Origin: Chitinophaga pinensis
GTDB lineage: Bacteria; Bacteroidota; Bacteroidia; Flavobacteriales_D; Crocinitomicaceae
Direction: 5' to 3'
Assembly (NCBI GenBank): GCA_945902745.1
Contig: CAMDNE010000002.1
Coordinates: 124,001-188,000, forward strand
Length of the DNA: 64,000 nt
Shown here: positions 1 through 64,000 of the stretch, in pieces
Layout: each line of letters opens with the position of its first letter
Numbering within the stretch: position 1 is the first letter of the stretch
Position numbers and translations under genes: made by a program
Notes under the pieces: generated by a model
Seen by the model: the letters and a program-made list of their open reading frames with translations, nothing else
What the model was told of the DNA's origin: nothing
Database searches by the model: none

Positions 1-8
1 TATCTTTG
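1..8 (+). promoter_or_regulatory. -7 promoter box (TATCTTTG)
   Basis: The first eight bases match the Bacteroidota -7 consensus TAnnTTTG exactly and sit 20 bases before the ATG of the lipoprotein gene. The -33 element would lie outside the window, so only half of the promoter can be seen. Confidence 0.5.
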
Positions 9-28
9 ATACAACTAAACGAAGAAGC

Positions 29-472
29 ATGAAATTAATTTTAACCGCTCTATTATTACTTAGCATTGCAACACTTCAGTCTTGCGGTGAGAAAGGAGTA
101 AACGATGAAACAGCAAAAGAAGAAAATACTGTTGTTTCTATAAATGGCGATTGGACGTTACACAAAGATGAAAAGAACGGAAAAAAACTAGATTATTCTG
201 GTAAACCAACTGCTGTTACATTGACGTTAAAAGAAAATGGTTATTTCATCTTTTTTGATAAAATCACTAACGAAAAAATCAGTGATTCAGGAGTCGCTAA
301 AATTCAAGAGCGTTACAAAGGTCAGTATGACTTGGATGGAAAAGAATTAAGCTTAAACCATTTTGTAAATGATTCACTTGTTTCAGAAAGCTACACAATA
401 CAAAGCTTAACAGCCACTGAATTGATTCTGAAAAGCAATACAACAAAAAATATTCAACATTTTAAAAAATAA
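29..472 (+). CDS. lipocalin-like lipoprotein
   Basis: A 147-residue protein with a short hydrophobic signal peptide ending in a lipobox (LQSC, Cys19), so it should be lipid-anchored in the envelope. The mature part opens with the pattern NGDWTL followed by alternating beta-strand-like segments, as in the small lipocalin-like lipoproteins common in Flavobacteriia (inference from pattern, not from a search). No catalytic motif is visible. It stands alone: a -7 box lies just upstream and an intrinsic terminator directly follows the stop codon. Ligand and role are unknown. Confidence 0.7.
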   Translation: MKLILTALLLLSIATLQSCGEKGVNDETAKEENTVVSINGDWTLHKDEKNGKKLDYSGKPTAVTLTLKENGYFIFFDKITNEKISDSGVAKIQERYKGQYDLDGKELSLNHFVNDSLVSESYTIQSLTATELILKSNTTKNIQHFKK

Positions 473-493
473 GAGGCTTGACCTCTTTTTTTA
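471..493 (+). terminator. intrinsic terminator
   Basis: The stem AAGAGG / CCTCTT with a five-base loop is followed by a run of T. It starts at the stop codon of the lipoprotein gene and separates it from the downstream Sua5-like gene. Confidence 0.7.
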
Positions 494-500
494 TGCTTAT

Positions 501-1118
501 ATGTTAGTAGAGATAAACCCAAATAACATTGATTCAAGACTTATAAAACAAGCCGTTGAAGTTTTGAAAAAAGGTGGCGTAATCATTTTTCCAACCGATA
601 CAGTATACAGTATGGGCTGTGATTTATTCAATAAAAAAGCACTGAATAACTTAGCTAAACTAAAGGATATCAAACTTAGTAAAGCGCAATTTTCGATTAT
701 TTGTCATGATTTGAGTCATTTATCCGATTATGTAAAACAAATTGACCGACCTATTTTCAAGTTACTCAAACAATCATTACCTGGTCCTTTTACATTTATC
801 ATGAATGCCACAAATGAGATTCCACGGTTATTTGATACGAATAGAAAAGAAATCGGAATTAGAATTCCCGATAATAATATCATATTAGAAATTGTAAGAG
901 AATTAGGAAATCCAATTGCAACTACTTCTCTTCACAATCAAGAAGATGAAATCATGGATTATTTCACCGATCCTTATGCGATATACGAGCGTTATGACGA
1001 CGATGTTGAAATGATTATTGACGGAGGGTACGGAAATCTTGAAGCGTCTACAATAATCGATTGCACAGGTTCAGCCCCAGAAATAATTCGACAAGGAATT
1101 GGTAAATTAGACTTATGA
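501..1118 (+). CDS. L-threonylcarbamoyladenylate synthase, Sua5/YrdC/YciO family
   Basis: A 205-residue single-domain YrdC-type protein. The N-terminal stretch KKGGVIIFPTDTVYSMGCD (about residues 24-42) is the family signature, and IGIRIPDN and ATTSLH in the middle match the fold's later strands. The family makes threonylcarbamoyl-AMP from threonine, bicarbonate and ATP for the t6A modification of ANN-decoding tRNAs. The C-terminal Sua5 extension is absent, so this is the short YrdC/YciO type; YciO paralogues may have another role. The stop overlaps the start of the amidotransferase gene by four bases (ATGA), indicating translational coupling. Confidence 0.85.
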   Translation: MLVEINPNNIDSRLIKQAVEVLKKGGVIIFPTDTVYSMGCDLFNKKALNNLAKLKDIKLSKAQFSIICHDLSHLSDYVKQIDRPIFKLLKQSLPGPFTFIMNATNEIPRLFDTNRKEIGIRIPDNNIILEIVRELGNPIATTSLHNQEDEIMDYFTDPYAIYERYDDDVEMIIDGGYGNLEASTIIDCTGSAPEIIRQGIGKLDL

Positions 1119-1675
1119 TCCTAATACTAAATTGCGGTAGTTCTAAAACTCAATACATCGAGGAAATTATCGATGAATTTAGTGACTTTAAGACACTTCC
1201 AGTCTTAGATTTCAAAGAAGAAGATTTAGAAAATTTTACAGGCGTTGTGATTACTGGTGCCCCGCTTTTAATTACAGAGCAAAATATGCTCCCATTCATT
1301 CAAAAATTAGCATGGATCAAAGAAACAACAATTCCAGTTTTAGGCATTTGTTTCGGTCATCAATTGATGGGTTTAGTTTTCGGTGCTTTTGGCTCAAGAA
1401 TGCGAGAAGATAGGGATTGGCAAACTATTGAAGTATTTGAAGACTGTCCCTTGTTTGATAAACTCCCAACAGAATTTGAAATGATGGAGGATCACTGCGA
1501 AACAATTTCTATTCCTCCAGGATTTAAGTTAGTAGGAACTTCTGATGCGTGTGTTAATGAAGCTATGCAACACGCTTCCCTCCCACTTTTTGGCGTTCAA
1601 TTTCACCCAGAGATCTCAGGGAATTTAGGTAGGGTGATATTTGATAATTTCGTGAATTATTGTTTACGGAGATAG
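1115..1675 (+). CDS. class I glutamine amidotransferase (GMP synthase-like domain)
   Basis: A 186-residue stand-alone GATase1 domain. The nucleophile elbow GICFGHQ carries the catalytic Cys and the QFHPE motif near the end supplies the His and Glu, so the triad looks intact. It resembles the amidotransferase half of GMP synthase and small GATase1 proteins, but no synthetase domain is fused or encoded next to it, so the acceptor of the ammonia is unknown. It overlaps the upstream Sua5-like gene by four bases, which suggests joint translation. Its convergent neighbour ends four bases after its stop. Confidence 0.8.
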   Translation: MILILNCGSSKTQYIEEIIDEFSDFKTLPVLDFKEEDLENFTGVVITGAPLLITEQNMLPFIQKLAWIKETTIPVLGICFGHQLMGLVFGAFGSRMREDRDWQTIEVFEDCPLFDKLPTEFEMMEDHCETISIPPGFKLVGTSDACVNEAMQHASLPLFGVQFHPEISGNLGRVIFDNFVNYCLRR

Positions 1676-1678
1676 TTT

Positions 1679-2446
1679 TCAAAGACCAATTCCTCCATCC
1701 AGCCATTTTTTAAAATCATTCACCCTATCACGACTAACAATGCTAACTTCATCTTCGAGGTGGATTGCTTTAACTTTTAATCGGCTATTGAAATACGCAA
1801 CTGACTTCTGAATGGAGTTCATTGTAATCAAAACTTTACGATTGATTCTGAAAAACAAATTTGATTCAATCAAATTTTCTAATTGGTCGAGTGTGTAATC
1901 AATTGGATAACGTTTATTTAATTCGGTTACAAGCATAACAACGCCATCTTCAGCAATAAAATGAACAATATCCTCTGTTTTAACAGAAATGATATTGTCT
2001 CCAATTTTAACCATAAAACGTGTTTTGAATTGCTTAGCGAAAGTTGAATATTCTTTGGCTAAATCTTCTAAGTGAAATGTTGGCTTTACAAAATTAATTT
2101 TCTTGAATTTATCCAAAGCGTTTTTTAATTCTTCAATCCCAATTGGCTTCAATAAATAGTCAATACTATTTAATTTAAATGCTTTAATGGCATATTCATC
2201 AAAAGCAGTAGTGAATATGATGGGTATATCAATCTGAACACTTGAGAAAATATCAAAACTTAATCCATCTGCTATATGAATATCCACAAAAATTAAATCA
2301 ACATTGGTGTTTTGCTGAAAATACGCTATGCTTTTTTTTACAGAATCAAATGTTTCAATTACTTCGATTGATGAATCAACTCGTCCTAATAATTTAATAA
2401 GAAAATCAGCCGACAACTTCTCGTCTTCAATAATAATTGCTCTCAT
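1679..2446 (-). CDS. LytTR-family response regulator
   Basis: A 255-residue two-domain regulator. The receiver domain (about 1-120) has the acidic pair E7/D8, the phospho-acceptor D55 in FVDIH, a conserved Thr in FTTAFDEYAIKAF and the Lys in LLKP. The C-terminal half (about 150-250) is a LytTR DNA-binding domain with the pattern FFRINRKVLITMNSI. I start at 2446 (MRAIIIEDE), since six extra residues upstream are not receiver-like. It is the last gene of a minus-strand operon behind a histidine kinase and a TonB-dependent receptor, so it probably regulates uptake or envelope genes in response to that receptor's substrate (inference). Confidence 0.88.
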   Translation of the reverse strand: MRAIIIEDEKLSADFLIKLLGRVDSSIEVIETFDSVKKSIAYFQQNTNVDLIFVDIHIADGLSFDIFSSVQIDIPIIFTTAFDEYAIKAFKLNSIDYLLKPIGIEELKNALDKFKKINFVKPTFHLEDLAKEYSTFAKQFKTRFMVKIGDNIISVKTEDIVHFIAEDGVVMLVTELNKRYPIDYTLDQLENLIESNLFFRINRKVLITMNSIQKSVAYFNSRLKVKAIHLEDEVSIVSRDRVNDFKKWLDGGIGL

Positions 2447-2561
2447 TTTATACCATTTTAACACTTCGATGTGCTCTGTGCATTGCTTTGAATTTACTCC
2501 TCTAAAATTAGGTGTAATACCGATCTGGATTTGGTTATGCTGGATTTTTATTCCAGTATTA

Positions 2562-3599
2562 TCAAATACTAATCGGTGTTAGTTCTAAAATAGGAATTTT
2601 CACACTGAAAGTTTTTTCCGTTTGACTAACCTCAACTTGAGAACTGGTAAAAAAAGAATAACGATCTTTGATGTTTTGTAACCCAGTACCAGAAGTTGGT
2701 TCGTGATTCTTTCTCAATTGTTTGTTATTGACAACTTCAATGAAATTACCCTCTTCTTTAATTTCAATTTTCAGTGGTGATTCAGAAGAGATTTCATTGT
2801 GTTTTATAGCATTTTCAACCAATAATTGAATTGTTAATGGTGGTACCAAAAACGAATTCTTTGAAGGGTCAATAGTAATGACAAACTCTATGTTTTTATC
2901 AAAACGAATTTGAAGTAGAAAAATATACGACTTTATAAAAGTCATTTCACTTTCTATTGTTGCCAATTCAATGTCTTTATTTTCAAGAATGTATCGGTAT
3001 ACTTTTGATAACTGATTGATGAAATCTACTGCCCTATCTTGATTTTCATATACTAATGAAGTTAAAACACTTAAATTATTAAAGAGAAAGTGAGGATTGA
3101 TTTGATTTTTTAAATTTTGTAATTGCATTTGAGCTGTTTCAGTCTTATATCGTTCTATTTCAACCAGAGACTTTTTCCAATGTCCAAAAAACTGTGCACC
3201 GATATCAATAGAATTGATGATCAATGCTGTCATACTTCCTATTATTAAGGATACAGATAAAAAATCCTTTTGCTTATCTACAGGATATTCACAAATGAAA
3301 TGGTTAAAAAGATATATTCCACAGTATATAATGATAACTGTATAACTGGTACTCAAAAGAAGTTGGACTAAAATTCTTTTTTTGATATGATCTTGCCATT
3401 GAATTTTTTTATTCAAATAATTATCAAGTAAAATATTTCCTTCCCAAACAAAAACAGTAATTACAATGCATATTATAAAATCCCATATTTCATTATGATT
3501 TTCAATTTTATGCTTTACAATATTATTAAGGATGTAAAAAATGATCATCCCTACTATTACCATAAATAAAAACCTGATTTTTCCTTTTGCCATCTTCAA
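2562..3599 (-). CDS. LytS/YehU-type sensor histidine kinase
   Basis: A 345-residue membrane kinase. There are about four hydrophobic segments within residues 8-135, then a short coiled coil and the His_kinase motif NQINPHFLFNNL with the probable phospho-acceptor His170. The ATPase part contains LLVENAIKHN (N box) and GTGLQNIKDR (G box). There is no separate sensor domain, so sensing is probably through the membrane segments. It lies 18 bases after the TonB-dependent receptor and about 115 bases before its LytTR regulator. A second Met at 3593 is an equally good start. Confidence 0.88.
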   Translation of the reverse strand: MKMAKGKIRFLFMVIVGMIIFYILNNIVKHKIENHNEIWDFIICIVITVFVWEGNILLDNYLNKKIQWQDHIKKRILVQLLLSTSYTVIIIYCGIYLFNHFICEYPVDKQKDFLSVSLIIGSMTALIINSIDIGAQFFGHWKKSLVEIERYKTETAQMQLQNLKNQINPHFLFNNLSVLTSLVYENQDRAVDFINQLSKVYRYILENKDIELATIESEMTFIKSYIFLLQIRFDKNIEFVITIDPSKNSFLVPPLTIQLLVENAIKHNEISSESPLKIEIKEEGNFIEVVNNKQLRKNHEPTSGTGLQNIKDRYSFFTSSQVEVSQTEKTFSVKIPILELTPISI

Positions 3600-3617
3600 A
3601 TATATGTGTTATCCAAC

Positions 3618-5996
3618 TTAAAATTGAATCTTGTAAACAAAATTGGGAAAGAACCCAATCTGATAAGCTGTATTAATTGTGTTTGTTAATGGATTATATC
3701 TTTCGGCGAAAACATTTTTATGGTTTGTAATATTTTGAATATCGAAATAGATTGATTGGGCAATTTTTCTTTTCTTGCTGTTCATTACAAAACCAATTTT
3801 AAAATCCATTCGAAAAAAGTCAGGATTTCTTTCTGAAAAAGCATAGTCATCTCCTTTTAAAACTTGTTGACCTAAAAGTTGTGAAGCAGCTAAGTCAACA
3901 GGTGTGAAATATCTCCCTCCGGCTTGAGTCATTTTGAAATCTAACGTAATTCTATTTCTTTTCTCTTTACCGATTTTAAATTCTTTTCCAACTAAAATAT
4001 TATATACATATTGTCCATTAAATGCAGTATTGTGTTGAATACCATCGCTTCCTTTAAATTTTGATTGGTAAATTGAACCTGTTGCTAATCCATAATACCC
4101 TTTGCTAAAAAATTTCTCAATCGTTAACTCAAGTCCATAATTGGTTCCCGTTCCTGTGTTTTCAAGATAAGAATTCTCATTTGGAAAAAAGCTTGCTCCT
4201 GCATTCAACATCGTGTAACTACTAGGCAACGCTGTAACAGGAACATTATACAATTGTTGAAAATAAACCTCAGTTTTTACTCTCCAGTCTTTTATCGGAA
4301 ATAAATCGTACCCTAAAACATAATGCATGCTTCTCGTGAAATCTAGATTTTTATTCGTTTCAACATAACTACCATCAGCTAATTGGGTTCTATAAAAATA
4401 AACATCTGTTGGTTGCATTTGACTGTGCATTCCATAACCTAAACTCAAAGCATTTTTTTCATTTATTTGAAATTTCAATCCAATTCTTGGTTCAATAGAA
4501 GCTGATTTATTTAGCACTAAATATTGTGAGTGTAAACCTGCATTTAGCGTCCATTTATTCGTAAAACTATATTTGACATGTCCATATGCTTGAAGCAAAG
4601 ACGTACTATTTTTGTAATCCCAAATTTGAATCCAGTCAGGAGTATATGTTCTATTTCTATAAAAAAGATTCAGATTGAGAATCTCATCGATTAATCCAAA
4701 TTTCAAAAACAATTTCGAATTAACCTTTACATTATAAGAGGTATTTAGTGAATACCTTAGTTGAGAGGTAGTATTTTCAATCACACGTGTAACTGACTGG
4801 TCTTGACTGTTTATTGTGTCTTCATCGTAATTAGAGGCTGAATATGTCGCTCCAATAACTGTTTTGAAATAGGATTTATCATTCACCCGAATAAAATGAC
4901 TCAAACCAACTAAACCTAAGCTACTCTGGAAATAACTATCTCTTGAAGGATTAGCAAATAAGTCCGCGCTATCTATTTTATCATGATCAAAGAAAATATG
5001 ACTTTTTCCTCCTAATCCAAACAACACAAACTTTCCAAACTTACTTGTTCCACTAGTGAATTTGAAAGATATATCTTGATAAAAAGGTGTTGCGGCAGTT
5101 CCAATTGGCAATCCAATTGCTTGTGCTACGCCTGTAAATGAATATCGGTAAGCCACTAAATAAGAGGAACCTTTTGTTTTATTAATTGGCCCTTCGGTCA
5201 TTCCTTCAATTCCCGTTAAAGCTCCAATTTGAAAAGTGTGTTCCCTTTTATCCGAATTACCTTTTCTAAAACCCAAATCAAAAACACCCGCATTTGCATT
5301 TCCGTATTCAGAAGGAAATGCTGATGTGAAAAAATCAGAATTCTTCAAAACGTTTGTGTTAATGCCACTTACAGGCCCTCCTGTTGTTCCAATTGTAGAA
5401 AAATGATTCGGATTTGGTATATTTAACCCTTCTATTCTCCACAAAACACCACTTGGTGAATTTCCTCTTATAACTAAATCATTTCTTGAATCATCTGGAG
5501 AACTAACCCCTGCAAAGTTTGCCGCCATTCTTGAAGGATCTGATCTGCCGCCAGCAAAACGATTTACTTCTTCTGTACTAAATGAACGAGCACTGACTGT
5601 CGCCATTTCGTTAATTGTCTCATTCTTTTTATATGCTTTAACTACAACTTCTTTGATATCTTGAATATTTTCTTCCAAGGCAACTTCTAAAGAAACTTCC
5701 TTTCCAGCTGTTACGACGACATTTGGAATCAGTACTGTTTTGTATCCACTAAAAGTAAATTGAATATCGTATCTTCCGGATTGAATCTCATTCAAATGGA
5801 AAATCCCATCAATATCTGTGATTGCTTTCTTGGTCGTGTCAACAGCATTCACAGAAACTAATACTCCTGGCAAAGTTTGTTGGGACTGCTTATCAACAAC
5901 AACTCCTTTAATTGTTTGACCTTTACTTTGTGCAAATGCATTTGTGGATAGTAATCCAAAAATAAATACGATTAAAATGCTTAATGTTCGTTTCAT
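3618..5996 (-). CDS. TonB-dependent outer membrane receptor with carboxypeptidase-regulatory domain
   Basis: A 792-residue outer membrane protein. A signal peptide (MKRTLSILIV to NAFAQ) is followed by a CarboxypepD_reg-like beta-sandwich (about 28-105), a plug domain (about 125-235, with NLVIRGNSPSGVLWRIEG) and a long beta-barrel ending in the terminal aromatic FVYKIQF. I use the ATG at 5996; twenty residues upstream contain no signal-peptide features and overlap the promoter. There is no SusD partner nearby, so it is a general TonB-dependent transporter rather than a SusC. The substrate cannot be read from the sequence. A LytS/LytTR two-component pair follows in the same operon. Confidence 0.88.
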   Translation of the reverse strand: MKRTLSILIVFIFGLLSTNAFAQSKGQTIKGVVVDKQSQQTLPGVLVSVNAVDTTKKAITDIDGIFHLNEIQSGRYDIQFTFSGYKTVLIPNVVVTAGKEVSLEVALEENIQDIKEVVVKAYKKNETINEMATVSARSFSTEEVNRFAGGRSDPSRMAANFAGVSSPDDSRNDLVIRGNSPSGVLWRIEGLNIPNPNHFSTIGTTGGPVSGINTNVLKNSDFFTSAFPSEYGNANAGVFDLGFRKGNSDKREHTFQIGALTGIEGMTEGPINKTKGSSYLVAYRYSFTGVAQAIGLPIGTAATPFYQDISFKFTSGTSKFGKFVLFGLGGKSHIFFDHDKIDSADLFANPSRDSYFQSSLGLVGLSHFIRVNDKSYFKTVIGATYSASNYDEDTINSQDQSVTRVIENTTSQLRYSLNTSYNVKVNSKLFLKFGLIDEILNLNLFYRNRTYTPDWIQIWDYKNSTSLLQAYGHVKYSFTNKWTLNAGLHSQYLVLNKSASIEPRIGLKFQINEKNALSLGYGMHSQMQPTDVYFYRTQLADGSYVETNKNLDFTRSMHYVLGYDLFPIKDWRVKTEVYFQQLYNVPVTALPSSYTMLNAGASFFPNENSYLENTGTGTNYGLELTIEKFFSKGYYGLATGSIYQSKFKGSDGIQHNTAFNGQYVYNILVGKEFKIGKEKRNRITLDFKMTQAGGRYFTPVDLAASQLLGQQVLKGDDYAFSERNPDFFRMDFKIGFVMNSKKRKIAQSIYFDIQNITNHKNVFAERYNPLTNTINTAYQIGFFPNFVYKIQF

Positions 5997-6014
5997 GTAA
6001 AATAATTTATGGCA

Positions 6015-6022
6015 CAAACATA
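6015..6022 (-). promoter_or_regulatory. -7 promoter box for the TonB-receptor operon
   Basis: On the minus strand the sequence reads TATGTTTG, an exact TAnnTTTG box, about 20 bases upstream of the ATG at 5996. It would drive the receptor/kinase/regulator operon. Confidence 0.5.
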
Positions 6023-6171
6023 AAGTTATAAAATAATACATCCTTAAACTTTCCAATGAATCGTAGAATTAGATGGTTGAATTGTAAATTAAACTGCAAT
6101 AGACATTTCATTGTTGAAAGAATGTTTCTTTCACTTAATTATTCATTCAGATAATATCTGATATTCGTAAA

Positions 6172-7611
6172 ATGGTATTAAGTAGATTTTGGCTCATCAT
6201 TTTTATTTCATCGATAATTTTTATCGTTGCAGGACTTTTCACTTCTAATCACTATTCAATTGATTATATGTTGAATGGGAAAAAGGACAATCCAGTTTTA
6301 ATAGGTGAAAAATATCTAAACAAATTACCTAAAAGCTTGCAAGATTCGTTGAAAATTGCTCCTGAATCGACCGTTATAGTAGATTTTAATCCTTCAGATG
6401 TTGATACGACTTACGTTTACAAAAATAAAACAGTTCAGATATACAGCGGACTTCAAAAATCAGATGGATTATTAGAAACGTGTAAAACGAGTCTTTTCGA
6501 CTTAATCTTACCATTGATGGCATATTTAGCTTTTTTCTGTGGAATAATGCAATTACTTATTGATTCAGGTGCAACAGAGCGTTTAGCACGCCGATTAAGC
6601 CCCTTCTTTATGAAAGTTTTTCCTTCCATTCCAAAAGGACATGAATCAATCTCCTATATGACTTTAAACTTTTCTGCCAATTTACTTGGTTTGGATTCTG
6701 CTGCAACTCCTTTTGGATTAAAGGCCATGCAAAGCTTACAGGAAATAAATCCTGAAAAAGAAAAAGCGAGTGATGCACAAATCATGTTCATGTGCTTACA
6801 TGCAGCTGGTTTGACATTGATTCCAACTTCAATAATTGGTTATCGTGCAGCGCAAGACGCAGCGAATCCTGCTGATGTAATGTTACCTTGTATTATCACA
6901 TCTTTTATTGGAACTATTGCCGCATTTTTAATTGTTGGAATCAGACAACGCATCAATTTTAAAAGTGCGACGTTATTGGTTGCTTTGTTTTCAATCATTG
7001 CCGGAATTGTTGGCTTGCTATTCTATGTTAGTAGTTTGGATTTGATTGGTAAGAATTATTTCACTACAAACTTTTCAAGTTTTTTACTTTTGGCGATTAT
7101 TGGTTTCACACTGCTTTTCTCCTTTAAAAACGAGAAGAAATTTCAAGAAAAAGAAACAACTATTTTCGATGCTTTTGTTGTGGGTGCAAGAAACGGATTG
7201 AATACAGCAGTTGCGATTTTTCCGTATGTTTTGGGAATGCTAGTTGCTATTTCACTTTTTCGTAATAGTGGTCTTTTTGAAGTCATTAGTAAGTGGATTT
7301 CAAATGGATTCTTCATGGTTGGTGTATCCAAAGACATTACTGATTCTTTACCTGTTGCTATGTTGCGACCATTTAGTTCCAGTGGATCTCGAGGATTTAT
7401 GATTGATTCCATGCAAACATTTGGTCCTGATTCATTAACTGGCAGATTGAGTTGCATTTTCCAATGTAGCGCAGAAACAACATTTTATGTAATTGCTGTT
7501 TATTTTGGAGCAATCAATGTTCGTAATACACGTTATACATTAGGAACAATGTTATTGGTAGATTTGATTTGTGTTGTTACAGCAATTCTGGTTGCTTTAT
7601 GGTTCTTCTAA
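6172..7611 (+). CDS. fused SpmA-SpmB nucleoside-recognition (Gate) membrane protein
   Basis: A 479-residue polytopic membrane protein. After an N-terminal membrane anchor and a hydrophilic segment (about 25-105), two Gate/nucleoside-recognition domains follow: the first (about 115-260) contains LNFSANLLGLDSAATPFGLK, typical of SpmA, and the second (about 320-479) contains LPVAMLRPFSSSGSRG, typical of SpmB. In sporulating Firmicutes these are separate genes; the fusion is common in Bacteroidota, where the transported or sensed ligand is unknown. The next gene starts 14 bases downstream and is probably co-transcribed. Confidence 0.85.
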   Translation: MVLSRFWLIIFISSIIFIVAGLFTSNHYSIDYMLNGKKDNPVLIGEKYLNKLPKSLQDSLKIAPESTVIVDFNPSDVDTTYVYKNKTVQIYSGLQKSDGLLETCKTSLFDLILPLMAYLAFFCGIMQLLIDSGATERLARRLSPFFMKVFPSIPKGHESISYMTLNFSANLLGLDSAATPFGLKAMQSLQEINPEKEKASDAQIMFMCLHAAGLTLIPTSIIGYRAAQDAANPADVMLPCIITSFIGTIAAFLIVGIRQRINFKSATLLVALFSIIAGIVGLLFYVSSLDLIGKNYFTTNFSSFLLLAIIGFTLLFSFKNEKKFQEKETTIFDAFVVGARNGLNTAVAIFPYVLGMLVAISLFRNSGLFEVISKWISNGFFMVGVSKDITDSLPVAMLRPFSSSGSRGFMIDSMQTFGPDSLTGRLSCIFQCSAETTFYVIAVYFGAINVRNTRYTLGTMLLVDLICVVTAILVALWFF

Positions 7612-7625
7612 ATTGGGATTGAGAA

Positions 7626-8111
7626 ATGTTTAACTGGTTCAGAAAAAAAGGAAAAGCCAATGCAAAATCGGTAAATGATGTTACAAAAGTGACTGTCTAC
7701 CCAATTGATTATCCTCCAAAAATAATTTTAGCTTGGGCGAAAGCAATCGAAGGGAATGAAGAAATTCTTTTTTGGCTCCGCGACAATGGCTATACTGAAT
7801 TAGTCATGGCTACTTATGCAATTTCTTTAAAAAAAGAAGCACGTACTTGGTTAACAGCCAATGGATATCCACATTTAATGGCAATGATCAATGCTGCCGA
7901 AGGAAATGAAATGGCACAGAAATGGCTTTTGGCTCATGGATTTGAAATGTTATACCACGTGGCAATGGCCATTGAAGATGAAGAAGAAAGTTGGGTATGG
8001 TTAGGTAATAATGTTACCGCAGATATGTTTCTTTTAACAAAAACCATCAAAAAAATAAAAGATCAAATAGAGGAAAGTCACAATGATGTGCACACTTTCA
8101 GAAAAGACTAA
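7626..8111 (+). CDS. protein of four 25-residue helical repeats
   Basis: A 161-residue cytosolic protein with no signal or membrane segment. I do not recognise a family. After a basic N-terminus (1-27), residues 40-139 consist of exactly four 25-residue units without gaps: 40-64, 65-89, 90-114 and 115-139. The shared pattern is A-[IA]-E-x(7)-W-L-x(2)-N-G-[YF] with Leu or Met in the second helix; unit 4 is the most diverged. A lone ILAWAK before unit 1 looks like the end of a capping half-unit. This suggests a small alpha-solenoid for protein binding. It lies 14 bases after the SpmAB fusion gene, so a role with that membrane protein is plausible (inference). Confidence 0.75.
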   Translation: MFNWFRKKGKANAKSVNDVTKVTVYPIDYPPKIILAWAKAIEGNEEILFWLRDNGYTELVMATYAISLKKEARTWLTANGYPHLMAMINAAEGNEMAQKWLLAHGFEMLYHVAMAIEDEEESWVWLGNNVTADMFLLTKTIKKIKDQIEESHNDVHTFRKD

Positions 8112-8118
8112 AGCATCA

Positions 8119-8742
8119 TTAAACACCTTTAAATTCAGCATTCAATTTCCTCGAAATTCCTGTTGTTTTGTCTTCTACAACACAACTGATTTTTAAAATT
8201 TGTCCTTCAGTGCTTTTCTTTATAACTAAAAGAACTTCATCTGTAAAATAATCACCTTTTCCGTTGAACGTTAATTCGCCAAGTGTAACTTCCCAAGAAA
8301 GGATTTGCAAAGGAATTTTTAATGAAACCTCCGAAGGATATCCAGCAGATAATTTTAAATTTTCTTTATTGATACTTTCACCATTTGATTGATTTCCTAA
8401 AAAAATCTCAAAATATGGCAAGCGAGAAACTTGAAAATTTTCCTCCTTAATCAAAACATCTTTTTTATCACGAATTTGTAATTGAACTTTCGTAAAACCT
8501 TTGTCCGGTGTGATCTTGTACTTCAAATGCTCTGTATCACTATTTGTTAATTTCTCTAATTGGCAATTGACACAAGAAACAACCAGATCTTTGGCATCCA
8601 TTCCAATTGCTGGTAAAATAGTAAAAGTGTTTACAAAACCAAGATATATAGCATAAGGAGATTCTCTATCATCAAAATGAATTGTTTGAGCTGAACAGAA
8701 AATTGGAAATGTAAAACTAAGAATTACAGCTATTTTTTTCAT
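8119..8742 (-). CDS. secreted protein resembling the GldM/PorM C-terminal domains
   Basis: A 207-residue protein with a signal peptide (cleavage after about CSAQ, residue 19). The part from YAIYLGFVNTFTI to KGFTKVQLQI has the strand and turn pattern of GldM's third domain, and the end, with IPLQILSWEV, a stretch before VIKKSTEGQ and then GISRKLNAEF, matches the layout of GldM's fourth domain. Real GldM is about 500 residues with a transmembrane anchor and two more domains; those are absent, and no gldKLN genes are nearby. It is therefore best read as a free periplasmic GldM-C-like protein. The assignment rests on pattern memory. Confidence 0.6.
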   Translation of the reverse strand: MKKIAVILSFTFPIFCSAQTIHFDDRESPYAIYLGFVNTFTILPAIGMDAKDLVVSCVNCQLEKLTNSDTEHLKYKITPDKGFTKVQLQIRDKKDVLIKEENFQVSRLPYFEIFLGNQSNGESINKENLKLSAGYPSEVSLKIPLQILSWEVTLGELTFNGKGDYFTDEVLLVIKKSTEGQILKISCVVEDKTTGISRKLNAEFKGV

Positions 8743-8934
8743 GACGTTGATTATTAAGTAAATATTAGATCAATACTTGACTAAACTTCGGTAATATTTT
8801 TGTTCTTTCCTAATTTATTTTGATCGTGGAAAAATAGTATTAATGCATCCTTTAAACGTTCCTTATTTGAACGAATTCAAATACTAATTGTATAGCGCTA
8901 AGTTCAATGAATAATAATAAAAAATATCCTACTT

Positions 8935-10839
8935 ATGAAAAATCTGATACTCATTTGTTTTGTAGCCGCAGCCGAACTAGTTGTTGCTCAAGCTAATTTC
9001 CAGGGAAATGTTTATGAAATGAAATCCAAAAACACGCTCAACAATGTGAAGTTGATGGTAGTTGAAGAAAGTGACACTACATATGTTGTTCCGGATGAAA
9101 AAGGAAATTTCGATTTCAAAACAAAACCTGGTCGCGTAAAAGTTTTCGCAATTGCTGATGGGTATATTTCTGAATTAAATTCTGTCAATGCTGGTGACGG
9201 TTCAAAAAACATAATGAACATTGGATTAGTTGAAGAGAAAATGATTTCTGAATTGGAAGTAAGAGGAACTCGCTCGAGTGGCCATGCAGCGAAATCTTAT
9301 AGTGCACCTGAAAGCAAAAGTGAATTAAGCGAAATTACAATTCGCAGTGAAGGGAGTGAAACAGTTACTTATTCGTGTACAACAGATTCTGAAGGAATAT
9401 CTAAAGATGGTATTAGTGATCATGGTGGAGGGACAAACACGATAAAAATAGGCGTTTTAACAGCTGGAGAAGTAAATGATTTTGCAAAATGGGGTTTATG
9501 GAACGATTTAAATAAGAACGAATTTGCTGCATATTCGGGGATATGGAAAAGCAATAAAAAAGAACGGTTTTGTATACAATTGACTTTACCTTCTGGCATG
9601 CCGGTTATTGATGCAGAGGTGCAATTAACTGACGCTTCAGGTTCTGTCATTTGGAGTGCAAGAACAGATAATACTGGGAAAGCAGAATTATGGGACGCTA
9701 ATTTTGATCAAGCAAATTTGAACAAATATACTATAAACACTGCGAAAGGAGATTTTAAAGAATCGTTTAAAAATCTTCATTCATTTTCTAAAGGAGTAAA
9801 TAGTTTTAAGATTGATATTCCTTGCACCGTTTCAGATCAGTTGGATATCGCATTTGTTGTTGATGCAACTGGAAGTATGGGTGATGAAATCAATTATTTA
9901 AAAATGGATTTAGATAATGTAATTTCTTCAATTGCTGATGAAAACAAGCATATCAATGTTCGAATGGCAAGCGTATTTTACAGAGACAATGGAGATGATT
10001 ATGTTACAGTTGAATCGCCTTTTAGCTCAAGTATTGATTTAGTGAAAAGTTTTATCAATGCGAATGAAGCTGGCGGCGGTGGCGATTATCCAGAAGCGGC
10101 TGACGAAGCGTTGATGGCGGCATTAAAAAATTTGAATTGGAGTACTTCTGCCAGAGCGCGTATCTTGTTCTGGGTGTTAGACGCTCCTCCACATAAGGCA
10201 GATGAAAACTTGCAGCGCTTAATGGATGTTTCTCAGTTAGCTGCAAAAATGGGAATTAGAATCATCCCGGTAGGTTGTTCTGGAATTGATAAATCAACCG
10301 AATTTTTGTGCAGATCAATCGCACTTGCAACAAATGGAACGTATACATTCTTAACAAATCATAGTGGCGTCGGCGGAACGCACATTGAACCAAGCACCGA
10401 CGGATACAAAGTAGAATCATTTAGAGAAATTTTAGTTCGTATTGCGCGTTTAATGAGTATCACTCCTGATTGCGAAGAATTTATTTCTCCAGAACAAATC
10501 GTTCTTATTGACACCAATTTATTGATGATTAATCCTTATGGAATTAGAGACACTTTGCATGCAAATCAACCATTAGATACGAATAGAATTGATCCTTCAT
10601 TAGAAATTCAAGTGTTACTCTACCCTAACCCAACGAATGGTATTTTTCATTTACGAAGTCCAAAAGAAATCACAGAAGTTTTTATTGCTGATGTAAATGG
10701 TAAGATTTTGGAACAAGTTGTTTTAGATGTTGACAGAGAAACAACCTGTGATATTGGAAGATACAGCAACGGTGTTTATTTTGTAAAATATTTTAACGGA
10801 CAACGTTGGTGTTGCTCGAGAGTGGTAATGCAGCAATAA
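8935..10839 (+). CDS. secreted von Willebrand A protein with T9SS type A sorting domain
   Basis: A 634-residue exported protein. Signal peptide (1-18), a carboxypeptidase-regulatory-like domain (about 20-95), a low-complexity linker, a beta domain with ASGSVIWSARTDNTGKAELW (about 215-260), then a VWA domain (about 300-500) with the MIDAS start VVDATGSMG. The C-terminal 75 residues begin LYPNPTNGIFHL and fit the T9SS type A sorting domain, so it should be carried through the outer membrane and anchored or released. VWA domains bind metal and protein ligands, which suggests adhesion. It is monocistronic. Confidence 0.85.
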   Translation: MKNLILICFVAAAELVVAQANFQGNVYEMKSKNTLNNVKLMVVEESDTTYVVPDEKGNFDFKTKPGRVKVFAIADGYISELNSVNAGDGSKNIMNIGLVEEKMISELEVRGTRSSGHAAKSYSAPESKSELSEITIRSEGSETVTYSCTTDSEGISKDGISDHGGGTNTIKIGVLTAGEVNDFAKWGLWNDLNKNEFAAYSGIWKSNKKERFCIQLTLPSGMPVIDAEVQLTDASGSVIWSARTDNTGKAELWDANFDQANLNKYTINTAKGDFKESFKNLHSFSKGVNSFKIDIPCTVSDQLDIAFVVDATGSMGDEINYLKMDLDNVISSIADENKHINVRMASVFYRDNGDDYVTVESPFSSSIDLVKSFINANEAGGGGDYPEAADEALMAALKNLNWSTSARARILFWVLDAPPHKADENLQRLMDVSQLAAKMGIRIIPVGCSGIDKSTEFLCRSIALATNGTYTFLTNHSGVGGTHIEPSTDGYKVESFREILVRIARLMSITPDCEEFISPEQIVLIDTNLLMINPYGIRDTLHANQPLDTNRIDPSLEIQVLLYPNPTNGIFHLRSPKEITEVFIADVNGKILEQVVLDVDRETTCDIGRYSNGVYFVKYFNGQRWCCSRVVMQQ

Positions 10840-11059
10840 AATAAAATTTATCACTTTCTGACTGATGTTCTAAAGTGTCCACATCTTGCATCAACTAAAG
10901 TATTTCAAATCCGAACCGTCTTTACAGAAAAGGATAAAGCGAATCGAAACTTGTAAGCGATTCGATTGTGTATGAGAAGGAAACATAAAGTCTTCTTGTT
11001 GCGAAGAAGAATGATTTGCGAGTCGTCGCAGAGAATTTCGTATTGTAAAAATTTAACCT

Positions 11060-11067
11060 TACATTTG
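11060..11067 (+). promoter_or_regulatory. -7 promoter box for the OmpA-family gene
   Basis: TACATTTG matches TAnnTTTG exactly, 43 bases upstream of the ATG, with a TTG 17 bases further up that could act as the -33 element. The rest of the 271-base gap (10840-11110) holds two small hairpins (around 10946-10968 and 10992-11008) with no T-run, and no convincing gene. Confidence 0.5.
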
Positions 11068-11110
11068 CACATATTTAGTAATTCAAAACCAACAAGATAC
11101 CTTCATAGAT

Positions 11111-13465
11111 ATGAGACCATTTTTAATACTCTTTTTTGCCTTATTGACATCTTTAAGCTCATTTTCTCAATTAACCGATAATCAAGTCAAAGAATTGATT
11201 CAAACTTCAACTGAAGATAAACTTTTGAGTGAAAACTCCCGAATGATGGTAGAAGGAAGTTTTTTTCATGCTGAGATGATTACTGACAAATTGTTGACTT
11301 TTCAACCAGAAAGTCCGAATTACAACTATCGAAAAGGATTTTTAGCATTAGAAATTAGAAAAGATTACAAAGCTGCAATTCCATTTTTAACTAAAGCAAT
11401 TACAAATACAAAACCTCATTATGATGCGTTCAACACCAAAGAACAAAGTGCGCCAGCTGATGCCTTTTATCATTTAGGGAATGCATATCAATTAAGTGGT
11501 GATTTAGAAAAGGCAACTGAGAATTATAAAGCATTTCTTACGAATTCAAACGGTAAATCAGAAACGATTACGCTTGCTAAACTGAAAATTACCCAATGTG
11601 AAAATGCACAGAAAGCAATTGCAGCGCCAGGTAATGTTGTGTTGAAAAATTTAGGCGTTTCCGTTAATACCATTTACCCAGATTATTCACCTGTTATTTC
11701 GTTGGATGGTTCAGCTTTGTATTTCACTTCAAGAAGACCTTGGGAAAACAACTCAACTGAGAATTTTCGCGATCCTGCAATTAATCAATATCCAGAAGAT
11801 GTTTATGTAAGTTATTTAGATTATGACTTGACTTGGACTGCAGCAATGAAATTGGATTTTTGTTTACCGAAAAGAAACGAAGCAACAATAGCGGTTAGTT
11901 CTGACGAAAGAAGAATTTACTTGTACGAAGATTCTACAGGCTCTGGTGATATTTATTACTCTGATTTCTACGCAGCTAAATTCAATGATATAAAAGCTTT
12001 AAATATTACTGGTTTAAATAGTGAGTTTTGGGAAACACATTGTATGATGAGTCATGATGGTTCACGCTTGTTTTTCTCTTCTGATCGTCCAGGTGGATTT
12101 GGAGGCAGAGATTTATACGTCATTAAAAAAACAGGCGATACTACTTGGTCTGCACCAATAAACCTAGGTGATAAAATCAATACTGCTTTCGACGAAGATG
12201 CGCCGTTTGTTTCTATTGACAATAAAATGCTTTATTTCTCATCAAACGGTGAGAAAAGTATTGGAGGATTTGATATCATGAATGCTGATTTGTTGGACAA
12301 TGGTACATGGTCAGAATCACGAAATTTAGGATTCCCTTTTAACTCAACAAATGACGACATTTATTATACTACTACAATTGATGGTTTAAGAGGTTACTTA
12401 ACTTCATTCAGAGGCGACGGTTATGGTGAAAAAGACATTTATGAAATCAACAATGATTATTTAGGTATTAAAAGCCTTGCTGTATTAAAAGGTTTAATTC
12501 GAAACTATGATAATTCACCTTTACCTGAAGATTTTCCAGTTGCAATGACATTGAAATGTAAAGATTGTGGGGATGAAGCTTCGTCAAGAACAATCTATCC
12601 ACGTTTGAAAGATGGTATTTTCATTACAAATTTACAAGCTTGTAAAACATACACACTTGCCTATGTAAATGCAAATGATAACGTCAACATGTATGAGGAA
12701 GATTTTAAAACAGAATGTACAGATCAATACCAAGAAATTAATAAGGAAGTAATTCTTAATGCTATAAAAGGAACAATTACACCTGTTAAAAACTATGTTA
12801 TTGAAGGTGTTGTTGCTGACAAAGGAACAAAAGCAATTCTTCCAAATTCTAAAGTTGAAGTCATTGATTTAAGAACGAACAAAGTTGTAGAAACTGTTTA
12901 CGCAGATGCGAATGGTAACTTTAAGTTGAAACCATTGCCAAATCGTTTCTTTGGTGAGCCTTTGGATGTTCAATTAAAAGTTTCCAAAGAAGATTACATT
13001 GCGCAAACATTGGATTTAACTCAAAAGCTTGGGACAGATGAGAAAATCAAAGTTACAATTGATTTGAATAAATCTGAAATTGGAACTGACCTCGCTAGTC
13101 TTTATGGAATCAAAAATATTTACTTTGATTTTGACAAATCAAACATTCGCAATGATGCTAAACGCGATTTAGACAAAATTGTTAAAGTTATGAATGATAA
13201 TCCTACAATGGAAATAGAACTTGGTTCCCATACAGATTGCAGAGGGTCAGCAATTTACAATGAGGATTTATCAAGTCGTCGTGCTAAGTCATCGGCAGAT
13301 TATATTAAATCACGTATCACTAATCCTTCTCGCATTTATGGAAAAGGATATGGAGAAAGTAAATTGATTAATAAATGTGAATGCGAGGGGATTACTGAAT
13401 CTACATGTTCTACTGAGGAACATCAGTTAAATCGAAGAACAGAATTTAGAATCGTTAAGAAATAA
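11111..13465 (+). CDS. OmpA-family protein with TPR, beta-propeller and CRD domains (PorE-like layout)
   Basis: A 784-residue envelope protein. Signal peptide (1-19), TPR helices (about 25-165), a PD40/WD40-like propeller (about 180-445, with repeats such as LYFTSRRP, LFFSSDRPGG and LYFSSNGE), a Cys-containing beta segment (about 455-555), a carboxypeptidase-regulatory domain (about 560-635) and an OmpA-C peptidoglycan-binding domain (about 660-784, with IYFDFDKSNI and LGSHTDCRG). This order is that of PorE, the T9SS component that ties the trans-envelope complex to peptidoglycan. Such proteins occur as several paralogues in Flavobacteriia, so it may be a relative rather than PorE itself. A strong terminator follows. 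Confidence 0.85.
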   Translation: MRPFLILFFALLTSLSSFSQLTDNQVKELIQTSTEDKLLSENSRMMVEGSFFHAEMITDKLLTFQPESPNYNYRKGFLALEIRKDYKAAIPFLTKAITNTKPHYDAFNTKEQSAPADAFYHLGNAYQLSGDLEKATENYKAFLTNSNGKSETITLAKLKITQCENAQKAIAAPGNVVLKNLGVSVNTIYPDYSPVISLDGSALYFTSRRPWENNSTENFRDPAINQYPEDVYVSYLDYDLTWTAAMKLDFCLPKRNEATIAVSSDERRIYLYEDSTGSGDIYYSDFYAAKFNDIKALNITGLNSEFWETHCMMSHDGSRLFFSSDRPGGFGGRDLYVIKKTGDTTWSAPINLGDKINTAFDEDAPFVSIDNKMLYFSSNGEKSIGGFDIMNADLLDNGTWSESRNLGFPFNSTNDDIYYTTTIDGLRGYLTSFRGDGYGEKDIYEINNDYLGIKSLAVLKGLIRNYDNSPLPEDFPVAMTLKCKDCGDEASSRTIYPRLKDGIFITNLQACKTYTLAYVNANDNVNMYEEDFKTECTDQYQEINKEVILNAIKGTITPVKNYVIEGVVADKGTKAILPNSKVEVIDLRTNKVVETVYADANGNFKLKPLPNRFFGEPLDVQLKVSKEDYIAQTLDLTQKLGTDEKIKVTIDLNKSEIGTDLASLYGIKNIYFDFDKSNIRNDAKRDLDKIVKVMNDNPTMEIELGSHTDCRGSAIYNEDLSSRRAKSSADYIKSRITNPSRIYGKGYGESKLINKCECEGITESTCSTEEHQLNRRTEFRIVKK

Positions 13466-13468
13466 GTT

Positions 13469-13499
13469 AAAAAAGTCCGATCTTGTATCGGACTTTTTT
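13469..13499 (+). terminator. strong intrinsic terminator
   Basis: The stem AAGTCCGAT / ATCGGACTT closes a five-base loop, has an A-tract on the left and a six-T run on the right. It lies four bases after the stop of the OmpA-family gene. Confidence 0.88.
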
Positions 13500-13510
13500 A
13501 TTTGCTTTAA

Positions 13511-13722
13511 ACTCAAGTTCAAAAACGATATCCAGCAACAAATACCTATCCGGAGGACATTAATGCAAGTTACTTTCGAATGATTCTACCTGGAACAATC
13601 CAAAACGATTAGAATTTTGTGGAACACAGCGCAAAACAGTCGTAAGCACTGACGAACTAAGAATCTATTAGTATTAAGATATTACAGGTTCTAAAGATGT
13701 TTTTTTTTTAGATTTCCCTGTA
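13511..13722 (+). pseudogene. decayed fragment of a PorE-like propeller gene
   Basis: This gap contains a broken relative of the gene just upstream. Reading from 13526 gives RYPATNTYPEDINASYF, which aligns with RDPAINQYPEDVYVSYL (residues 220-236 of the neighbour). A one-base deletion near 13577 shifts the frame, after which NDSTWNNPKRLEFC aligns with YDLTWTAAMKLDFC, then STDELRIY with SSDERRIY. Two in-frame stops (13669 and 13675) interrupt the part matching LYEDSTGSGDIYYSDF, where the fragment reads DITGSKDVFFLDF. Only about 70 codons remain, without signal peptide or OmpA domain. It is diverged from the neighbour, so it is a relic of an old paralogue and not a recent duplication. Confidence 0.75.
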
Positions 13723-13733
13723 AAAAAATGCCA

Positions 13734-14582
13734 TTAGTTTTTGAATAACTTCAGTGATAACGCTAATGTTTCTTTCAATTTAGTTCGATCAACAATGTAA
13801 TCTAAGAATCCGTGTTCTAACACAAATTCTGAAGTTTGAAATCCTTCAGGCAAATCGCGACCAATTGTTTCTTTGACTACTCTTGGTCCTGCAAATGCAA
13901 TTAAGGCATCTGGCTCAGCAATATTGATATCACCCAACATGGCAAAAGAAGCCGTTACACCACCCGTTGTTGGATCTGTTAAAAAGGAGATGTATGGTAA
14001 TTTATGTTCAGCTAATTGACCTAGTTTACCAGAAACTTTTGCCATTTGCATCAATGAATAACCTGCTTCCATCATTCTTGCTCCACCTGATTTAGAAATG
14101 ATCATAAACGGTGATTTGATTTTGATTGCCTCGTCAATAGCACGTGCAATTTTTTCTCCCATTACAGAACCCAAAGATCCACCAATAAAAGAGAAATCCA
14201 TCGCTGCAACAACAAATTCATTTCCGTCTAAATTACCTTTTGCAGTTCTTATTGCATCAAATAATCCCGTGTTTTTCTGTGTTGCTTTAACTCGCTCTAC
14301 ATATTTTTTCGTGTCTTCAAAATGCAAAGGATCACCAGAAGTTAATTTCTTGTCAAGCTCTGTGTATTTTCCATCATCAAATAAAATTTGAAAATATTCT
14401 TCAGAACCGATACGTTCATGATGAGAACAACGATCACACACAAAAGAATTTTTCTCTAAATCATCCGCTGTAAATAATGTTTTACAATTCGAACATTTTG
14501 ACCACAAACCTTCTGGTGTTTCTTTTTTCTCTTTTGTAGAAGTTGTAATTCCTTCTTTTTTTCTATTAAACCAACTACTCAT
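13734..14582 (-). CDS. accD: acetyl-CoA carboxylase carboxyltransferase subunit beta
   Basis: A 282-residue cytosolic enzyme subunit of usual length. The N-terminal zinc ribbon has the pairs CSNC and CDRC (about 30-52), and the crotonase-type core contains [18 protein letters not shown]. With AccA it transfers the carboxyl group from carboxybiotin-BCCP to acetyl-CoA, the first step of fatty acid synthesis. It lies 42 bases after the aldolase gene on the same strand and may share its transcript. The accA, accB and accC genes are not in the window. Confidence 0.96.
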
Positions 14583-14624
14583 ATTCTATAATTTTTGGAA
14601 TTTGGAATTCAGTATTAAGAATTC

Positions 14625-15692
14625 TTATAATGTGTTAATATTGTTTAGATCCTCAAAAGCTTGAACAAGTCGATCAATGAAAGTTACTTCACCTTCACGC
14701 AACCATTTACGCGGATCATAATACTTTTTATTTGGTTTGTCAGAACCTTCTGGATTTCCAATTTGTGCGCGTAGGTAATCAATTTTATTGACCATATAAT
14801 CTCTGATACCTTCTGTAAATGCAAATTGTAAATCAGTATCAATATTCATTTTAATTACTCCATAACCAATTGCTTCACGAATTTCTTCAACAGTTGAACC
14901 AGAACCACCATGAAAGACGAAATCAACTGGATTATGACCCGTATTAAATTTCTCTTGAACGTAATTTTGAGAATTCAATAAAATCTTCGGAGTCAATTTC
15001 ACATTTCCAGGCTTGTAAACTCCGTGAACATTTCCAAAAGCTGCTGCAATTGTAAATTTATCAGAAACTTTCATGAGTTCTTCATATGCGTATGCTACTT
15101 CATTTGGTTGCGTATACAATTTTGAACTATCAACGTCTGAATTATCAACACCATCCTCTTCACCACCAGTGATACCCAATTCAATTTCTAATGTCATACC
15201 CATTTTACTCATGCGAGCAAGGTATTTTTTACAAATTTCTATATTCTCTTCAATCGGCTCTTCCGATAAATCTAACATGTGTGAGCTATATAAAGGCTTT
15301 CCTGTTTCTTTAAAAAACACTTCACTTGCATCTAATAATCCATCAATCCATGGGAGTAAATTCTTCGCACAATGATCTGTATGTAAAATGACCGTTGCGC
15401 CATATGCTTCTGCCAAAGTGTGAATATGCTTCGCTCCTGCTATACCGCCTGCAATTGCAGCTTTTTCAACAACATTAGACAAACCTTTGCCAGCGTTAAA
15501 ATGAGCTCCTCCATTTGAAAATTGAATAATTACTGGCGCATTAACTTTGGCCGCAGTTTCTAAAACAGCATTAATTGTGCATGACCCTGTAACATTCACA
15601 GCGGGTATGGCAAAACCTTTTTCCTTTGCGTATTTAAATATATTTTGAACTTCGTCGCCTGTAGCTACTCCTGGTTTAATCGAATGATTCAT
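14625..15692 (-). CDS. fbaA: class II fructose-bisphosphate aldolase
   Basis: A 355-residue zinc aldolase of the longer class IIA type. Zinc-binding His residues are visible in LHTDHCAKN and later in FGNVHGVY and VFHGGSGST, the last also being the phosphate-binding loop. It interconverts fructose 1,6-bisphosphate with dihydroxyacetone phosphate and glyceraldehyde 3-phosphate in glycolysis and gluconeogenesis. A near-consensus -7 box (TACTTTCG on the minus strand, around 15709-15716) lies just upstream. accD follows. Confidence 0.96.
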   Translation of the reverse strand: MNHSIKPGVATGDEVQNIFKYAKEKGFAIPAVNVTGSCTINAVLETAAKVNAPVIIQFSNGGAHFNAGKGLSNVVEKAAIAGGIAGAKHIHTLAEAYGATVILHTDHCAKNLLPWIDGLLDASEVFFKETGKPLYSSHMLDLSEEPIEENIEICKKYLARMSKMGMTLEIELGITGGEEDGVDNSDVDSSKLYTQPNEVAYAYEELMKVSDKFTIAAAFGNVHGVYKPGNVKLTPKILLNSQNYVQEKFNTGHNPVDFVFHGGSGSTVEEIREAIGYGVIKMNIDTDLQFAFTEGIRDYMVNKIDYLRAQIGNPEGSDKPNKKYYDPRKWLREGEVTFIDRLVQAFEDLNNINTL

Positions 15693-15818
15693 ATTTCACG
15701 TTTTCAGTATGCGAAAGTACTATTTAATAGCTTTAAAACATAAATTATTACTGTTCTTTTTTTGTGTGAAATATTTTTAATTTCAAGAAAAATTGAATTT
15801 TAAATCACTTAGATTTAG

Positions 15819-15826
15819 TAAATTTG
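15819..15826 (+). promoter_or_regulatory. -7 promoter box for the helicase gene
   Basis: TAAATTTG is an exact TAnnTTTG box 58 bases before the ATG at 15884. An upstream in-frame TTG at 15824 falls inside this box, which argues against it as the start codon. Confidence 0.5.
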
Positions 15827-15883
15827 TTAGCTTTTAAATCGGTATTTCTAAGTAAGAGTCAACATCATAAAAAGGGTATTTCC

Positions 15884-18166
15884 ATGAGTTATTTGGATGA
15901 ATTAAACATAAGTCAGCGCGAGGCTGTCGAATCAATTTATGGACCAACCATGGTAATAGCCGGAGCTGGTTCGGGTAAAACACGTGTTTTAACATTCCGA
16001 ATTGCTTACATGATGGAACAAGGAATTGATCCGTTTAACATTATGGCGCTTACCTTTACAAATAAGGCTGCAAAAGAAATGTCAGAAAGAATCGGTAAAA
16101 TAGTAAGTTCTTCTGAGGCAAAAAACATTACAATGGGTACATTTCACTCTGTTTTTTCAAGAATATTGCGTTACAATGCTGATCGACTTGGATACCCAAC
16201 AAACTTTACAATTTACGATACTCAAGATTCAAAAAGTCTTTTAAAAGACATTATCAAAGAACTTAATTTAGACGATAAAGTATACAAAACCGGAATGGTT
16301 TTAGGTCGTATTTCTTCAGCGAAAAATAATTTAATTTCAGCAGATGCTTACGCTCAAAACAACGATATTATCAATGAAGATGCCCAATCAAGAAGACCTG
16401 AATTGGCTCAAATTTATAAGACATATGTGACAAGGTGTTTTAAAGCTGGCGCAATGGATTTTGATGATTTATTGTTTCAAACAAACGTCCTATTGAGAGA
16501 TTTTCCTGATGTACTTCACTATTATCAACAGAAATTTAAATACATTTTAGTTGATGAGTACCAAGATACAAATTACGCACAGTACTTGATTGTAAAGAAA
16601 CTTGCAGCGGTGTATGAAAACATTTGTGTGGTTGGTGATGATGCACAAAGTATTTATTCTTTCCGTGGAGCAAATATTCAAAACATCTTAAACTTCAGAA
16701 AAGATTATGCTGATTTCAAATTGTTCAAACTAGAACAAAATTATAGAAGTACCAAAAACATTGTTGATGCAGCAAATAGTATTATTGCGAAAAACGAAGA
16801 TCAAATAAAAAAGAATGTTTGGACTTCGAATGAGGAAGGCTCAAAAATTTCAGTAATTCGCACGTTAACAGATAATGAAGAAGGTCGTGTGATTACGAAC
16901 AAAATATTTGATATCAAACAAAGTACAGACTCGTCGTACAATGATTTTGCAATACTTTATCGCACAAATAAGCAATCACGTTCGTTTGAAGAGGCTTTAA
17001 GAAAATTAAATATCCCTTATAAAATTTACGGTGGACTTTCCTTTTATCAGCGGAAAGAAATAAAAGACATTTTAGCTTATTTCAGGTTGACAACCAATCC
17101 GAGAGATGAAGAAGCATTGAAAAGAGTTATCAACTATCCTCGGAGAGGAATTGGTAAAACATCTATTGAAAACATCATTATCGCATCAAATAATTATGGA
17201 GTAAGTATTTGGGATGTTGTTGCGAATTTGCAGCAATATCCCGTTGCTCTAAATGCTGGAACAAAAACGAAGTTGTACGAATTCACAACGATGGTTAAAA
17301 GTTTTACGGCGCAATTAGACACGATGAATGCGTATGAATTAGCCCAGCACATTGCTAAATCATCAGGGATTTTAAAAGAATTATACGGAGAGAAAGACAA
17401 AGGTCCAGAAGAAGTTGAACGATACCAAAATATCGAAGCTTTATTAGCTGGTATTAAGGAATTTACTGTGAATCAAGAAGAGGACGCGAATCAATCACTT
17501 TCTGAATTCATGATTGACGTGGCACTTTTAACAGATGCAGATGACGACAAAGGAGATGATAAAAACCACATCACCTTGATGACGATTCACTCGAGTAAAG
17601 GATTAGAATTTCCGCATGTATTCTTGGTAGGATTAGAAGAAAATTTATTCCCATCTCAAATGGCGTTGAATTCAAGAACAGAATTAGAAGAAGAACGACG
17701 TTTGTTTTATGTGGCTGTTACACGAGCGAAAGATTCATGTACATTATCATTCGCTACATCTCGTTTTATTTGGGGCAATTTAGTATCCTCTGAGCAAAGC
17801 CGATTCATAGATGAAATTGACCAACAATACTTGAATTTCGAAACACCACAGCGTGGAACGGGGAAATCACTATCTGGTCGCTCAATGAATTATGACCAAC
17901 CATTTACAGGAGGATTAAACAAACCTGTTAGTTCGCCAGGGGGTTCGTTTAAATCAATTAATACTGTAGGTAATTCTCCTGAGAAACAAGGGTCAACAGC
18001 TGATTTAAAAGTGGGTTACAATGTTATACATGACCGTTTTGGCAAAGGAAAAGTGACTAAAATGGAAGGAGAAGGGCCAGATAAAAAAGCGACAATTTTC
18101 TTTCCACATCATGGCGCAAAAACGGTATTACTGCGTTTTGCTAATTTAACTGTCTTAGAAGATTAA
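15884..18166 (+). CDS. pcrA: UvrD/PcrA-type superfamily I DNA helicase
   Basis: A 760-residue 3'-5' helicase. All SF1A motifs are present in order: Q-motif LNISQREAV, Walker A AGAGSGKTR, Walker B with VDEYQDTN, motif IV region LEQNYRS, motif V TIHSSKGLEFPHVFLVG and motif VI EEERRLFYVAVTRA. The C-terminal segment KVGYNVIHDRFGKGKV is the Tudor-like tail found in PcrA. The enzyme works in nucleotide excision and mismatch repair and in clearing blocked forks. I chose the ATG at 15884 (MSYLDELN), since the 20 residues upstream would overlap the promoter. Convergent with the Omp85-like gene. Confidence 0.93.
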   Translation: MSYLDELNISQREAVESIYGPTMVIAGAGSGKTRVLTFRIAYMMEQGIDPFNIMALTFTNKAAKEMSERIGKIVSSSEAKNITMGTFHSVFSRILRYNADRLGYPTNFTIYDTQDSKSLLKDIIKELNLDDKVYKTGMVLGRISSAKNNLISADAYAQNNDIINEDAQSRRPELAQIYKTYVTRCFKAGAMDFDDLLFQTNVLLRDFPDVLHYYQQKFKYILVDEYQDTNYAQYLIVKKLAAVYENICVVGDDAQSIYSFRGANIQNILNFRKDYADFKLFKLEQNYRSTKNIVDAANSIIAKNEDQIKKNVWTSNEEGSKISVIRTLTDNEEGRVITNKIFDIKQSTDSSYNDFAILYRTNKQSRSFEEALRKLNIPYKIYGGLSFYQRKEIKDILAYFRLTTNPRDEEALKRVINYPRRGIGKTSIENIIIASNNYGVSIWDVVANLQQYPVALNAGTKTKLYEFTTMVKSFTAQLDTMNAYELAQHIAKSSGILKELYGEKDKGPEEVERYQNIEALLAGIKEFTVNQEEDANQSLSEFMIDVALLTDADDDKGDDKNHITLMTIHSSKGLEFPHVFLVGLEENLFPSQMALNSRTELEEERRLFYVAVTRAKDSCTLSFATSRFIWGNLVSSEQSRFIDEIDQQYLNFETPQRGTGKSLSGRSMNYDQPFTGGLNKPVSSPGGSFKSINTVGNSPEKQGSTADLKVGYNVIHDRFGKGKVTKMEGEGPDKKATIFFPHHGAKTVLLRFANLTVLED

Positions 18167-18176
18167 AAGATCTTTT

Positions 18177-20831
18177 TTAGAATGGGTAACCAATTCCAAA
18201 ATGAATATTTGGCGTAAAAGGTTTCGGTAAATAATCTTTGTAATTAGCACCGAAAGCAATGAATCCTTCATCATAATAGGCACTTCTGCTTTGGAATATC
18301 CATCGACTGCCTTGAGGTAGAGCAGGATTTGTTAGTGGTATTCCTAAATCCAACCTAATAACAAAAAACTCAAGATCTAATCTTAATCCTAAGCCTCCCG
18401 AGACTGCAATTTGTTTATACCAATCATTGGAAATTTGCCCCCCAACTCTGTTAACATCCTCTTTTAATGTCCAAACATTTCCAGCATCCATAAAAAATGC
18501 GCCTTTTAAAATTGACCCCATATCGAATCTCAATTCAAGTGTTGAACCGATTCTTAAATCTCCAATTTGCGTTGCTGTCCTATTCGTATCTAAATAATAT
18601 TTATAAGATCCAGGTCCCAAGGCGCGTGCTCTCCACCCTCTATTATCATTTGCCCCACCTGCAAAAAAACTATAATCATATGGCATCGATGTTGTCGAAT
18701 TACCATAAGGAATACCTCCTCCAATTTGTAAACGACCGTGTAAACTACTTTTTTTACCCAGTAGATTAGATGCTATTATATCGTTATCAAGTCGTGCAAA
18801 TTGAGAATAACCCACTCCGAAAATTGTTCTTTGCCCATTTACAAGAGTATCTTGATATTTTTTAAAAATAGCCAAAGTGTTACCTGCAGGGTCAAAACTC
18901 GAATTCATGTAGAACGAGAAGTTTTTCTTTTTGTCATCTTTTTCTTTATTATTAAATTCAAAAGTTAACTTCCAGTCTTGCCAAATAAATTGATTACTAT
19001 ATGCATTTTTTAAAAATAGGTCATTTATCAGATCTAATTTTGATTGAAAACTTGGACTATTTTCAATTCTAACAAATTTCACAATTGACATTCCAGGTAA
19101 TCCAATTTGGAAAATTTGTGTTTTAGAAACATAGAATTTCCATAAATAATTCAATTGAAGAATTTGTCGTTTAAAATCTGTTCTTAACTGGTAATTATAG
19201 GCACTTGAAATAACTGTTCTAGGACGTTGGCGCTTAGAAAGAGATGTTAATTTAGCTGGAAATAATCCAGGAATGTCGAACTTTAAACTTGGACCTATCT
19301 CAAATGTGTTGAAACTTCTTCCTGCTTTTTTTATTTTATCCCCATCTAAAGTCTCGTCAAAAACCGGAGGTTGAGATTCAAAACCACCGCTTAAAGAAAA
19401 GGTCATTTTTTGAGCTCCTCCAAATAAATTTTTATTCGTATAATTAATTGAAGCTGAAACTCCTAGGAATCCATTGGAATTAGTAGCTTTTGGTTCAAAG
19501 CTATAATTCTTTTTTTGAGAAGGAACCAAATAGTAATGAACATCAATTAAATTTGTATTTGGGATTTCAATAAGAATTGGTTTAATAACTTTGAAAAGAC
19601 CGAGTTGCAATAACCTACTATACGTTCTTTCCAAATAATATTCTTTGTAATAATTATCATGCTCTAGATAATTCTGCATTTCTATTACATCAGGATTGAT
19701 ACTTAACTTACCATTGTACAGAAAAGTTGCAATTCTATAAGGATTTAATTCATCTGAATTCTTTTTCTTCATCTCAGCATACAAGAATGTATCGATAGTT
19801 CTTATAAATTGTTGGTCCAAAAGTGTCAAACCCAAATCTTCAACAGTTTTTTTGAAATTACCATCAAAATAGGTGGAATCTGAAATATGAAAGTAGACAT
19901 TTCGAACTTCTGTTTCTTGATGTAAAACTTCAACCAATGAATCTCGATTATAACTTGATCGCGTCATACGATTCGTAAAGCGTATTTTTAAATTCACTTT
20001 CATTGTAGCAAAAATCGTATCAGCTTCAAAATTTATATGGGAACTACTAAATCCATATAAGGTATTGTCACGCATGTATTTTGCAACTCGATTTCTATAT
20101 GTATTTAAATAATCTTTATCAAATGGCAACCCAATTAAAGAAGCCCCTTCTTCCTTTTTCACAAAACTTAAATAATCATTTGTTACTGTTGGGTTTTCAG
20201 AAACAATGTATACTGAATCTATAATATATTGAGGTCCTGTTGTTATGTTATACCTTACTTTTGCTTTTCGTTTATAAGATACATCACCTGAAATGGCACC
20301 ATAAAAATACCCTCTATTCTTTATAAAAACAGATAATTGTTCGAGTGACTTATTAAATAGAATACTATCAAAAACAACAGGTTTTTCGCCTATCTTGTAT
20401 TTAAACCATTCCCTAAAAAACATTCTTGGTGTAACAGTATCCTTTAGGCTTACGAGTTTTTCAGTGTATAAATTCTTTCCTTTTCTTCGAGATTTTTCTA
20501 TTCTACGTAAATTAACGTTATCTCGATGTTCTAGAGTTTCTTGATTTTTTAATCTGAGTTTTTTGTTTTTTCGAATTCTTTTGTGTGCAACATTTACAGA
20601 ATCTACTCTGTTGTATGCCCACAAGCGTATTTTAAATCCAACTGTTTTGAAATTTGGTTTTTGACGAATTATATTCGAAACTTCATCTTCATCTAAATTC
20701 TTTTCTTCAACATGAATTATGTTTTTCTTTAATAAAAACTTTCCTTCAGGCACATATTTCGCCTGTCTACAACTATAAGCTGTAACGGCAATAATTAAAA
20801 GAATATATGTAAATTTGAATGTTTTATGCAT
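18177..20831 (-). CDS. lipoprotein-anchored Omp85 family protein (TamA/TamL-like)
   Basis: An 884-residue outer membrane protein. The signal peptide ends in a lipobox (AVTAYSC), so the N-terminus should be lipidated, which is typical of the Bacteroidota TamL variant of TamA. POTRA-like segments span about 45-430 (for example TTGPQYIIDSVYIV). The C-terminal half is a 16-strand-type Bac_surface_Ag barrel with the conserved region GGANDNRGWRARALGPG and the ending FGIGYPF. It likely helps assemble outer membrane proteins or move lipid together with a TamB partner (family knowledge). The start is set at MHKTF (20831). It is divergent from an rRNA methyltransferase gene. Confidence 0.85.
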   Translation of the reverse strand: MHKTFKFTYILLIIAVTAYSCRQAKYVPEGKFLLKKNIIHVEEKNLDEDEVSNIIRQKPNFKTVGFKIRLWAYNRVDSVNVAHKRIRKNKKLRLKNQETLEHRDNVNLRRIEKSRRKGKNLYTEKLVSLKDTVTPRMFFREWFKYKIGEKPVVFDSILFNKSLEQLSVFIKNRGYFYGAISGDVSYKRKAKVRYNITTGPQYIIDSVYIVSENPTVTNDYLSFVKKEEGASLIGLPFDKDYLNTYRNRVAKYMRDNTLYGFSSSHINFEADTIFATMKVNLKIRFTNRMTRSSYNRDSLVEVLHQETEVRNVYFHISDSTYFDGNFKKTVEDLGLTLLDQQFIRTIDTFLYAEMKKKNSDELNPYRIATFLYNGKLSINPDVIEMQNYLEHDNYYKEYYLERTYSRLLQLGLFKVIKPILIEIPNTNLIDVHYYLVPSQKKNYSFEPKATNSNGFLGVSASINYTNKNLFGGAQKMTFSLSGGFESQPPVFDETLDGDKIKKAGRSFNTFEIGPSLKFDIPGLFPAKLTSLSKRQRPRTVISSAYNYQLRTDFKRQILQLNYLWKFYVSKTQIFQIGLPGMSIVKFVRIENSPSFQSKLDLINDLFLKNAYSNQFIWQDWKLTFEFNNKEKDDKKKNFSFYMNSSFDPAGNTLAIFKKYQDTLVNGQRTIFGVGYSQFARLDNDIIASNLLGKKSSLHGRLQIGGGIPYGNSTTSMPYDYSFFAGGANDNRGWRARALGPGSYKYYLDTNRTATQIGDLRIGSTLELRFDMGSILKGAFFMDAGNVWTLKEDVNRVGGQISNDWYKQIAVSGGLGLRLDLEFFVIRLDLGIPLTNPALPQGSRWIFQSRSAYYDEGFIAFGANYKDYLPKPFTPNIHFGIGYPF

Positions 20832-20865
20832 ATCTATACCGAACAAAAATAATAATAAAGTATCA

Positions 20866-21606
20866 GTGTCAGAACTTTCAAAGAATAAGATTAAGTGGAT
20901 TCGTTCATTGCATCTAAAAAAACATCGCGATGAGCTCGGACTTTATATTGTTGAGGGTGAAAAAATGGTTAATGAAGCATTGAAATTTTCACTTGATTCA
21001 ATTGAAACGATTATTCACACATTAGAATTTGACATAAGTGATTTTAAAGGTGAGTCATACCAAATTTCGCATAAAGAATTAGAGCAAATTTCAACACTAA
21101 AGACACCGAATAAAGCATTTGCTATTCTTCGACAAAAAAGAGAGTTCCCATCAATTAATTCAGATAAACTAATCATAGCATTAGATGGAATTCAAGATCC
21201 TGGTAATCTTGGAACAATTTTAAGAATTGCTGATTGGTATGGGATTTCAGATATTGTTTGTTCAAAAAATACCGTTGACTGGTACAATCCAAAAGTAGTT
21301 CAAGCTAGTATGGGTGCAATCTTTAGAGTTCAAATACATTATATAGACTTGTTTGACTGGTTAAATACTTGTTCTTTAAAAATTTACGGAGCTTTGCTTG
21401 AAGGAAAAAATATCTATACTGATAAACACCTTGAAAATGGAGTTTTATTAATGGGTAACGAAGGGAATGGTATTTCATCTGACCTTCTGCCACTGATTAC
21501 TCATCCAATTTCAATTCCACGTTTTGGAGAAGCTGAATCTTTGAATGTTTCTGTTGCAACTGCAATTTTGGTATCAGAATTTAAAAGAAGTGTTTTCGAT
21601 TCTTAA
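20866..21606 (+). CDS. SpoU/TrmH-family RNA 2'-O-methyltransferase
   Basis: About 246 residues with a substrate-binding N-domain (LKKHRDELGLYIVEGEKMV) and a SPOUT knot domain. The three SpoU motifs are clear: DGIQDPGNLGTILRIADW, MGNEGNGIS and IPRFGEAESLNVSVATAI. It methylates a ribose in rRNA or tRNA; the exact target is not readable. The start is uncertain: the upstream ATG at 20815 would add 17 unlikely residues and overlap the start of the divergent Omp85 gene, so I prefer the GTG at 20866. A perfect-stem terminator follows. Confidence 0.88.
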   Translation: MSELSKNKIKWIRSLHLKKHRDELGLYIVEGEKMVNEALKFSLDSIETIIHTLEFDISDFKGESYQISHKELEQISTLKTPNKAFAILRQKREFPSINSDKLIIALDGIQDPGNLGTILRIADWYGISDIVCSKNTVDWYNPKVVQASMGAIFRVQIHYIDLFDWLNTCSLKIYGALLEGKNIYTDKHLENGVLLMGNEGNGISSDLLPLITHPISIPRFGEAESLNVSVATAILVSEFKRSVFDS

Positions 21607-21619
21607 GGTTTAATAAATC

Positions 21620-21652
21620 AAAGCCTTAATTAGAAATAGTTAAGGCTTTTTT
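21620..21652 (+). terminator. intrinsic terminator, shared with the 3' end of a convergent gene
   Basis: A perfect ten-base stem AAAGCCTTAA / TTAAGGCTTT around a ten-base loop is followed by T on the plus strand and by A-rich sequence that would give Ts on the other strand, so it may act both ways. It overlaps the last codons and stop of the broken STAS-like gene on the minus strand. Confidence 0.8.
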
Positions 21653-22046
21653 ATTTTCAATCCATTCTAAGGCAGTTTCATGATTTGAAAACACCTTTGT
21701 TGATACAATTGGCTTATGGAAAGTGATATAAAAATTCATTAAAATACGTTCAGCAAGTGTTTGTACAACAACAGCTCTTGCGGCAATAGGAGCTATTTCT
21801 TCTAATTTCCGAACTAATGTTCTTGCCTCTGGTGTTAGATCTACAAATTCACCTGAATCTACTAAAAAAATGTTTGATATTTTGCGTGAAGTTTACGATT
21901 GCATCATGGTTTATTTGATGTTCAACTGCACATACAATAGAATTCGGTAGAAAAGAATAGTGAATTATACCATTAGAAAGCAGCCTTAACCTTACAGTAT
22001 TCGTGCAAAACTCTTTAATAATTTCATATCTCTTCAATACATCCAT
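21626..22046 (-). pseudogene. STAS/SpoIIAA-like protein gene with a frameshift
   Basis: Reading from ATG 22046 gives about 60 residues (with LRLLSNGIIHYSFLPNSIV) and then hits a stop at about 21852. Removing one base from the seven-A run at 21864-21870 (plus strand) restores a continuous frame of about 140 residues ending at a TAA at 21626-21628. The second part contains VDLTPEARTLVRKLEEIAP and TLAERILMNFYITFHKPIVS and ends in ALEWIENK, the pattern of small Bacteroidota STAS-like proteins (from memory). The downstream half is free of stops and well formed, so the lesion is recent, a phase-variable slip or a sequencing error. Confidence 0.75.
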
Positions 22047-22281
22047 GATGACCTTACCGAATAATGATTCGTAACAAAAATAATCAAACTAAACTTCAAT
22101 AGTGAAAAGCTTTACATTTTATTATTATAAACGTATATAAATTATTTTTCGCGAAAAAGGCATGCATACTTCATACATAAAGACAAAGCATCTTGACTTA
22201 CACGAGCTTTTAGAAATGATGAAAGAAGATTCACTAAATTCAATTGGCACGTTATTCCTCTTATATTCCCTTCTTTTCATG

Positions 22282-22289
22282 TACTTTTG
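22282..22289 (+). promoter_or_regulatory. -7 promoter box for rluF
   Basis: TACTTTTG matches TAnnTTTG, 24 bases before the ATG at 22313. The 266 bases between 22047 and 22312 otherwise show no supported gene. Confidence 0.5.
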
Positions 22290-22312
22290 CAATTAATAAT
22301 GAATACCTTCAG

Positions 22313-23035
22313 ATGGAGTCAACACGTATAAATAAATTTTTAAGTGAAGCAGGTTTTTGTTCGCGAAGAGCTGCTGATAAATTAATTGAAGAAGGCAGAG
22401 TAACAATCAATGGCCTTGTCCCTGAAATGGGAACTAAAATTAATCCTGGAGATGAAGTGCATGTTGATGGCAAACTTATTTCTGCTCCAAAAGAAGAATT
22501 CATTTACATCGCTTTTAATAAGCCTGTTGGGATTGTTTGTACGACAGATATTAAAGCTGAAAAAGATAATATAATTGAATACATTAACCATCCAAAACGC
22601 ATCTTCCCAATTGGACGATTAGACAAACCAAGTGAAGGATTGATTTTTTTAACGAACGATGGCGACATTGTAAACAAAATTCTCCGAGCAAGAAATAACC
22701 ACGAAAAAGAATATATTGTTACAGTAAATCAACCAATTACTCAAGGATTCATTGAGGATATGGGTAATGGAGTTCCGATTTTGGAAACAATTACGAAAAA
22801 ATGTTTTGTCAAACAAATAAGTAAATTTTCGTTTACTATTATTTTAACACAAGGTTTGAACCGTCAAATACGTAGGATGTGTGAATACCTAGATTATGAC
22901 GTAGTAGCGTTAAAACGCATTCGGATTATGAATATTTCTTTAGACCTTCCAATTGGTGAATGGCGGTATTTAGATGAAAATGAAATGTCTCAGATAAAAG
23001 AAATGGTTTCTGATTCTTCGAAGACTTATGAATAA
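22313..23035 (+). CDS. rluF: 23S rRNA pseudouridine synthase of the RluF type
   Basis: A 240-residue enzyme with an N-terminal S4 RNA-binding domain ([19 protein letters not shown], residues 5-23) and an RsuA/RluB/E/F-type synthase domain. The catalytic Asp is in [11 protein letters not shown] and the later [10 protein letters not shown] motif fits the family. RluF modifies U2604 of 23S rRNA in E. coli; the exact site here is inferred from overall similarity. I start at MESTRINKF, directly after the -7 box; the 23 residues upstream are not S4-like and include the promoter. Confidence 0.88.
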
Positions 23036-23070
23036 CTGAGATAAATTGTATCTTTAAAAAAAATCATTCA

Positions 23071-24213
23071 ATGAAATCAATTTTAGTCATTATTACTGCG
23101 CTTTTATTTTTGAATACAAGTTTTTCTCAACAAACAATCAACGGAAGTATTACCCATGGTGGACTAACAAGAACGTATATTTTATATGTACCTGCAAGTT
23201 ATTCAGCTGGGACTCCTGCCCCACTTGTATTTAATTTCCATGGATACACCAGTAATGCCTCGCAACAAATGATGTACGGAGATTTTCGTCCAATAGCTGA
23301 TACGGCAGGATTTTTATTGGTTCACCCGATGGGAACTCTAGATGGCTCTGGTCAACCCTATTGGAATTCTGGATGGGGAGGAACCGTAGATGATATTGGA
23401 TTTACTTCTGCTCTAATAGATTCATTATCCTTAACTTATTCAATAAATCAAGATCGCGTTTTCAGCACCGGAATGTCGAATGGCGGTTTCATGAGTTATA
23501 CGCTGGCATGTGAATTAAGCACGCGAATTGCTGCGATCGCTTCTGTAACAGGATCATTCAATTTAAATCAAATAGCAACGTGTAATCCTACTCACCCAAT
23601 GCCAGTTTTGGAAATTCATGGAACAGCAGATGCAACTGTTTCTTATACTGGTACAGCTAGTTTTTTATCTACTCCAAATACACTCTCATATTGGGTAACA
23701 TATAATAGCAATGATGTTCCTGCAATTATGACTCCTGTTCCAAACATTAATTTAATTGATGGCTGTACTGCCGAACATTACCTATATCCTAATGGATTAA
23801 ATGGAGTTGATGTTGAACATTATAAAATAATTGGTGGCGGACATACTTGGCCTGGAGCACCTTTTACAGTTGGTGTTACAAATAGAGATATTGATGCTTC
23901 AATCAAAATATGGGAATTTTTCATGCAATACGATATCAATGGCAAAATAGGTTATGTTGCATTGAATGATCTTACTTCAGATAATAAGTTAACTCTTTAT
24001 CCAAATCCTGCTTTGAATTCTATTTCAATTAAAGGAATTGAAAATTCAGAAAACATAACAGCTATTCAGATTACAACTATTTCAGGAAAGAAGGTAAAGT
24101 TTTTGGAGAGCTACAATGAAGCTGTAGATATTTCTGATTTAGTTGATGGAATCTATTTCTTTACTTTTTTAAACGGGAATGAATCTCAAACAATCCGTTT
24201 TGTAAAACGATAA
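23071..24213 (+). CDS. secreted PHB-depolymerase/feruloyl-esterase-like hydrolase with T9SS sorting domain
   Basis: A 380-residue exported alpha/beta hydrolase of the LpqC/Esterase_phb group. Signal peptide (1-19), oxyanion region VFNFHGYTSNA, nucleophile Ser in GMSNGGFM, acid in EIHGTADATV and catalytic His in GGGHTWPG. The last 75 residues, starting LTLYPNPALNSISI, are a T9SS type A sorting domain. It probably cleaves an ester polymer or plant-type phenolic ester outside the cell; the substrate is not determined. A TATCTTTA -7-like box lies around 23049. The methyltransferase gene follows three bases after the stop. Confidence 0.88.
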   Translation: MKSILVIITALLFLNTSFSQQTINGSITHGGLTRTYILYVPASYSAGTPAPLVFNFHGYTSNASQQMMYGDFRPIADTAGFLLVHPMGTLDGSGQPYWNSGWGGTVDDIGFTSALIDSLSLTYSINQDRVFSTGMSNGGFMSYTLACELSTRIAAIASVTGSFNLNQIATCNPTHPMPVLEIHGTADATVSYTGTASFLSTPNTLSYWVTYNSNDVPAIMTPVPNINLIDGCTAEHYLYPNGLNGVDVEHYKIIGGGHTWPGAPFTVGVTNRDIDASIKIWEFFMQYDINGKIGYVALNDLTSDNKLTLYPNPALNSISIKGIENSENITAIQITTISGKKVKFLESYNEAVDISDLVDGIYFFTFLNGNESQTIRFVKR

Positions 24214-24216
24214 ACA

Positions 24217-25023
24217 ATGCAATCAGAAAACAACTACCTCTCGATCAATAAAGAATCTTGGAATAAGAAAACTCCTATTCATTTAACATCTGATTTCTAT
24301 GACGTTGAAGGCTTCCTAAATGGCAATACTTCTTTGAACCCCATTGAATTAGCTCTTTTGGGTGATATAAAAGGGAAAAGCATCCTTCATTTGCAATGTC
24401 ACTTTGGTCAAGACACCCTTTCACTCGGTCGAATGGGAGCTGATGTAACAGGAATTGATTTATCAGACAAAGCCATTGAAAGTGCCAATGAATTAGCAAT
24501 AAAGACGGGGATTGATGCAACTTTTATTTGTTGTGATATTTATGATTTACCAGCCCATTTGAATCAACAGTTTGACATAGTTTTCACGAGTTATGGAACA
24601 ATTGGGTGGCTTCCAGACATGGATAAATGGGCTGAAATAATTTCTAAATTCCTTAAACCAGAAGGTAAATTCGTTTTTGTGGAATTTCATCCAGTCGTTT
24701 GGATGTTTGATGATAATTTTGATAAAATTGGTTACAACTACTCTAATTCAGGACCAATCATTGAAACGTATAATGGCACATATGCAGATAAAAGCGCTGC
24801 TCTTTCTCAAGAATATGTTATGTGGAATCATGGTATAAGTGAAGTTGTTAATGCATTGATTAAAAACAATATTCAGATCAATTCTTTGGATGAATTCGAC
24901 TATTCACCCTATAACTGTTTCAGTGAAACTGTAGAATTTGAACCGAAAAAATTTAGAATCAAACATTTTGATAATAAAATCCCAATGGTCTATTCAATAG
25001 TTGGATTAAAATCAGCCAAATAA
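24217..25023 (+). CDS. class I SAM-dependent methyltransferase
   Basis: A 268-residue soluble protein with the Rossmann-type motif I LHLQCHFGQDTLSL, an acidic post-motif residue in VTGIDLSDKAIE and motif II-like FDIVFTSYGTIGWL. The substrate is unknown; this subtype (SINKESWNKKTPIHL start, FVEFHPVVWMFDD in the middle) is common as stand-alone genes. It begins three bases after the esterase stop, so the two are probably on one transcript, although the esterase is secreted and this enzyme is cytosolic. Confidence 0.82.
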   Translation: MQSENNYLSINKESWNKKTPIHLTSDFYDVEGFLNGNTSLNPIELALLGDIKGKSILHLQCHFGQDTLSLGRMGADVTGIDLSDKAIESANELAIKTGIDATFICCDIYDLPAHLNQQFDIVFTSYGTIGWLPDMDKWAEIISKFLKPEGKFVFVEFHPVVWMFDDNFDKIGYNYSNSGPIIETYNGTYADKSAALSQEYVMWNHGISEVVNALIKNNIQINSLDEFDYSPYNCFSETVEFEPKKFRIKHFDNKIPMVYSIVGLKSAK

Positions 25024-25125
25024 AAAGAAAAAAGTTTCGATGCAACCAATAACAGTTCCTGTCGTCTATTAATTTGAAGTAAGCAATTTCAATCATTATG
25101 ATTATGTTTTCTTCTTTTACTTTAC

Positions 25126-25133
25126 TACTTTTG
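25126..25133 (+). promoter_or_regulatory. -7 promoter box
   Basis: TACTTTTG matches TAnnTTTG and lies 38 bases before the first ATG of the small secreted protein gene. Confidence 0.45.
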
Positions 25134-25170
25134 CACCCTGTGCTTATGGAGAACATCAATAAGAATACAA

Positions 25171-25641
25171 ATGGACAAACAAAACAATATGACAAAATCA
25201 ATCAATTTAAATAAAAGTTTAATCGCTTTTATTGTACTACTTTCTAGTTTTTCGTTCGGTCAAAATACTGAGAAATTTAAATTAACATCTGAATGGCAAT
25301 TAATTGAAAATTCAAATGATGTGAATTTCTATGTTAAAAGCACTGAATGTGCTGTTGCGGGATTTAAACTTCCCTTAATTTATACTTTTTTGAAAATTGA
25401 GAACCTTTCTAATCAGCCGAAATCATTGCTGTTTAATTTTGGTTTGCAATATACTGAAGGTTGTAATGGTTGTGAAGCGGGTAAAGAACATGCAGCATAT
25501 ATTAACATTCCAGCAAATACAACATTGGAAGGTGATTGTAATTTTAAAGAAACACAATTAACCCAATTAATAAAAAACCCAAATCTTTCTGGTGGTTGGA
25601 ACTTTGAAAGACCTGTAATTACAAATCTAATCATAGAATAA
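25171..25641 (+). CDS. small secreted protein of unknown function
   Basis: A 156-residue protein with a signal peptide ending around FSFGQ (residue 31 from the first Met). A second Met at 25189 gives a more usual signal peptide length and may be the true start. The mature part has four Cys, one as CNGCEAG, and a beta-rich pattern. I do not recognise a family. The gene lies eight bases before the large type-B T9SS protein gene and probably shares its transcript. Confidence 0.65.
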   Translation: MDKQNNMTKSINLNKSLIAFIVLLSSFSFGQNTEKFKLTSEWQLIENSNDVNFYVKSTECAVAGFKLPLIYTFLKIENLSNQPKSLLFNFGLQYTEGCNGCEAGKEHAAYINIPANTTLEGDCNFKETQLTQLIKNPNLSGGWNFERPVITNLIIE

Positions 25642-25649
25642 TTATTGCC

Positions 25650-27593
25650 ATGAGAAAATTAATCCCTCTTTTATTCCTTATTATATCAACGAATAGCTTT
25701 GTTAAAGCTCAAATTTGTACTATAACAATTACTCCAATGGATACATTAGTTTGTATTGGAGATTCTGTTTTGATTACTTCAGTTTCAAACTTATTAAATG
25801 CTGGTCAATCTTTCAATTTCAACAGTGCGAGTGTTCCTGCTGGTTGGAGTGTTGCTGGTGGAACAAGTTTTTCTGCTCCATGTGGTGCTAGTCCATCCGG
25901 AACGCCTTATTATTGGGCTGCATCTGCGGGGTCAGGAACACCAACTATTACAACTGCCGGATTCGATATTTTCTGTGGTGGAACAATCTCATTTGATATG
26001 GTTTATGCAGTACAAGCTGGTTCAGCTCCTTGTGAAGGGCCAGACGAACAAGATGAAGGTGTTTCTATTCAATATTCGATTGATGGCGGAGTAACATGGA
26101 TTGATATTATTTATTATTCTCCAGGTGGATTTACGTTACCTACTAATCCAAACACGTCGACAAGTATCGTTTCTGCTGGACAAGCAACTCCTTATACAAC
26201 TTGGAGTACATTTAATGTTCCAATTCCTCCTGGAGCACTAACAACAAATACTATGTTTAGATGGATTCAAACACAATCTTCTGGAACTTGTTGCGATAAT
26301 TGGGGATTAGAAAACATTGTAATTAATGCTACTGGTGTACCTTGCGGTTCTACTACAGTTGTGAATTGGGACAATGGTTTAACGGATACAGATTCTTTTT
26401 GGGCTGTTGCAATGGGAGACACTACTTTCCAAGCAATGGTTTATGATACGTTAGGAAATTACATGTGTACTTCTGAAATTGTCGTAATTAGTGTTTCTCC
26501 AGACCAAATGACTTATGATCTTGTTGATACAGTTTATTCTTATTGTCCATCATTTTCACCAACAGCTGGAGTAACAAACATTGCAAATTCTGTACCTCCA
26601 TATACGTATGATTGGACGACACCAAGTACTACAAATCCAACAATAATGCCTTCTACAGGATTAGAACATGATACGATTACCTATTTCGTTACTATACATG
26701 ATGGTTGCAATTACGTAAGACAAGACAGTGTTGTACTAGTAATAAATCAACTTCTTGCAATTGACACGATGTATTCATACCCAGCAACAGCTTGCGCACT
26801 TGACGGTGTTGTTTCTGGTGTTGGACAAGGAATAACAGGAGTTGCATCATACCAGTGGACAGGTCCAGGAGCAGGAAATCCTAATTTTATTGATGCTACT
26901 GTTTGGACTGATCTAGCTTCAGGCTGGTATTATTTTTCTATAACGGATAATGTTTGTACAACAAATGATTCTGTTTTTGTGGACATATTAAATCCTCCAA
27001 TTGCGAATCTTTCTGCTAATATTCAATCAGGATGTAATCCGACGGAAGTTGTATTTACGAATACCTCCCAAAATGCTAGTAATTATTTATTTGATTTTGG
27101 AAATGGAAACACAGCTAATTTGAACGACTTAAGTAGCCAAACACAAACATTCACTTCAAGTGCAAATGTTATGCTTATTGCGCTATCTAGTCCAACATGC
27201 GGAGATACTGCTTATGTTACAATTACGATTGTTGAATGTGGATGTACCAACCCGATAGCTTTAAATTACAGTTCAATTGCTGTATTAGATGACGGAAGTT
27301 GCATCTTACCTGTTCCAGTTATTAATCTTCCGAATGTTTTCACTCCAGATGGTGATGGCGTAAATGATTTATTCTTTCTAGATGTTACGAACAAATCAAA
27401 AATAGAATTGACAATCATCAATCGTTGGGGAAACAAAATGTATGAAGGATCAAGTATCAATCCTGCGTGGAATGGTAAAACCGATTCTGGTGCATTAGCA
27501 GAAGAAGGAACTTACTTCTGCAAGTACATTGTATTTGGTGTAGATGGAAAAGAATATGAAGGTCAAGGTTTCTTACAATTGGTAAGAAAATAA
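25650..27593 (+). CDS. large secreted adhesin-like protein with T9SS type B (gliding-motility-associated) C-terminus
   Basis: A 647-residue exported protein. Signal peptide (1-20), a beta-sandwich domain rich in Gly/Ser/Thr with acidic turns (about 45-225), Ig- or PKD-like repeats (about 285-530; one includes VVFTNTSQNASNYLFDFGNG), the motif GCTNPIALNY followed by DDGSC, and a C-terminal type B sorting domain (about 560-647: LPNVFTPDGDGVND, INRWGNKMYEG, WNGK). Type B cargo is exported by T9SS, often with a PorP/SprF partner, which is not in this window. It probably acts in adhesion. A terminator follows. Confidence 0.87.
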   Translation: MRKLIPLLFLIISTNSFVKAQICTITITPMDTLVCIGDSVLITSVSNLLNAGQSFNFNSASVPAGWSVAGGTSFSAPCGASPSGTPYYWAASAGSGTPTITTAGFDIFCGGTISFDMVYAVQAGSAPCEGPDEQDEGVSIQYSIDGGVTWIDIIYYSPGGFTLPTNPNTSTSIVSAGQATPYTTWSTFNVPIPPGALTTNTMFRWIQTQSSGTCCDNWGLENIVINATGVPCGSTTVVNWDNGLTDTDSFWAVAMGDTTFQAMVYDTLGNYMCTSEIVVISVSPDQMTYDLVDTVYSYCPSFSPTAGVTNIANSVPPYTYDWTTPSTTNPTIMPSTGLEHDTITYFVTIHDGCNYVRQDSVVLVINQLLAIDTMYSYPATACALDGVVSGVGQGITGVASYQWTGPGAGNPNFIDATVWTDLASGWYYFSITDNVCTTNDSVFVDILNPPIANLSANIQSGCNPTEVVFTNTSQNASNYLFDFGNGNTANLNDLSSQTQTFTSSANVMLIALSSPTCGDTAYVTITIVECGCTNPIALNYSSIAVLDDGSCILPVPVINLPNVFTPDGDGVNDLFFLDVTNKSKIELTIINRWGNKMYEGSSINPAWNGKTDSGALAEEGTYFCKYIVFGVDGKEYEGQGFLQLVRK

Positions 27594-27615
27594 TAAGCTT
27601 CTTTAAACTAATTGA

Positions 27616-27648
27616 AAAAGGTCTTCGGCAATGAAGGCCTTTTTTTTA
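27616..27648 (+). terminator. intrinsic terminator
   Basis: The stem AAAGGtCTTC / GAAGgCCTTT (with one G-T pair) closes a six-base loop and ends in eight T. It lies 23 bases after the stop of the type-B T9SS protein gene. The bases from 27650 to 27838 show only a weak imperfect direct repeat (TCGTTTTTCCGAAG and TCGTTTCTTCGAAG). Confidence 0.8.
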
Positions 27649-27838
27649 TGCCTTTACTTTTAATTCGGGTATTATTTTAGTGGCTCTTTTTAATCCTTAA
27701 CGGCTTGCAAGCAGTCGATCGGCCCATTTTTCACAAGATCGTTTTTCCGAAGATAAAACTTAATCTTTAAAAACTTATCGTTTCTTCGAAGCAAGATTTA
27801 AGGGCTAGCGCTAAACCCGGATTATGAGCAACATTAAT

Positions 27839-28144
27839 TTACATTAAACTGAAAAGACTCCAAGCTAATATTAATGCATTAAATGTCAATAAAATAATGC
27901 TCAAAGTAGTGTAATTCTGTTTATTTATCAAATTTCCAGATAAGGCAATTGCGACTGCGTTTATTGATAATCTCAAATAGGTTGCTTCTCGTCCACTATT
28001 AATAAAATCAGGAAAAACGGTTAAATATTCTTTTATAATATTATCAAAACCTTCAATTTCAGTTGCGACTTTAATCCACCAATAAACATCACCAATTACA
28101 ATTAAGGTCAATATAATTATAATAATTAAAACTAAGGTTTTCAT
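27839..28144 (-). CDS. small membrane protein, cassette-like gene
   Basis: A 101-residue protein with an N-terminal membrane segment (about 3-22) and hydrophobic stretches near 60-75 and 80-100. I do not recognise a family. It is on the minus strand like every gene up to 30400, and it is preceded (in transcription direction) by an attC-like palindrome at 28181-28260. No clear attC-like site follows its stop, so it would be the last gene of the putative cassette array. Confidence 0.6.
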   Translation of the reverse strand: MKTLVLIIIIILTLIVIGDVYWWIKVATEIEGFDNIIKEYLTVFPDFINSGREATYLRLSINAVAIALSGNLINKQNYTTLSIILLTFNALILAWSLFSLM

Positions 28145-28180
28145 AGCACTTATATCAATTGGGAGGTTTCTGTGTATTGC

Positions 28181-28260
28181 TTTTAACGATTTAGCAGTAT
28201 GCGAAGTGACACTTTCTCTCGAATATGTACGTGCGCCATTTTGCTTACTGTGTGTTATGT
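28181..28260 (-). other. attC-like recombination site C (weakest of three)
   Basis: On the minus strand, six bases after the parE stop, the sequence reads CACATAACACAC, then an imperfect stem (AGCA-ATG-CG against CG-CAT-TGCT), then TCGTTAAAAGC. The AAC (28256-28254) and GTT (28187-28185) triplets stand 72 bases apart, as in the other two sites. Stem pairing is weaker, so this call leans on position and spacing. Confidence 0.4.
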
Positions 28261-28265
28261 GGGTT

Positions 28266-28589
28266 TCATTTTTTCACCTCCGAAGGAAGCAGTGAAACTA
28301 ATTTATTCTTCAAATCCATTCGTTCATGTAGGATTCTTGTAATTTCAATCGATTGATCTTCCAATACACGATAGAAAATTATATGCTTTGAGGTAAGTTT
28401 TCCCTTCAGATCTTGATGAATTTCCGGATATACTTTGCCAATTTGTGGTTTCTTAGCGATTGTTGAACAAGCACTAATTATTAGCTTATAATATTTGTCC
28501 GCCTGACTTTCAGACCACGCCTCAACAGTGTAATACCATATATCGGATAGATCCTTTACGGCATTGTTCGTTAACTTAAACTTTGCCAT
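28266..28589 (-). CDS. parE: ParE/RelE-superfamily toxin
   Basis: A 107-residue toxin. The fold pattern is clear: helical start AVKDLSDIWYYTVEAWSESQADKYY, the loop KKPQIGKVYPEI, and the strands KLTSKHIIFYRVLEDQSIEITRILHERMD. ParE toxins poison DNA gyrase; RelE relatives cut mRNA, and the target here is not proven. It starts directly at the stop of parD with no gap, the normal antitoxin-toxin order. It sits inside the putative cassette array and would stabilise it. Confidence 0.88.
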   Translation of the reverse strand: MAKFKLTNNAVKDLSDIWYYTVEAWSESQADKYYKLIISACSTIAKKPQIGKVYPEIHQDLKGKLTSKHIIFYRVLEDQSIEITRILHERMDLKNKLVSLLPSEVKK

Positions 28590-28832
28590 TTATTTCCTGC
28601 TTGCTTTCAACATTTTTAAATGCTCGTCAGGGTCGAAATCTTCGGCTAAACCACTATTAATACCTTCATCAACAGCATGACGCAAAGCAATAATTTTCTG
28701 TTCCTCTTCTTCAAGTAGTCTTAATCCAGCACGGATTGCCTCACTTGCATTTTTGTACCGTCCTTCTTTTAAAACACTTTGAATAAATTGATCAAAATAA
28801 CTACCCAAAGTAATTGATGTGTTTTTACTCAT
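28590..28832 (-). CDS. parD: ParD/CopG-type antitoxin
   Basis: An 80-residue protein starting MSKNTSITLGSYFDQF, with the ribbon-helix-helix part SITLGSYFDQFIQSVLKEGRYKNASEAIRAGLRLLEEEE typical of ParD; the C-terminal tail DPDEHLKML would bind the toxin. I use the ATG at 28832 and not one nine codons upstream, because the upstream codons lie on the likely operator. The gene abuts parE and should repress its own promoter through the palindrome just upstream. Confidence 0.88.
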   Translation of the reverse strand: MSKNTSITLGSYFDQFIQSVLKEGRYKNASEAIRAGLRLLEEEEQKIIALRHAVDEGINSGLAEDFDPDEHLKMLKASRK

Positions 28833-28842
28833 AACAACTAAT

Positions 28843-28868
28843 TTTGGTAAACATACCAAATATTGGTA
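28843..28868 (-). promoter_or_regulatory. candidate ParD operator
   Basis: A perfect inverted repeat TTTGGTA-AACA-TACCAAA (28843-28860) is followed by a third half-site TTGGTA (28863-28868). It begins 11 bases upstream of the parD ATG, where ribbon-helix-helix antitoxins usually bind for autorepression. Confidence 0.6.
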
Positions 28869-28913
28869 TTATTTCAAAATATATTTTGGGAATTTTTCGG
28901 GTATGGGCAATCC

Positions 28914-28990
28914 CACATAACGCTTTGCTTGTAGGCGATTTAGCCTGTGTTGCGCCTGCGGCAGGTTATATTGCTTACACACTGTTAGCG
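28914..28990 (-). other. attC-like recombination site A
   Basis: On the minus strand, ten bases after the stop of the 141-residue protein gene, CCGCTAACAGTG leads into a stem (TGTAAGCAATATAACCTG against CAGGCTAAATCGCCTACA) with a short loop, then GCGTTATGTGGG. Fourteen of 18 positions pair. Read on the plus strand, three of the four mismatches become G-T wobble pairs, so this strand, the bottom strand of the cassettes, folds best, as expected for attC. AAC and GTT are 68 bases apart. Confidence 0.55.
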
Positions 28991-29000
28991 GTATGTACTT

Positions 29001-29426
29001 TTAGTCATCTATTTTAAATTTCTCAATGTTCAATAAGAGGGTGTGGTCGCTATCCGGGTTTTCATAATCTTTTATTTCTAATTTCAGTATACTATAAAAC
29101 TTCAGATCAGGATTAATTCCTTTCGTAAATGTTTCGTTTTTTATTAACGTGTTCAATTGTAATATCGGTTGCACTTGGTATGGGTCAACCAGTAAATTTA
29201 TAGGGAACTGATTTTTTCTTTCATCAATGATGCGTCCTTGTTGGTCATCGAAAACAACATGTTTCAACTCAGCGGTTAGTTTAACCTTTGAAATGAAATT
29301 AGTCCATTCGTTTTCAAAATTCTTCTGGGATGTTACGAAAACACTATGAATTAATAAATAGCTGTCCTTAGAATTCAATTTGAATTCTATTTCAGGATTT
29401 TCTTTATTGAGTTTAATTTGTTCCAA
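29001..29426 (-). CDS. protein of unknown function, cassette-like gene
   Basis: A 141-residue soluble, beta-rich protein without signal peptide, membrane segment or Cys. I do not recognise a family; the middle part VVFDDQQGRIIDERKNQFPI is the most distinctive. It lies between attC-like sites B and A with under 30 bases on each side, the compact layout of a single-gene cassette. Confidence 0.65.
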   Translation of the reverse strand: MEQIKLNKENPEIEFKLNSKDSYLLIHSVFVTSQKNFENEWTNFISKVKLTAELKHVVFDDQQGRIIDERKNQFPINLLVDPYQVQPILQLNTLIKNETFTKGINPDLKFYSILKLEIKDYENPDSDHTLLLNIEKFKIDD

Positions 29427-29453
29427 TCTTATATCATGTTTTTATTGTATTAA

Positions 29454-29535
29454 CGCTAACGTTTTGCGCATAGGCGTCAGCGGGCAGTCTGGACCTAGTG
29501 CATTTCAGCCCGTTGTCGCTTATGCGCTGTTATAT
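29454..29535 (-). other. attC-like recombination site B (strongest)
   Basis: On the plus strand the arms 29466-29485 (GCGCATAGGCGTCAGCGGGC) and 29508-29527 (GCCCGTTGTCGCTTATGCGC) form a 20-position stem with 17 Watson-Crick pairs, two G-T wobbles and one T-T position, around a 22-base loop. On the minus strand the outer motifs are ATATAAC and GTTAGCG, with AAC and GTT 74 bases apart. It follows the methyltransferase stop by about 100 bases. The strand bias of the wobbles supports folding of the cassettes' bottom strand. Confidence 0.6.
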
Positions 29536-29632
29536 GCTGAAAAGTTTTGGGCATAACCTACCAAATTCGTTCTGGTGTATTCGTCTCTCGAGTTCAACCT
29601 TTTGTCCACTATGGTTTGTTAATTTTATATTT

Positions 29633-30400
29633 TTAATTGTTTTTTCGAAGATACTTTATCCAATTTCCAAATTTCAAAGTTCTTGTATTATTTGTCAAAT
29701 AAAATTGAATTAACTCTTTATTAAGCCATTCTTCAACTTCGTTATAGGATGTTTGTCCACATTCAATTGCAGCAGTTATATTACTTTGTGTTGTGAAATA
29801 TAAAATAAGTTCATCCTTTGTAAAGATTATTGGATTTTTAAATTCTTCTTCATTTTCTAATATCAAATTTTTAGAACTTAAATTATCTTCAGACCAACTA
29901 TAACTATTGTTCCTCATAGGTGCTGGGAATTTTTTCAAGTAAACTTCAGGATACCAATTACTAAAACTTTCAACATCTTCCATCTCCGAAATGAAAAAAT
30001 TATCATATAGTATTAACCAACCTTTTGAAGATAAAAGTCTATTCGCTTCTACAAGAAATTTATCTATATCAAACCAATGAACTCCAGAACATACTGTTAT
30101 TAGGTTAAATTCATTACTTGAAAAAGGTTGATTTTCAGCATTTGCAAGTGAGTACTTAATTTCATCTTGATTTAACGCCAATTTTAACATTTCTTCCGAT
30201 GTGTCAGTGCCGAAGACATTATTCGATATTTCAAGTAATGCACTGGTCGACAAACCTGTACCGCAAGCTATATCCAATGAGTTGTTTAGCTTATTAATAA
30301 TATTCAAATGTTTTTTAATATGAGAAATTGTAGTATTATGGAAATTAGGTCTGCCTTTTGAATATCTTTCAGCTGCATTTATAGGGGTGAAATAATTCAT
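29633..30400 (-). CDS. class I SAM-dependent methyltransferase (Methyltransf_11 type), cassette-like gene
   Basis: A 255-residue soluble enzyme with motif I SLDIACGTGLSTSALLEI, an acidic residue in FGTDTSEEML and the motif FNLITVCSGVHWFDID. This group resembles the yeast Crg1/trans-aconitate methyltransferase-like proteins, but the substrate is unknown. It is the first gene of the minus-strand accessory block; an attC-like palindrome follows it. Confidence 0.82.
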   Translation of the reverse strand: MNYFTPINAAERYSKGRPNFHNTTISHIKKHLNIINKLNNSLDIACGTGLSTSALLEISNNVFGTDTSEEMLKLALNQDEIKYSLANAENQPFSSNEFNLITVCSGVHWFDIDKFLVEANRLLSSKGWLILYDNFFISEMEDVESFSNWYPEVYLKKFPAPMRNNSYSWSEDNLSSKNLILENEEEFKNPIIFTKDELILYFTTQSNITAAIECGQTSYNEVEEWLNKELIQFYLTNNTRTLKFGNWIKYLRKNN

Positions 30401-30555
30401 AATTGTTTTTTTTTTAGTTGTTTTATGTCTTAAAGCCAGATTGTTTTTTTATCTGTAAAATTGTTCAAAGTCAGTCAGCTGTGATTTAAATCGAAGTTAA
30501 AATTTCAAGTCTTATCGATGTCCCCCAGACCCGAAGCGAGATTTCACTTTTTTGC

Positions 30556-30596
30556 ACCTAACGAGTGGCTACCCCTCATTTTATGAGGCTAAGCCA
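30556..30596 (-). other. hairpin with GTTAGGT core at the edge of the accessory block
   Basis: The plus strand arms TGGCT-CCTCAT and ATGAGG-AGCCA form an 11-pair stem with a three-base internal mismatch and a TTT loop. On the minus strand it is followed by CTC and then GTTAGGT, a perfect GTTRRRY core. The matching RYYYAAC arm is not in the right place, so it is not a standard attC. There is no T-run, so it is not a usual terminator. Confidence 0.4.
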
Positions 30597-30613
30597 ATTC
30601 CTCAACAAGATAG

Positions 30614-31612
30614 TTATTTTCCTTCATCAAGAAACCCTTCCTTCCGTTTCTTCAAAAAGACTTCCGTTCGTAAAACAGAATTCAGCCGGATATCTTCCCA
30701 AAAAAGATTGACATCACCAATGTGATAATGATTCATCGTAAACGACATGTATCGGTAAGGAAAATGGGGGGCTGTAATCCAGATTACTCCATTCCCGCGA
30801 TTGGTGGTAAAACTTTGCTCATACATTTTACCATTTGAGAATAAAAATCCTTTGTGCAATTCTCGTGGAGCAACCATTGTAGTATCCCACGTAACCGGGT
30901 TGATGGCCACTTTCCCTTTACACCAAGCATAGTTCGTAGGATCCAATTTCTTTTTAAAAGTATTCCAGCTGACAAAACCTCCAATATCATCCGGGTGAAC
31001 CATCAATGGAATGGTTTTGTACAAATTAGGCTCGAAACCATTGCCTGGCAAATAAGCCGACACCAACTGATTCTGCAAAGGTTTGCCGTCGAAAAAGTCT
31101 CTTAAAATAAAGGATAAATGCGTACTTCCCTGACTGTGACCAGCTAAAATGATTCCTCGACCGTTGTTAAAATGCTCCAAATAATATTCGAACGCCGCTT
31201 TCACATCTGAATACGCAAAAAGTAACGCTTCCCTCCCACCAGAATCAAGGTTGTAATATGCGCGTAAATGTGCTTGGCGGTAATATGGCACATATAAACT
31301 TCCAGAACTTGCCCAAGCAGATGCTTGAAAAGGAACTACAGAATTTAAGATTTTTCCTTGCTGCTCTTTGTCTTCGATTGGAACATTCCATCGGGTATCT
31401 TTTTCGGAAACAATTAGGGTTGGATAGACATAAAAAACATCAATCGAATCAAACGGATCTCGAACGAAGAACTCTTTCATTTTTTCAGGGTAATTCCCCG
31501 GAACAACTGCCCAATTAGAAGGATTTGAATAATCAACTGCTTCTTTTTGCGAAAGAACTGAAAAGGTGACTTGTAAAAGTGTAATAAGTAGTAAGGTGAT
31601 TCTGAAAAACAT
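30614..31612 (-). CDS. DUF3089-family secreted alpha/beta hydrolase
   Basis: A 332-residue protein with a signal peptide (1-21) and the features of DUF3089: DVFYVYPTL early, the aromatic segment YVPYYRQAHL, and the nucleophile elbow GHSQGS, with a late His in MNHYHIGDVN or nearby. It should be a periplasmic or surface lipase/esterase of unknown substrate. Its start abuts the stop of the FAD oxidoreductase gene (31613), so the two form an operon in that order. Confidence 0.83.
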   Translation of the reverse strand: MFFRITLLLITLLQVTFSVLSQKEAVDYSNPSNWAVVPGNYPEKMKEFFVRDPFDSIDVFYVYPTLIVSEKDTRWNVPIEDKEQQGKILNSVVPFQASAWASSGSLYVPYYRQAHLRAYYNLDSGGREALLFAYSDVKAAFEYYLEHFNNGRGIILAGHSQGSTHLSFILRDFFDGKPLQNQLVSAYLPGNGFEPNLYKTIPLMVHPDDIGGFVSWNTFKKKLDPTNYAWCKGKVAINPVTWDTTMVAPRELHKGFLFSNGKMYEQSFTTNRGNGVIWITAPHFPYRYMSFTMNHYHIGDVNLFWEDIRLNSVLRTEVFLKKRKEGFLDEGK

Positions 31613-33166
31613 TTATTCTTTATTTATTTTATTGAAAATCGCATCAACGCATTTCATCCCATCAATTGCTGCGGAAATTATTCCACCAGCATAGCCCGCT
31701 CCTTCAGCGCACGGAAATAATCCTTGAATTTCAACGTGCTCCATTGTTTCTGGATTCCGAGGAATAGAAATCGGTGAAGATGTTCTGGATTCAGGCGCGT
31801 GTAAAACAGCATCATTTGTCAAGTAACCATTCATCTTTTGACCAAAATCAATAAAGGCTTTTCTTAATCGGTTGACAACAAACGGTGGGAAAATAGTATC
31901 CATTTCCACACTTGTTAACCCTGGAATATAAGAGGATCGTGGGAAATCAGTTGATTTTTTCTTTTGTACAAAATCCAATAAGCGCTGTGCAGGAACATTT
32001 TGTGTTCCACCAGCTACTTCCCAACATGTTCGTTCAATCATTTTTTGAAAGTCTAAACAAACAAAGGGATCATGTTCTTTTCCAGGAAAATCTTCTGGAG
32101 AAATTCCTACTACAACACCTGAATTTGAATACGGATTGTTGCGTTTCGATGGTGACCAACCATTTGTAACTACTTCCTCTTGAGCTGTAGCACATGGAGC
32201 AATAATCCCACCCGGACACATGCAAAATGAATAAACTCCCCTTCCATCAACTTGTGTTACCAACGAATACGAAGCTGGCGAAATAAAATCATCGTTCAAC
32301 CTTCCGTGGTATTGAATCGTATCAATTAAATCTTGTGTATGTTCAACTCGCACGCCTAAAGCGAACGGTTTTGCCTCAATCTTTATTCCTCGTTGATGCA
32401 ACAAGTGAAAAATATCTCTTGCTGAATGTCCTGTAGCTAAAATGACATTATCGAAATTCAACCATTCTTTACTATTGATTTCAATGCGTTTGATGGAATG
32501 ATTCTCAACTTGAACATCTGTTAATTTCGATTCAAAATGCACTTCTCCACCGTATTTCAAAATCGTTTCACGCATTTCAACAATAATCTGCGGTAATTTA
32601 TTCGTCCCAATATGCGGATGTGCATCAACCAGAATATCGTCATCTGCACCGAAATGCACAAACCACTTCAACGCTTTTTCAACGTCTCCCCGCTTTTTAG
32701 ATCGTGTATATAATTTCCCGTCAGAATAAGTTCCTGCTCCACCTTCACCAAAACAGTAATTGGATTCTGGATTTACGATGGAATCTTTGTTCAATTTCGC
32801 TAAATCACGTCTGCGTGAACGAACATCTTTTCCGCGTTCAAATACAATTGGTTTTAATCCAACTTCCAAACAATGTAATGCCGCAAACAAACCTGCTGGA
32901 CCTGCACCAATTATGGCAACTGATTGCTCGTTAGAAACATCTTTAGGATTAAATGATGCTATTTTTTCAATAGATTCATCCTTCAAATAAACTTCAAATG
33001 AACAATTGATTTTTATAATTCTTTTTCGCGCATCAATACTGCGTTTTTTCCAAACGAATTGAAAATCATCGGAATTAAGTCCTAATTCTTCTTTTATTTT
33101 GTGTTTGAGAAATACTAAATCCTGTACTTGTTCGGGTAGGATTTGAAATTGAACTGTTTGACTCAT
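31613..33166 (-). CDS. NAD(P)/FAD-dependent dehydrogenase (COG2509 type)
   Basis: A 517-residue soluble flavoprotein. A small N-terminal domain (1-90; FQFVWKKRSIDARKRIIKI) precedes the FAD-binding Rossmann motif GAGPAGLFAALHCLE. Later come YTRSKKRGDVEKALKWFVHFGA, CPGGIIAPCAT and the C-terminal FAD-contact motif AEGAGYAGGIISAAIDG. The family is widespread but its reaction is not established. The ATG at 33166 (MSQTVQF) is chosen because the upstream codons run into porT. It lies four bases after the porT stop. Confidence 0.85.
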   Translation of the reverse strand: MSQTVQFQILPEQVQDLVFLKHKIKEELGLNSDDFQFVWKKRSIDARKRIIKINCSFEVYLKDESIEKIASFNPKDVSNEQSVAIIGAGPAGLFAALHCLEVGLKPIVFERGKDVRSRRRDLAKLNKDSIVNPESNYCFGEGGAGTYSDGKLYTRSKKRGDVEKALKWFVHFGADDDILVDAHPHIGTNKLPQIIVEMRETILKYGGEVHFESKLTDVQVENHSIKRIEINSKEWLNFDNVILATGHSARDIFHLLHQRGIKIEAKPFALGVRVEHTQDLIDTIQYHGRLNDDFISPASYSLVTQVDGRGVYSFCMCPGGIIAPCATAQEEVVTNGWSPSKRNNPYSNSGVVVGISPEDFPGKEHDPFVCLDFQKMIERTCWEVAGGTQNVPAQRLLDFVQKKKSTDFPRSSYIPGLTSVEMDTIFPPFVVNRLRKAFIDFGQKMNGYLTNDAVLHAPESRTSSPISIPRNPETMEHVEIQGLFPCAEGAGYAGGIISAAIDGMKCVDAIFNKINKE

Positions 33167-33170
33167 TTGA

Positions 33171-33884
33171 TTATCCTTCGAAAATAAAAGAAACCCACCA
33201 AACTTGATTATACAAGCGATCAATTGGTTTTGAAACAGGTGTTAAATCTTGAATAAATGAATTGTAAAAGCTGTGTGCGTATTTTAATTCTATTCCAAAT
33301 TTAAAATAAGGAGCAAAAAATTCTACACCACCGCCAATTTGACCAGATAAATCAAACTTCTTGATTTTAATAAAGGGATCAATGAAATTTTGTGTTGCCT
33401 TTTCTTGTGATTGCAAATCAATCGTATATTGTCCTCCACACAACAAATAAGTCGCGAAATTATTTAAACGAGTCGTTCTAAATTGAAACATTAATGGAAA
33501 ATCGAGATTCGTTGAGTTGATTCGTTCTTCATTAAAAATGTCCTTTTTTGTTGGATCCGAATTAGCAAAAGTATATTGTAACACTCTTTCCTGAAAGGAT
33601 AATGTAGGCAAGAATCGCAAGCGAACAACAGGAGTTCCTAACTTCAATGACATTACGATACCTACTTGTCCACCAGGTTGTGATTTAGCAACGAGTGATT
33701 TTAAGCCATACTGTTCATACGCATCAATAATTGGAAAAGCAGTGAAATTTGACTTATTAAAACCCAGCATAAAACCAAAATGCAACGTTCGTTCGTCAAA
33801 CCTTCTATAGTTCAATGGTTTTTCTTTTTGTGCATAAATTGAAAAAGAAAACACTAGACATAATGCTAAAACAGCTATTCTCAT
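33171..33884 (-). CDS. porT: PorT/SprT-family protein of the type IX secretion system
   Basis: A 237-residue envelope protein with a signal peptide (MRIAVLALC to SIYAQ) and an eight-strand-type outer membrane barrel pattern: RTLHFGFMLGFNKSNF at the start, LDFPLMFQFR in the middle and the final YNQVWWVSFIFEG. PorT is needed for T9SS function in Porphyromonas and Flavobacterium. The ubiE-porT order seen here is a conserved Bacteroidota arrangement, which supports the call. Start placed at 33884; 17 extra upstream residues contain no signal-peptide n-region. Confidence 0.88.
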   Translation of the reverse strand: MRIAVLALCLVFSFSIYAQKEKPLNYRRFDERTLHFGFMLGFNKSNFTAFPIIDAYEQYGLKSLVAKSQPGGQVGIVMSLKLGTPVVRLRFLPTLSFQERVLQYTFANSDPTKKDIFNEERINSTNLDFPLMFQFRTTRLNNFATYLLCGGQYTIDLQSQEKATQNFIDPFIKIKKFDLSGQIGGGVEFFAPYFKFGIELKYAHSFYNSFIQDLTPVSKPIDRLYNQVWWVSFIFEG

Positions 33885-33937
33885 AGTAAGAAAAACGGTC
33901 GACCTTGATTCATATTGTATATCGTTGCGATTCATCT

Positions 33938-34672
33938 CTATTTGTCACCACTAAAAATAGTTGCAATACCGCCTGAAACAAGCTTTGATTCTACATTTAA
34001 GTACCCAACTTTTCGCAGAATTTCTTTCAATTCTTCACCTTCTGGAAAAGCTGCAACCGATTCAGGTAAATAAGCATATGCTTTTTTGTCCTTTGAAATT
34101 CTTTTACCGAAAAAAGGAATGATATATCTTGAATGGAAGGCATAGTATTGTTTAACAGGAAACTTTTTAGGTTTTGAAAATTCAAGAATCACAATTTTCC
34201 CGCCTTTTCTTACTACACGCAACATTTCAGCTAGTCCTTTCTCAAGATTTTCATAATTACGAACGCCAAAACCAACCGTCAACGCATCGAAATATCCATC
34301 TTCAAAAGGCAAATCTTCAGAATCACCTAATCGCATTGAAATCACCTTATCGTAACCTTTGGTTTTCATTTTTACACGACCAACTTCCAACATTCCTTCT
34401 GAAATATCCATTCCAACAATTTCAGTTGGATTCAATTTCAAACTTTCGATTGCAAAATCCCCTGTTCCACTTGCCAAATCTAAAATTCGTTGCGGTTTCA
34501 ATGGACGAAGCATGTTTACCGCTTTTCGTCTCCAGATTTTATCAATTCCAAGTGACAAAAAATGATTTAAAAAATCATATCGCTTTGATATATTATTAAA
34601 CATTTCAGCAACTTCCTCTTTCTTGGATGTATTTTCGTTACCGTAAGGTTTCACTACTTTCGTTTCTGACAT
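33938..34672 (-). CDS. ubiE: demethylmenaquinone methyltransferase
   Basis: A 244-residue SAM methyltransferase of usual length. It shows the family signature FNNISKRYDFLNHFLSLGID, motif I LDLASGTGDFAIE, the motif DALTVGFGVRNYENLEKGL, and KGGKIVILEFSKP. It methylates demethylmenaquinone in the last step of menaquinone synthesis, the expected quinone in this group. It lies 53 bases before the PorT gene on the same transcript. Confidence 0.95.
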   Translation of the reverse strand: MSETKVVKPYGNENTSKKEEVAEMFNNISKRYDFLNHFLSLGIDKIWRRKAVNMLRPLKPQRILDLASGTGDFAIESLKLNPTEIVGMDISEGMLEVGRVKMKTKGYDKVISMRLGDSEDLPFEDGYFDALTVGFGVRNYENLEKGLAEMLRVVRKGGKIVILEFSKPKKFPVKQYYAFHSRYIIPFFGKRISKDKKAYAYLPESVAAFPEGEELKEILRKVGYLNVESKLVSGGIATIFSGDK

Positions 34673-34699
34673 ATGTATCTATTTATTATGCTCAAGTTA

Positions 34700-34772
34700 G
34701 TTACGAGTTGCTAGTTTTTGAACCAAATAATTTATCGTTTTCTTAACTTGTAACTAGCAACTTGTAACTAGC
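34700..34772. repeat. 14-base tandem repeat with matching inverted copy
   Basis: Two perfect tandem copies of AACTTGTAACTAGC lie at 34745-34758 and 34759-34772. A near-perfect inverted copy (GTTACGAGTTGCTAGTT, one mismatch) lies at 34700-34716. The set fills the 103-base gap between the heptose kinase gene and ubiE and could form a long hairpin. No T-run follows on either strand. Confidence 0.75.
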
Positions 34773-34775
34773 AAT

Positions 34776-35765
34776 TCATTGCGCTAAAAGCTCCTCCACT
34801 TCTAATAACAATTGTTCTTTATTAATTGAAACAACCCCACTTTCTTCACACACTAAACCTCCAGCGATATTCGATATTTCAGCGATCAAATTAATAGGAA
34901 CTCCAGCCACCAAGCAAAGTGTTGCTATTGAAATTACGGTATCACCAGCACCACTGACATCAGCAATATTTCTTAAATGCGCAGCAAAATATTCTTGAGC
35001 TTGACCTTCTTTTATAAATACACCGTGCTCTGAAAGTGTCACAAATGAAATTTTATTGTTCAATTCCTTTTCCAGTTGCTCAATCGCTTGTTCAAATTTA
35101 TCTTTAGAATTAACGAATGAAAAATCTAGTCCGAGTCCTTCTTTTAATTCTTTTAAATTGGGTTTAAACAATGTAACATTCTTATACGCTAAAAAGTTTT
35201 CTTTTTTAGGATCAACTGCTGAAACGATTCCTTTTTCATTTGCTGATGAAATTACATTTTGAATTAACGTAGATGTTAAAACTCCTTTGTTATAATCTTC
35301 AAAAACAATACCATCCACACCGCTGTTAATCAAATTATTAACCAATTCTATCAAATCCTTTTCTTCAAGTTGAGAAATGGGATTTGTTTGTTCAGAATCA
35401 ATTCGTAAGAGCTGTTGATTATTCCCTATAACTCTTGTTTTAACGGTCGTTTTTCTATCAGCACTGTAAACCAATCCTTCGTCTGAAATACCAGCTTCTA
35501 CTAATAAACTTTTTAAAATCTCTCCTTGTTTATCGTTTCCAACAACAGAACAAATAATTGGCCGTGCTCCCATTGCAATTAGATTCACCGCAACATTAGC
35601 TGCCCCACCTAATCGGTCTTCTTCTATATCTAGACTAACAATTGGAACTGGTGCTTCTGGACTTACACGATTAACTTTTCCTCTTAAATAAGAGTCAATC
35701 ATAACATCCCCTATAACGAGAATTCGCTTGCCAACAAATTGATCAAAAAGATTTTTAAAATCCAT
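34776..35765 (-). CDS. rfaE1: PfkB-family kinase, D-glycero-beta-D-manno-heptose-7-phosphate kinase (HldE N-domain type)
   Basis: A 329-residue ribokinase-fold enzyme. The N-terminal signature VIGDVMIDSYLRGKVNRVSPEAPVPI and GGAANVAVNL are those of RfaE domain I, and SGAGDTVI supplies the catalytic Asp and anion hole. In the HldE family this domain phosphorylates heptose 7-phosphate at O1 for ADP-heptose of lipopolysaccharide. The adenylyltransferase half of HldE is absent, so it would be encoded elsewhere. The start overlaps the stop of the aminotransferase gene (TAATG). Confidence 0.85.
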   Translation of the reverse strand: MDFKNLFDQFVGKRILVIGDVMIDSYLRGKVNRVSPEAPVPIVSLDIEEDRLGGAANVAVNLIAMGARPIICSVVGNDKQGEILKSLLVEAGISDEGLVYSADRKTTVKTRVIGNNQQLLRIDSEQTNPISQLEEKDLIELVNNLINSGVDGIVFEDYNKGVLTSTLIQNVISSANEKGIVSAVDPKKENFLAYKNVTLFKPNLKELKEGLGLDFSFVNSKDKFEQAIEQLEKELNNKISFVTLSEHGVFIKEGQAQEYFAAHLRNIADVSGAGDTVISIATLCLVAGVPINLIAEISNIAGGLVCEESGVVSINKEQLLLEVEELLAQ

Positions 35766-36958
35766 TAATTAAGTTTTTCCAAAGCAGATTTAATACGTTT
35801 CATCGCTTCAATTAGTGTTTCGTCTGACGCTGCATATGAAATTCGAATGCAATTTTGATCACCAAAAGCATCTCCAGTAACAAGTGCCACTAATGCTTCG
35901 TCTAATAAATACAAACACATATCGTCTGCATTGTGCACTGTAGTTCCATTGTATGATTTTCCAAAGAAAGCAGAAATGTCTGGAAAAACATAAAATGCTC
36001 CAACTGGAACATTAGCTTTTACACCTTTAATATTATTCAGGGCGTTCAAAACCAAAATTCTACGTTTATTAAACGCTGTAATCATTTCCTTTAATACAAT
36101 TGGGTCAGCTTCCATTGCTGCTATTGTAGCTTTTTGAGTTATCGAACATGTACCAGAAGTGAATTGTCCTTGAACTTTCGTACATGCATCAGCAATTGCT
36201 TTAGGAGCTCCAATATATCCAAGTCTCCAACCAGTCATAGCCCATGCTTTTGAAACACCATTTACAGTTACTACTTGATTATAAACTTCTGGAAATTGCG
36301 CTAAACTTTCATGTTTACCAACGAAATTGATATGCTCATAAATCTCGTCCGATATCACAACAATATGTGGATATTTCTTCAATACATCCGCTAATTCTTT
36401 CAATTCTTCTTTTCTATAAACAGATCCAGTTGGATTACAAGGTGTTGAGAAAATCAACATTTTTGTTTTTGGAGTAATCGCAGCTTCTAATTGTTCTCCT
36501 GAGATTTTAAAATCTCTATCAATTCCAGCTTTAATAACAACTGGGATTCCTTCAGCAACTTTCACAATCTCCAAATAGGAAACCCAATATGGCGCCGGAA
36601 CAATCACTTCATCCCCAGGATTTATTATACTTAAAACAACATTTGCAATCGATTGTTTTGCTCCTGTTGATGTAACAATTTGTTCTTTTGTATAATCTAA
36701 ACCATTGTCACGCTTGAATTTCTTTGAAATACTTTCTCTCAAATCATCGTATCCTTGAACAGGCGTATACATGGTGAAATTATTATCCATCGCTTCTACT
36801 GCAGCGTCTTTTATAAATTGTGGAGTAAAGAAATCTGGTTCTCCCAAACTCAAGGAAATAATATCTTTTCCTTCAGCTTTTAACTCTCTACTTTTTCTTG
36901 ACATTGCAATGGTCGCGGACTCTTCCATCGCCATTAAACGATTTGATAAATGTATCAT
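35765..36958 (-). CDS. aspC: class I pyridoxal-phosphate aminotransferase (aspartate aminotransferase type)
   Basis: A 397-residue enzyme of the AspC/Ib type. SLGEPDFFTP, the cofactor region STGAKQSIANV, the NPTGSVY motif with its preceding TPC, the PLP lysine in NGVSKAWAMTGWRLGY, and the C-terminal Arg in NCIRISYA are all in place. It likely transaminates aspartate and related amino acids with 2-oxoglutarate. A good two-part promoter precedes it and the heptose kinase gene overlaps its stop by one base pair pattern TAATG. Confidence 0.9.
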   Translation of the reverse strand: MIHLSNRLMAMEESATIAMSRKSRELKAEGKDIISLSLGEPDFFTPQFIKDAAVEAMDNNFTMYTPVQGYDDLRESISKKFKRDNGLDYTKEQIVTSTGAKQSIANVVLSIINPGDEVIVPAPYWVSYLEIVKVAEGIPVVIKAGIDRDFKISGEQLEAAITPKTKMLIFSTPCNPTGSVYRKEELKELADVLKKYPHIVVISDEIYEHINFVGKHESLAQFPEVYNQVVTVNGVSKAWAMTGWRLGYIGAPKAIADACTKVQGQFTSGTCSITQKATIAAMEADPIVLKEMITAFNKRRILVLNALNNIKGVKANVPVGAFYVFPDISAFFGKSYNGTTVHNADDMCLYLLDEALVALVTGDAFGDQNCIRISYAASDETLIEAMKRIKSALEKLN

Positions 36959-36982
36959 ACTTATTATGCGTAAATTTTAATG

Positions 36983-37009
36983 CAAAACTAAACAACTTCA
37001 ACGAACAAA
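36983..37009 (-). promoter_or_regulatory. two-part Bacteroidota promoter for aspC
   Basis: On the minus strand TTTG (37009-37006) and TAGTTTTG (36990-36983) match the -33 and -7 elements with 19 bases from start to start, the usual spacing. The ATG is 25 bases downstream. It is the most complete promoter visible in the window. Confidence 0.6.
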
Positions 37010-37100
37010 TGCCTCATTCCTAGTAAAAATAACGGAAGAATTTAAGAGTCAATTGTGAATAAAACAATGGAATATAAAAAATCCATCTGTTTGATTTATG

Positions 37101-37108
37101 TAAGTTTG
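37101..37108 (+). promoter_or_regulatory. -7 promoter box for the acyltransferase pair
   Basis: TAAGTTTG matches TAnnTTTG and ends only eight bases before the ATG at 37117, so the transcript would be leaderless or nearly so. Confidence 0.45.
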
Positions 37109-37116
37109 TAAAACAC

Positions 37117-37941
37117 ATGACGGAAAAGAAATTCATTGATATTGAAAAAATTATCGAAAACAAAAATCCGAGGCTTTTAAAATGGCTTCCAGGATTTATT
37201 TTGCGGTACTTAAAACACATCTTGCATGAAGATCAAATAAATGATTTCCTGGCGAAGAATAAAGATGTTTATAATATCGACTTCTGTATAGCGGTAATGG
37301 AATATCTGGAGGTAAAAGTTGAAATTAACGGTTTAGAAAACATTCCAAAAGACAAAGCCCTTATAATTGCCCTTAATCATCCACTCGGCGGGATGGATGC
37401 AATTGCACTAGTCGCTGCTCTCAAAGGTCATCGAGAAGATATTAAATTCATTGTCAATGATATCTTGATGAATTTAACTAATCTACAAGATTTATTTGTC
37501 GGCATTAACAAACATGGGAAATTGGGTGTTTCAACAAGAAATCAAGTTCTTGACGTATTTAGTTCGGAGGAAGTAGTGTGTGTTTTTCCTGCTGGAATGG
37601 TAAGTCGAAAACAACATGGCGAAATCAGTGACAACGAATGGAAAAAAACATTTGTAACGTATGCAAAACGTTTGGGTCAGCCAATTGTTCCTATTCATAT
37701 TGATGGCTCTTTATCGAAATTCTTTTATCGTTTGTCCAGTTTCAGGAAATTCATTGGAATTAAAGCAAATGTTGAAATGATATACCTTGCAAATGAATTG
37801 TACAAGCAAAAAGGCAAAACAATCACCTTTACTGTTGGTGAAAAAATTTACACAAAGGATTTTGACAATACAAAATCCGAAAAAGTTATCGCTCAAGAAA
37901 TAAAAAATATGGTTTATAATCTTGCGTCTTCAAAAAAATAA
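37117..37941 (+). CDS. PlsC-like O-acyltransferase, probable aminoacyl-lipid synthesis
   Basis: A 274-residue acyltransferase with the catalytic motif NHPLGGMD (about residues 88-95) and the substrate motif FPAGMVSR. It lies two bases before a GNAT-type N-acyltransferase gene. This pair matches GlsA/GlsB of Bacteroides and OlsA/OlsB-type pairs: the GNAT enzyme N-acylates an amino acid and this one adds the second acyl chain to the hydroxyl of the first, giving glycine, ornithine or similar lipoamino acids (flavolipin in some relatives). Which amino acid is used here cannot be read. Confidence 0.82.
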   Translation: MTEKKFIDIEKIIENKNPRLLKWLPGFILRYLKHILHEDQINDFLAKNKDVYNIDFCIAVMEYLEVKVEINGLENIPKDKALIIALNHPLGGMDAIALVAALKGHREDIKFIVNDILMNLTNLQDLFVGINKHGKLGVSTRNQVLDVFSSEEVVCVFPAGMVSRKQHGEISDNEWKKTFVTYAKRLGQPIVPIHIDGSLSKFFYRLSSFRKFIGIKANVEMIYLANELYKQKGKTITFTVGEKIYTKDFDNTKSEKVIAQEIKNMVYNLASSKK

Positions 37942-37943
37942 GC

Positions 37944-38861
37944 ATGGAAAAAATAATTGACCCAATAGATAAAACGATTCTTAAAGCTGAATTATCGAAA
38001 GATAGATTTGTTCGTGTAACCCGAAAAGGCGACAATGAAATTTATATTGTCAACCAACAAAACGCACCAAATGTTCTGCAAGAAATAGGTAGATTAAGAG
38101 AAGTTACTTTTAGAGCATCTGGCGGTGGAACTGGTTTACCTGTTGATTTAGACGAATACGATACAAATGACATTTGCTATCAACAGTTGATTGTTTGGTC
38201 TCCAGAAGATGAAGAAATTATTGGTGGATACAGATTCATTAAATGTGCCGATGCAATAGATCCTGAAACAGGAGAAATTCATTTATCAACAACACATTAC
38301 TTTGATTTTTCAAAAAAATTCATTGAAGACTATCTTCCTTTTACAATTGAACTTGGAAGAAGTTGGGTTCAACCTAATTTTCAACCAACTATTAACCCGA
38401 GAAAAGGCCTTTTTGCTTTGGATAATATCTGGGACGGTCTGGGGTCTGTTGTTATGTTAAATCCAGAAATCAAATATCTGTTCGGAAAAGTTACGATGTA
38501 TCCAAATTACAATACAGCAAGCAGGGATTTTCTTTTGCATTTCATGAATCACTATTTCCCTGACACGGAAAATTTAATGAAGCCTTTTCATCCACTTGTT
38601 CAGAATTATGACAAAGAATATGTTTCGGGTCAATTAAAAGGTTTGGATTTTAAAGATGGATTCAAAGTATTGAATAGCGCTGTGCGTGAAAAAGGTGAAT
38701 TTATTCCTCCATTGGTAAATATTTATATGAATTTATCAGCTACGATGAAAACGTTTGGAACAGCTGTCAATCCAGAATTTGGAAATGTTGAAGAAACTGG
38801 AATTCTCGTGACTTTGGCTGATATTTATCTAGAGAAAAAGGAACGTCACATGACGTTTTAA
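37944..38861 (+). CDS. GNAT-fold N-acyltransferase, OlsB/GlsB type
   Basis: A 305-residue protein of the hemolysin-like/ornithine-acyl-ACP acyltransferase group (Acetyltransf_5). The start region IGRLREVTFRASGGGTG, then EYDTND, WSPEDEEIIGGYRFIKC and the LGRSWVQPNFQ region are typical. It should transfer a 3-hydroxyacyl chain from ACP to an amino acid, making the lyso-lipid used by the preceding O-acyltransferase. The two genes are two bases apart, so an operon is nearly certain. Confidence 0.82.
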   Translation: MEKIIDPIDKTILKAELSKDRFVRVTRKGDNEIYIVNQQNAPNVLQEIGRLREVTFRASGGGTGLPVDLDEYDTNDICYQQLIVWSPEDEEIIGGYRFIKCADAIDPETGEIHLSTTHYFDFSKKFIEDYLPFTIELGRSWVQPNFQPTINPRKGLFALDNIWDGLGSVVMLNPEIKYLFGKVTMYPNYNTASRDFLLHFMNHYFPDTENLMKPFHPLVQNYDKEYVSGQLKGLDFKDGFKVLNSAVREKGEFIPPLVNIYMNLSATMKTFGTAVNPEFGNVEETGILVTLADIYLEKKERHMTF

Positions 38862-38882
38862 CGTATTGGAAAAAGAATACTG

Positions 38883-39248
38883 CTATTTCTTTTTACCAAT
38901 GTATTCAATACTGCTTGACCCACCCAATCCTCCATTTGTTGAGAAATAATAGAGCTCGTCTTTGTAGATTTTAACTTTATAAGAAGAGGTTGCACCATTA
39001 TACTTTTCAAAAGTTGCACCCTTTCTCAATTCATCGACATGAACTTTGTTGTTAAAAATCACTATTGAATCGTTATCTTGTTTTACTTCTAAATCTTCAG
39101 TGTATGTCGTGTCAATAGTTGTTCCGGTCATGTCAAAATAATGGAAGTTAACTGTACAAGAATAAATTCCAGATAACCTTTTTGCTTTGTACTTGTCACA
39201 AGAAAATAATGACAAACCAATAATTAATGCGAAAATAAATTTTTTCAT
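38883..39248 (-). CDS. small lipoprotein of unknown function
   Basis: A 121-residue protein with a lipobox (LSLFSC, Cys17). The mature part has a beta-rich pattern beginning LSGIYSCTVNF and ending GGSSSIEYIGKKK. I do not recognise a family. It is the last gene of a minus-strand block headed by an ECF sigma factor. Confidence 0.65.
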   Translation of the reverse strand: MKKFIFALIIGLSLFSCDKYKAKRLSGIYSCTVNFHYFDMTGTTIDTTYTEDLEVKQDNDSIVIFNNKVHVDELRKGATFEKYNGATSSYKVKIYKDELYYFSTNGGLGGSSSIEYIGKKK

Positions 39249-39258
39249 TTTTTAAACT

Positions 39259-39756
39259 TTAACTATCCAACAAATCGTCATTGAGTTTTATCTGATTCGA
39301 ATTGTTATTCCATGTTTTGGCAACATTTACGCAAACAATTACAATAAAAATAAGCGATAAAAAAACCATTATATAATATCCAGTTCCAGTAATTGCTTTA
39401 AACCTACCACTAAAACTCAAAGAGAAAGTAGTGAAAAACCATACCACTAATAATGACCACAAATGAAAAAAAGAGAAAATAAGTGCGAAAACTTTTCCAA
39501 CCTTTCCTTTTGAAAATATCATGAACAAAGTTGTAACCAGATAAATTCCAATTGGGATAAATGGTACGACCAAATTAAACCCACTTATTACTTTCCTTGA
39601 GCCAGTACCATTAAGTGTATGACCAAATAAGCCAACGTAAGAGCCAGCTTCAACAACATTAATTCTAAAGGGCAAGAACAGTGTTAAAATCAACAAAACG
39701 CCGATAAGAACATACCAAAAAGTATAATTCGAAAGGAATGATTTATTCTGTTGCAT
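39259..39756 (-). CDS. integral membrane protein of unknown function
   Basis: A 165-residue protein with four hydrophobic segments (about 12-32, 58-80, 85-110 and 125-148). It starts at MQQNKSFLSN; an upstream Met would overlap the preceding lipoprotein gene. No family is recognised. It is the third gene of the sigma-factor block. Confidence 0.65.
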   Translation of the reverse strand: MQQNKSFLSNYTFWYVLIGVLLILTLFLPFRINVVEAGSYVGLFGHTLNGTGSRKVISGFNLVVPFIPIGIYLVTTLFMIFSKGKVGKVFALIFSFFHLWSLLVVWFFTTFSLSFSGRFKAITGTGYYIMVFLSLIFIVIVCVNVAKTWNNNSNQIKLNDDLLDS

Positions 39757-39763
39757 ATTTCGA

Positions 39764-40054
39764 TTAATCCTCTGAAAGACAATCAATAGTAACCATTTGC
39801 CCTACCATGCAAATGCTTCCTCCTTCAATTTCTGTATAACGAACATGAACATCTTTACCATCAACCAATGCAATTTCGAAATCACTGAGATTTTGAGGCT
39901 CCAATTTTGAACCGTTATCCAATTCAAGTACCCATCCACAACCATCCAATCCGGTAAGATTTTTCAATTCAGCATGCTCAGAATTTGAACAATTGGTATC
40001 CTTAGAACATGAGCCGAAAACCAAAAGTGATAAAAGAAAAATAAGTTTTCTCAT
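39764..40054 (-). CDS. small lipoprotein of unknown function
   Basis: A 96-residue protein with a lipobox (LVFGSC, Cys16) and a short mature part with four more Cys, including GLDGCGWVLEL and the ends GSICMVG and TIDCLSED, which could form disulphides. It lies five bases after the sigma factor stop, a position often taken by an anti-sigma factor, but it has no cytosolic domain for that job. Confidence 0.65.
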   Translation of the reverse strand: MRKLIFLLSLLVFGSCSKDTNCSNSEHAELKNLTGLDGCGWVLELDNGSKLEPQNLSDFEIALVDGKDVHVRYTEIEGGSICMVGQMVTIDCLSED

Positions 40055-40059
40055 TACGT

Positions 40060-40656
40060 TTAAATATCAGTCACTAATTGATGCTTTTCAATCAATTTAC
40101 GCATATTAATCAGCGCATATCTCATTCTTCCTAATGCAGTGTTGATACTAATATCTTCTGCTTCAGCGATATCTTTGAACGACATATCGTTATAGATTCT
40201 CATTTTTAGAATATCACGCTGAGTTGCTGGTAAATGATCAACCAAACCAACCATTTGCTTTTCAAGTTCCTCATAAGACATCACTTCTTGAATATTTTTG
40301 TCCTCTTGAGAGAGCGTGCTAAAAATATTATAATCGTCTTTCATAGAAGAAGATTCAGAAATCAAACGCACTTTACTACTCTTTCTAAAATGATCAATTA
40401 CAAGATTGTGTGCAATTCGCATTGCCCAAGGCAAGAATTTACCTTCTTCATTATATGTGCCTAATTTGAGAGTATTAATAATTTTAACGAATGTCTCCTG
40501 GAAAACATCCTCTGCTAACATCTTGTCTCTCAATTTTAAATAAATAAAACGGAACATTTTATCTTTGTGACGCATCAAAAGGACTTCAAAAGCCTTATCA
40601 TTTCCGTCAAGATACGCTGTGATCAACTCACGATCATCCATACACTTCATAGCCAT
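40060..40656 (-). CDS. ECF-type RNA polymerase sigma factor
   Basis: A 198-residue sigma-70 factor. Region 2 spans about 25-95 (DVFQETFVKIINTL and FLPWAMRIAHNLVIDHFRKSSK) and region 4 about 135-190 (LPATQRDILKMRIYNDMSFKDIAEAEDISINTALGR). No anti-sigma factor with the usual architecture is adjacent; two lipoproteins and a membrane protein follow instead. It is divergent from uvrA. Met3 is an alternative start. Confidence 0.92.
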   Translation of the reverse strand: MAMKCMDDRELITAYLDGNDKAFEVLLMRHKDKMFRFIYLKLRDKMLAEDVFQETFVKIINTLKLGTYNEEGKFLPWAMRIAHNLVIDHFRKSSKVRLISESSSMKDDYNIFSTLSQEDKNIQEVMSYEELEKQMVGLVDHLPATQRDILKMRIYNDMSFKDIAEAEDISINTALGRMRYALINMRKLIEKHQLVTDI

Positions 40657-40929
40657 AACTTCAAGTTTAGTAGTTTAAATCTTCGAACTTATTAAGCGTA
40701 TACGTGTTTTATAGGCGATCTTTATTTTAGAATTATATGTGCTAAAGTACAAACTAAATTGAATAATCCAAAAAAAACTTTTTATTTTTTAAATGACGTG
40801 CAACATTGCAACTTCGCAATATTGCGTAGAACACCTTATTTTACTGAACAAAATGATCCTTTTTTACACTATTTTGAATTAAAAACCACGAACTTTTAAA
40901 ACAATAACTTTTTACAACAAAACTGTTTT

Positions 40930-40937
40930 TATCTTTG
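40930..40937 (+). promoter_or_regulatory. -7 promoter box for uvrA
   Basis: TATCTTTG is an exact TAnnTTTG box 18 bases before the uvrA ATG. The 299-base divergent gap to the sigma factor gene also holds an AT-rich stretch and a small palindrome TTGCAACTTCGCAA-type sequence around 40806-40826 that could be an operator. No gene is seen there. Confidence 0.55.
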
Positions 40938-40955
40938 TTATATTCTATTTAAAAT

Positions 40956-43736
40956 ATGTCCAAACAAAAATATATCGAAGTAAAAGGTGCTCGCGTTCAC
41001 AACCTGAAAAATATGGATGTGAACATCCCACATGGAAAGATGACTGTTATTACAGGATTATCTGGATCTGGAAAATCATCTTTAGCGTTTGATACTTTAT
41101 TTGCAGAAGGACAACGCAGATATATTGAGAGTTTATCGTCTTATGCGCGACAATTCTTAGGAAAGTTGAACAAACCCGAAACGGATTACATTAAAGGAAT
41201 TTCACCTGCAATTGCAATAGAACAAAAGGTGATATCTAGTAATCCAAGGTCAACAGTTGGAACAACAACAGAAATATACGATTACTTAAAGATTGCGTTT
41301 GCACGAATTGGAAAAACCTTCTCTCCTATTTCAGGTAATGAAGTTGTCAAACATTCCGTTGCAAACGTGATTGATTTTTTAAAGACCTTAAACGCTGAGG
41401 AGCGAATTTATATCGTCAATCCAATTCATGATTTTAAAAAGTATGGCATTGAGCGTCAGCTAAACTTATTAAAACAACAAGGATATACACGTTTGTTACT
41501 GAACGATGAAATTATAGATTTGGATGACTGTATTTCAACTACTCCAAAAGATATTGAAAACGCCTTTTTAGTTATTGATAGAATTGCAGTTTCCTTTACG
41601 GAAGAAAATGAAGCGAGATATGCTGATTCCATTAATTTAGCTTTCGTTGAAGGACACGGTGACTGCTCAATTGTAATCGCTTCTAATTTTGAGAAATTTC
41701 CTTTTTCAAATCGGTTTGAATTAGACGGAATGGAGTTTCAAGAACCAAATGAACATTTCTTTACGTTTAACAATCCTTTCGGAGCGTGTAAAATGTGTGA
41801 AGGTTATGGTCAAGTAATTGGAATTGATCCGAATCTTATTATTCCCAATAAAAGTTTAAGCGTTTACGAAGGTGCTATTGCTCCCTGGAAAGGAGAATCG
41901 ATGGGAGAATATCTCAATGAATTAGTTTATAATGCAAAGAAATTTGATTTCCCTATTCATCGTCCAATTGCTGAGTTAACAGAGAAAGAACTAGCTTTAT
42001 TATGGTCTGGAAATCAATATTTCACTGGAATAAACGGTTTTTTTAAGTTTGTTGAAAGTCAAGCGTATAAAATTCAATACCGCGTGATGCTTTCTCGTTA
42101 TCGCGGAAAAACAGAATGTACAGATTGCCGAGGTACGCGTTTACGGAAAGATGCAAACTACGTTAAGATTGCTGGTCATTCGATAACTGATGTTGTTCTT
42201 ATGCCCTTAGAAGAATCGCACGCTTTCTTTTCTTCTTTGAAATTAAGCGATTATGATCGACAAGTTTCAAAACGTATTTTACCTGAAATAATCAGTCGAT
42301 TGAGTTTCCTTTTGAATGTTGGATTGGGTTATTTAACCCTGAACCGTCAATCAAACTCTTTGTCTGGAGGTGAATCACAACGCATCAATTTGGCAACATC
42401 GTTAGGGAGTTCACTTGTTGGTTCGATGTACATTTTGGATGAGCCGTCCATTGGTTTACATCCCAAAGACACAAAACGATTGATTTCAGTTTTACACGAA
42501 TTAAGAGATCTTGGAAATACGGTTATCGTTGTTGAGCACGAAGAAGAAATGATGATGGCAGCCGATGAAATTTTAGATATCGGTCCAATGGCAGGAATAT
42601 TTGGAGGTGAAGTCGTTTTTCAAGGGAAACACGCTGGATTAATTGACGCCAAAAACAGTTTGACAGCAGATTACTTAACTGGTAAGAAAAGTATTCCTGT
42701 TCCAAGTAAAAGAAGGCTGTCAAAGAACAAAATTAGCGTAACTGGAGCGAGACAATATAATTTAAAAAATATTTCTGTTGACATTCCTCTAAACAGTTTG
42801 GTATGCATTACTGGAGTGAGTGGTTCAGGGAAATCAACTTTAATAAAGGAAATCGTTTATCCTGCAATTCGAAAAGAATTAGGTGTGTTTGGAGATAAAA
42901 TTGGTGATTTTGGAAGTTTAACGGGTGATATCAAACTGATTAAAGCAATAGAATTTGTTGATCAAAATCCAATCGGTAAATCATCTAGAAGTAATCCAAT
43001 AACCTATGTTAAAGCTTTTGATGATATCCGTGAATTGTTTGCAAAACAGCCCTTAGCAAAGGCTCGCGGTTATAAACCAGGCTTCTTTTCTTTCAATGTT
43101 GAAGGCGGAAGATGCGAAATGTGTGAAGGTGAAGGCGAAATTACTGTTGGAATGCAATTCATGGCTGATGTTCATTTATTGTGTGATACTTGCCAAGGAA
43201 AACGCTACAAGCAAGAAACATTAGAAATTGAATACCGAGGAATAAACGTTGCGGATTTACTAGAAATGGATATTCAGAGCGCTCTAGATTTCTTCAAAGA
43301 AGGAAAAGATAAATTAGAAAGTAAAATCGTTGAAAAAATTCAACCATTAATCAATGTTGGTTTAGGTTATTTAAAAGTTGGGCAATCATCCAGTACGTTA
43401 AGTGGTGGTGAAGCTCAAAGAATCAAACTGGCATCCTTTTTATCAAAAGGTCAAAACTCACCTTCTACCCTCTTTATTTTTGACGAACCGACAACTGGAT
43501 TGCATTTTCATGACATCGATAAATTGATAATTGCTTTCAATTCATTGATCAATGTTGGACATTCGATTATCGTTATTGAGCACAACACAGAAGTCATTAA
43601 ATGTGCAGATTGGATTATTGACCTAGGACCAGAAGGTGGTAAAAATGGTGGGAATATACTGTTCACTGGTACTCCAGAAGATCTTGTTAAATCCAAAGAC
43701 AATGCAACAGGAATGTTTTTAGCACCTAAACTTTAA
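40956..43736 (+). CDS. uvrA: excinuclease ABC subunit A
   Basis: A 926-residue tandem ABC ATPase. Both Walker A loops (GLSGSGKSSLAFD and GVSGSGKSTLIKE), both signature motifs (NSLSGGESQRINLA and STLSGGEAQRIKLA) and both Walker B motifs (LDEPSIGLH and FDEPTTGLH) are intact. The second zinc module has CEMC and CDTC. The first module is reduced: ACKMC is present, but the upstream CxxC pair of E. coli UvrA is replaced by a Cys-free stretch (FSNRFELDGMEF). UvrA finds DNA lesions for nucleotide excision repair with UvrB. Its stop codon overlaps that of the convergent symporter gene. Confidence 0.96.
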   Translation: MSKQKYIEVKGARVHNLKNMDVNIPHGKMTVITGLSGSGKSSLAFDTLFAEGQRRYIESLSSYARQFLGKLNKPETDYIKGISPAIAIEQKVISSNPRSTVGTTTEIYDYLKIAFARIGKTFSPISGNEVVKHSVANVIDFLKTLNAEERIYIVNPIHDFKKYGIERQLNLLKQQGYTRLLLNDEIIDLDDCISTTPKDIENAFLVIDRIAVSFTEENEARYADSINLAFVEGHGDCSIVIASNFEKFPFSNRFELDGMEFQEPNEHFFTFNNPFGACKMCEGYGQVIGIDPNLIIPNKSLSVYEGAIAPWKGESMGEYLNELVYNAKKFDFPIHRPIAELTEKELALLWSGNQYFTGINGFFKFVESQAYKIQYRVMLSRYRGKTECTDCRGTRLRKDANYVKIAGHSITDVVLMPLEESHAFFSSLKLSDYDRQVSKRILPEIISRLSFLLNVGLGYLTLNRQSNSLSGGESQRINLATSLGSSLVGSMYILDEPSIGLHPKDTKRLISVLHELRDLGNTVIVVEHEEEMMMAADEILDIGPMAGIFGGEVVFQGKHAGLIDAKNSLTADYLTGKKSIPVPSKRRLSKNKISVTGARQYNLKNISVDIPLNSLVCITGVSGSGKSTLIKEIVYPAIRKELGVFGDKIGDFGSLTGDIKLIKAIEFVDQNPIGKSSRSNPITYVKAFDDIRELFAKQPLAKARGYKPGFFSFNVEGGRCEMCEGEGEITVGMQFMADVHLLCDTCQGKRYKQETLEIEYRGINVADLLEMDIQSALDFFKEGKDKLESKIVEKIQPLINVGLGYLKVGQSSSTLSGGEAQRIKLASFLSKGQNSPSTLFIFDEPTTGLHFHDIDKLIIAFNSLINVGHSIIVIEHNTEVIKCADWIIDLGPEGGKNGGNILFTGTPEDLVKSKDNATGMFLAPKL

Positions 43737-45127
43737 TCAACGTAAAGTTCTGGTTCTTTCACGAAAAGCTCATTCTCACTTCTCGCAATAACGGCTGATG
43801 CTAAACAATTTCCAAGAACATTCACCGAAGTTCTTCCCATGTCCATTAATGCATCAACTGCAAGAATAACGCTGGCTTGTTCTGCTGAAACACCAATTGT
43901 CATAACCGTTCCTGCAAGAATAACGAAAGATGCTCCCCTCACTCCTGCTACTCCTTTACTTGTTAGCATTAATACTAAACAGATACTTATTTGTTCTCCG
44001 ATAGTTAAATCTATTCCAGCCATTTGTGCTAAAAACACCGTTGCTAAAGACAAATAAAGTGTTGTTCCATCCAAATTAAAACTATAACCAGTAGGAATCA
44101 CAAACGCAACAATTTTCTGAGGAACGCCAAATTTTTCCATGTTTTCCATGGCTTTCGGTAAAGCAGCTTCACTACTTGCTGTTGCAAAAGCGAGTGAAAC
44201 AGGCTCTGAAACTGCTTTCAAGAATTTTTTGATTGGAATTTTCGCTAATAATGCAATTGGTAGAAGTATAACTAAAATGAAGATTACCAATGCAATATAA
44301 AGTGTTCCGACAAGTTGCATCAAGTTATACAAAATACCAACACCAGATTTTGCAATCGTACTAGCTAATGCTCCAAACACAGCGATTGGTGCAACATACA
44401 TTACTAAATCTGTGAATTTAAACATCACTTCTGCTAAACTTTCACTGAAACCAAGCATAGCATCTTTGTGCTTCTGGTTCTTTACCATACTTAATCCAAT
44501 TGCAAAAAGGATAGAGAAAACAACGACTTGTAACACTTGATTTTCAGCAATTGCCTTCGCAATATTTTCTGGAAAAATCTCAACTAAATGATCTTTTGGG
44601 GCTTCTGTTTGCTTCATCAATTCCGCAGATTTCTCCATGTCTTGAGCTCTTGCTTCAACCTTTACGCCAACTCCTGCTTGAGAAATATTGATAGAAGCCA
44701 AACCAATGAATAGAGCGAATGTTGTAACGATTTCAAAGTAAAGGATACTCTTTAATCCAATTCGTCCTACTTGTTTTAAATTACTATGTCCAGCAATTCC
44801 AACAACCAATGTTGCGAAAATCAATGGAGCTACCAATGTTTTTATTAAGCGAAGGAAAATCTTGCCAAAACGTTCCATTTCCAATGCGAATACTGGGAAA
44901 TCCATTCCTACTTCTACACCTAAAATCATGGAAGAAAAAATCCATAAGGAAAGTTTTTTCCGTTTAAAAGAAATTAAGAAAAGGTAGGCGATTAAAAGAT
45001 ACCGAACGATTTTAAATCCTGTAGGATCAAAACCAGGTAATTTATTTTCAATAAAAAATACCAATCCGATATGCATGAACGCAACTACATACCAAAATAC
45101 CGTGAACATTGACTTAAATAACTTCAT
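43733..45127 (-). CDS. dicarboxylate/amino acid:cation symporter (DAACS family)
   Basis: A 464-residue polytopic membrane protein. Family motifs are clear: FATASSEAALPKAMENMEKFGVP (re-entrant loop HP1), GYSFNLDGTTLYLSLA (TM7) and DALMDMGRTSVNVLGNCLA (TM8). It should import glutamate, aspartate or C4-dicarboxylates with protons or sodium. About 130 residues between the early membrane helices are longer than in GltP. The start is placed at MKLFKS (45127). It is convergent with uvrA. Confidence 0.9.
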   Translation of the reverse strand: MKLFKSMFTVFWYVVAFMHIGLVFFIENKLPGFDPTGFKIVRYLLIAYLFLISFKRKKLSLWIFSSMILGVEVGMDFPVFALEMERFGKIFLRLIKTLVAPLIFATLVVGIAGHSNLKQVGRIGLKSILYFEIVTTFALFIGLASINISQAGVGVKVEARAQDMEKSAELMKQTEAPKDHLVEIFPENIAKAIAENQVLQVVVFSILFAIGLSMVKNQKHKDAMLGFSESLAEVMFKFTDLVMYVAPIAVFGALASTIAKSGVGILYNLMQLVGTLYIALVIFILVILLPIALLAKIPIKKFLKAVSEPVSLAFATASSEAALPKAMENMEKFGVPQKIVAFVIPTGYSFNLDGTTLYLSLATVFLAQMAGIDLTIGEQISICLVLMLTSKGVAGVRGASFVILAGTVMTIGVSAEQASVILAVDALMDMGRTSVNVLGNCLASAVIARSENELFVKEPELYVD

Positions 45128-45348
45128 GCCGTGAAGATAGGAATTTTTCTTTTGAAGTTTCAATAAGCATGAACAGGTTATTTATTCAACCATTTTTAAA
45201 ATATTTTGAAAAATTTCTTCATTTTTTTGTCATATTAATGATTATGTGTATTATTGTATCCTATAACGGAAGTATTTTCTACTTCTACGACACTCCAAAA
45301 CAACAATTGAAATACCCAAATTAATACATTGCACCTTTTACGCATTTT

Positions 45349-47271
45349 ATGGATAACAAAAATTTAGAAAGTCAAAAACTTTCTGACCTTAAGGAAATGG
45401 CCAAGAATCTTGGCATTGAAAAAGCTGAATCATTCAAGAAAGCAGAATTAATAACGCTTATTGAAAGTAAAAACATCTCAGTGATTGAACCTTCAGCACC
45501 TGAAACAACTGAAGATCGCCCTAAAAGAAAAAGAACGAGAGTTGAACAGGCTGAACCAATTTCTAAAAAGCCAAGCCTTTTTAAGACTAAAGAGGTAATT
45601 CCAGCCGGTATTAAAGTTGAAGAAAAATTAGAAGAGGCTCCAATTGAACTAAAAACTGTTGCTACAATAGTTGCTGAAATACCAGTAGTTGCTGAAACAG
45701 AGGTTAAAGTGAATGAACTTCCTTTTGACCAACCAGCTGATTCAAGTAAAGAGGAACCAAAAAAAGTAAATAAAGTACCTTTAAATAAACCAGCTCGACC
45801 AGGAAGAAATTTATTGGAAGAAAAAAATAATCTTGTCAAAGCTGAAGTTACTGTTGAATCAGTTGAAACTGATACACAGGTAACAAATGAAGCTCCAGTT
45901 AGTGAAACACCAACTTCAACGACGCCAAATCCAAGACCAAATCCAAGACCACCTTTCGAAAGAAATCAACCAAGGAATCCAAATCCAAATCAGAATCCTA
46001 ACCAGAATCCGAATCAAAACCCGAATCAGAATCCAAACAGGAATCCGAATCAGGCCAATAATAACAATGCCAATCAAAATAATCCAAATCAACAAAATCG
46101 TCGACCTCCAGAACACAAACCAAATGAGGAAAAACAAGATGACACGTATGATTTAGTTGGAATTGTTTCGGCGGAAGGAGTTTTGGAAGTTATTCAAGAT
46201 GGATATGGATTTTTGCGTTCTTCAGATTACAATTATTTACCATCTCCTGATGATATTTATGTTTCTCAAAGTCAAATCAAACTTTTTGGTTTAAAAACTG
46301 GTGATACAGTTAAAGGTTCAATTCGCCCACCAAGAGAAGGTGAGAAATACTTCCCTTTAGTGAAAGTTGAATCAATAAATGGTCGTCACCCATCTTATAT
46401 TCGTGACCGTGTGCCTTTCCAATATTTGACACCTTTATTTCCAGATGAGAAATTTAAGTTAACTGGACACAAGCAAGAAACATTGTCAACTCGAGTTATG
46501 GACTTGTTTGCACCAATTGGAAAAGGACAACGTGGAATGATCGTTGCTCAACCAAAAACAGGTAAAACAATGCTTTTAAAGGATGTTGCGAATGCAATTG
46601 CAGCTAATCATCCAGAAACATATTTAATCGTTCTTTTAATTGATGAACGTCCTGAAGAGGTTACTGACATGGCTCGAAGTGTAAAAGCTGAGGTTGTGGC
46701 TTCCACTTTTGACGAACCAGCTGAACGACACGTAAAAGTTGCAAACATGGTGCTTGAGAAAGCAAAACGAATGGTTGAATGTGGCCACGATGTTTGTATT
46801 CTTTTAGATTCTATTACACGTTTGGCGAGAGCTTACAATACTGTTTCTCCAGCTTCAGGTAAGGTATTATCTGGTGGTGTAGATGCAAATGCGTTACACA
46901 AACCGAAACGTTTCTTTGGTTCAGCGAGAAAAATCGAAAATGGTGGCTCTTTATCTATTATTGCAACAGCATTAACTGAAACAGGTTCTAAAATGGACGA
47001 AGTTATCTTCGAAGAATTCAAGGGAACTGGTAACATGGAATTACAATTAGACCGTAAAATTTCTAACCGTAGAATCTATCCAGCGATTGACATAACTGCT
47101 TCAGGAACAAGAAGAGAAGATTTACTTGTTAGCAAGGAAGTTTTACAACGCGTTTGGTTGATCCGTAAATTCTTAGCTGATATGAATCCTGTTGAAGCAA
47201 TGGAATTTATGAAGAATCATATGGAAAACACAATTTCAAACGAGGAATTCCTTGTTTCAATGAATAGCTAA
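45349..47271 (+). CDS. rho: transcription termination factor Rho with long disordered insertion
   Basis: A 640-residue Rho, about 220 residues longer than that of E. coli. A SAP-like Rho_N part (1-45) is followed by a charged, then Pro/Asn/Gln-rich disordered region (about 46-265) that includes repeated NQNP units (about 205-235). The cold-shock RNA-binding domain (about 268-340, [19 protein letters not shown]) and the ATPase core with Walker A PKTGKT and [13 protein letters not shown] are complete. Such insertions are usual in Bacteroidota Rho and in Bacteroides have been linked to condensate formation. It ends at an intrinsic terminator. Confidence 0.96.
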
Positions 47272-47285
47272 TAACTTATTATCAA

Positions 47286-47293
47286 TACTTTTG
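47286..47293 (+). promoter_or_regulatory. -7 promoter box for the DUF4199 gene
   Basis: TACTTTTG matches TAnnTTTG, 44 bases before the ATG at 47338. Its last base is the first base of the rho terminator stem, so initiation would start inside that hairpin. Confidence 0.45.
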
Positions 47294-47326
47294 TCCCGAA
47301 TTGGATTTTCCTTTTCGGGACTTTTT
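47293..47326 (+). terminator. intrinsic terminator of rho
   Basis: The eight-base stem GTCCCGAA / TTCGGGAC with a 13-base loop is followed by a T run. It lies 21 bases after the rho stop and 12 bases before the next ATG. Confidence 0.75.
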
Positions 47327-47337
47327 ATTTTATTACC

Positions 47338-47892
47338 ATGAGAATTACAGTAAAAACAGGAATTATTTCAGCGGCAATCTGGATATTAATTAAGCTTTCA
47401 TTTTTCTATTTAGATATTTCTCATAATTCAATTGTTCCTCTTGTAATGCTAAACATACTTGGTTTATTGCTTGCAATTGCCATTGGTTTATACCTTCAAA
47501 AAATAAGAGAAACCGAAGAAACTAATACCATGGTTGATTTAAAAAACGGAATGAGTGCTGGCTTACCGTATGTTTTAATGGTAAGTATTTTCATTTATTT
47601 CTATTACACCAAAATCAATCCTGATTATTATGCGCATCAAATCGCGGAAAATGAAATTACGATTGAAAAAATGGTAAATGATCCTGTTGCGTTGAAAAAA
47701 TTCAAATCGGAACAAGGTGATGCAGAAGTAATGACAAAAGAACAAATCGAAATTAAACTGAAGCACAGCAACCGTCAGGGCGCATCAGCCGGGTTTACAG
47801 CTACATTGGCAACACTGGCTTTGTTGATTTTAGCAACGATTTACAGCTTGTTGATTACAATCATTTACAGAAGAATCATGTTTAAAAGGTAA
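47338..47892 (+). CDS. DUF4199-type membrane protein
   Basis: A 184-residue protein with four membrane segments (about 8-24, 30-50, 72-90 and 150-175) and a charged loop between the third and fourth containing INPDYYAHQIAENEI. This layout fits the DUF4199 family, common in Bacteroidota and of unknown function. It is convergent with mpl. Confidence 0.75.
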   Translation: MRITVKTGIISAAIWILIKLSFFYLDISHNSIVPLVMLNILGLLLAIAIGLYLQKIRETEETNTMVDLKNGMSAGLPYVLMVSIFIYFYYTKINPDYYAHQIAENEITIEKMVNDPVALKKFKSEQGDAEVMTKEQIEIKLKHSNRQGASAGFTATLATLALLILATIYSLLITIIYRRIMFKR

Positions 47893-47896
47893 TCTT

Positions 47897-49258
47897 TTAG
47901 CAATTATTCGCTAACTCTTCTCCCAACGCTTCATAGTTTATTCCGTCAAAATTTCCAGAAGACATCATTAATAATACGGAGTTATTCCACTTTTTTGAAT
48001 GAATAAAATCGCTGACTTCTTTGGTATCATTCAACACAAGAACATTTCCACCAAATCCATTTTCAACCAATTCTTTTGAAATCGGTTCGAGTTTTTTGTG
48101 TTTCACAACTTCTGGACTATAATATACAACAGCTTCATCAGCCGCTTCCATTGCACCTAAATAGTGTGGCAAAAATTCTTTCTTCAATGATGAAAACGTA
48201 TGCAATTCCATACAAGCAACGACATGTCGACTAGCAAATTGCTCTTTTACCGCTTTTGTCGTAGCTTTTAATTTTGAGGGCGAATGTGCAAAATCTTTAA
48301 ACATGGTAAAAGTTCCATTTTCGGCGACTTTTTGAAGTCGTTTTCCAGCTCCCGTAAAAGATTGACTCGCCTTTAAAAAATCGGTTGGTTCTATTCCCAT
48401 TGCTTCACCAACGCGCATCGCACCCATGAGATTTTGCAAATTATGTCCTCCAAAAATTTTCAAATTATAAATCTCATTGTCAAAAAACAAACGCGTTCCT
48501 TCAACTGTAACTTCATACGTTGGCGTTTTATAAGGAATTGAATTAATTGCTGACTTATACTTTTCTCCTAATTTTAATACTTCTTCATCTTCTGTATTAT
48601 AAATCAAAGTTCCATGTGGCTCAATGAGCGAACAAAAGATATCAAACTGATCTAAATAATTTTCAAAAGTTGGAAACACATTAATATGGTCCCAAGCGAT
48701 TCCGCTTATGATTGCAATAGTTGGCTTGTATAAATGAAATTTAGGTCTTCGGTCAATTGGTGAACTCAAATATTCGTCTCCTTCTAATAGCATGATAGGA
48801 GCTTTATCCGTCAATTTCACCATGCAATCATAGCCTTCTAATTGCGCTCCAACCATATAATCAACATCCAAACCAAGTTCATTGACAACATGTAAAATCA
48901 TAGAAGTAATAGTTGTTTTACCATGGCTCCCTCCAATAACAACTCGAATTTTATTCTTGCTTTGTTCGTATAGATATTCTGGGTAAGAATAAACTGGAAT
49001 ATTCAATTCTTTTGCGCGTAACAACTCAGGATTATCTTCACGTGCATGCATTCCAAGAATAACGGCATCAATATCTGCAGAAATTCTAGTTGCATCCCAA
49101 CCAATTGTTGAAGGCAAAATCCCCTGTTTCAATAAACGAGCTTTTGAAGGTTCAAATATTTCATCATCAGATCCAGTAACAACATCACCTTTTCTACTTA
49201 ATGCAATTGCTAAATTATGCATTGCACTACCTCCTATTGCAATAAAATGTATATTCAT
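47897..49258 (-). CDS. mpl: UDP-N-acetylmuramate:L-Ala-gamma-D-Glu-meso-DAP ligase
   Basis: A 453-residue Mur-family ligase. It has the N-terminal UDP-binding signature IAIGGSAMHNLAIAL, the P-loop GGSHGKTTITSM, the central EGDEYLSSPIDRRPKFHLY and the C-terminal FKDFAHSPSKLKATTKAVKE. Mpl reattaches recycled tripeptide to UDP-MurNAc, so it acts in peptidoglycan recycling. MurC lacks the EGDEY...P stretch seen here. It starts inside the end of the preceding membrane protein gene (four-base overlap). Confidence 0.9.
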   Translation of the reverse strand: MNIHFIAIGGSAMHNLAIALSRKGDVVTGSDDEIFEPSKARLLKQGILPSTIGWDATRISADIDAVILGMHAREDNPELLRAKELNIPVYSYPEYLYEQSKNKIRVVIGGSHGKTTITSMILHVVNELGLDVDYMVGAQLEGYDCMVKLTDKAPIMLLEGDEYLSSPIDRRPKFHLYKPTIAIISGIAWDHINVFPTFENYLDQFDIFCSLIEPHGTLIYNTEDEEVLKLGEKYKSAINSIPYKTPTYEVTVEGTRLFFDNEIYNLKIFGGHNLQNLMGAMRVGEAMGIEPTDFLKASQSFTGAGKRLQKVAENGTFTMFKDFAHSPSKLKATTKAVKEQFASRHVVACMELHTFSSLKKEFLPHYLGAMEAADEAVVYYSPEVVKHKKLEPISKELVENGFGGNVLVLNDTKEVSDFIHSKKWNNSVLLMMSSGNFDGINYEALGEELANNC

Positions 49259-49626
49259 TTATTTCCTTTTAGAAATTTCAAAATTAAGTTCCAACCATCA
49301 ATCATCGCAGGAATAATCAGACAGATTGTTCCGTAATCAGACATAAAATGATAATATTTTTGATTTGATCCGTCAGCTAAAAGATTGGGTAACATGATAG
49401 ATAACAATCCGAAATAATAAACCCAATCCCACCAGTTTTGAACCTGCGACAACTTCCTTGTGAACAATTGTAAACCAATATAAACGGCTGCCATTGCTAA
49501 AACAGAGATTGGAATTTGCTGTAAACACACTAATTCATTGGATCTCCAGAAGTAAGCACATATGAAAAATGAAAGAAATAATCTTCCCGTAATTGCAAAA
49601 ACCAGAAATAAATCTTTTAATTTCAT
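49255..49626 (-). CDS. small membrane protein of unknown function
   Basis: A 123-residue protein with four hydrophobic segments (about 5-25, 38-55, 68-85 and 95-118). I do not recognise a family. Its stop overlaps the mpl start by four bases, so the two are translationally coupled, and a role in cell-wall metabolism is possible but unproven. Confidence 0.7.
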   Translation of the reverse strand: MKLKDLFLVFAITGRLFLSFFICAYFWRSNELVCLQQIPISVLAMAAVYIGLQLFTRKLSQVQNWWDWVYYFGLLSIMLPNLLADGSNQKYYHFMSDYGTICLIIPAMIDGWNLILKFLKGNK

Positions 49627-49816
49627 TTAACTTCTTTTTGTGAAATTAAAAGAAAATAATAAGCAAGAGAGGTAAATCAAAAAGAGTTACACACAATGAA
49701 AATTGAATTAGTTTCCCACATATCTTTAAGTCTTTAATTTAAAAAAAGATAAAGCTTGATTTAAGTTTAAGAAAAAAACAAAATTTAAATTAGAATCAAA
49801 CTAATAGTAAAAACAA

Positions 49817-50995
49817 TCAAGGACAGCCTCTAAGTTCTTCACTGTATTCATGAATTACTGATTTGGTATATCCTGTTCCAGTATACTCTTGTTGAATAAC
49901 AAAAAACAAACCTTTACAAAGAGAATAATCATCACTACTATTTCTGACCCACATAGCGCCATGTTTATAGCGATAAAGAGGAATGCCTGAATTATTTTTT
50001 GTATAAATCCAATCAGATTCAGAAAGTCCTATTTTATGAACCTTCAATGCAGCAATATTTTTTAAATACGCTTTCATTAACGTTTCACTTGCTACATCAT
50101 GATTACTAAATAAAAAAGCATCCATTTTTAAAAGACTCATTTTGGGTTCACAAATTAATTTTAATTCATCGAATGCACGATTAAATTTAGCAACTGTTTC
50201 AGGATTTTTATTCCAACCATTTTGGGTTAAAAACCATTCTTCTCTTGCTTTTTTTGAAACTGCTCGAAACATAGGAGAATAGGTCGTAGCGTTATATAAA
50301 TCATCACTTCCACCTTTAAAATTTTGAGCAGCTGTTTTTGCTGATGCTATTTCTTTTAAATAGAAATCCACCATTTGTGTGACATTTGGGTTATCTACTT
50401 TAGACAAACATTCTAACAAATCAACTCTGTTTCTTGCAATTACTTCCCAAATAAAAGGGTTGTTTTTATAGTTTAAATAAGTGTTGGTAGCAGAAGGAAA
50501 TTCACTTTCCATAATCTTAAATAATTCATCCAATTTCTTGCTTTGATCATCATGCTCTTTCTGATCTTTAATATAATATGTTGGCCAATTAGTTGATCCT
50601 GTAAATGCTTCAATATCAAAGTTATATTTTTGAGATAAACAAAGCATGTATGCCTCCACTACCGACATGTATCTATCTGTTTTTGATTTAAATAAATCAA
50701 CATCGTAATATTTATATACTGAATTTGAAAAATACCATTGTAATGCACCTGTTTTATTTTTTATTTCATATTGGGTGGCATCTAATGGGCCTACCAAATA
50801 TTTCCCATTTGACTTATCATATACTTTAACAACAAAAGGCATTTTTCCTTTATCCACAGCGATTGCCATGTCATTAACGTTAAGGTTGTCGTCAACATCT
50901 GCTGGTGCTAATGGATTATAAAGTGGTGAATTAATTGTTTGAGCTTGTGCTAAAACAGCAAAATTCATGATTAAAATTTGAATGATACGTTTCAT
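49817..50995 (-). CDS. secreted protein of unknown function
   Basis: A 392-residue protein with a signal peptide (1-18, ending VLAQAQ). The mature part is helical with an Asp-rich beginning (NPLAPADVDDNLNVND) and a C-terminal segment GAMWVRNSSDDYSLCKGLFF. There is no T9SS sorting domain or lipobox. I do not recognise a family. It sits 172 bases after the giant TPR protein gene on the same strand, with an AT-rich gap that may hold its own promoter. Confidence 0.68.
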   Translation of the reverse strand: MKRIIQILIMNFAVLAQAQTINSPLYNPLAPADVDDNLNVNDMAIAVDKGKMPFVVKVYDKSNGKYLVGPLDATQYEIKNKTGALQWYFSNSVYKYYDVDLFKSKTDRYMSVVEAYMLCLSQKYNFDIEAFTGSTNWPTYYIKDQKEHDDQSKKLDELFKIMESEFPSATNTYLNYKNNPFIWEVIARNRVDLLECLSKVDNPNVTQMVDFYLKEIASAKTAAQNFKGGSDDLYNATTYSPMFRAVSKKAREEWFLTQNGWNKNPETVAKFNRAFDELKLICEPKMSLLKMDAFLFSNHDVASETLMKAYLKNIAALKVHKIGLSESDWIYTKNNSGIPLYRYKHGAMWVRNSSDDYSLCKGLFFVIQQEYTGTGYTKSVIHEYSEELRGCP

Positions 50996-51167
50996 ATTTC
51001 TTTATTTAAAAATTTTGAGTTATATAGCGGTATAAGTTTGCTTTCAACTACTTAGCCATCTAATTTAACTTTTATTTTTAACAATACAAAAAAACGTAAT
51101 AGTCATTTATACTTTAATTTGTAATGAAGATTCTTTTTTAGAGAAAATATACATTAGTCAAGTATAT

Positions 51168-54100
51168 TCAATAGTGTTTCACAAGATTAGGACCACTAGT
51201 TTGTTTCTGCCAAGTATATTCAGTTGTTGGCTCACCATTTTTTGTATAGGTAATTGCATCTAACGTTTGGGTGCGAACATAAACATTTCCTTGTCCCTCA
51301 ATTACAACTATTCTACGTGTAATAATTGCTTTCATCAAACCATTTTCATCAGATTGTGTGAATGATTCTTGACTGACACCTTCAGGATATTCTTGTCCCA
51401 ATGAATTTGCAATTTTCACTTTTACTGGTTGATCTGAATTAATGTTATTTAATTTCCCTTGTGTTTCGTAATGCTTATCAATTTGTTTTTGATCGTTATT
51501 CACTTCTTCAGCTTCTATCGTACGATTCATATCAGTCATTATTGCTGAATTTTTTTCTTGCTTTTTCGTAGTAGTACTAGATGATTCTTCAGCATTAGCA
51601 GAAATTATCTCAACTGCTGAACGCGCTAACAAGCGCTCTTCATCGTCACTCAAAGCAATTTCATCATTTACAACATTTGCTTTTTTATCCAGTATGTTTA
51701 CACCTTCAACATTAATCGCATTGCTCTCATTTGCTTTCTCTTCAACACCACTATTCTTTATAACTTCAGCATTGATAACTGCTTTGTTCTGCAAATATTT
51801 AATGGTCTCTTTATTATAAGCATTAATCGAAGCTTGTTCTATACTATTATTTCCTTCGTGAAGTTTTTCAGTTGTATTTTGACGATCTAAATCTCTTACT
51901 GCTGATTCATCGCTAATTGCTATATTAATTCTGTCGACAGTTTCATTTATCTCTTCAGAATTCAAATTTTGTTTTTCTGTTCGAATAGCTTCGGCAGAAA
52001 CAATTTGGTCTTCAATTACTTCTATATTTACTACATTCTCAGGAACTAAGCGAGAATCATTGATTGCTTTTTCTTCAACGAGAATTTCAATTTTTTCAAT
52101 TTCGCTTTTACTTTCTAAATTTTCCGAAATTTTTTCTTGACCAATTGCTACTTCCATATCTGCAGCAGTGTTCACTATTGATTTGACTGCATTTTCAGTA
52201 ACTTTTCTTTCTTCATAATCACCCGCATTCTCTTCTTGAATGTATTCTTTCATCACTGTTAAATTTCTGTCCACCAGTAAAGTTGAATTTGCTTCTGCTT
52301 CATTTCTCAAACGCAATTCCTCGGCATAATTAGTCCCGTAAGTTGTGAGTATTTCAGTATTATCCGTATAAACAGCCTCTCTCACATTGTAATCTAAAGC
52401 AGAATATTCAACAATTTCATTTATATTTTCTTGAGATTTTAAATTCTCAGAATGTTTGAATGCTTCATTTTCATTTTCTGATATTGCAATTTCTTCTTCC
52501 GCTACTCTTAAAGCATCAACTGTTAATTTTCTATCTAATTCAAACGCTTGATCATTCATTCCTACTGTATTTAGTACAGCATTTATTTCATTTGTTGTTG
52601 CTTGTTGTTCAATTACTTTTAATTCAGTTAACTCGTTTTCAGCATTTTTAATGTCATCAAACTGATCTTTCATCGCAGTACCTTTAACATTTTTCCGTTC
52701 CAAGTCTGCTTTAACGAGTGCTGCATAACCATCCATAATTGAATTGTCGTATGGATCACCTAAATCTTCCAAAGTAGCTGATTTAGAAATTACAGGATTT
52801 AATATTGCATTAATTTCATCTAATTTCATTTGAGGATAAGGATCCGTTGGTCTAATTCCCAAAGCCTTATTGTAACTTTCCCTGGCACGATCATAACTTT
52901 TCGTGTCGAACATTTCGTTACCTGTTTTGATAATTGTTTCATATTCAGTATCAGCAAATGAAAGGTCTTTCAAACGCTGTCTTCTAATGCATTCATCAAT
53001 TTGTGCTTTTGCATATGTACTGCTTTTATCCAATTCAAGTGCTTTCTCATAGGTAGATTTAGATGTAACAAAATCTTCTGCTGAAAACGTACCGTCGGCT
53101 TGAAGAATTAAAGCGTCAAATTGATTTTTTCTGTTTTGCTCATTGGAATTTGCATTTGCAATATCATCTAATATTTGTTGAATTTCAGCAATTTTATCGA
53201 TAGCAATTCTGTCGTTTTCCTTAACAGAAAGTGCATTTTGATAATGAGACAAAGCCATTTCATAACTTTTAGCAGTTTGACTCAAGCCACCTTTTGTCAT
53301 GTAATCTTTGTATAATGCATCTTTTTCTGCTTGACTTGATTGATCAGCGATTAGTTTATTCAGTGCATCAATTCGCTCTTGCGGTTTCGGTTCATCATTC
53401 TTAATCACTTTTGCTTGTTCAAACAAGGTAATTGCTTTAGAATAATTCTTTGCAGTTGCTTGTTGTTCAGCTTCCTGCATTTTAAGCGCATAGTTTTTCT
53501 TTGCTAGTTCTAAATCATTAATATTTTTAATTAAATCTTTTGCTCGCTGATCATCTGGACGAAACGACAAGAAACGTTCAGCCAATTCTTTCGACTTAGG
53601 ATAATCCTTCTCTTCAAATTTCTTTAATGCGACCGTAAATATTTTTTCAATTTTCTCATTTTCTTCATTTCCTTTCGCTTTTTCTAATCTTTCAGCTTCA
53701 GCAGCTAATTCAACTGGATCTTTTTCTTCGGGTTTAAATGAATTTGCAATATTGAATTCTTTTATGGCATCCAAATATTTTTGCTGAACCATAAGGTCTT
53801 TCCCTCTTTTCATTGCAGCGTCATATTTGGCATCAATTTCTTTCTGCTTTGAACTATTTAATTTCAATGCTTCAAGTTCTGCGATTTTATCTTTTGGTTT
53901 TTGTTCTGTAGGCTTTTTCAGAGATGCCTCCTTATACTTGGCAATCGCACCATCAATATCATTTGCAGTTTCTTTTCCTTCGGCTGCAGTGATCAAATCT
54001 GTATATTCTTTTTCTAATTTCGTAAGGGATTCATTTGCAGCTATTTTAGCTTCTACTTCTTTCAGCTTAGCTATAACAATTGGATCTTGTTTGATGACCA

Positions 54101-55790
54101 AAGCTTCATTCAATTTACTCTTTGCATCAACCCATTGTTGTTCTGTTGCTAATTTTAATCCTTCTGCTTTCAAGGCTTGAAATTTTACTTCCAACGCTTC
54201 TTTGTCCTCAAGCTCTTTAATTTTCTTGATAACATCATCCAATTTTGTTTGAGCACCAACATCTGTTTTAATTAACAATGCTTGCTCATATTTGGCTTTA
54301 GCATCAGCGTACTTTACTCCTTTTACAGCTAAATCTCCTTCAGAAACTAATTTTGTAAATTTCGCGTCTTGAGCCGCTTTATCAGCCAAATTTGCAATTT
54401 CTTTTGAAATATCGTCTAGCTTTTGTTTTGCCTCAGCATTTGTTGGATCAAGAACGATAACTTCATTGTATTTTACTTTCGCTTCATTCCATTTAGAACC
54501 AGTAAATAGAACTCCTCCGTCTGTCAAAAGTTTCGCAATTTTATCAGCCTTTTCTTTTTCTTTTGCTATTAACAATAGCTTATCATTACAATCTTTAATT
54601 TTATCTAACGGATAAGTTGCTGAAGCTTCAAATGTTAATGCTTCTGTATATTTTGTTTTAGCTTCTTCCCATTTCTCAGCTCCAAATAAAGCATCAGCCG
54701 CTTCAACAGCTTCTTCGTATTTTTTCTTTTTTTCTTGAGCAGCAGAATTTGCTGCAAGTTTTGTTTCAATATCCGCAAGTCGAGTAATTGGATGCTGTTC
54801 CGATGGCTTTAAAGAATGTGCAATGTTGTATTTTTCCTTCGCGGCAAGATAACTTTTTTGATTGTAAAACATATCAGCCGCAGTAATCGCTTCTTGATAT
54901 TTAATCTGGTTATCTGCTTCCTTTTTTAATCCTTTAATAATTACAATTTGATCCTTTGGACCTTGTTCATCTTTTTTCTCTAACGCTTCTTCATATTTAG
55001 CGATTGCTTGATCGTATTTCTTTTGATCACGTAATGTTTCTGCCGCCTTAATTAAATTCAAATATTCTGAATCGGCTTGATTTACTGCCAACTCTTCTTT
55101 CTTCTTTGCTGCAATCAATGCATCTAATTCTCCAATACGTTGAATAGGCAAAGCTTCTTTTGGTTTATAAGAAAGTGCTTCTTCGTATTTTGTTAATGCT
55201 GCTTCGTATTTCTTTTGAACGAGATACAAACTTTCACCTTCTTTTATCGCTGCTTGATATTTAGCTTCATTTTCAGCTTTATCTTTATCCGCTTGCAAAA
55301 GCAAGTTTTCAATTTTAGCTTTCGTTTTATCAGATGCAACTTTATTTAAATCAGGAATTGCCTTTGTCGCATTCCAATCAAAACTTGCAACTGGCTCAGT
55401 ATTTAAAAAAGAAAAATCGATATTTGGTCTTTCTGAGAACATACTCATGCTCAAATCAGCAATTGGCTGATATTCAGTACTTGCAGGTAAGTCCTCTTCA
55501 TTTAATCCATTCAAATTGAAATTAACCTTTTTAGAAACCATTCCAGCTTTAGAAAAAACAACTGAAAAAGGTGAAGAATAGGATGGATTTCCTTTTAAGG
55601 TATATTTTCCATTTGAAGCTGTTGTAGCCGTGGTTAATATTGTTCCATTTTGAACAATTGAAACGGTAACACCCGTTTCATTTTTACCTAAATCTGAATT
55701 GGTAACTGTTCCTTTAAATAGAAAAGTCAATGATTGTGCCGTCAAAGTTGACGTTAACAATAGAAAACTGATAAGAAAAAAATACTTCAT
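51168..55790 (-). CDS. giant exported TPR-repeat protein
   Basis: A 1540-residue protein. Signal peptide (1-19), carboxypeptidase-regulatory-like domain (about 22-100), then 14 TPR-like units from about 178 to 980, each with a start like KYEEAVEAADALF, a core WEEAKTKYTEAL and often a tail resembling PxxKIxELxxL; spacing is about 50-60 residues, longer than a plain 34-residue TPR. Residues about 1000-1440 are a Glu/Asn/Ile-rich, probably coiled-coil or disordered stretch. A conserved C-terminal block (1450-1540) includes VYVRTQTLDAITYTKNGEPT. It probably serves as a periplasmic scaffold. No sorting domain is seen. Confidence 0.85.
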   Translation of the reverse strand: MKYFFLISFLLLTSTLTAQSLTFLFKGTVTNSDLGKNETGVTVSIVQNGTILTTATTASNGKYTLKGNPSYSSPFSVVFSKAGMVSKKVNFNLNGLNEEDLPASTEYQPIADLSMSMFSERPNIDFSFLNTEPVASFDWNATKAIPDLNKVASDKTKAKIENLLLQADKDKAENEAKYQAAIKEGESLYLVQKKYEAALTKYEEALSYKPKEALPIQRIGELDALIAAKKKEELAVNQADSEYLNLIKAAETLRDQKKYDQAIAKYEEALEKKDEQGPKDQIVIIKGLKKEADNQIKYQEAITAADMFYNQKSYLAAKEKYNIAHSLKPSEQHPITRLADIETKLAANSAAQEKKKKYEEAVEAADALFGAEKWEEAKTKYTEALTFEASATYPLDKIKDCNDKLLLIAKEKEKADKIAKLLTDGGVLFTGSKWNEAKVKYNEVIVLDPTNAEAKQKLDDISKEIANLADKAAQDAKFTKLVSEGDLAVKGVKYADAKAKYEQALLIKTDVGAQTKLDDVIKKIKELEDKEALEVKFQALKAEGLKLATEQQWVDAKSKLNEALVIKQDPIVIAKLKEVEAKIAANESLTKLEKEYTDLITAAEGKETANDIDGAIAKYKEASLKKPTEQKPKDKIAELEALKLNSSKQKEIDAKYDAAMKRGKDLMVQQKYLDAIKEFNIANSFKPEEKDPVELAAEAERLEKAKGNEENEKIEKIFTVALKKFEEKDYPKSKELAERFLSFRPDDQRAKDLIKNINDLELAKKNYALKMQEAEQQATAKNYSKAITLFEQAKVIKNDEPKPQERIDALNKLIADQSSQAEKDALYKDYMTKGGLSQTAKSYEMALSHYQNALSVKENDRIAIDKIAEIQQILDDIANANSNEQNRKNQFDALILQADGTFSAEDFVTSKSTYEKALELDKSSTYAKAQIDECIRRQRLKDLSFADTEYETIIKTGNEMFDTKSYDRARESYNKALGIRPTDPYPQMKLDEINAILNPVISKSATLEDLGDPYDNSIMDGYAALVKADLERKNVKGTAMKDQFDDIKNAENELTELKVIEQQATTNEINAVLNTVGMNDQAFELDRKLTVDALRVAEEEIAISENENEAFKHSENLKSQENINEIVEYSALDYNVREAVYTDNTEILTTYGTNYAEELRLRNEAEANSTLLVDRNLTVMKEYIQEENAGDYEERKVTENAVKSIVNTAADMEVAIGQEKISENLESKSEIEKIEILVEEKAINDSRLVPENVVNIEVIEDQIVSAEAIRTEKQNLNSEEINETVDRINIAISDESAVRDLDRQNTTEKLHEGNNSIEQASINAYNKETIKYLQNKAVINAEVIKNSGVEEKANESNAINVEGVNILDKKANVVNDEIALSDDEERLLARSAVEIISANAEESSSTTTKKQEKNSAIMTDMNRTIEAEEVNNDQKQIDKHYETQGKLNNINSDQPVKVKIANSLGQEYPEGVSQESFTQSDENGLMKAIITRRIVVIEGQGNVYVRTQTLDAITYTKNGEPTTEYTWQKQTSGPNLVKHY

Positions 55791-55896
55791 ACTTTTCGTT
55801 TAAACGAACCGCTGTACACCTAGTTACAGAATTGGTTTAAATTTGTTTAAATTAATATACAAATATGGCGAAAAATGTTCAATTAAAACTTGAAAA

Positions 55897-57036
55897 ATGC
55901 TACTAAACATTGAACAATTAAGTTATTGGGAGCGCAAAACTTATTTTGAAGAAGTTGACTATTTAATTATAGGCGCTGGAATAGTTGGTTTCTCAACAGC
56001 AATTGAGCTAAAAAACAAGTATCCAGATGCGAAAATTTTAATTCTCGAAAGAGGTTATTTGCCTTCTGGCGCAAGCAGTAAAAATGCTGGTTTCGCTTGT
56101 TTTGGAAGTGTCACAGAATTATTGGATGATTTAACGAAAATGGATGAATCAAAAGTTTGGGAAACTGTTGCGAATCGATGGAATGGACTTCAAAATTTGA
56201 AACAACTTATCGGTGAAAAAAATCTAGAATTAGAATCAAATGGATCGTGGGATTTAATTATGCCAGACGAAATAAATTCAATTTCAGAAATTAATGCCAA
56301 ACTCCCCTATTTAAATGCAAAAATTGAAGAAATCACAGGTGAGAAAAATGTGTACCAAGAAGATAAAAATTGTGCATCAACTTTTGAATTTAGTGGATTG
56401 CAAACAAGTTATTTCAATCGATTGGAAGGACAAATTAATACTGGGAAAATGATTGCACGTTTCCATCAATTAGCAATAGAAAAGGGAGTTTTGTGTTTGT
56501 TCGGGATTTCAGTTGAAGCGTTGCAATCGAATTTATACAATGTTGGATTACAAACTTCTGTCGGTTATATGAAAGCGAGAAATGTATTGATTTGCACCAA
56601 TGGTTTTGCGCAACAATTTCTTCCAAACCGAGATATTAATCCTGCGAGAGCGCAAGTTTTAGTCACAACGCCAATCGAAAATTTAAAAGTAAAAGGAACC
56701 TTCCATTATCAACAAGGTTATTATTATTTCAGAAATGTAGAGGATAGAATTTTATTAGGAGGTGGAAGAAATTTAGATTTTTTGGGCGAAACTACAACTG
56801 AATTAGAAACAACGTCACAAATAACAGAAGCTTTAACGAATCTTTTGAAAAATGTTATTCTCCCAAATCAACAATTTTCGATTGAATATAATTGGTCTGG
56901 AATAATGGGTGTTGGTCAAACCAAAGCGCCAATTATTGAGAAAATTGATGAAAGAATTGCTGTTGGCGTGCGACTTGGAGGAATGGGCGTTGCCATAGGA
57001 AGCCTTGTTGGAAAAGAATTGTCGGAATTGTTTTAG
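55897..57036 (+). CDS. FAD-dependent oxidoreductase, DAO (D-amino-acid oxidase-like) family
   Basis: A 379-residue flavoprotein with an N-terminal FAD motif IIGAGIVGFSTAIELKN, the second motif LPSGASSKNAGFACFGS and the C-terminal VGVRLGGMGVAIGSLVG. It resembles glycine/D-amino-acid oxidase family dehydrogenases such as DadA or ThiO; the substrate is unknown. The N-terminal stretch WERKTYFEEVDYL is typical of this subgroup. gcvT follows 54 bases later with its own promoter, so a link to glycine metabolism is suggestive only. Confidence 0.85.
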   Translation: MLLNIEQLSYWERKTYFEEVDYLIIGAGIVGFSTAIELKNKYPDAKILILERGYLPSGASSKNAGFACFGSVTELLDDLTKMDESKVWETVANRWNGLQNLKQLIGEKNLELESNGSWDLIMPDEINSISEINAKLPYLNAKIEEITGEKNVYQEDKNCASTFEFSGLQTSYFNRLEGQINTGKMIARFHQLAIEKGVLCLFGISVEALQSNLYNVGLQTSVGYMKARNVLICTNGFAQQFLPNRDINPARAQVLVTTPIENLKVKGTFHYQQGYYYFRNVEDRILLGGGRNLDFLGETTTELETTSQITEALTNLLKNVILPNQQFSIEYNWSGIMGVGQTKAPIIEKIDERIAVGVRLGGMGVAIGSLVGKELSELF

Positions 57037-57065
57037 TCAACCATCAAAAACACTATATAAATACT

Positions 57066-57073
57066 TACTTTTG
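57066..57073 (+). promoter_or_regulatory. -7 promoter box for gcvT
   Basis: TACTTTTG is an exact TAnnTTTG box 17 bases before the gcvT ATG. Confidence 0.5.
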
Positions 57074-57090
57074 GACAAAAATTAAATCAA

Positions 57091-58173
57091 ATGAAAAATA
57101 CTGCTTTAACTGACAAACACATAGCACTAGGTGCGAAAATGGTTCCTTTTGCGGGTTATAACATGCCTGTTTTATATGAAGGTGTTAATATTGAACATGA
57201 TACAGTTAGAAATGCTGTTGGTGTATTTGATGTTTCTCACATGGGTGAATTTGTTTTAAGAGGACCTAACGCCTTAGCATTAATTCAAAAATTTACTTCG
57301 AATGATGCTTCTGTAATTGCCGACGGAAAAGCACAATATACATGCATGCCTAACGGAAAAGGCGGAATTGTTGATGATTTGATTATTTACCGTGTCAATC
57401 AAAATGAATTTTTTATTGTTGTAAATGCTTCAAACATTGAGAAAGATTGGAATTGGATGTCTTCTTTAAATGACCTTGGTGTTGAAATGGAAAATTTGTC
57501 AGATCAATATTCATTGTTAGCAATTCAAGGTCCTAAAGCAGCGGAAGCAATGCAGTCATTGACTGATGTTAATTTGAAGGACATGGTTTACTACACTTTT
57601 ACACGAGGTAAATTTGCAGGTATTGATAATGTAATGATTTCTGCAACGGGTTACACAGGTTCTGGAGGATTTGAAATCTATGTTAAAAATGAAGATGTAA
57701 ACCAAGTTTGGGACAGAGTTTTTGAAGCTGGAGCTGCATTTGGAATAAAGCCAATTGGTTTAGCTGCACGTGACACATTGCGTTTAGAAATGGGATTCTG
57801 TTTATACGGAAATGACATTGACGATACAACTTCACCTTTAGAAGCTGGATTGGGATGGATAACAAAATTCACAAAAGAATTTACTGATTCAGACTTTTTG
57901 AAAAAGCAAAAGGAAGAAGGTGTAACACGGAAATTGGTTGCTTTTGAAATGATTGATCGTGGAATTCCTCGTCATGACTACCCTATCGTTGACGCAAATG
58001 GGACAGTTATTGGAAAAGTTACTTCTGGAACAATGTCTCCATCAATGAAGATTGGTATTGGACTTGGATATGTTACAATTGAAAATGCAGCATTAGAATC
58101 TGAAATATTTATTGAAATTCGTGAAAAAGGAATCAAAGCGAAAGTGGTGAAACTTCCTTTTTACAAGAAATAA
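57091..58173 (+). CDS. gcvT: glycine cleavage system aminomethyltransferase (T protein)
   Basis: A 360-residue protein of usual length. It has the folate-binding core [42 protein letters not shown] and the C-terminal GCV_T_C part [22 protein letters not shown]. It transfers the methylene group from aminomethyl-lipoyl-H protein to tetrahydrofolate and releases ammonia. gcvH and gcvP are not in the window. A very strong terminator follows. Confidence 0.96.
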
Positions 58174-58190
58174 TTAAATAACAAAAAACT

Positions 58191-58228
58191 AAAAAGCCGC
58201 TCTCATTTTAATTGAGAGCGGCTTTTTT
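58191..58228 (+). terminator. strong bidirectional intrinsic terminator
   Basis: A perfect 15-base stem AAAAAGCCGCTCTCA / TGAGAGCGGCTTTTT around a seven-base loop, with A on the left and T on the right. It separates gcvT from the convergent MFS transporter gene and could stop both. Confidence 0.92.
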
Positions 58229-58247
58229 ATGGTATAATATATTACAT

Positions 58248-59597
58248 CTAATGCGTTTCGATCTTCACTTCTTCTTTCGGAACAAACAATAAAAATAGCA
58301 ATCCAAAAATAAAGAAGAATGCAACTGCGGCTACAGAATATCGTATAGATCCAGTCCAGAATTCCATAAGTCCAAAGAACAATGTTCCTAATACGATTCC
58401 AATCTTTTCAGTAACATCATAAAACGAAAAATAACTCGCATGATCTGTTGTCTCCGGTAAAAATTTAGAATACGTTGAACGAGCAATTGCTTGAACTCCA
58501 CCCATCACCAGTCCTACACAACTTGCAAGAATATAAAATTCAACTGGAGTTTTAATGAAAAATGCAAATAAACAAATGCCAATCCAAATAGTAACTGAAA
58601 CGAATAACGTTCTAATATTTCCAATTCTATTTGATAACCTAGACATCAAAAATGCTCCAACCGCTCCAAGTATTTGTATAAGTAGAATAGCAACAATTAA
58701 ACCGGAGGTCCCGTTTCCTTTCGGCCATTCAATTTCTTTATTTGCAAAAATTGTTGCCATCAACATAACAGTCTGAACTCCAGTATTAAAAAAGAAGAAA
58801 GCGTACAAATATCTTTTTAATCTTTTCGTTTGTTTAAACTCTTTAAAGACTAACTGTAATTCTCTAAAGCCTTTCCATATATATCCTTTTCCTGGTTTTT
58901 TATTGTAAACATTGTTTGGTAAGGCTCTATAAGTAATTTGACTAAAACCAATCCACCAGAGACCAACAAGAATAAAACTGAATTTTGTATATTCTTTCCC
59001 GATTCCCATAATTATTGCCAAACAAATAATCAATAATATCATTGAACCAATATATCCCATCATGAATCCTTTTGCAGAGATTCTATCATGATCTTTTACA
59101 TCTGCAATCTCGGGTAAAAAGGCATTGTAGAAAACGAGACTGTTCCAATACCCAATACTAGCAAGGAAAACGGATAACATTCCCCATTCCAATCTGTCGA
59201 CATCAAAGATAAAGAGACTCATACATGATAGAGAACCTAAGTAGCAAAAGAATTTCAAAAATTTCTTTTTACTACCAGTATAATCTGCCACTCCAGAAAG
59301 CAAAGGTGATAAAAACGAAACGACTAAAAATGAAGCAGATAATACAAATGAATATAAAACAGTTGATGAAAGTTCCGAACCAAAGAAATTCACTAAGACT
59401 GTTTCGCCTTCTTTTATTTGATCAATGTCAACTTTCCCCTCAACATCTAGATAGCCTTTAGAATTTGCGTACGATTTTTTTGTAGCAGTATCATAAAAAA
59501 TCGGAAAAATTGCTGAGGAAATAACTAAATTATAAACTGAATTTGCCCAATCATAAGCAACCCAACCGCGAATTATTTTCTTATTTCCTTTTTCCAT
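58248..59597 (-). CDS. MFS transporter, UMF1/Atg22-like family
   Basis: A 449-residue polytopic protein with about 11-12 membrane segments. The N-terminal motif GWVAYDWANSVYNLVI is diagnostic of the UMF1 (Atg22-like) family, as is the MGGVQAIARSTYSKFLPE stretch near residue 370. A non-membrane loop at about 45-75 separates the first two helices. The substrate is unknown; yeast Atg22 exports amino acids from the vacuole. Confidence 0.87.
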   Translation of the reverse strand: MEKGNKKIIRGWVAYDWANSVYNLVISSAIFPIFYDTATKKSYANSKGYLDVEGKVDIDQIKEGETVLVNFFGSELSSTVLYSFVLSASFLVVSFLSPLLSGVADYTGSKKKFLKFFCYLGSLSCMSLFIFDVDRLEWGMLSVFLASIGYWNSLVFYNAFLPEIADVKDHDRISAKGFMMGYIGSMILLIICLAIIMGIGKEYTKFSFILVGLWWIGFSQITYRALPNNVYNKKPGKGYIWKGFRELQLVFKEFKQTKRLKRYLYAFFFFNTGVQTVMLMATIFANKEIEWPKGNGTSGLIVAILLIQILGAVGAFLMSRLSNRIGNIRTLFVSVTIWIGICLFAFFIKTPVEFYILASCVGLVMGGVQAIARSTYSKFLPETTDHASYFSFYDVTEKIGIVLGTLFFGLMEFWTGSIRYSVAAVAFFFIFGLLFLLFVPKEEVKIETH

Positions 59598-59652
59598 AGT
59601 TTAGTTAATAGTTAAAGATTCGAAAATTTGATAATTCTATCTTGAAATAATT

Positions 59653-59697
59653 CAAATCTTTAAAAATATTCAAATCATTCAAATTCTCAAATCATTC
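59653..59697. repeat. short CAAATC direct repeats
   Basis: CAAATCATTC occurs at 59671-59680 and again at 59688-59697, with a shorter CAAATC at 59653-59658. The repeats sit between the MFS gene start and the dehydrogenase gene stop and could be part of a regulatory or low-complexity stretch. Confidence 0.45.
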
Positions 59698-59700
59698 ATG

Positions 59701-60927
59701 TTATTCTGCGCCTTCTAAATAAGCTTGAAGGTAAGAAAAATGTTCAGTTAACTTTCCTTCGGAAGAAGTTTCACTCGCTCTTTCAATAATGTGATCTGGA
59801 TCTGATTTCAATAATACAGGCAAAACATTACGCATTATTTCATTTCCAAAGTCTTCTGAAGCATCCAATGGTAATTCACATGGCAAATTATCAACAGCCA
59901 TCACAGCTATTACGCCAGGTTTCATGAAATCATCTTCTTTTTCCGTAATCGGATTGTATCCGTATATTGGATCTGCAATTTTACTCGGTCTAATCGTACA
60001 AGCGATTGGCCCATCTATATCACAAGAAATATCTGCAACCACACTTAATTTTAAATTCGGATTTCTGAAATCATCCTTTGTAACAATAAAAGGCGATTTA
60101 TTACTCCAAAAATGACAAGGAATATATACGTCTGCTTCTGTAATATATCTTTTAAAAGTAGATTGAAACAATTCAGGATTCGAATAGAATTCTCCTTTAA
60201 CGAAAGGTTTCCCATCGATTCTACCATAATAGTCTTCCACTTCTAATTGAGTAAAAACAGGTTCAGAAAATTTCTGTTTCAAAAATTCTTCAGGAGAAAC
60301 TTCTTTAATTGGCAAAAGATCAATCACTTCTCGAGCACCATGTCCTACTCGACCATATCCAGTTAAGACGATTTTTGTATCGGAAGGTAAAACAATGTTT
60401 GCCATTTCAGCTTCCATTTCCTTTCGATCTTGACATTTGTGCGCTGGTTTTATATCGTACAACCCTTTTTTTAATCCAAAAGTTCTAAAAGCATTATATG
60501 TTCCTACAATTCCAGCATAACGTCCAAATCCAATGATTCTTTTGTTTTGCTTATTTTTTATGACCTCATAGTCGATTAATTGAATTTTCTTTTCAATAAT
60601 TGCACGTAAAAGATTTCTATTATAAGGTTGTTTCTTTAATGTATGAGAAAAGAAGATGAATTTTTTATTTGGAATTAGGTCTTCGATGTTCACCTCTTTC
60701 ACTCCCATAATGATATCACATATACTCAAATCTTCATTTAAACTGATTCCTTGAGCACTATATGCTTCATCTTTGTATGCTCTTACTGGACTTGGCTGAA
60801 CAATAATTTCAACATTTGGATAAAGTGTTTGAATAGTTTTACATTGGTTAGGTGTAAGTGGCACACGGTGATCTGGTGGAACTTTTCCTTCTCTAATAAT
60901 CCCAATTTTTGTTTTTTCCATGTTCAT
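59701..60927 (-). CDS. AlaDH/PNT-family dehydrogenase, Lys1 (saccharopine dehydrogenase)-like
   Basis: A 408-residue NAD-dependent enzyme. The N-terminal AlaDh_PNT start IGIIREGKVPPDHRVPLTPNQ, the middle Rossmann motif VLTGYGRVGHGA and the acidic region VADISCDIDGPIACTIR are seen. This layout resembles yeast-type saccharopine dehydrogenase (Lys1) more than alanine dehydrogenase. The reaction here is unproven. It is the last gene of a tight minus-strand cluster and lies eight bases after the HAD phosphatase gene. A second start at 60921 is possible. Confidence 0.8.
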   Translation of the reverse strand: MNMEKTKIGIIREGKVPPDHRVPLTPNQCKTIQTLYPNVEIIVQPSPVRAYKDEAYSAQGISLNEDLSICDIIMGVKEVNIEDLIPNKKFIFFSHTLKKQPYNRNLLRAIIEKKIQLIDYEVIKNKQNKRIIGFGRYAGIVGTYNAFRTFGLKKGLYDIKPAHKCQDRKEMEAEMANIVLPSDTKIVLTGYGRVGHGAREVIDLLPIKEVSPEEFLKQKFSEPVFTQLEVEDYYGRIDGKPFVKGEFYSNPELFQSTFKRYITEADVYIPCHFWSNKSPFIVTKDDFRNPNLKLSVVADISCDIDGPIACTIRPSKIADPIYGYNPITEKEDDFMKPGVIAVMAVDNLPCELPLDASEDFGNEIMRNVLPVLLKSDPDHIIERASETSSEGKLTEHFSYLQAYLEGAE

Positions 60928-60935
60928 TAATATGC

Positions 60936-61613
60936 TTAAGCTAAAGGTTGTTTTAATAAATAAGCGTCAATAAATTCGCGCACACAACCATCGCCCCCTT
61001 TTTTATTCAATACTACGTCAACTTGACTTTTCACTGTATTCACTGCATCACTTGGACTTGCAGAAAAACCAACTTTTTTAATTATTTCCATATCATTCAC
61101 ATCATCACCAATTATAGCGACATTTTCGAGTGTGATATTCAGTTCTTCACAATACTTATTCAAGACTTCAATCTTTGGATCTCTTCCAACATAACAGCGT
61201 TGAATTCCCAAAAGATCAGCTCTTGTCTTTACCATTTCGGATTTGAATCCAGATGAAATAATGGCAACTTGAAACTCATTTTTAGTTAAATAAAGGATTG
61301 CCATACCATCTTTGGTATTGTATTTTTTTATTTGATCTCCATTTTCAGTGAAATACATTCCACCATCGGTCATCACACCATCCACATCCAAAATAAGTAA
61401 TTTGATTTTTTCTAATTTCTTATTCCACAATTCTGGACGGTAAAGCGGTTTAAATAAAAGCGACAATAAATCCACTTCATATTCTTCGCACACTGCTTCA
61501 AGATCATAGATTGTCAATTCGCTGACATTATCCACGTCCAAATCATCAATAAATTCAGCATATTTAATCCCAAACTTTGAGCAGAGTCCTTTTATGTTTT
61601 GTTCTAAATACAT
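60936..61613 (-). CDS. KdsC-like HAD phosphatase with N-terminal XRE-like segment
   Basis: A 225-residue protein. Residues 70-220 are a HAD domain of the KDO-8-phosphate phosphatase type: LILDVDGVMTDGG (D76, D78), the SSG of motif II, GRDPKIEVLNKYCEEL and GDDVNDMEI. The first 60 residues (NIKGLCSKFGIKYAEF and TIYDLEAVCEEYEVDLLSLL) look like a degenerate XRE helix-turn-helix, an extension not found in KdsC of about 180 residues. It starts directly at the stop of the DAHP synthase gene. Confidence 0.83.
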   Translation of the reverse strand: MYLEQNIKGLCSKFGIKYAEFIDDLDVDNVSELTIYDLEAVCEEYEVDLLSLLFKPLYRPELWNKKLEKIKLLILDVDGVMTDGGMYFTENGDQIKKYNTKDGMAILYLTKNEFQVAIISSGFKSEMVKTRADLLGIQRCYVGRDPKIEVLNKYCEELNITLENVAIIGDDVNDMEIIKKVGFSASPSDAVNTVKSQVDVVLNKKGGDGCVREFIDAYLLKQPLA

Positions 61614-62612
61614 TTAAACCATTTTGTAACCAACACTTGCAGCCACTGGGCGAAGTGAATTTATCAACTCTTCAAATTGTTGGTGATCTAACTGCTGAGA
61701 TGCATCAGATTTTGCCACTTTTGGATTCGGATGCGCTTCAATTAACAAACCATCAATTCCCATTGCAACACATGCACGTGCTAAATTTGGAATGCCATAG
61801 GCATAACCCATGGCATGTGATGGATCTAAAATAATTGGCAAATTGGTATATTCTTGCATCCAAGCAACACCGCATAAATCCAATGTAAAGCGTGTTCCAG
61901 TTTCAAACGTTCTTAAACCTCGTTCACATAAAATCACATTTTCATTACCACCAGACAATACGAATTCCGCTGCTTGAGCCAATTCTTGTAAAGTAGTTCC
62001 AAATCCTCTTTTGATTAAAACAGGCTTATTTGTTTTGGAACAAGCTCTTAAAATCCCTTGATCATACATGGCTTTTGCTCCAACTTGAATGACATCAGTA
62101 TATTCAATAATCTCATCAATGTGCGTTGCGTCTCGTGCTTCAGTAATAACATTCAAACCAAATTCCTCACGCATTTTCGCAAGCAATTTCAATCCATCCA
62201 ATCCCATTCCTTGAAATGAATACGGACTTGTTCTTGGTTTATAACAACCTCCTCTTAGCGTTGTGAGGCCTAATTTTATTAATAACTCAGAAGATTCACG
62301 AATTTGACTTTCTGATTCAACCGAACAAGGTCCACCGATTAATAGCGTATTTTTAGTGTCTCCACCAATCGTAACATTTCCAATTTTAACTTCTCGCTTT
62401 GTTGGTAAATATGTTTTTGAAGCCAATTGCATATCATTTGCAAAAACCCAAAATTGATCTACTTTGTTTTCAATTTGAACAGGAACTTCTTTTACATTAG
62501 AACCTGTTATTAGAACATTTGTTCCATTAGAAATTATATGAAAAGCTTGAATTGATTCCGCAATTTGAGCCGCTTCTGTTTGAGTTATAGTTTGTTTTAA
62601 ATGTAATATCAT
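61614..62612 (-). CDS. aroF: class I-beta 3-deoxy-7-phosphoheptulonate synthase (DAHP synthase)
   Basis: A 332-residue enzyme. A ferredoxin-like N-terminal domain (1-85), as in Thermotoga DAHPS, precedes the catalytic barrel with GGPCSVES (metal Cys), LRGGCYKPRTSPYSFQG, LIKRGFGTT and DPSHAMGY. It condenses phosphoenolpyruvate with erythrose 4-phosphate at the entry to the shikimate pathway; KDO-8-phosphate synthase is the nearest sister family, with different loops. Its start overlaps the RPE-CBS gene by four bases, and the phosphatase gene starts at its stop. Confidence 0.9.
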   Translation of the reverse strand: MILHLKQTITQTEAAQIAESIQAFHIISNGTNVLITGSNVKEVPVQIENKVDQFWVFANDMQLASKTYLPTKREVKIGNVTIGGDTKNTLLIGGPCSVESESQIRESSELLIKLGLTTLRGGCYKPRTSPYSFQGMGLDGLKLLAKMREEFGLNVITEARDATHIDEIIEYTDVIQVGAKAMYDQGILRACSKTNKPVLIKRGFGTTLQELAQAAEFVLSGGNENVILCERGLRTFETGTRFTLDLCGVAWMQEYTNLPIILDPSHAMGYAYGIPNLARACVAMGIDGLLIEAHPNPKVAKSDASQQLDHQQFEELINSLRPVAASVGYKMV

Positions 62613-63613
62613 AATTCTCCTTTGATCAGGTAGGCAAAGTTAATAATTCCGCTGGCTTTTCCATCTTTATTCACAACAGGTAAATACATAATTGGGAAAG
62701 CACATTTCTTTATTTTCTGCAACAAATCCACTACTGTATTGTCATCAAAAACACTTATTGGATTTAAATTTACCAAATCCATTGCTTCTATTTTGTTTAA
62801 ATCAGTTAGATATCTAAGCATTGCTTTGCGAATATCTGCCGATGAAACAAGTCCTTTTAACATTCCATTTTTATCTACAACCAAACAAAATCCAAGATTT
62901 CCATCTTCAATTGATTGTAATATATTTTTAAGTGAAATCGATTCATATCCAACAACTGGACATTCATTCAATGGCATCATAAAATCACCAATGTGAAATT
63001 GTGATTCAATTTCGCGTTTGGTTAAATTCATTAGAGCGTGACCAATACTTGGCGCATTAAAAAGATATGATCCAGAAACCGATGAACTCACTCCCATATT
63101 TCTTAATATGAAAGAAACTTCACCATTTACTCCCCCATCAACATGTATTGATTTTTCAGGATATTTCATTCTAAATTGACGGATTTTGGAAAAATTAATT
63201 TTATCAAACACGCCCCCACTTTGACCTGGAACGGTTGCCATGATTAAAATGAAATCAAAATCCGCATATTCATCAAATACATCTATTGAAGTAGGTGTTG
63301 TAATTGCCAAACCTTTTTTACCTGTAATTTCCTTCGGTAAATTTAGGTGACTCGGTAATTGTTCAAATTGAAATGTGATATATTCAACTGGATTTTCAAT
63401 TAATAAATCAACATATTTTTCAGGATTCTCTGTGATGATATGAAGGTCAATTGGTAAATCACACCATGAACGAATTGCTTTAATATCTTCAAAAACTGAC
63501 ACGTCATCATTACAATCTACATGCAACAAATCAACTTGATGTTGCACTAAATCATCAATCACTTCTTTTAAAGTTCTTTTTTTATCGCTGTATATAGAAG
63601 CTGAAATTTTCAT
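62609..63613 (-). CDS. ribulose-phosphate-3-epimerase-like barrel fused to a CBS pair
   Basis: A 334-residue fusion. Residues 1-205 resemble ribulose-5-phosphate 3-epimerase: ISASIYS, the His31-x-Asp33 motif (LLHVDCNDD), DLHIITENPEKYV with His58, MATVPGQSGGVF and HVDGGVNGE with Asp159. The usual Met-Asp-Gly after the first Asp is replaced by Asn-Asp-Asp, so activity may differ. Residues about 210-334 are two CBS motifs (LVVDKNGMLKGLVSSADIRKAM and VVNKDGKASGIINFAYL), like the CBS tail of KdsD. It heads the cluster with DAHPS. Confidence 0.8.
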   Translation of the reverse strand: MKISASIYSDKKRTLKEVIDDLVQHQVDLLHVDCNDDVSVFEDIKAIRSWCDLPIDLHIITENPEKYVDLLIENPVEYITFQFEQLPSHLNLPKEITGKKGLAITTPTSIDVFDEYADFDFILIMATVPGQSGGVFDKINFSKIRQFRMKYPEKSIHVDGGVNGEVSFILRNMGVSSSVSGSYLFNAPSIGHALMNLTKREIESQFHIGDFMMPLNECPVVGYESISLKNILQSIEDGNLGFCLVVDKNGMLKGLVSSADIRKAMLRYLTDLNKIEAMDLVNLNPISVFDDNTVVDLLQKIKKCAFPIMYLPVVNKDGKASGIINFAYLIKGEL

Positions 63614-63725
63614 CTATTTTTTCTTTAACAAGCCTAAAGTTAATGTTTATACTAAATACAGCTATAATTTAGTTTAAAACATTAGACCTAAAAAGGAAAA
63701 AGCAATGTTAAAAGGGATAAATTGT

Positions 63726-63733
63726 TATTTTTG
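63726..63733 (+). promoter_or_regulatory. -7 promoter box for the last gene
   Basis: TATTTTTG matches TAnnTTTG and ends seven bases before the ATG at 63741. Confidence 0.45.
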
Positions 63734-63740
63734 AAACGAT

Positions 63741-64000
63741 ATGAAAAAGCAATTAATTAATCAAATATATAAAGGAGCGCAAGGTAAAGAAAGCCTAGTT
63801 GATTTGTGTATTCCAGAAAACTTCAATAATAAACTGATTGTATTTATCCATGGTTTCATGGGTTACAAGGACTGGGGAAGTTGGAATTTATTTCAAGACT
63901 TTTATACTTCTGAAGGATTCGGGTTTTGCAAATACAATGTTTCCCATAATGGAGGAACACTTGAGAATCCTATCGATTTTTCTGATTTAGAAGCGTTTTC
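63741..64000 (+). CDS. alpha/beta hydrolase, partial (continues beyond the window)
   Basis: The first 86 codons of a gene cut by the window edge. The translation starts MKKQLINQIYKGAQGKESL and reaches LIVFIHGFMGYKDWGSWNL, where HGF is the oxyanion-hole motif of alpha/beta hydrolases. The nucleophile lies beyond the end. There is no signal peptide, so it is cytosolic. The substrate is unknown. Confidence 0.75.
   Translation, partial: MKKQLINQIYKGAQGKESLVDLCIPENFNNKLIVFIHGFMGYKDWGSWNLFQDFYTSEGFGFCKYNVSHNGGTLENPIDFSDLEAF

Follow-up and report, generated by a model that had tools for sequence, protein, structure and literature searches.

The closest described counterparts of the locus reported here are the attC sites of integrons, which are described as consisting of R and L boxes, an unpaired central spacer, a terminal structure that varies and, on one arm, two or three extrahelical bases, the choice of strand being attributed mainly to the first extrahelical base (PMC2727003). 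An insert specific to the integron integrase IntI, I2, docks the extrahelical bases and impedes the second strand exchange; according to the account in PMC7790495 it is needed for cassette capture and has been reported in no other protein. Earlier surveys are described as having selected integrases via the IntI domain (PMC9668308, PMC2426708), and the site models detailed in PMC8352920 were built for 11 taxa, none of them Bacteroidota. For Bacteroidetes proper, the IntegronFinder 2.0 account gives one complete integron, in Salinibacter (PMC9024848). Bacteroidota are also named among the integron-bearing phyla (PMC8618304, PMC9668308), so canonical integrons exist in the phylum. No description of arrays of the kind reported below was found in the open-access papers searched.

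The window, that is the whole stretch of 64,000 nucleotides that was analysed, contains a palindrome at 29457-29532 that is likely an attC-like cassette site in an integron-like array, served by a XerA/IntI-like recombinase without I2 and probably acting as a folded bottom strand. Judged by its surroundings, the palindrome is a recombination site within a cassette array, which goes beyond what a sequence-only reading of the same DNA had proposed. The architecture can be read from the sequences compared here, by several mutually independent lines: sites with covariation and strand bias, cassettes, a junction at GTTA, a recombinase neighbouring such sites, an attI-like junction, and the lack of the IntI insert. 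We further infer a folded single-strand reaction, this recombinase as its catalyst, and wobble pairs that set the choice of strand.

The palindrome (site 2) has the frame TAAC + GTTTT + 20-position stem + T + GTTA, which the sequence-only reading had not described, with the stem nested inside and its left and right arms at 29466-29485 and 29508-29527. The TAACG strand is the plus strand of the window and corresponds to the bottom strand. On it the stem has 17 Watson-Crick pairs, two G.T pairs and one T.T, while the minus strand has A.C at both wobble places; the sequence-only reading had described the stem in just these terms, with two A-C mismatches on the minus strand, and they can be read directly from the sequence. 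Folded as single-stranded DNA, the check which that reading had suggested for both strands, the plus strand reaches -20.0 kcal/mol (z -4.45; none of 200 shuffles was as stable) and the minus strand -17.6 kcal/mol (z -3.13; one shuffle of 200 was as stable). The stem is not followed by a T-run; the sequence-only reading had likewise noted this lack and held that the palindrome is not a transcription terminator.

Three complete attC-like sites and one decayed site lie in the window, all separating short minus-strand genes, and form an array with the following features:

30614-31612, minus strand: chromosomal flank gene (DUF3089; Pfam 1.4e-50)
30563-30600, minus strand: decayed attI-like sequence, an inverted repeat around CCTCATAAAATGAGG (30574-30588), adjoining the first cassette
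29460-30562, minus strand: cassette A, a methyltransferase ORF (29633-30400; Pfam PF08241, 1.6e-17) with site 2
29457-29532, plus strand: attC-like site 2, the palindrome under study (site model R1, 58 bits, E 1e-11; in the R1 training set)
28921-29460, minus strand: cassette B, a 141-aa ORF (29001-29426; no Pfam or NCBIfam match) with site 1
28918-28987, plus strand: attC-like site 1 (R1 44.4 bits; in the training set)
28187-28921, minus strand: cassette C, a ParD antitoxin (28590-28859) and a ParE toxin (28266-28589) with site 0 (Pfam PF03693, 9.3e-27, and PF05016, 6e-17)
28184-28257, plus strand: attC-like site 0 (R1 50.5 bits; in the training set)
27831-28187, minus strand: probable cassette D, a 101-aa ORF (27839-28144; no Pfam or NCBIfam match), ending at the decayed site
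27698-27831, plus strand: decayed attC-like site at the array end, its GTTA end lost (R1 partial match at 27716-27810, 23.8 bits, E 0.0021; not in the training set)

The complete frames at 29457-29532, 28918-28987 and 28184-28257 share one orientation. A 20-base pattern for the left part, drawn from site 2 and site 1 themselves, has four matches where 0.20 would be expected, matching site 2 and 28918-28937 without mismatch and two places more weakly. The far boundary of the decayed site was set by eye; its part at 27698-27812 shares 86% identity with an intact site in L146, a genome of another species of the genus. At the opposite edge, homology of the chromosomal flank with two related species ends at or near the edge of the array, with 30567-31700 being 92% identical to L149 and 30584-31700 86% identical to L176. 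At the same chromosomal place L149 has an intact attI-like sequence and, after it, another cassette, the version in the window being decayed; none was seen at the corresponding place in L176. No recombinase lies beside the array in the window.

The start and the end of a cassette tend to be complementary. In cassette C, 28254-28266 (GTTATGTGGG...) mirrors 28909-28921 (...CCCACATAAC), for a score of six leading bases, and in cassette B the start GTTAGCG and the end CGCTAAC share three leading bases past GTTA. Compared by eye, the flanks of cassette A match in 8 of 12 bases, and those of cassette D show no match. Across 44 pairs of neighbouring sites, taken from an orientation-neutral scan, a mean of 3.95 leading bases agree, against 0.93 (sd 0.18) when partners are shuffled and a maximum of 1.61 in 2000 shuffles; within-site and wrong-direction controls gave 1.18 and 0.98. 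Of 43 cassettes that contain an ORF of 50 aa or longer, 42 have their longest ORF opposite the TAACG strand, which therefore corresponds to what is called the bottom strand in attC sites.

The ParDE cassette is common to three genomes, the copies being as follows:

window 28187-28921: cassette C
L146:2074-2960: copy in another species of the genus, 93.5% identical over 629 bases
L064:12523-13031: copy in a metagenome-assembled genome, 96.3% identical over 403 bases, up to the contig end

Strong identity begins at CGTTAT in all three, and BLAST extends the homology 7 to 16 bases into the part that is common to all sites. The sites upstream of the cassette are three different ones, with differing arm sequences and two lengths (70 and 126 nt). 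To within the few bases common to all sites, the homology thus starts at GTTA, and this point appears as a natural junction. At the other end, the stretch shared with L146 does not reach the site but ends within parE. The occurrence of one cassette behind differing sites in three genomes can be read as a natural record of cassette transfer. This junction at the end of a site, together with the pairing of cassette ends with cassette starts, also speaks against a transcription terminator, a REP-like repeat, an IS200/IS605 end or a structured RNA. Any of these would suit a stable hairpin in an intergenic position, but the stem has no T-run and an Rfam scan of the window gave no match at gathering score, and we give the whole group next to no credence. 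A further cassette, with a 410-aa protein, is 97% identical between two genomes of the genus (L145:1333-2874 and L176:2792-4334).

An alignment (A1) of 29 sites, 10 from this genome and 19 from relatives, was assembled out of 31 candidates, leaving out two of the weakest (L049:13203-13289 and L054:7039-7123). Standard pairs fill 91.8% of its 662 cells, against 64.9% in shuffles, and both sides have changed in 18 of 23 pairs. Since the A1 sites were chosen partly by pairing, a second scan scored G.T and A.C alike and fixed orientation by the 5/1 spacer frame only, covering 884,500 bases with some contigs included twice. It found 91 distinct sites, against two in a reversed-sequence control. An earlier structure filter, which forced pairing next to TAACG, had missed most sites owing to the 5/1 loop and was replaced.

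On the TAACG strand, G.T outnumbers A.C by 206 to 53 in the 91 distinct sites (82 sites with more G.T, 2 with fewer, 7 ties) and by 64 to 15 in 30 representatives with arms less than 80% identical (25 sites against 1, with 4 ties). The G.T pairs cluster at stem positions 8, 11 and 14, whereas the direction is reversed at position 5, with C.A on the TAACG strand in 40 of the 91 sites. With positions 5, 8, 11 and 14 set aside, the excess is 20 to 4 in the representatives and 56 to 12 in all sites. By DNA folding the TAACG strand is the more stable in 74 of the 91 sites (less stable in 13) and in 22 of the 30 representatives (less stable in 5); with the arms only, it is the more stable in 28 representatives and the less stable in 2. 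The sequence-only reading had ascribed the asymmetry of the palindrome to selection for folding of one strand, and had proposed looking at homologous sites for covariation and for G-T pairs kept on the same strand. Both are seen, and with the stability of the G.T strand in the representatives they support the view that selection favours a strand-asymmetric fold in site 2.

The most conserved stem base is the right T at position 14 (27 of 30 representatives), followed by the left G at position 11 (25 of 30). Each occurs with more than one partner, so reading by a protein is a live alternative to pure folding; the recombinase could read T14 and G11, instead of or besides any tuning of the fold. 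The 5/1 spacer likewise distinguishes the strands.

The site family has no conserved extrahelical bases. Bulges were fitted in 142 sites (the best 150 of 198 hits gave 144 distinct sites, 142 with usable ends), of which 92 fit best without a bulge, 34 with one in the left arm and 16 with one in the right arm (R''-L''), at scattered places; a few of the bulge calls are rows out of frame. Eight of the 16 right-arm bulges fall at position 7. A single unpaired G at right-arm position 7 is seen in the sites starting at L193:4498, L149:5738, L153:1645, L052:15647, L162:288 and L147:879. Lying on the arm that carries the extrahelical bases in canonical sites, these are possible intermediates between the two designs.

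The genome encodes a candidate recombinase on another contig:

C7:58335-59456: tyrosine recombinase, 374 aa

Its only NCBIfam match above the cut-off is NF040815 (224 bits against a cut-off of 220), a XerA-type model titled site-specific tyrosine recombinase/integron integrase. Against the integron model TIGR02249 it scores 190 bits where the cut-off is 265, in two stretches (7-178 and 238-315), and the skipped profile positions, 179-237, are the place of the IntI-specific insert. Correspondingly, residues 181-239 of IntI 2a3v (59 residues) face 17 positions of the recombinase family profile. TIGR02249 matched all seven family members scanned in two stretches, at 190-208 bits; a control IntI (a partial protein from L073) gave 383 bits in one stretch. 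NF040815 is above its cut-off in four of the seven, and the XerC and XerD models are below theirs in all seven. Going by these profile comparisons, the family lacks I2. The residues R232, K257, H321, R324, H347 and Y356, which we take to be the catalytic residues of the active site, do not vary across an alignment of 19 recombinases. The L047 protein, 97% identical to the C7 recombinase, was modelled with AlphaFold (mean pLDDT 83.5, pTM 0.50), and the model aligns with archaeal Xer 4a8e at Z 22.8 (rmsd 8.8, 254 aligned) and with IntI 2a3v at Z 18.3 (rmsd 9.3, 253 aligned), in a VIA-align comparison that spans residues 96-359.

The recombinase is by these measures, NF040815 score and Z values alike, nearer to XerA and Xer than to IntI, as would be expected if a XerA-like recombinase acted on duplex DNA, as in Xer/dif-like cassettes. 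The palindrome would then represent two inverted half-sites and the G/A asymmetry a binding motif, with which the conservation of T14 and G11 in the face of more than one partner also agrees. Three observations make this unlikely in our view. The arms vary yet stay paired over about 20 positions, a pairing that duplex recognition does not need; the G.T excess persists outside the conserved positions (20 to 4, as above); and the same cassette is preceded by different sites.

A canonical IntI with I2, encoded elsewhere in the cell and acting on the sites in trans, would account for the frame, the cassette signature and the orientation, which are as in attC sites, and canonical integrons have been reported in Bacteroidota (PMC8618304, PMC9668308). 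Against it, TIGR02249 was above its cut-off in none of 60 genomes, searched at E <= 1e-60 in a way that gene fragments could escape, while a positive-control genome (G060) gave 391 bits; we dropped this explanation on that result. The lack of conserved extrahelical bases, with 92 of 142 sites best without a bulge, weighs on the same side, and we consider a canonical IntI in trans very improbable. Recombination of a folded bottom strand by the recombinase without I2 is the reading followed below.

The 60 genomes are the source genome and 59 others drawn from its genus, family and order, many of the 60 being fragmented drafts. R1 sites occur in 44 of them and a recombinase of the family (E <= 1e-60) in 31. 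At this preset threshold recombinase and sites are not associated (sites in 25 of 31 genomes against 19 of 29, p 0.25); at E <= 1e-90, a threshold chosen afterwards, they are (21 of 21 against 23 of 39, p 0.0004). Sites are thus present in 23 of the 39 genomes without a close recombinase (E > 1e-90). Most site-bearing contigs of the source genome, that of the window included, have no family recombinase at E <= 1e-60.

R1 matched a site at 15 of 29 recombinase loci examined, which are mostly from Flavobacteriales or other Bacteroidota, and at 13 of the 15 the sites lie downstream of the recombinase on the opposite strand. L068 and L069 have a site in the other orientation, and L062 additionally shows a weak match that mirrors one of its own sites. 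The remaining 14 loci gave no R1 hit; seven of these have less than 1.6 kb after the gene, and some have several kb downstream. A free hairpin scan of ten loci gave hits near the control level, the better candidates in L055 and L068 being matched by R1 as well; candidates in L065 and L175 were left out of the counts.

Eighteen loci combine a recombinase with a site (L049 and L051 having been dropped as duplicates of L137 and L136), and the junction chosen at each was the GTTA that matched the cassette end over the greatest length. In 11 of them, 93-102 nt separate the last recombinase codon from the start of the first cassette; in three the distance is 938-941 nt, and in four the start is elsewhere or was not found. 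Many of these attI-like junctions are preceded by something like GGTTATANNTAA, read by eye. With up to one mismatch, the 15-mer CCTCATAAAATGAGG occurs at three places in the genome (a control pattern had one match): the attI of C7, a second intact attI-like junction on C12 and the start of the array in the window. That this inverted repeat is a common terminator was considered and is argued against by there being only three such places in the genome, with array starts adjoining. In L035, a locus of the source genome on C7, a gene with a BRO-N domain (L035:9486-10313; G000:C7) lies between the recombinase and attI and fills the 938-941-nt interval; L136 and L137 have a spacing like it. The second intact junction (L037:3700-3890; G000:C12) is on a contig with two sites. 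That contig carries no recombinase of the family at E <= 1e-60, and about 82 kb away there is a tyrosine recombinase that is more distantly related.

In integrons the integrase is usually divergent from the cassettes, whereas the recombinase here is mostly co-oriented with them and lacks the IntI-specific insert. The sites differ from attC in their 5/1-nt central spacer, in having no conserved extrahelical bases and in a strand asymmetry that resides in G.T wobbles. The likeness to integrons extends to tandem one-way cassettes, palindromic sites with AAC/GTT ends, as in the R''/R' boxes of attC, the complementarity of cassette start and end, and an attI-like junction that mostly keeps a fixed distance from a tyrosine recombinase gene; chromosomal integrons and attC arrays without an adjacent integrase offer a like comparison. 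A Xer/dif site is a short duplex of about 28 bp with two recombinase half-sites, unlike the sites of this family, which are 70-149 nt long with stems of about 20 positions. While the recombinase scores best against the XerA model NF040815 and archaeal Xer 4a8e, some 100 extra N-terminal residues, long hairpin sites, an attI-like platform and cassette arrays set the system apart from Xer. As in integrons, cassette genes lie opposite the folding strand, site lengths compare with 57-142 nt given for attC, and the single-strand fold is kept more than the sequence, here by covariation and for attC by definition (PMC2727003). The system thus appears, from its sequence features, to work like an integron. 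We leave it outside the integrons proper, since I2 and conserved extrahelical bases, both of them defining features, were looked for and are missing.

In the mechanism that we propose, the C7-encoded recombinase, which has an attI of its own, would act in trans on the sites of the window. The TAACG strand, which is non-coding for the cassette genes, would form a long hairpin in which the paired arms stand in for a core site in duplex form. The conserved G.T pairs, A.C on the other strand, would bias folding, recognition or both, and thereby lead to entry of the cassette in one direction. The cut would lie at the G^TTA/TAA^C end. Cassettes would be released or taken up in circular form, at attI or some other site.

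I2 is missing together with precisely those extrahelical bases that it would dock, and arrays, attI-like junctions and a natural junction are present nonetheless. Two questions thereby become testable: single-strand recombination without I2, and strand choice without extrahelical bases. A wider reading, attractive to us though we stop short of calling it probable, is that of a widespread Bacteroidota class of integron that carries out single-strand recombination without I2 or extrahelical bases and chooses its strand via G.T wobbles, being either an independent invention or a relic from before I2. If so, a reservoir of gene capture in Bacteroidota may escape searches that require the IntI domain.

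Three similar hairpins of 158-159 nt were seen at L175:3569-3727, 4490-4648 and 11108-11265 (G029:C1), downstream of a more distant relative of the recombinase, in a free scan whose control gave four hits. They have AAC/GTT ends and other spacers, and are possibly a sister family of sites missed by R1.
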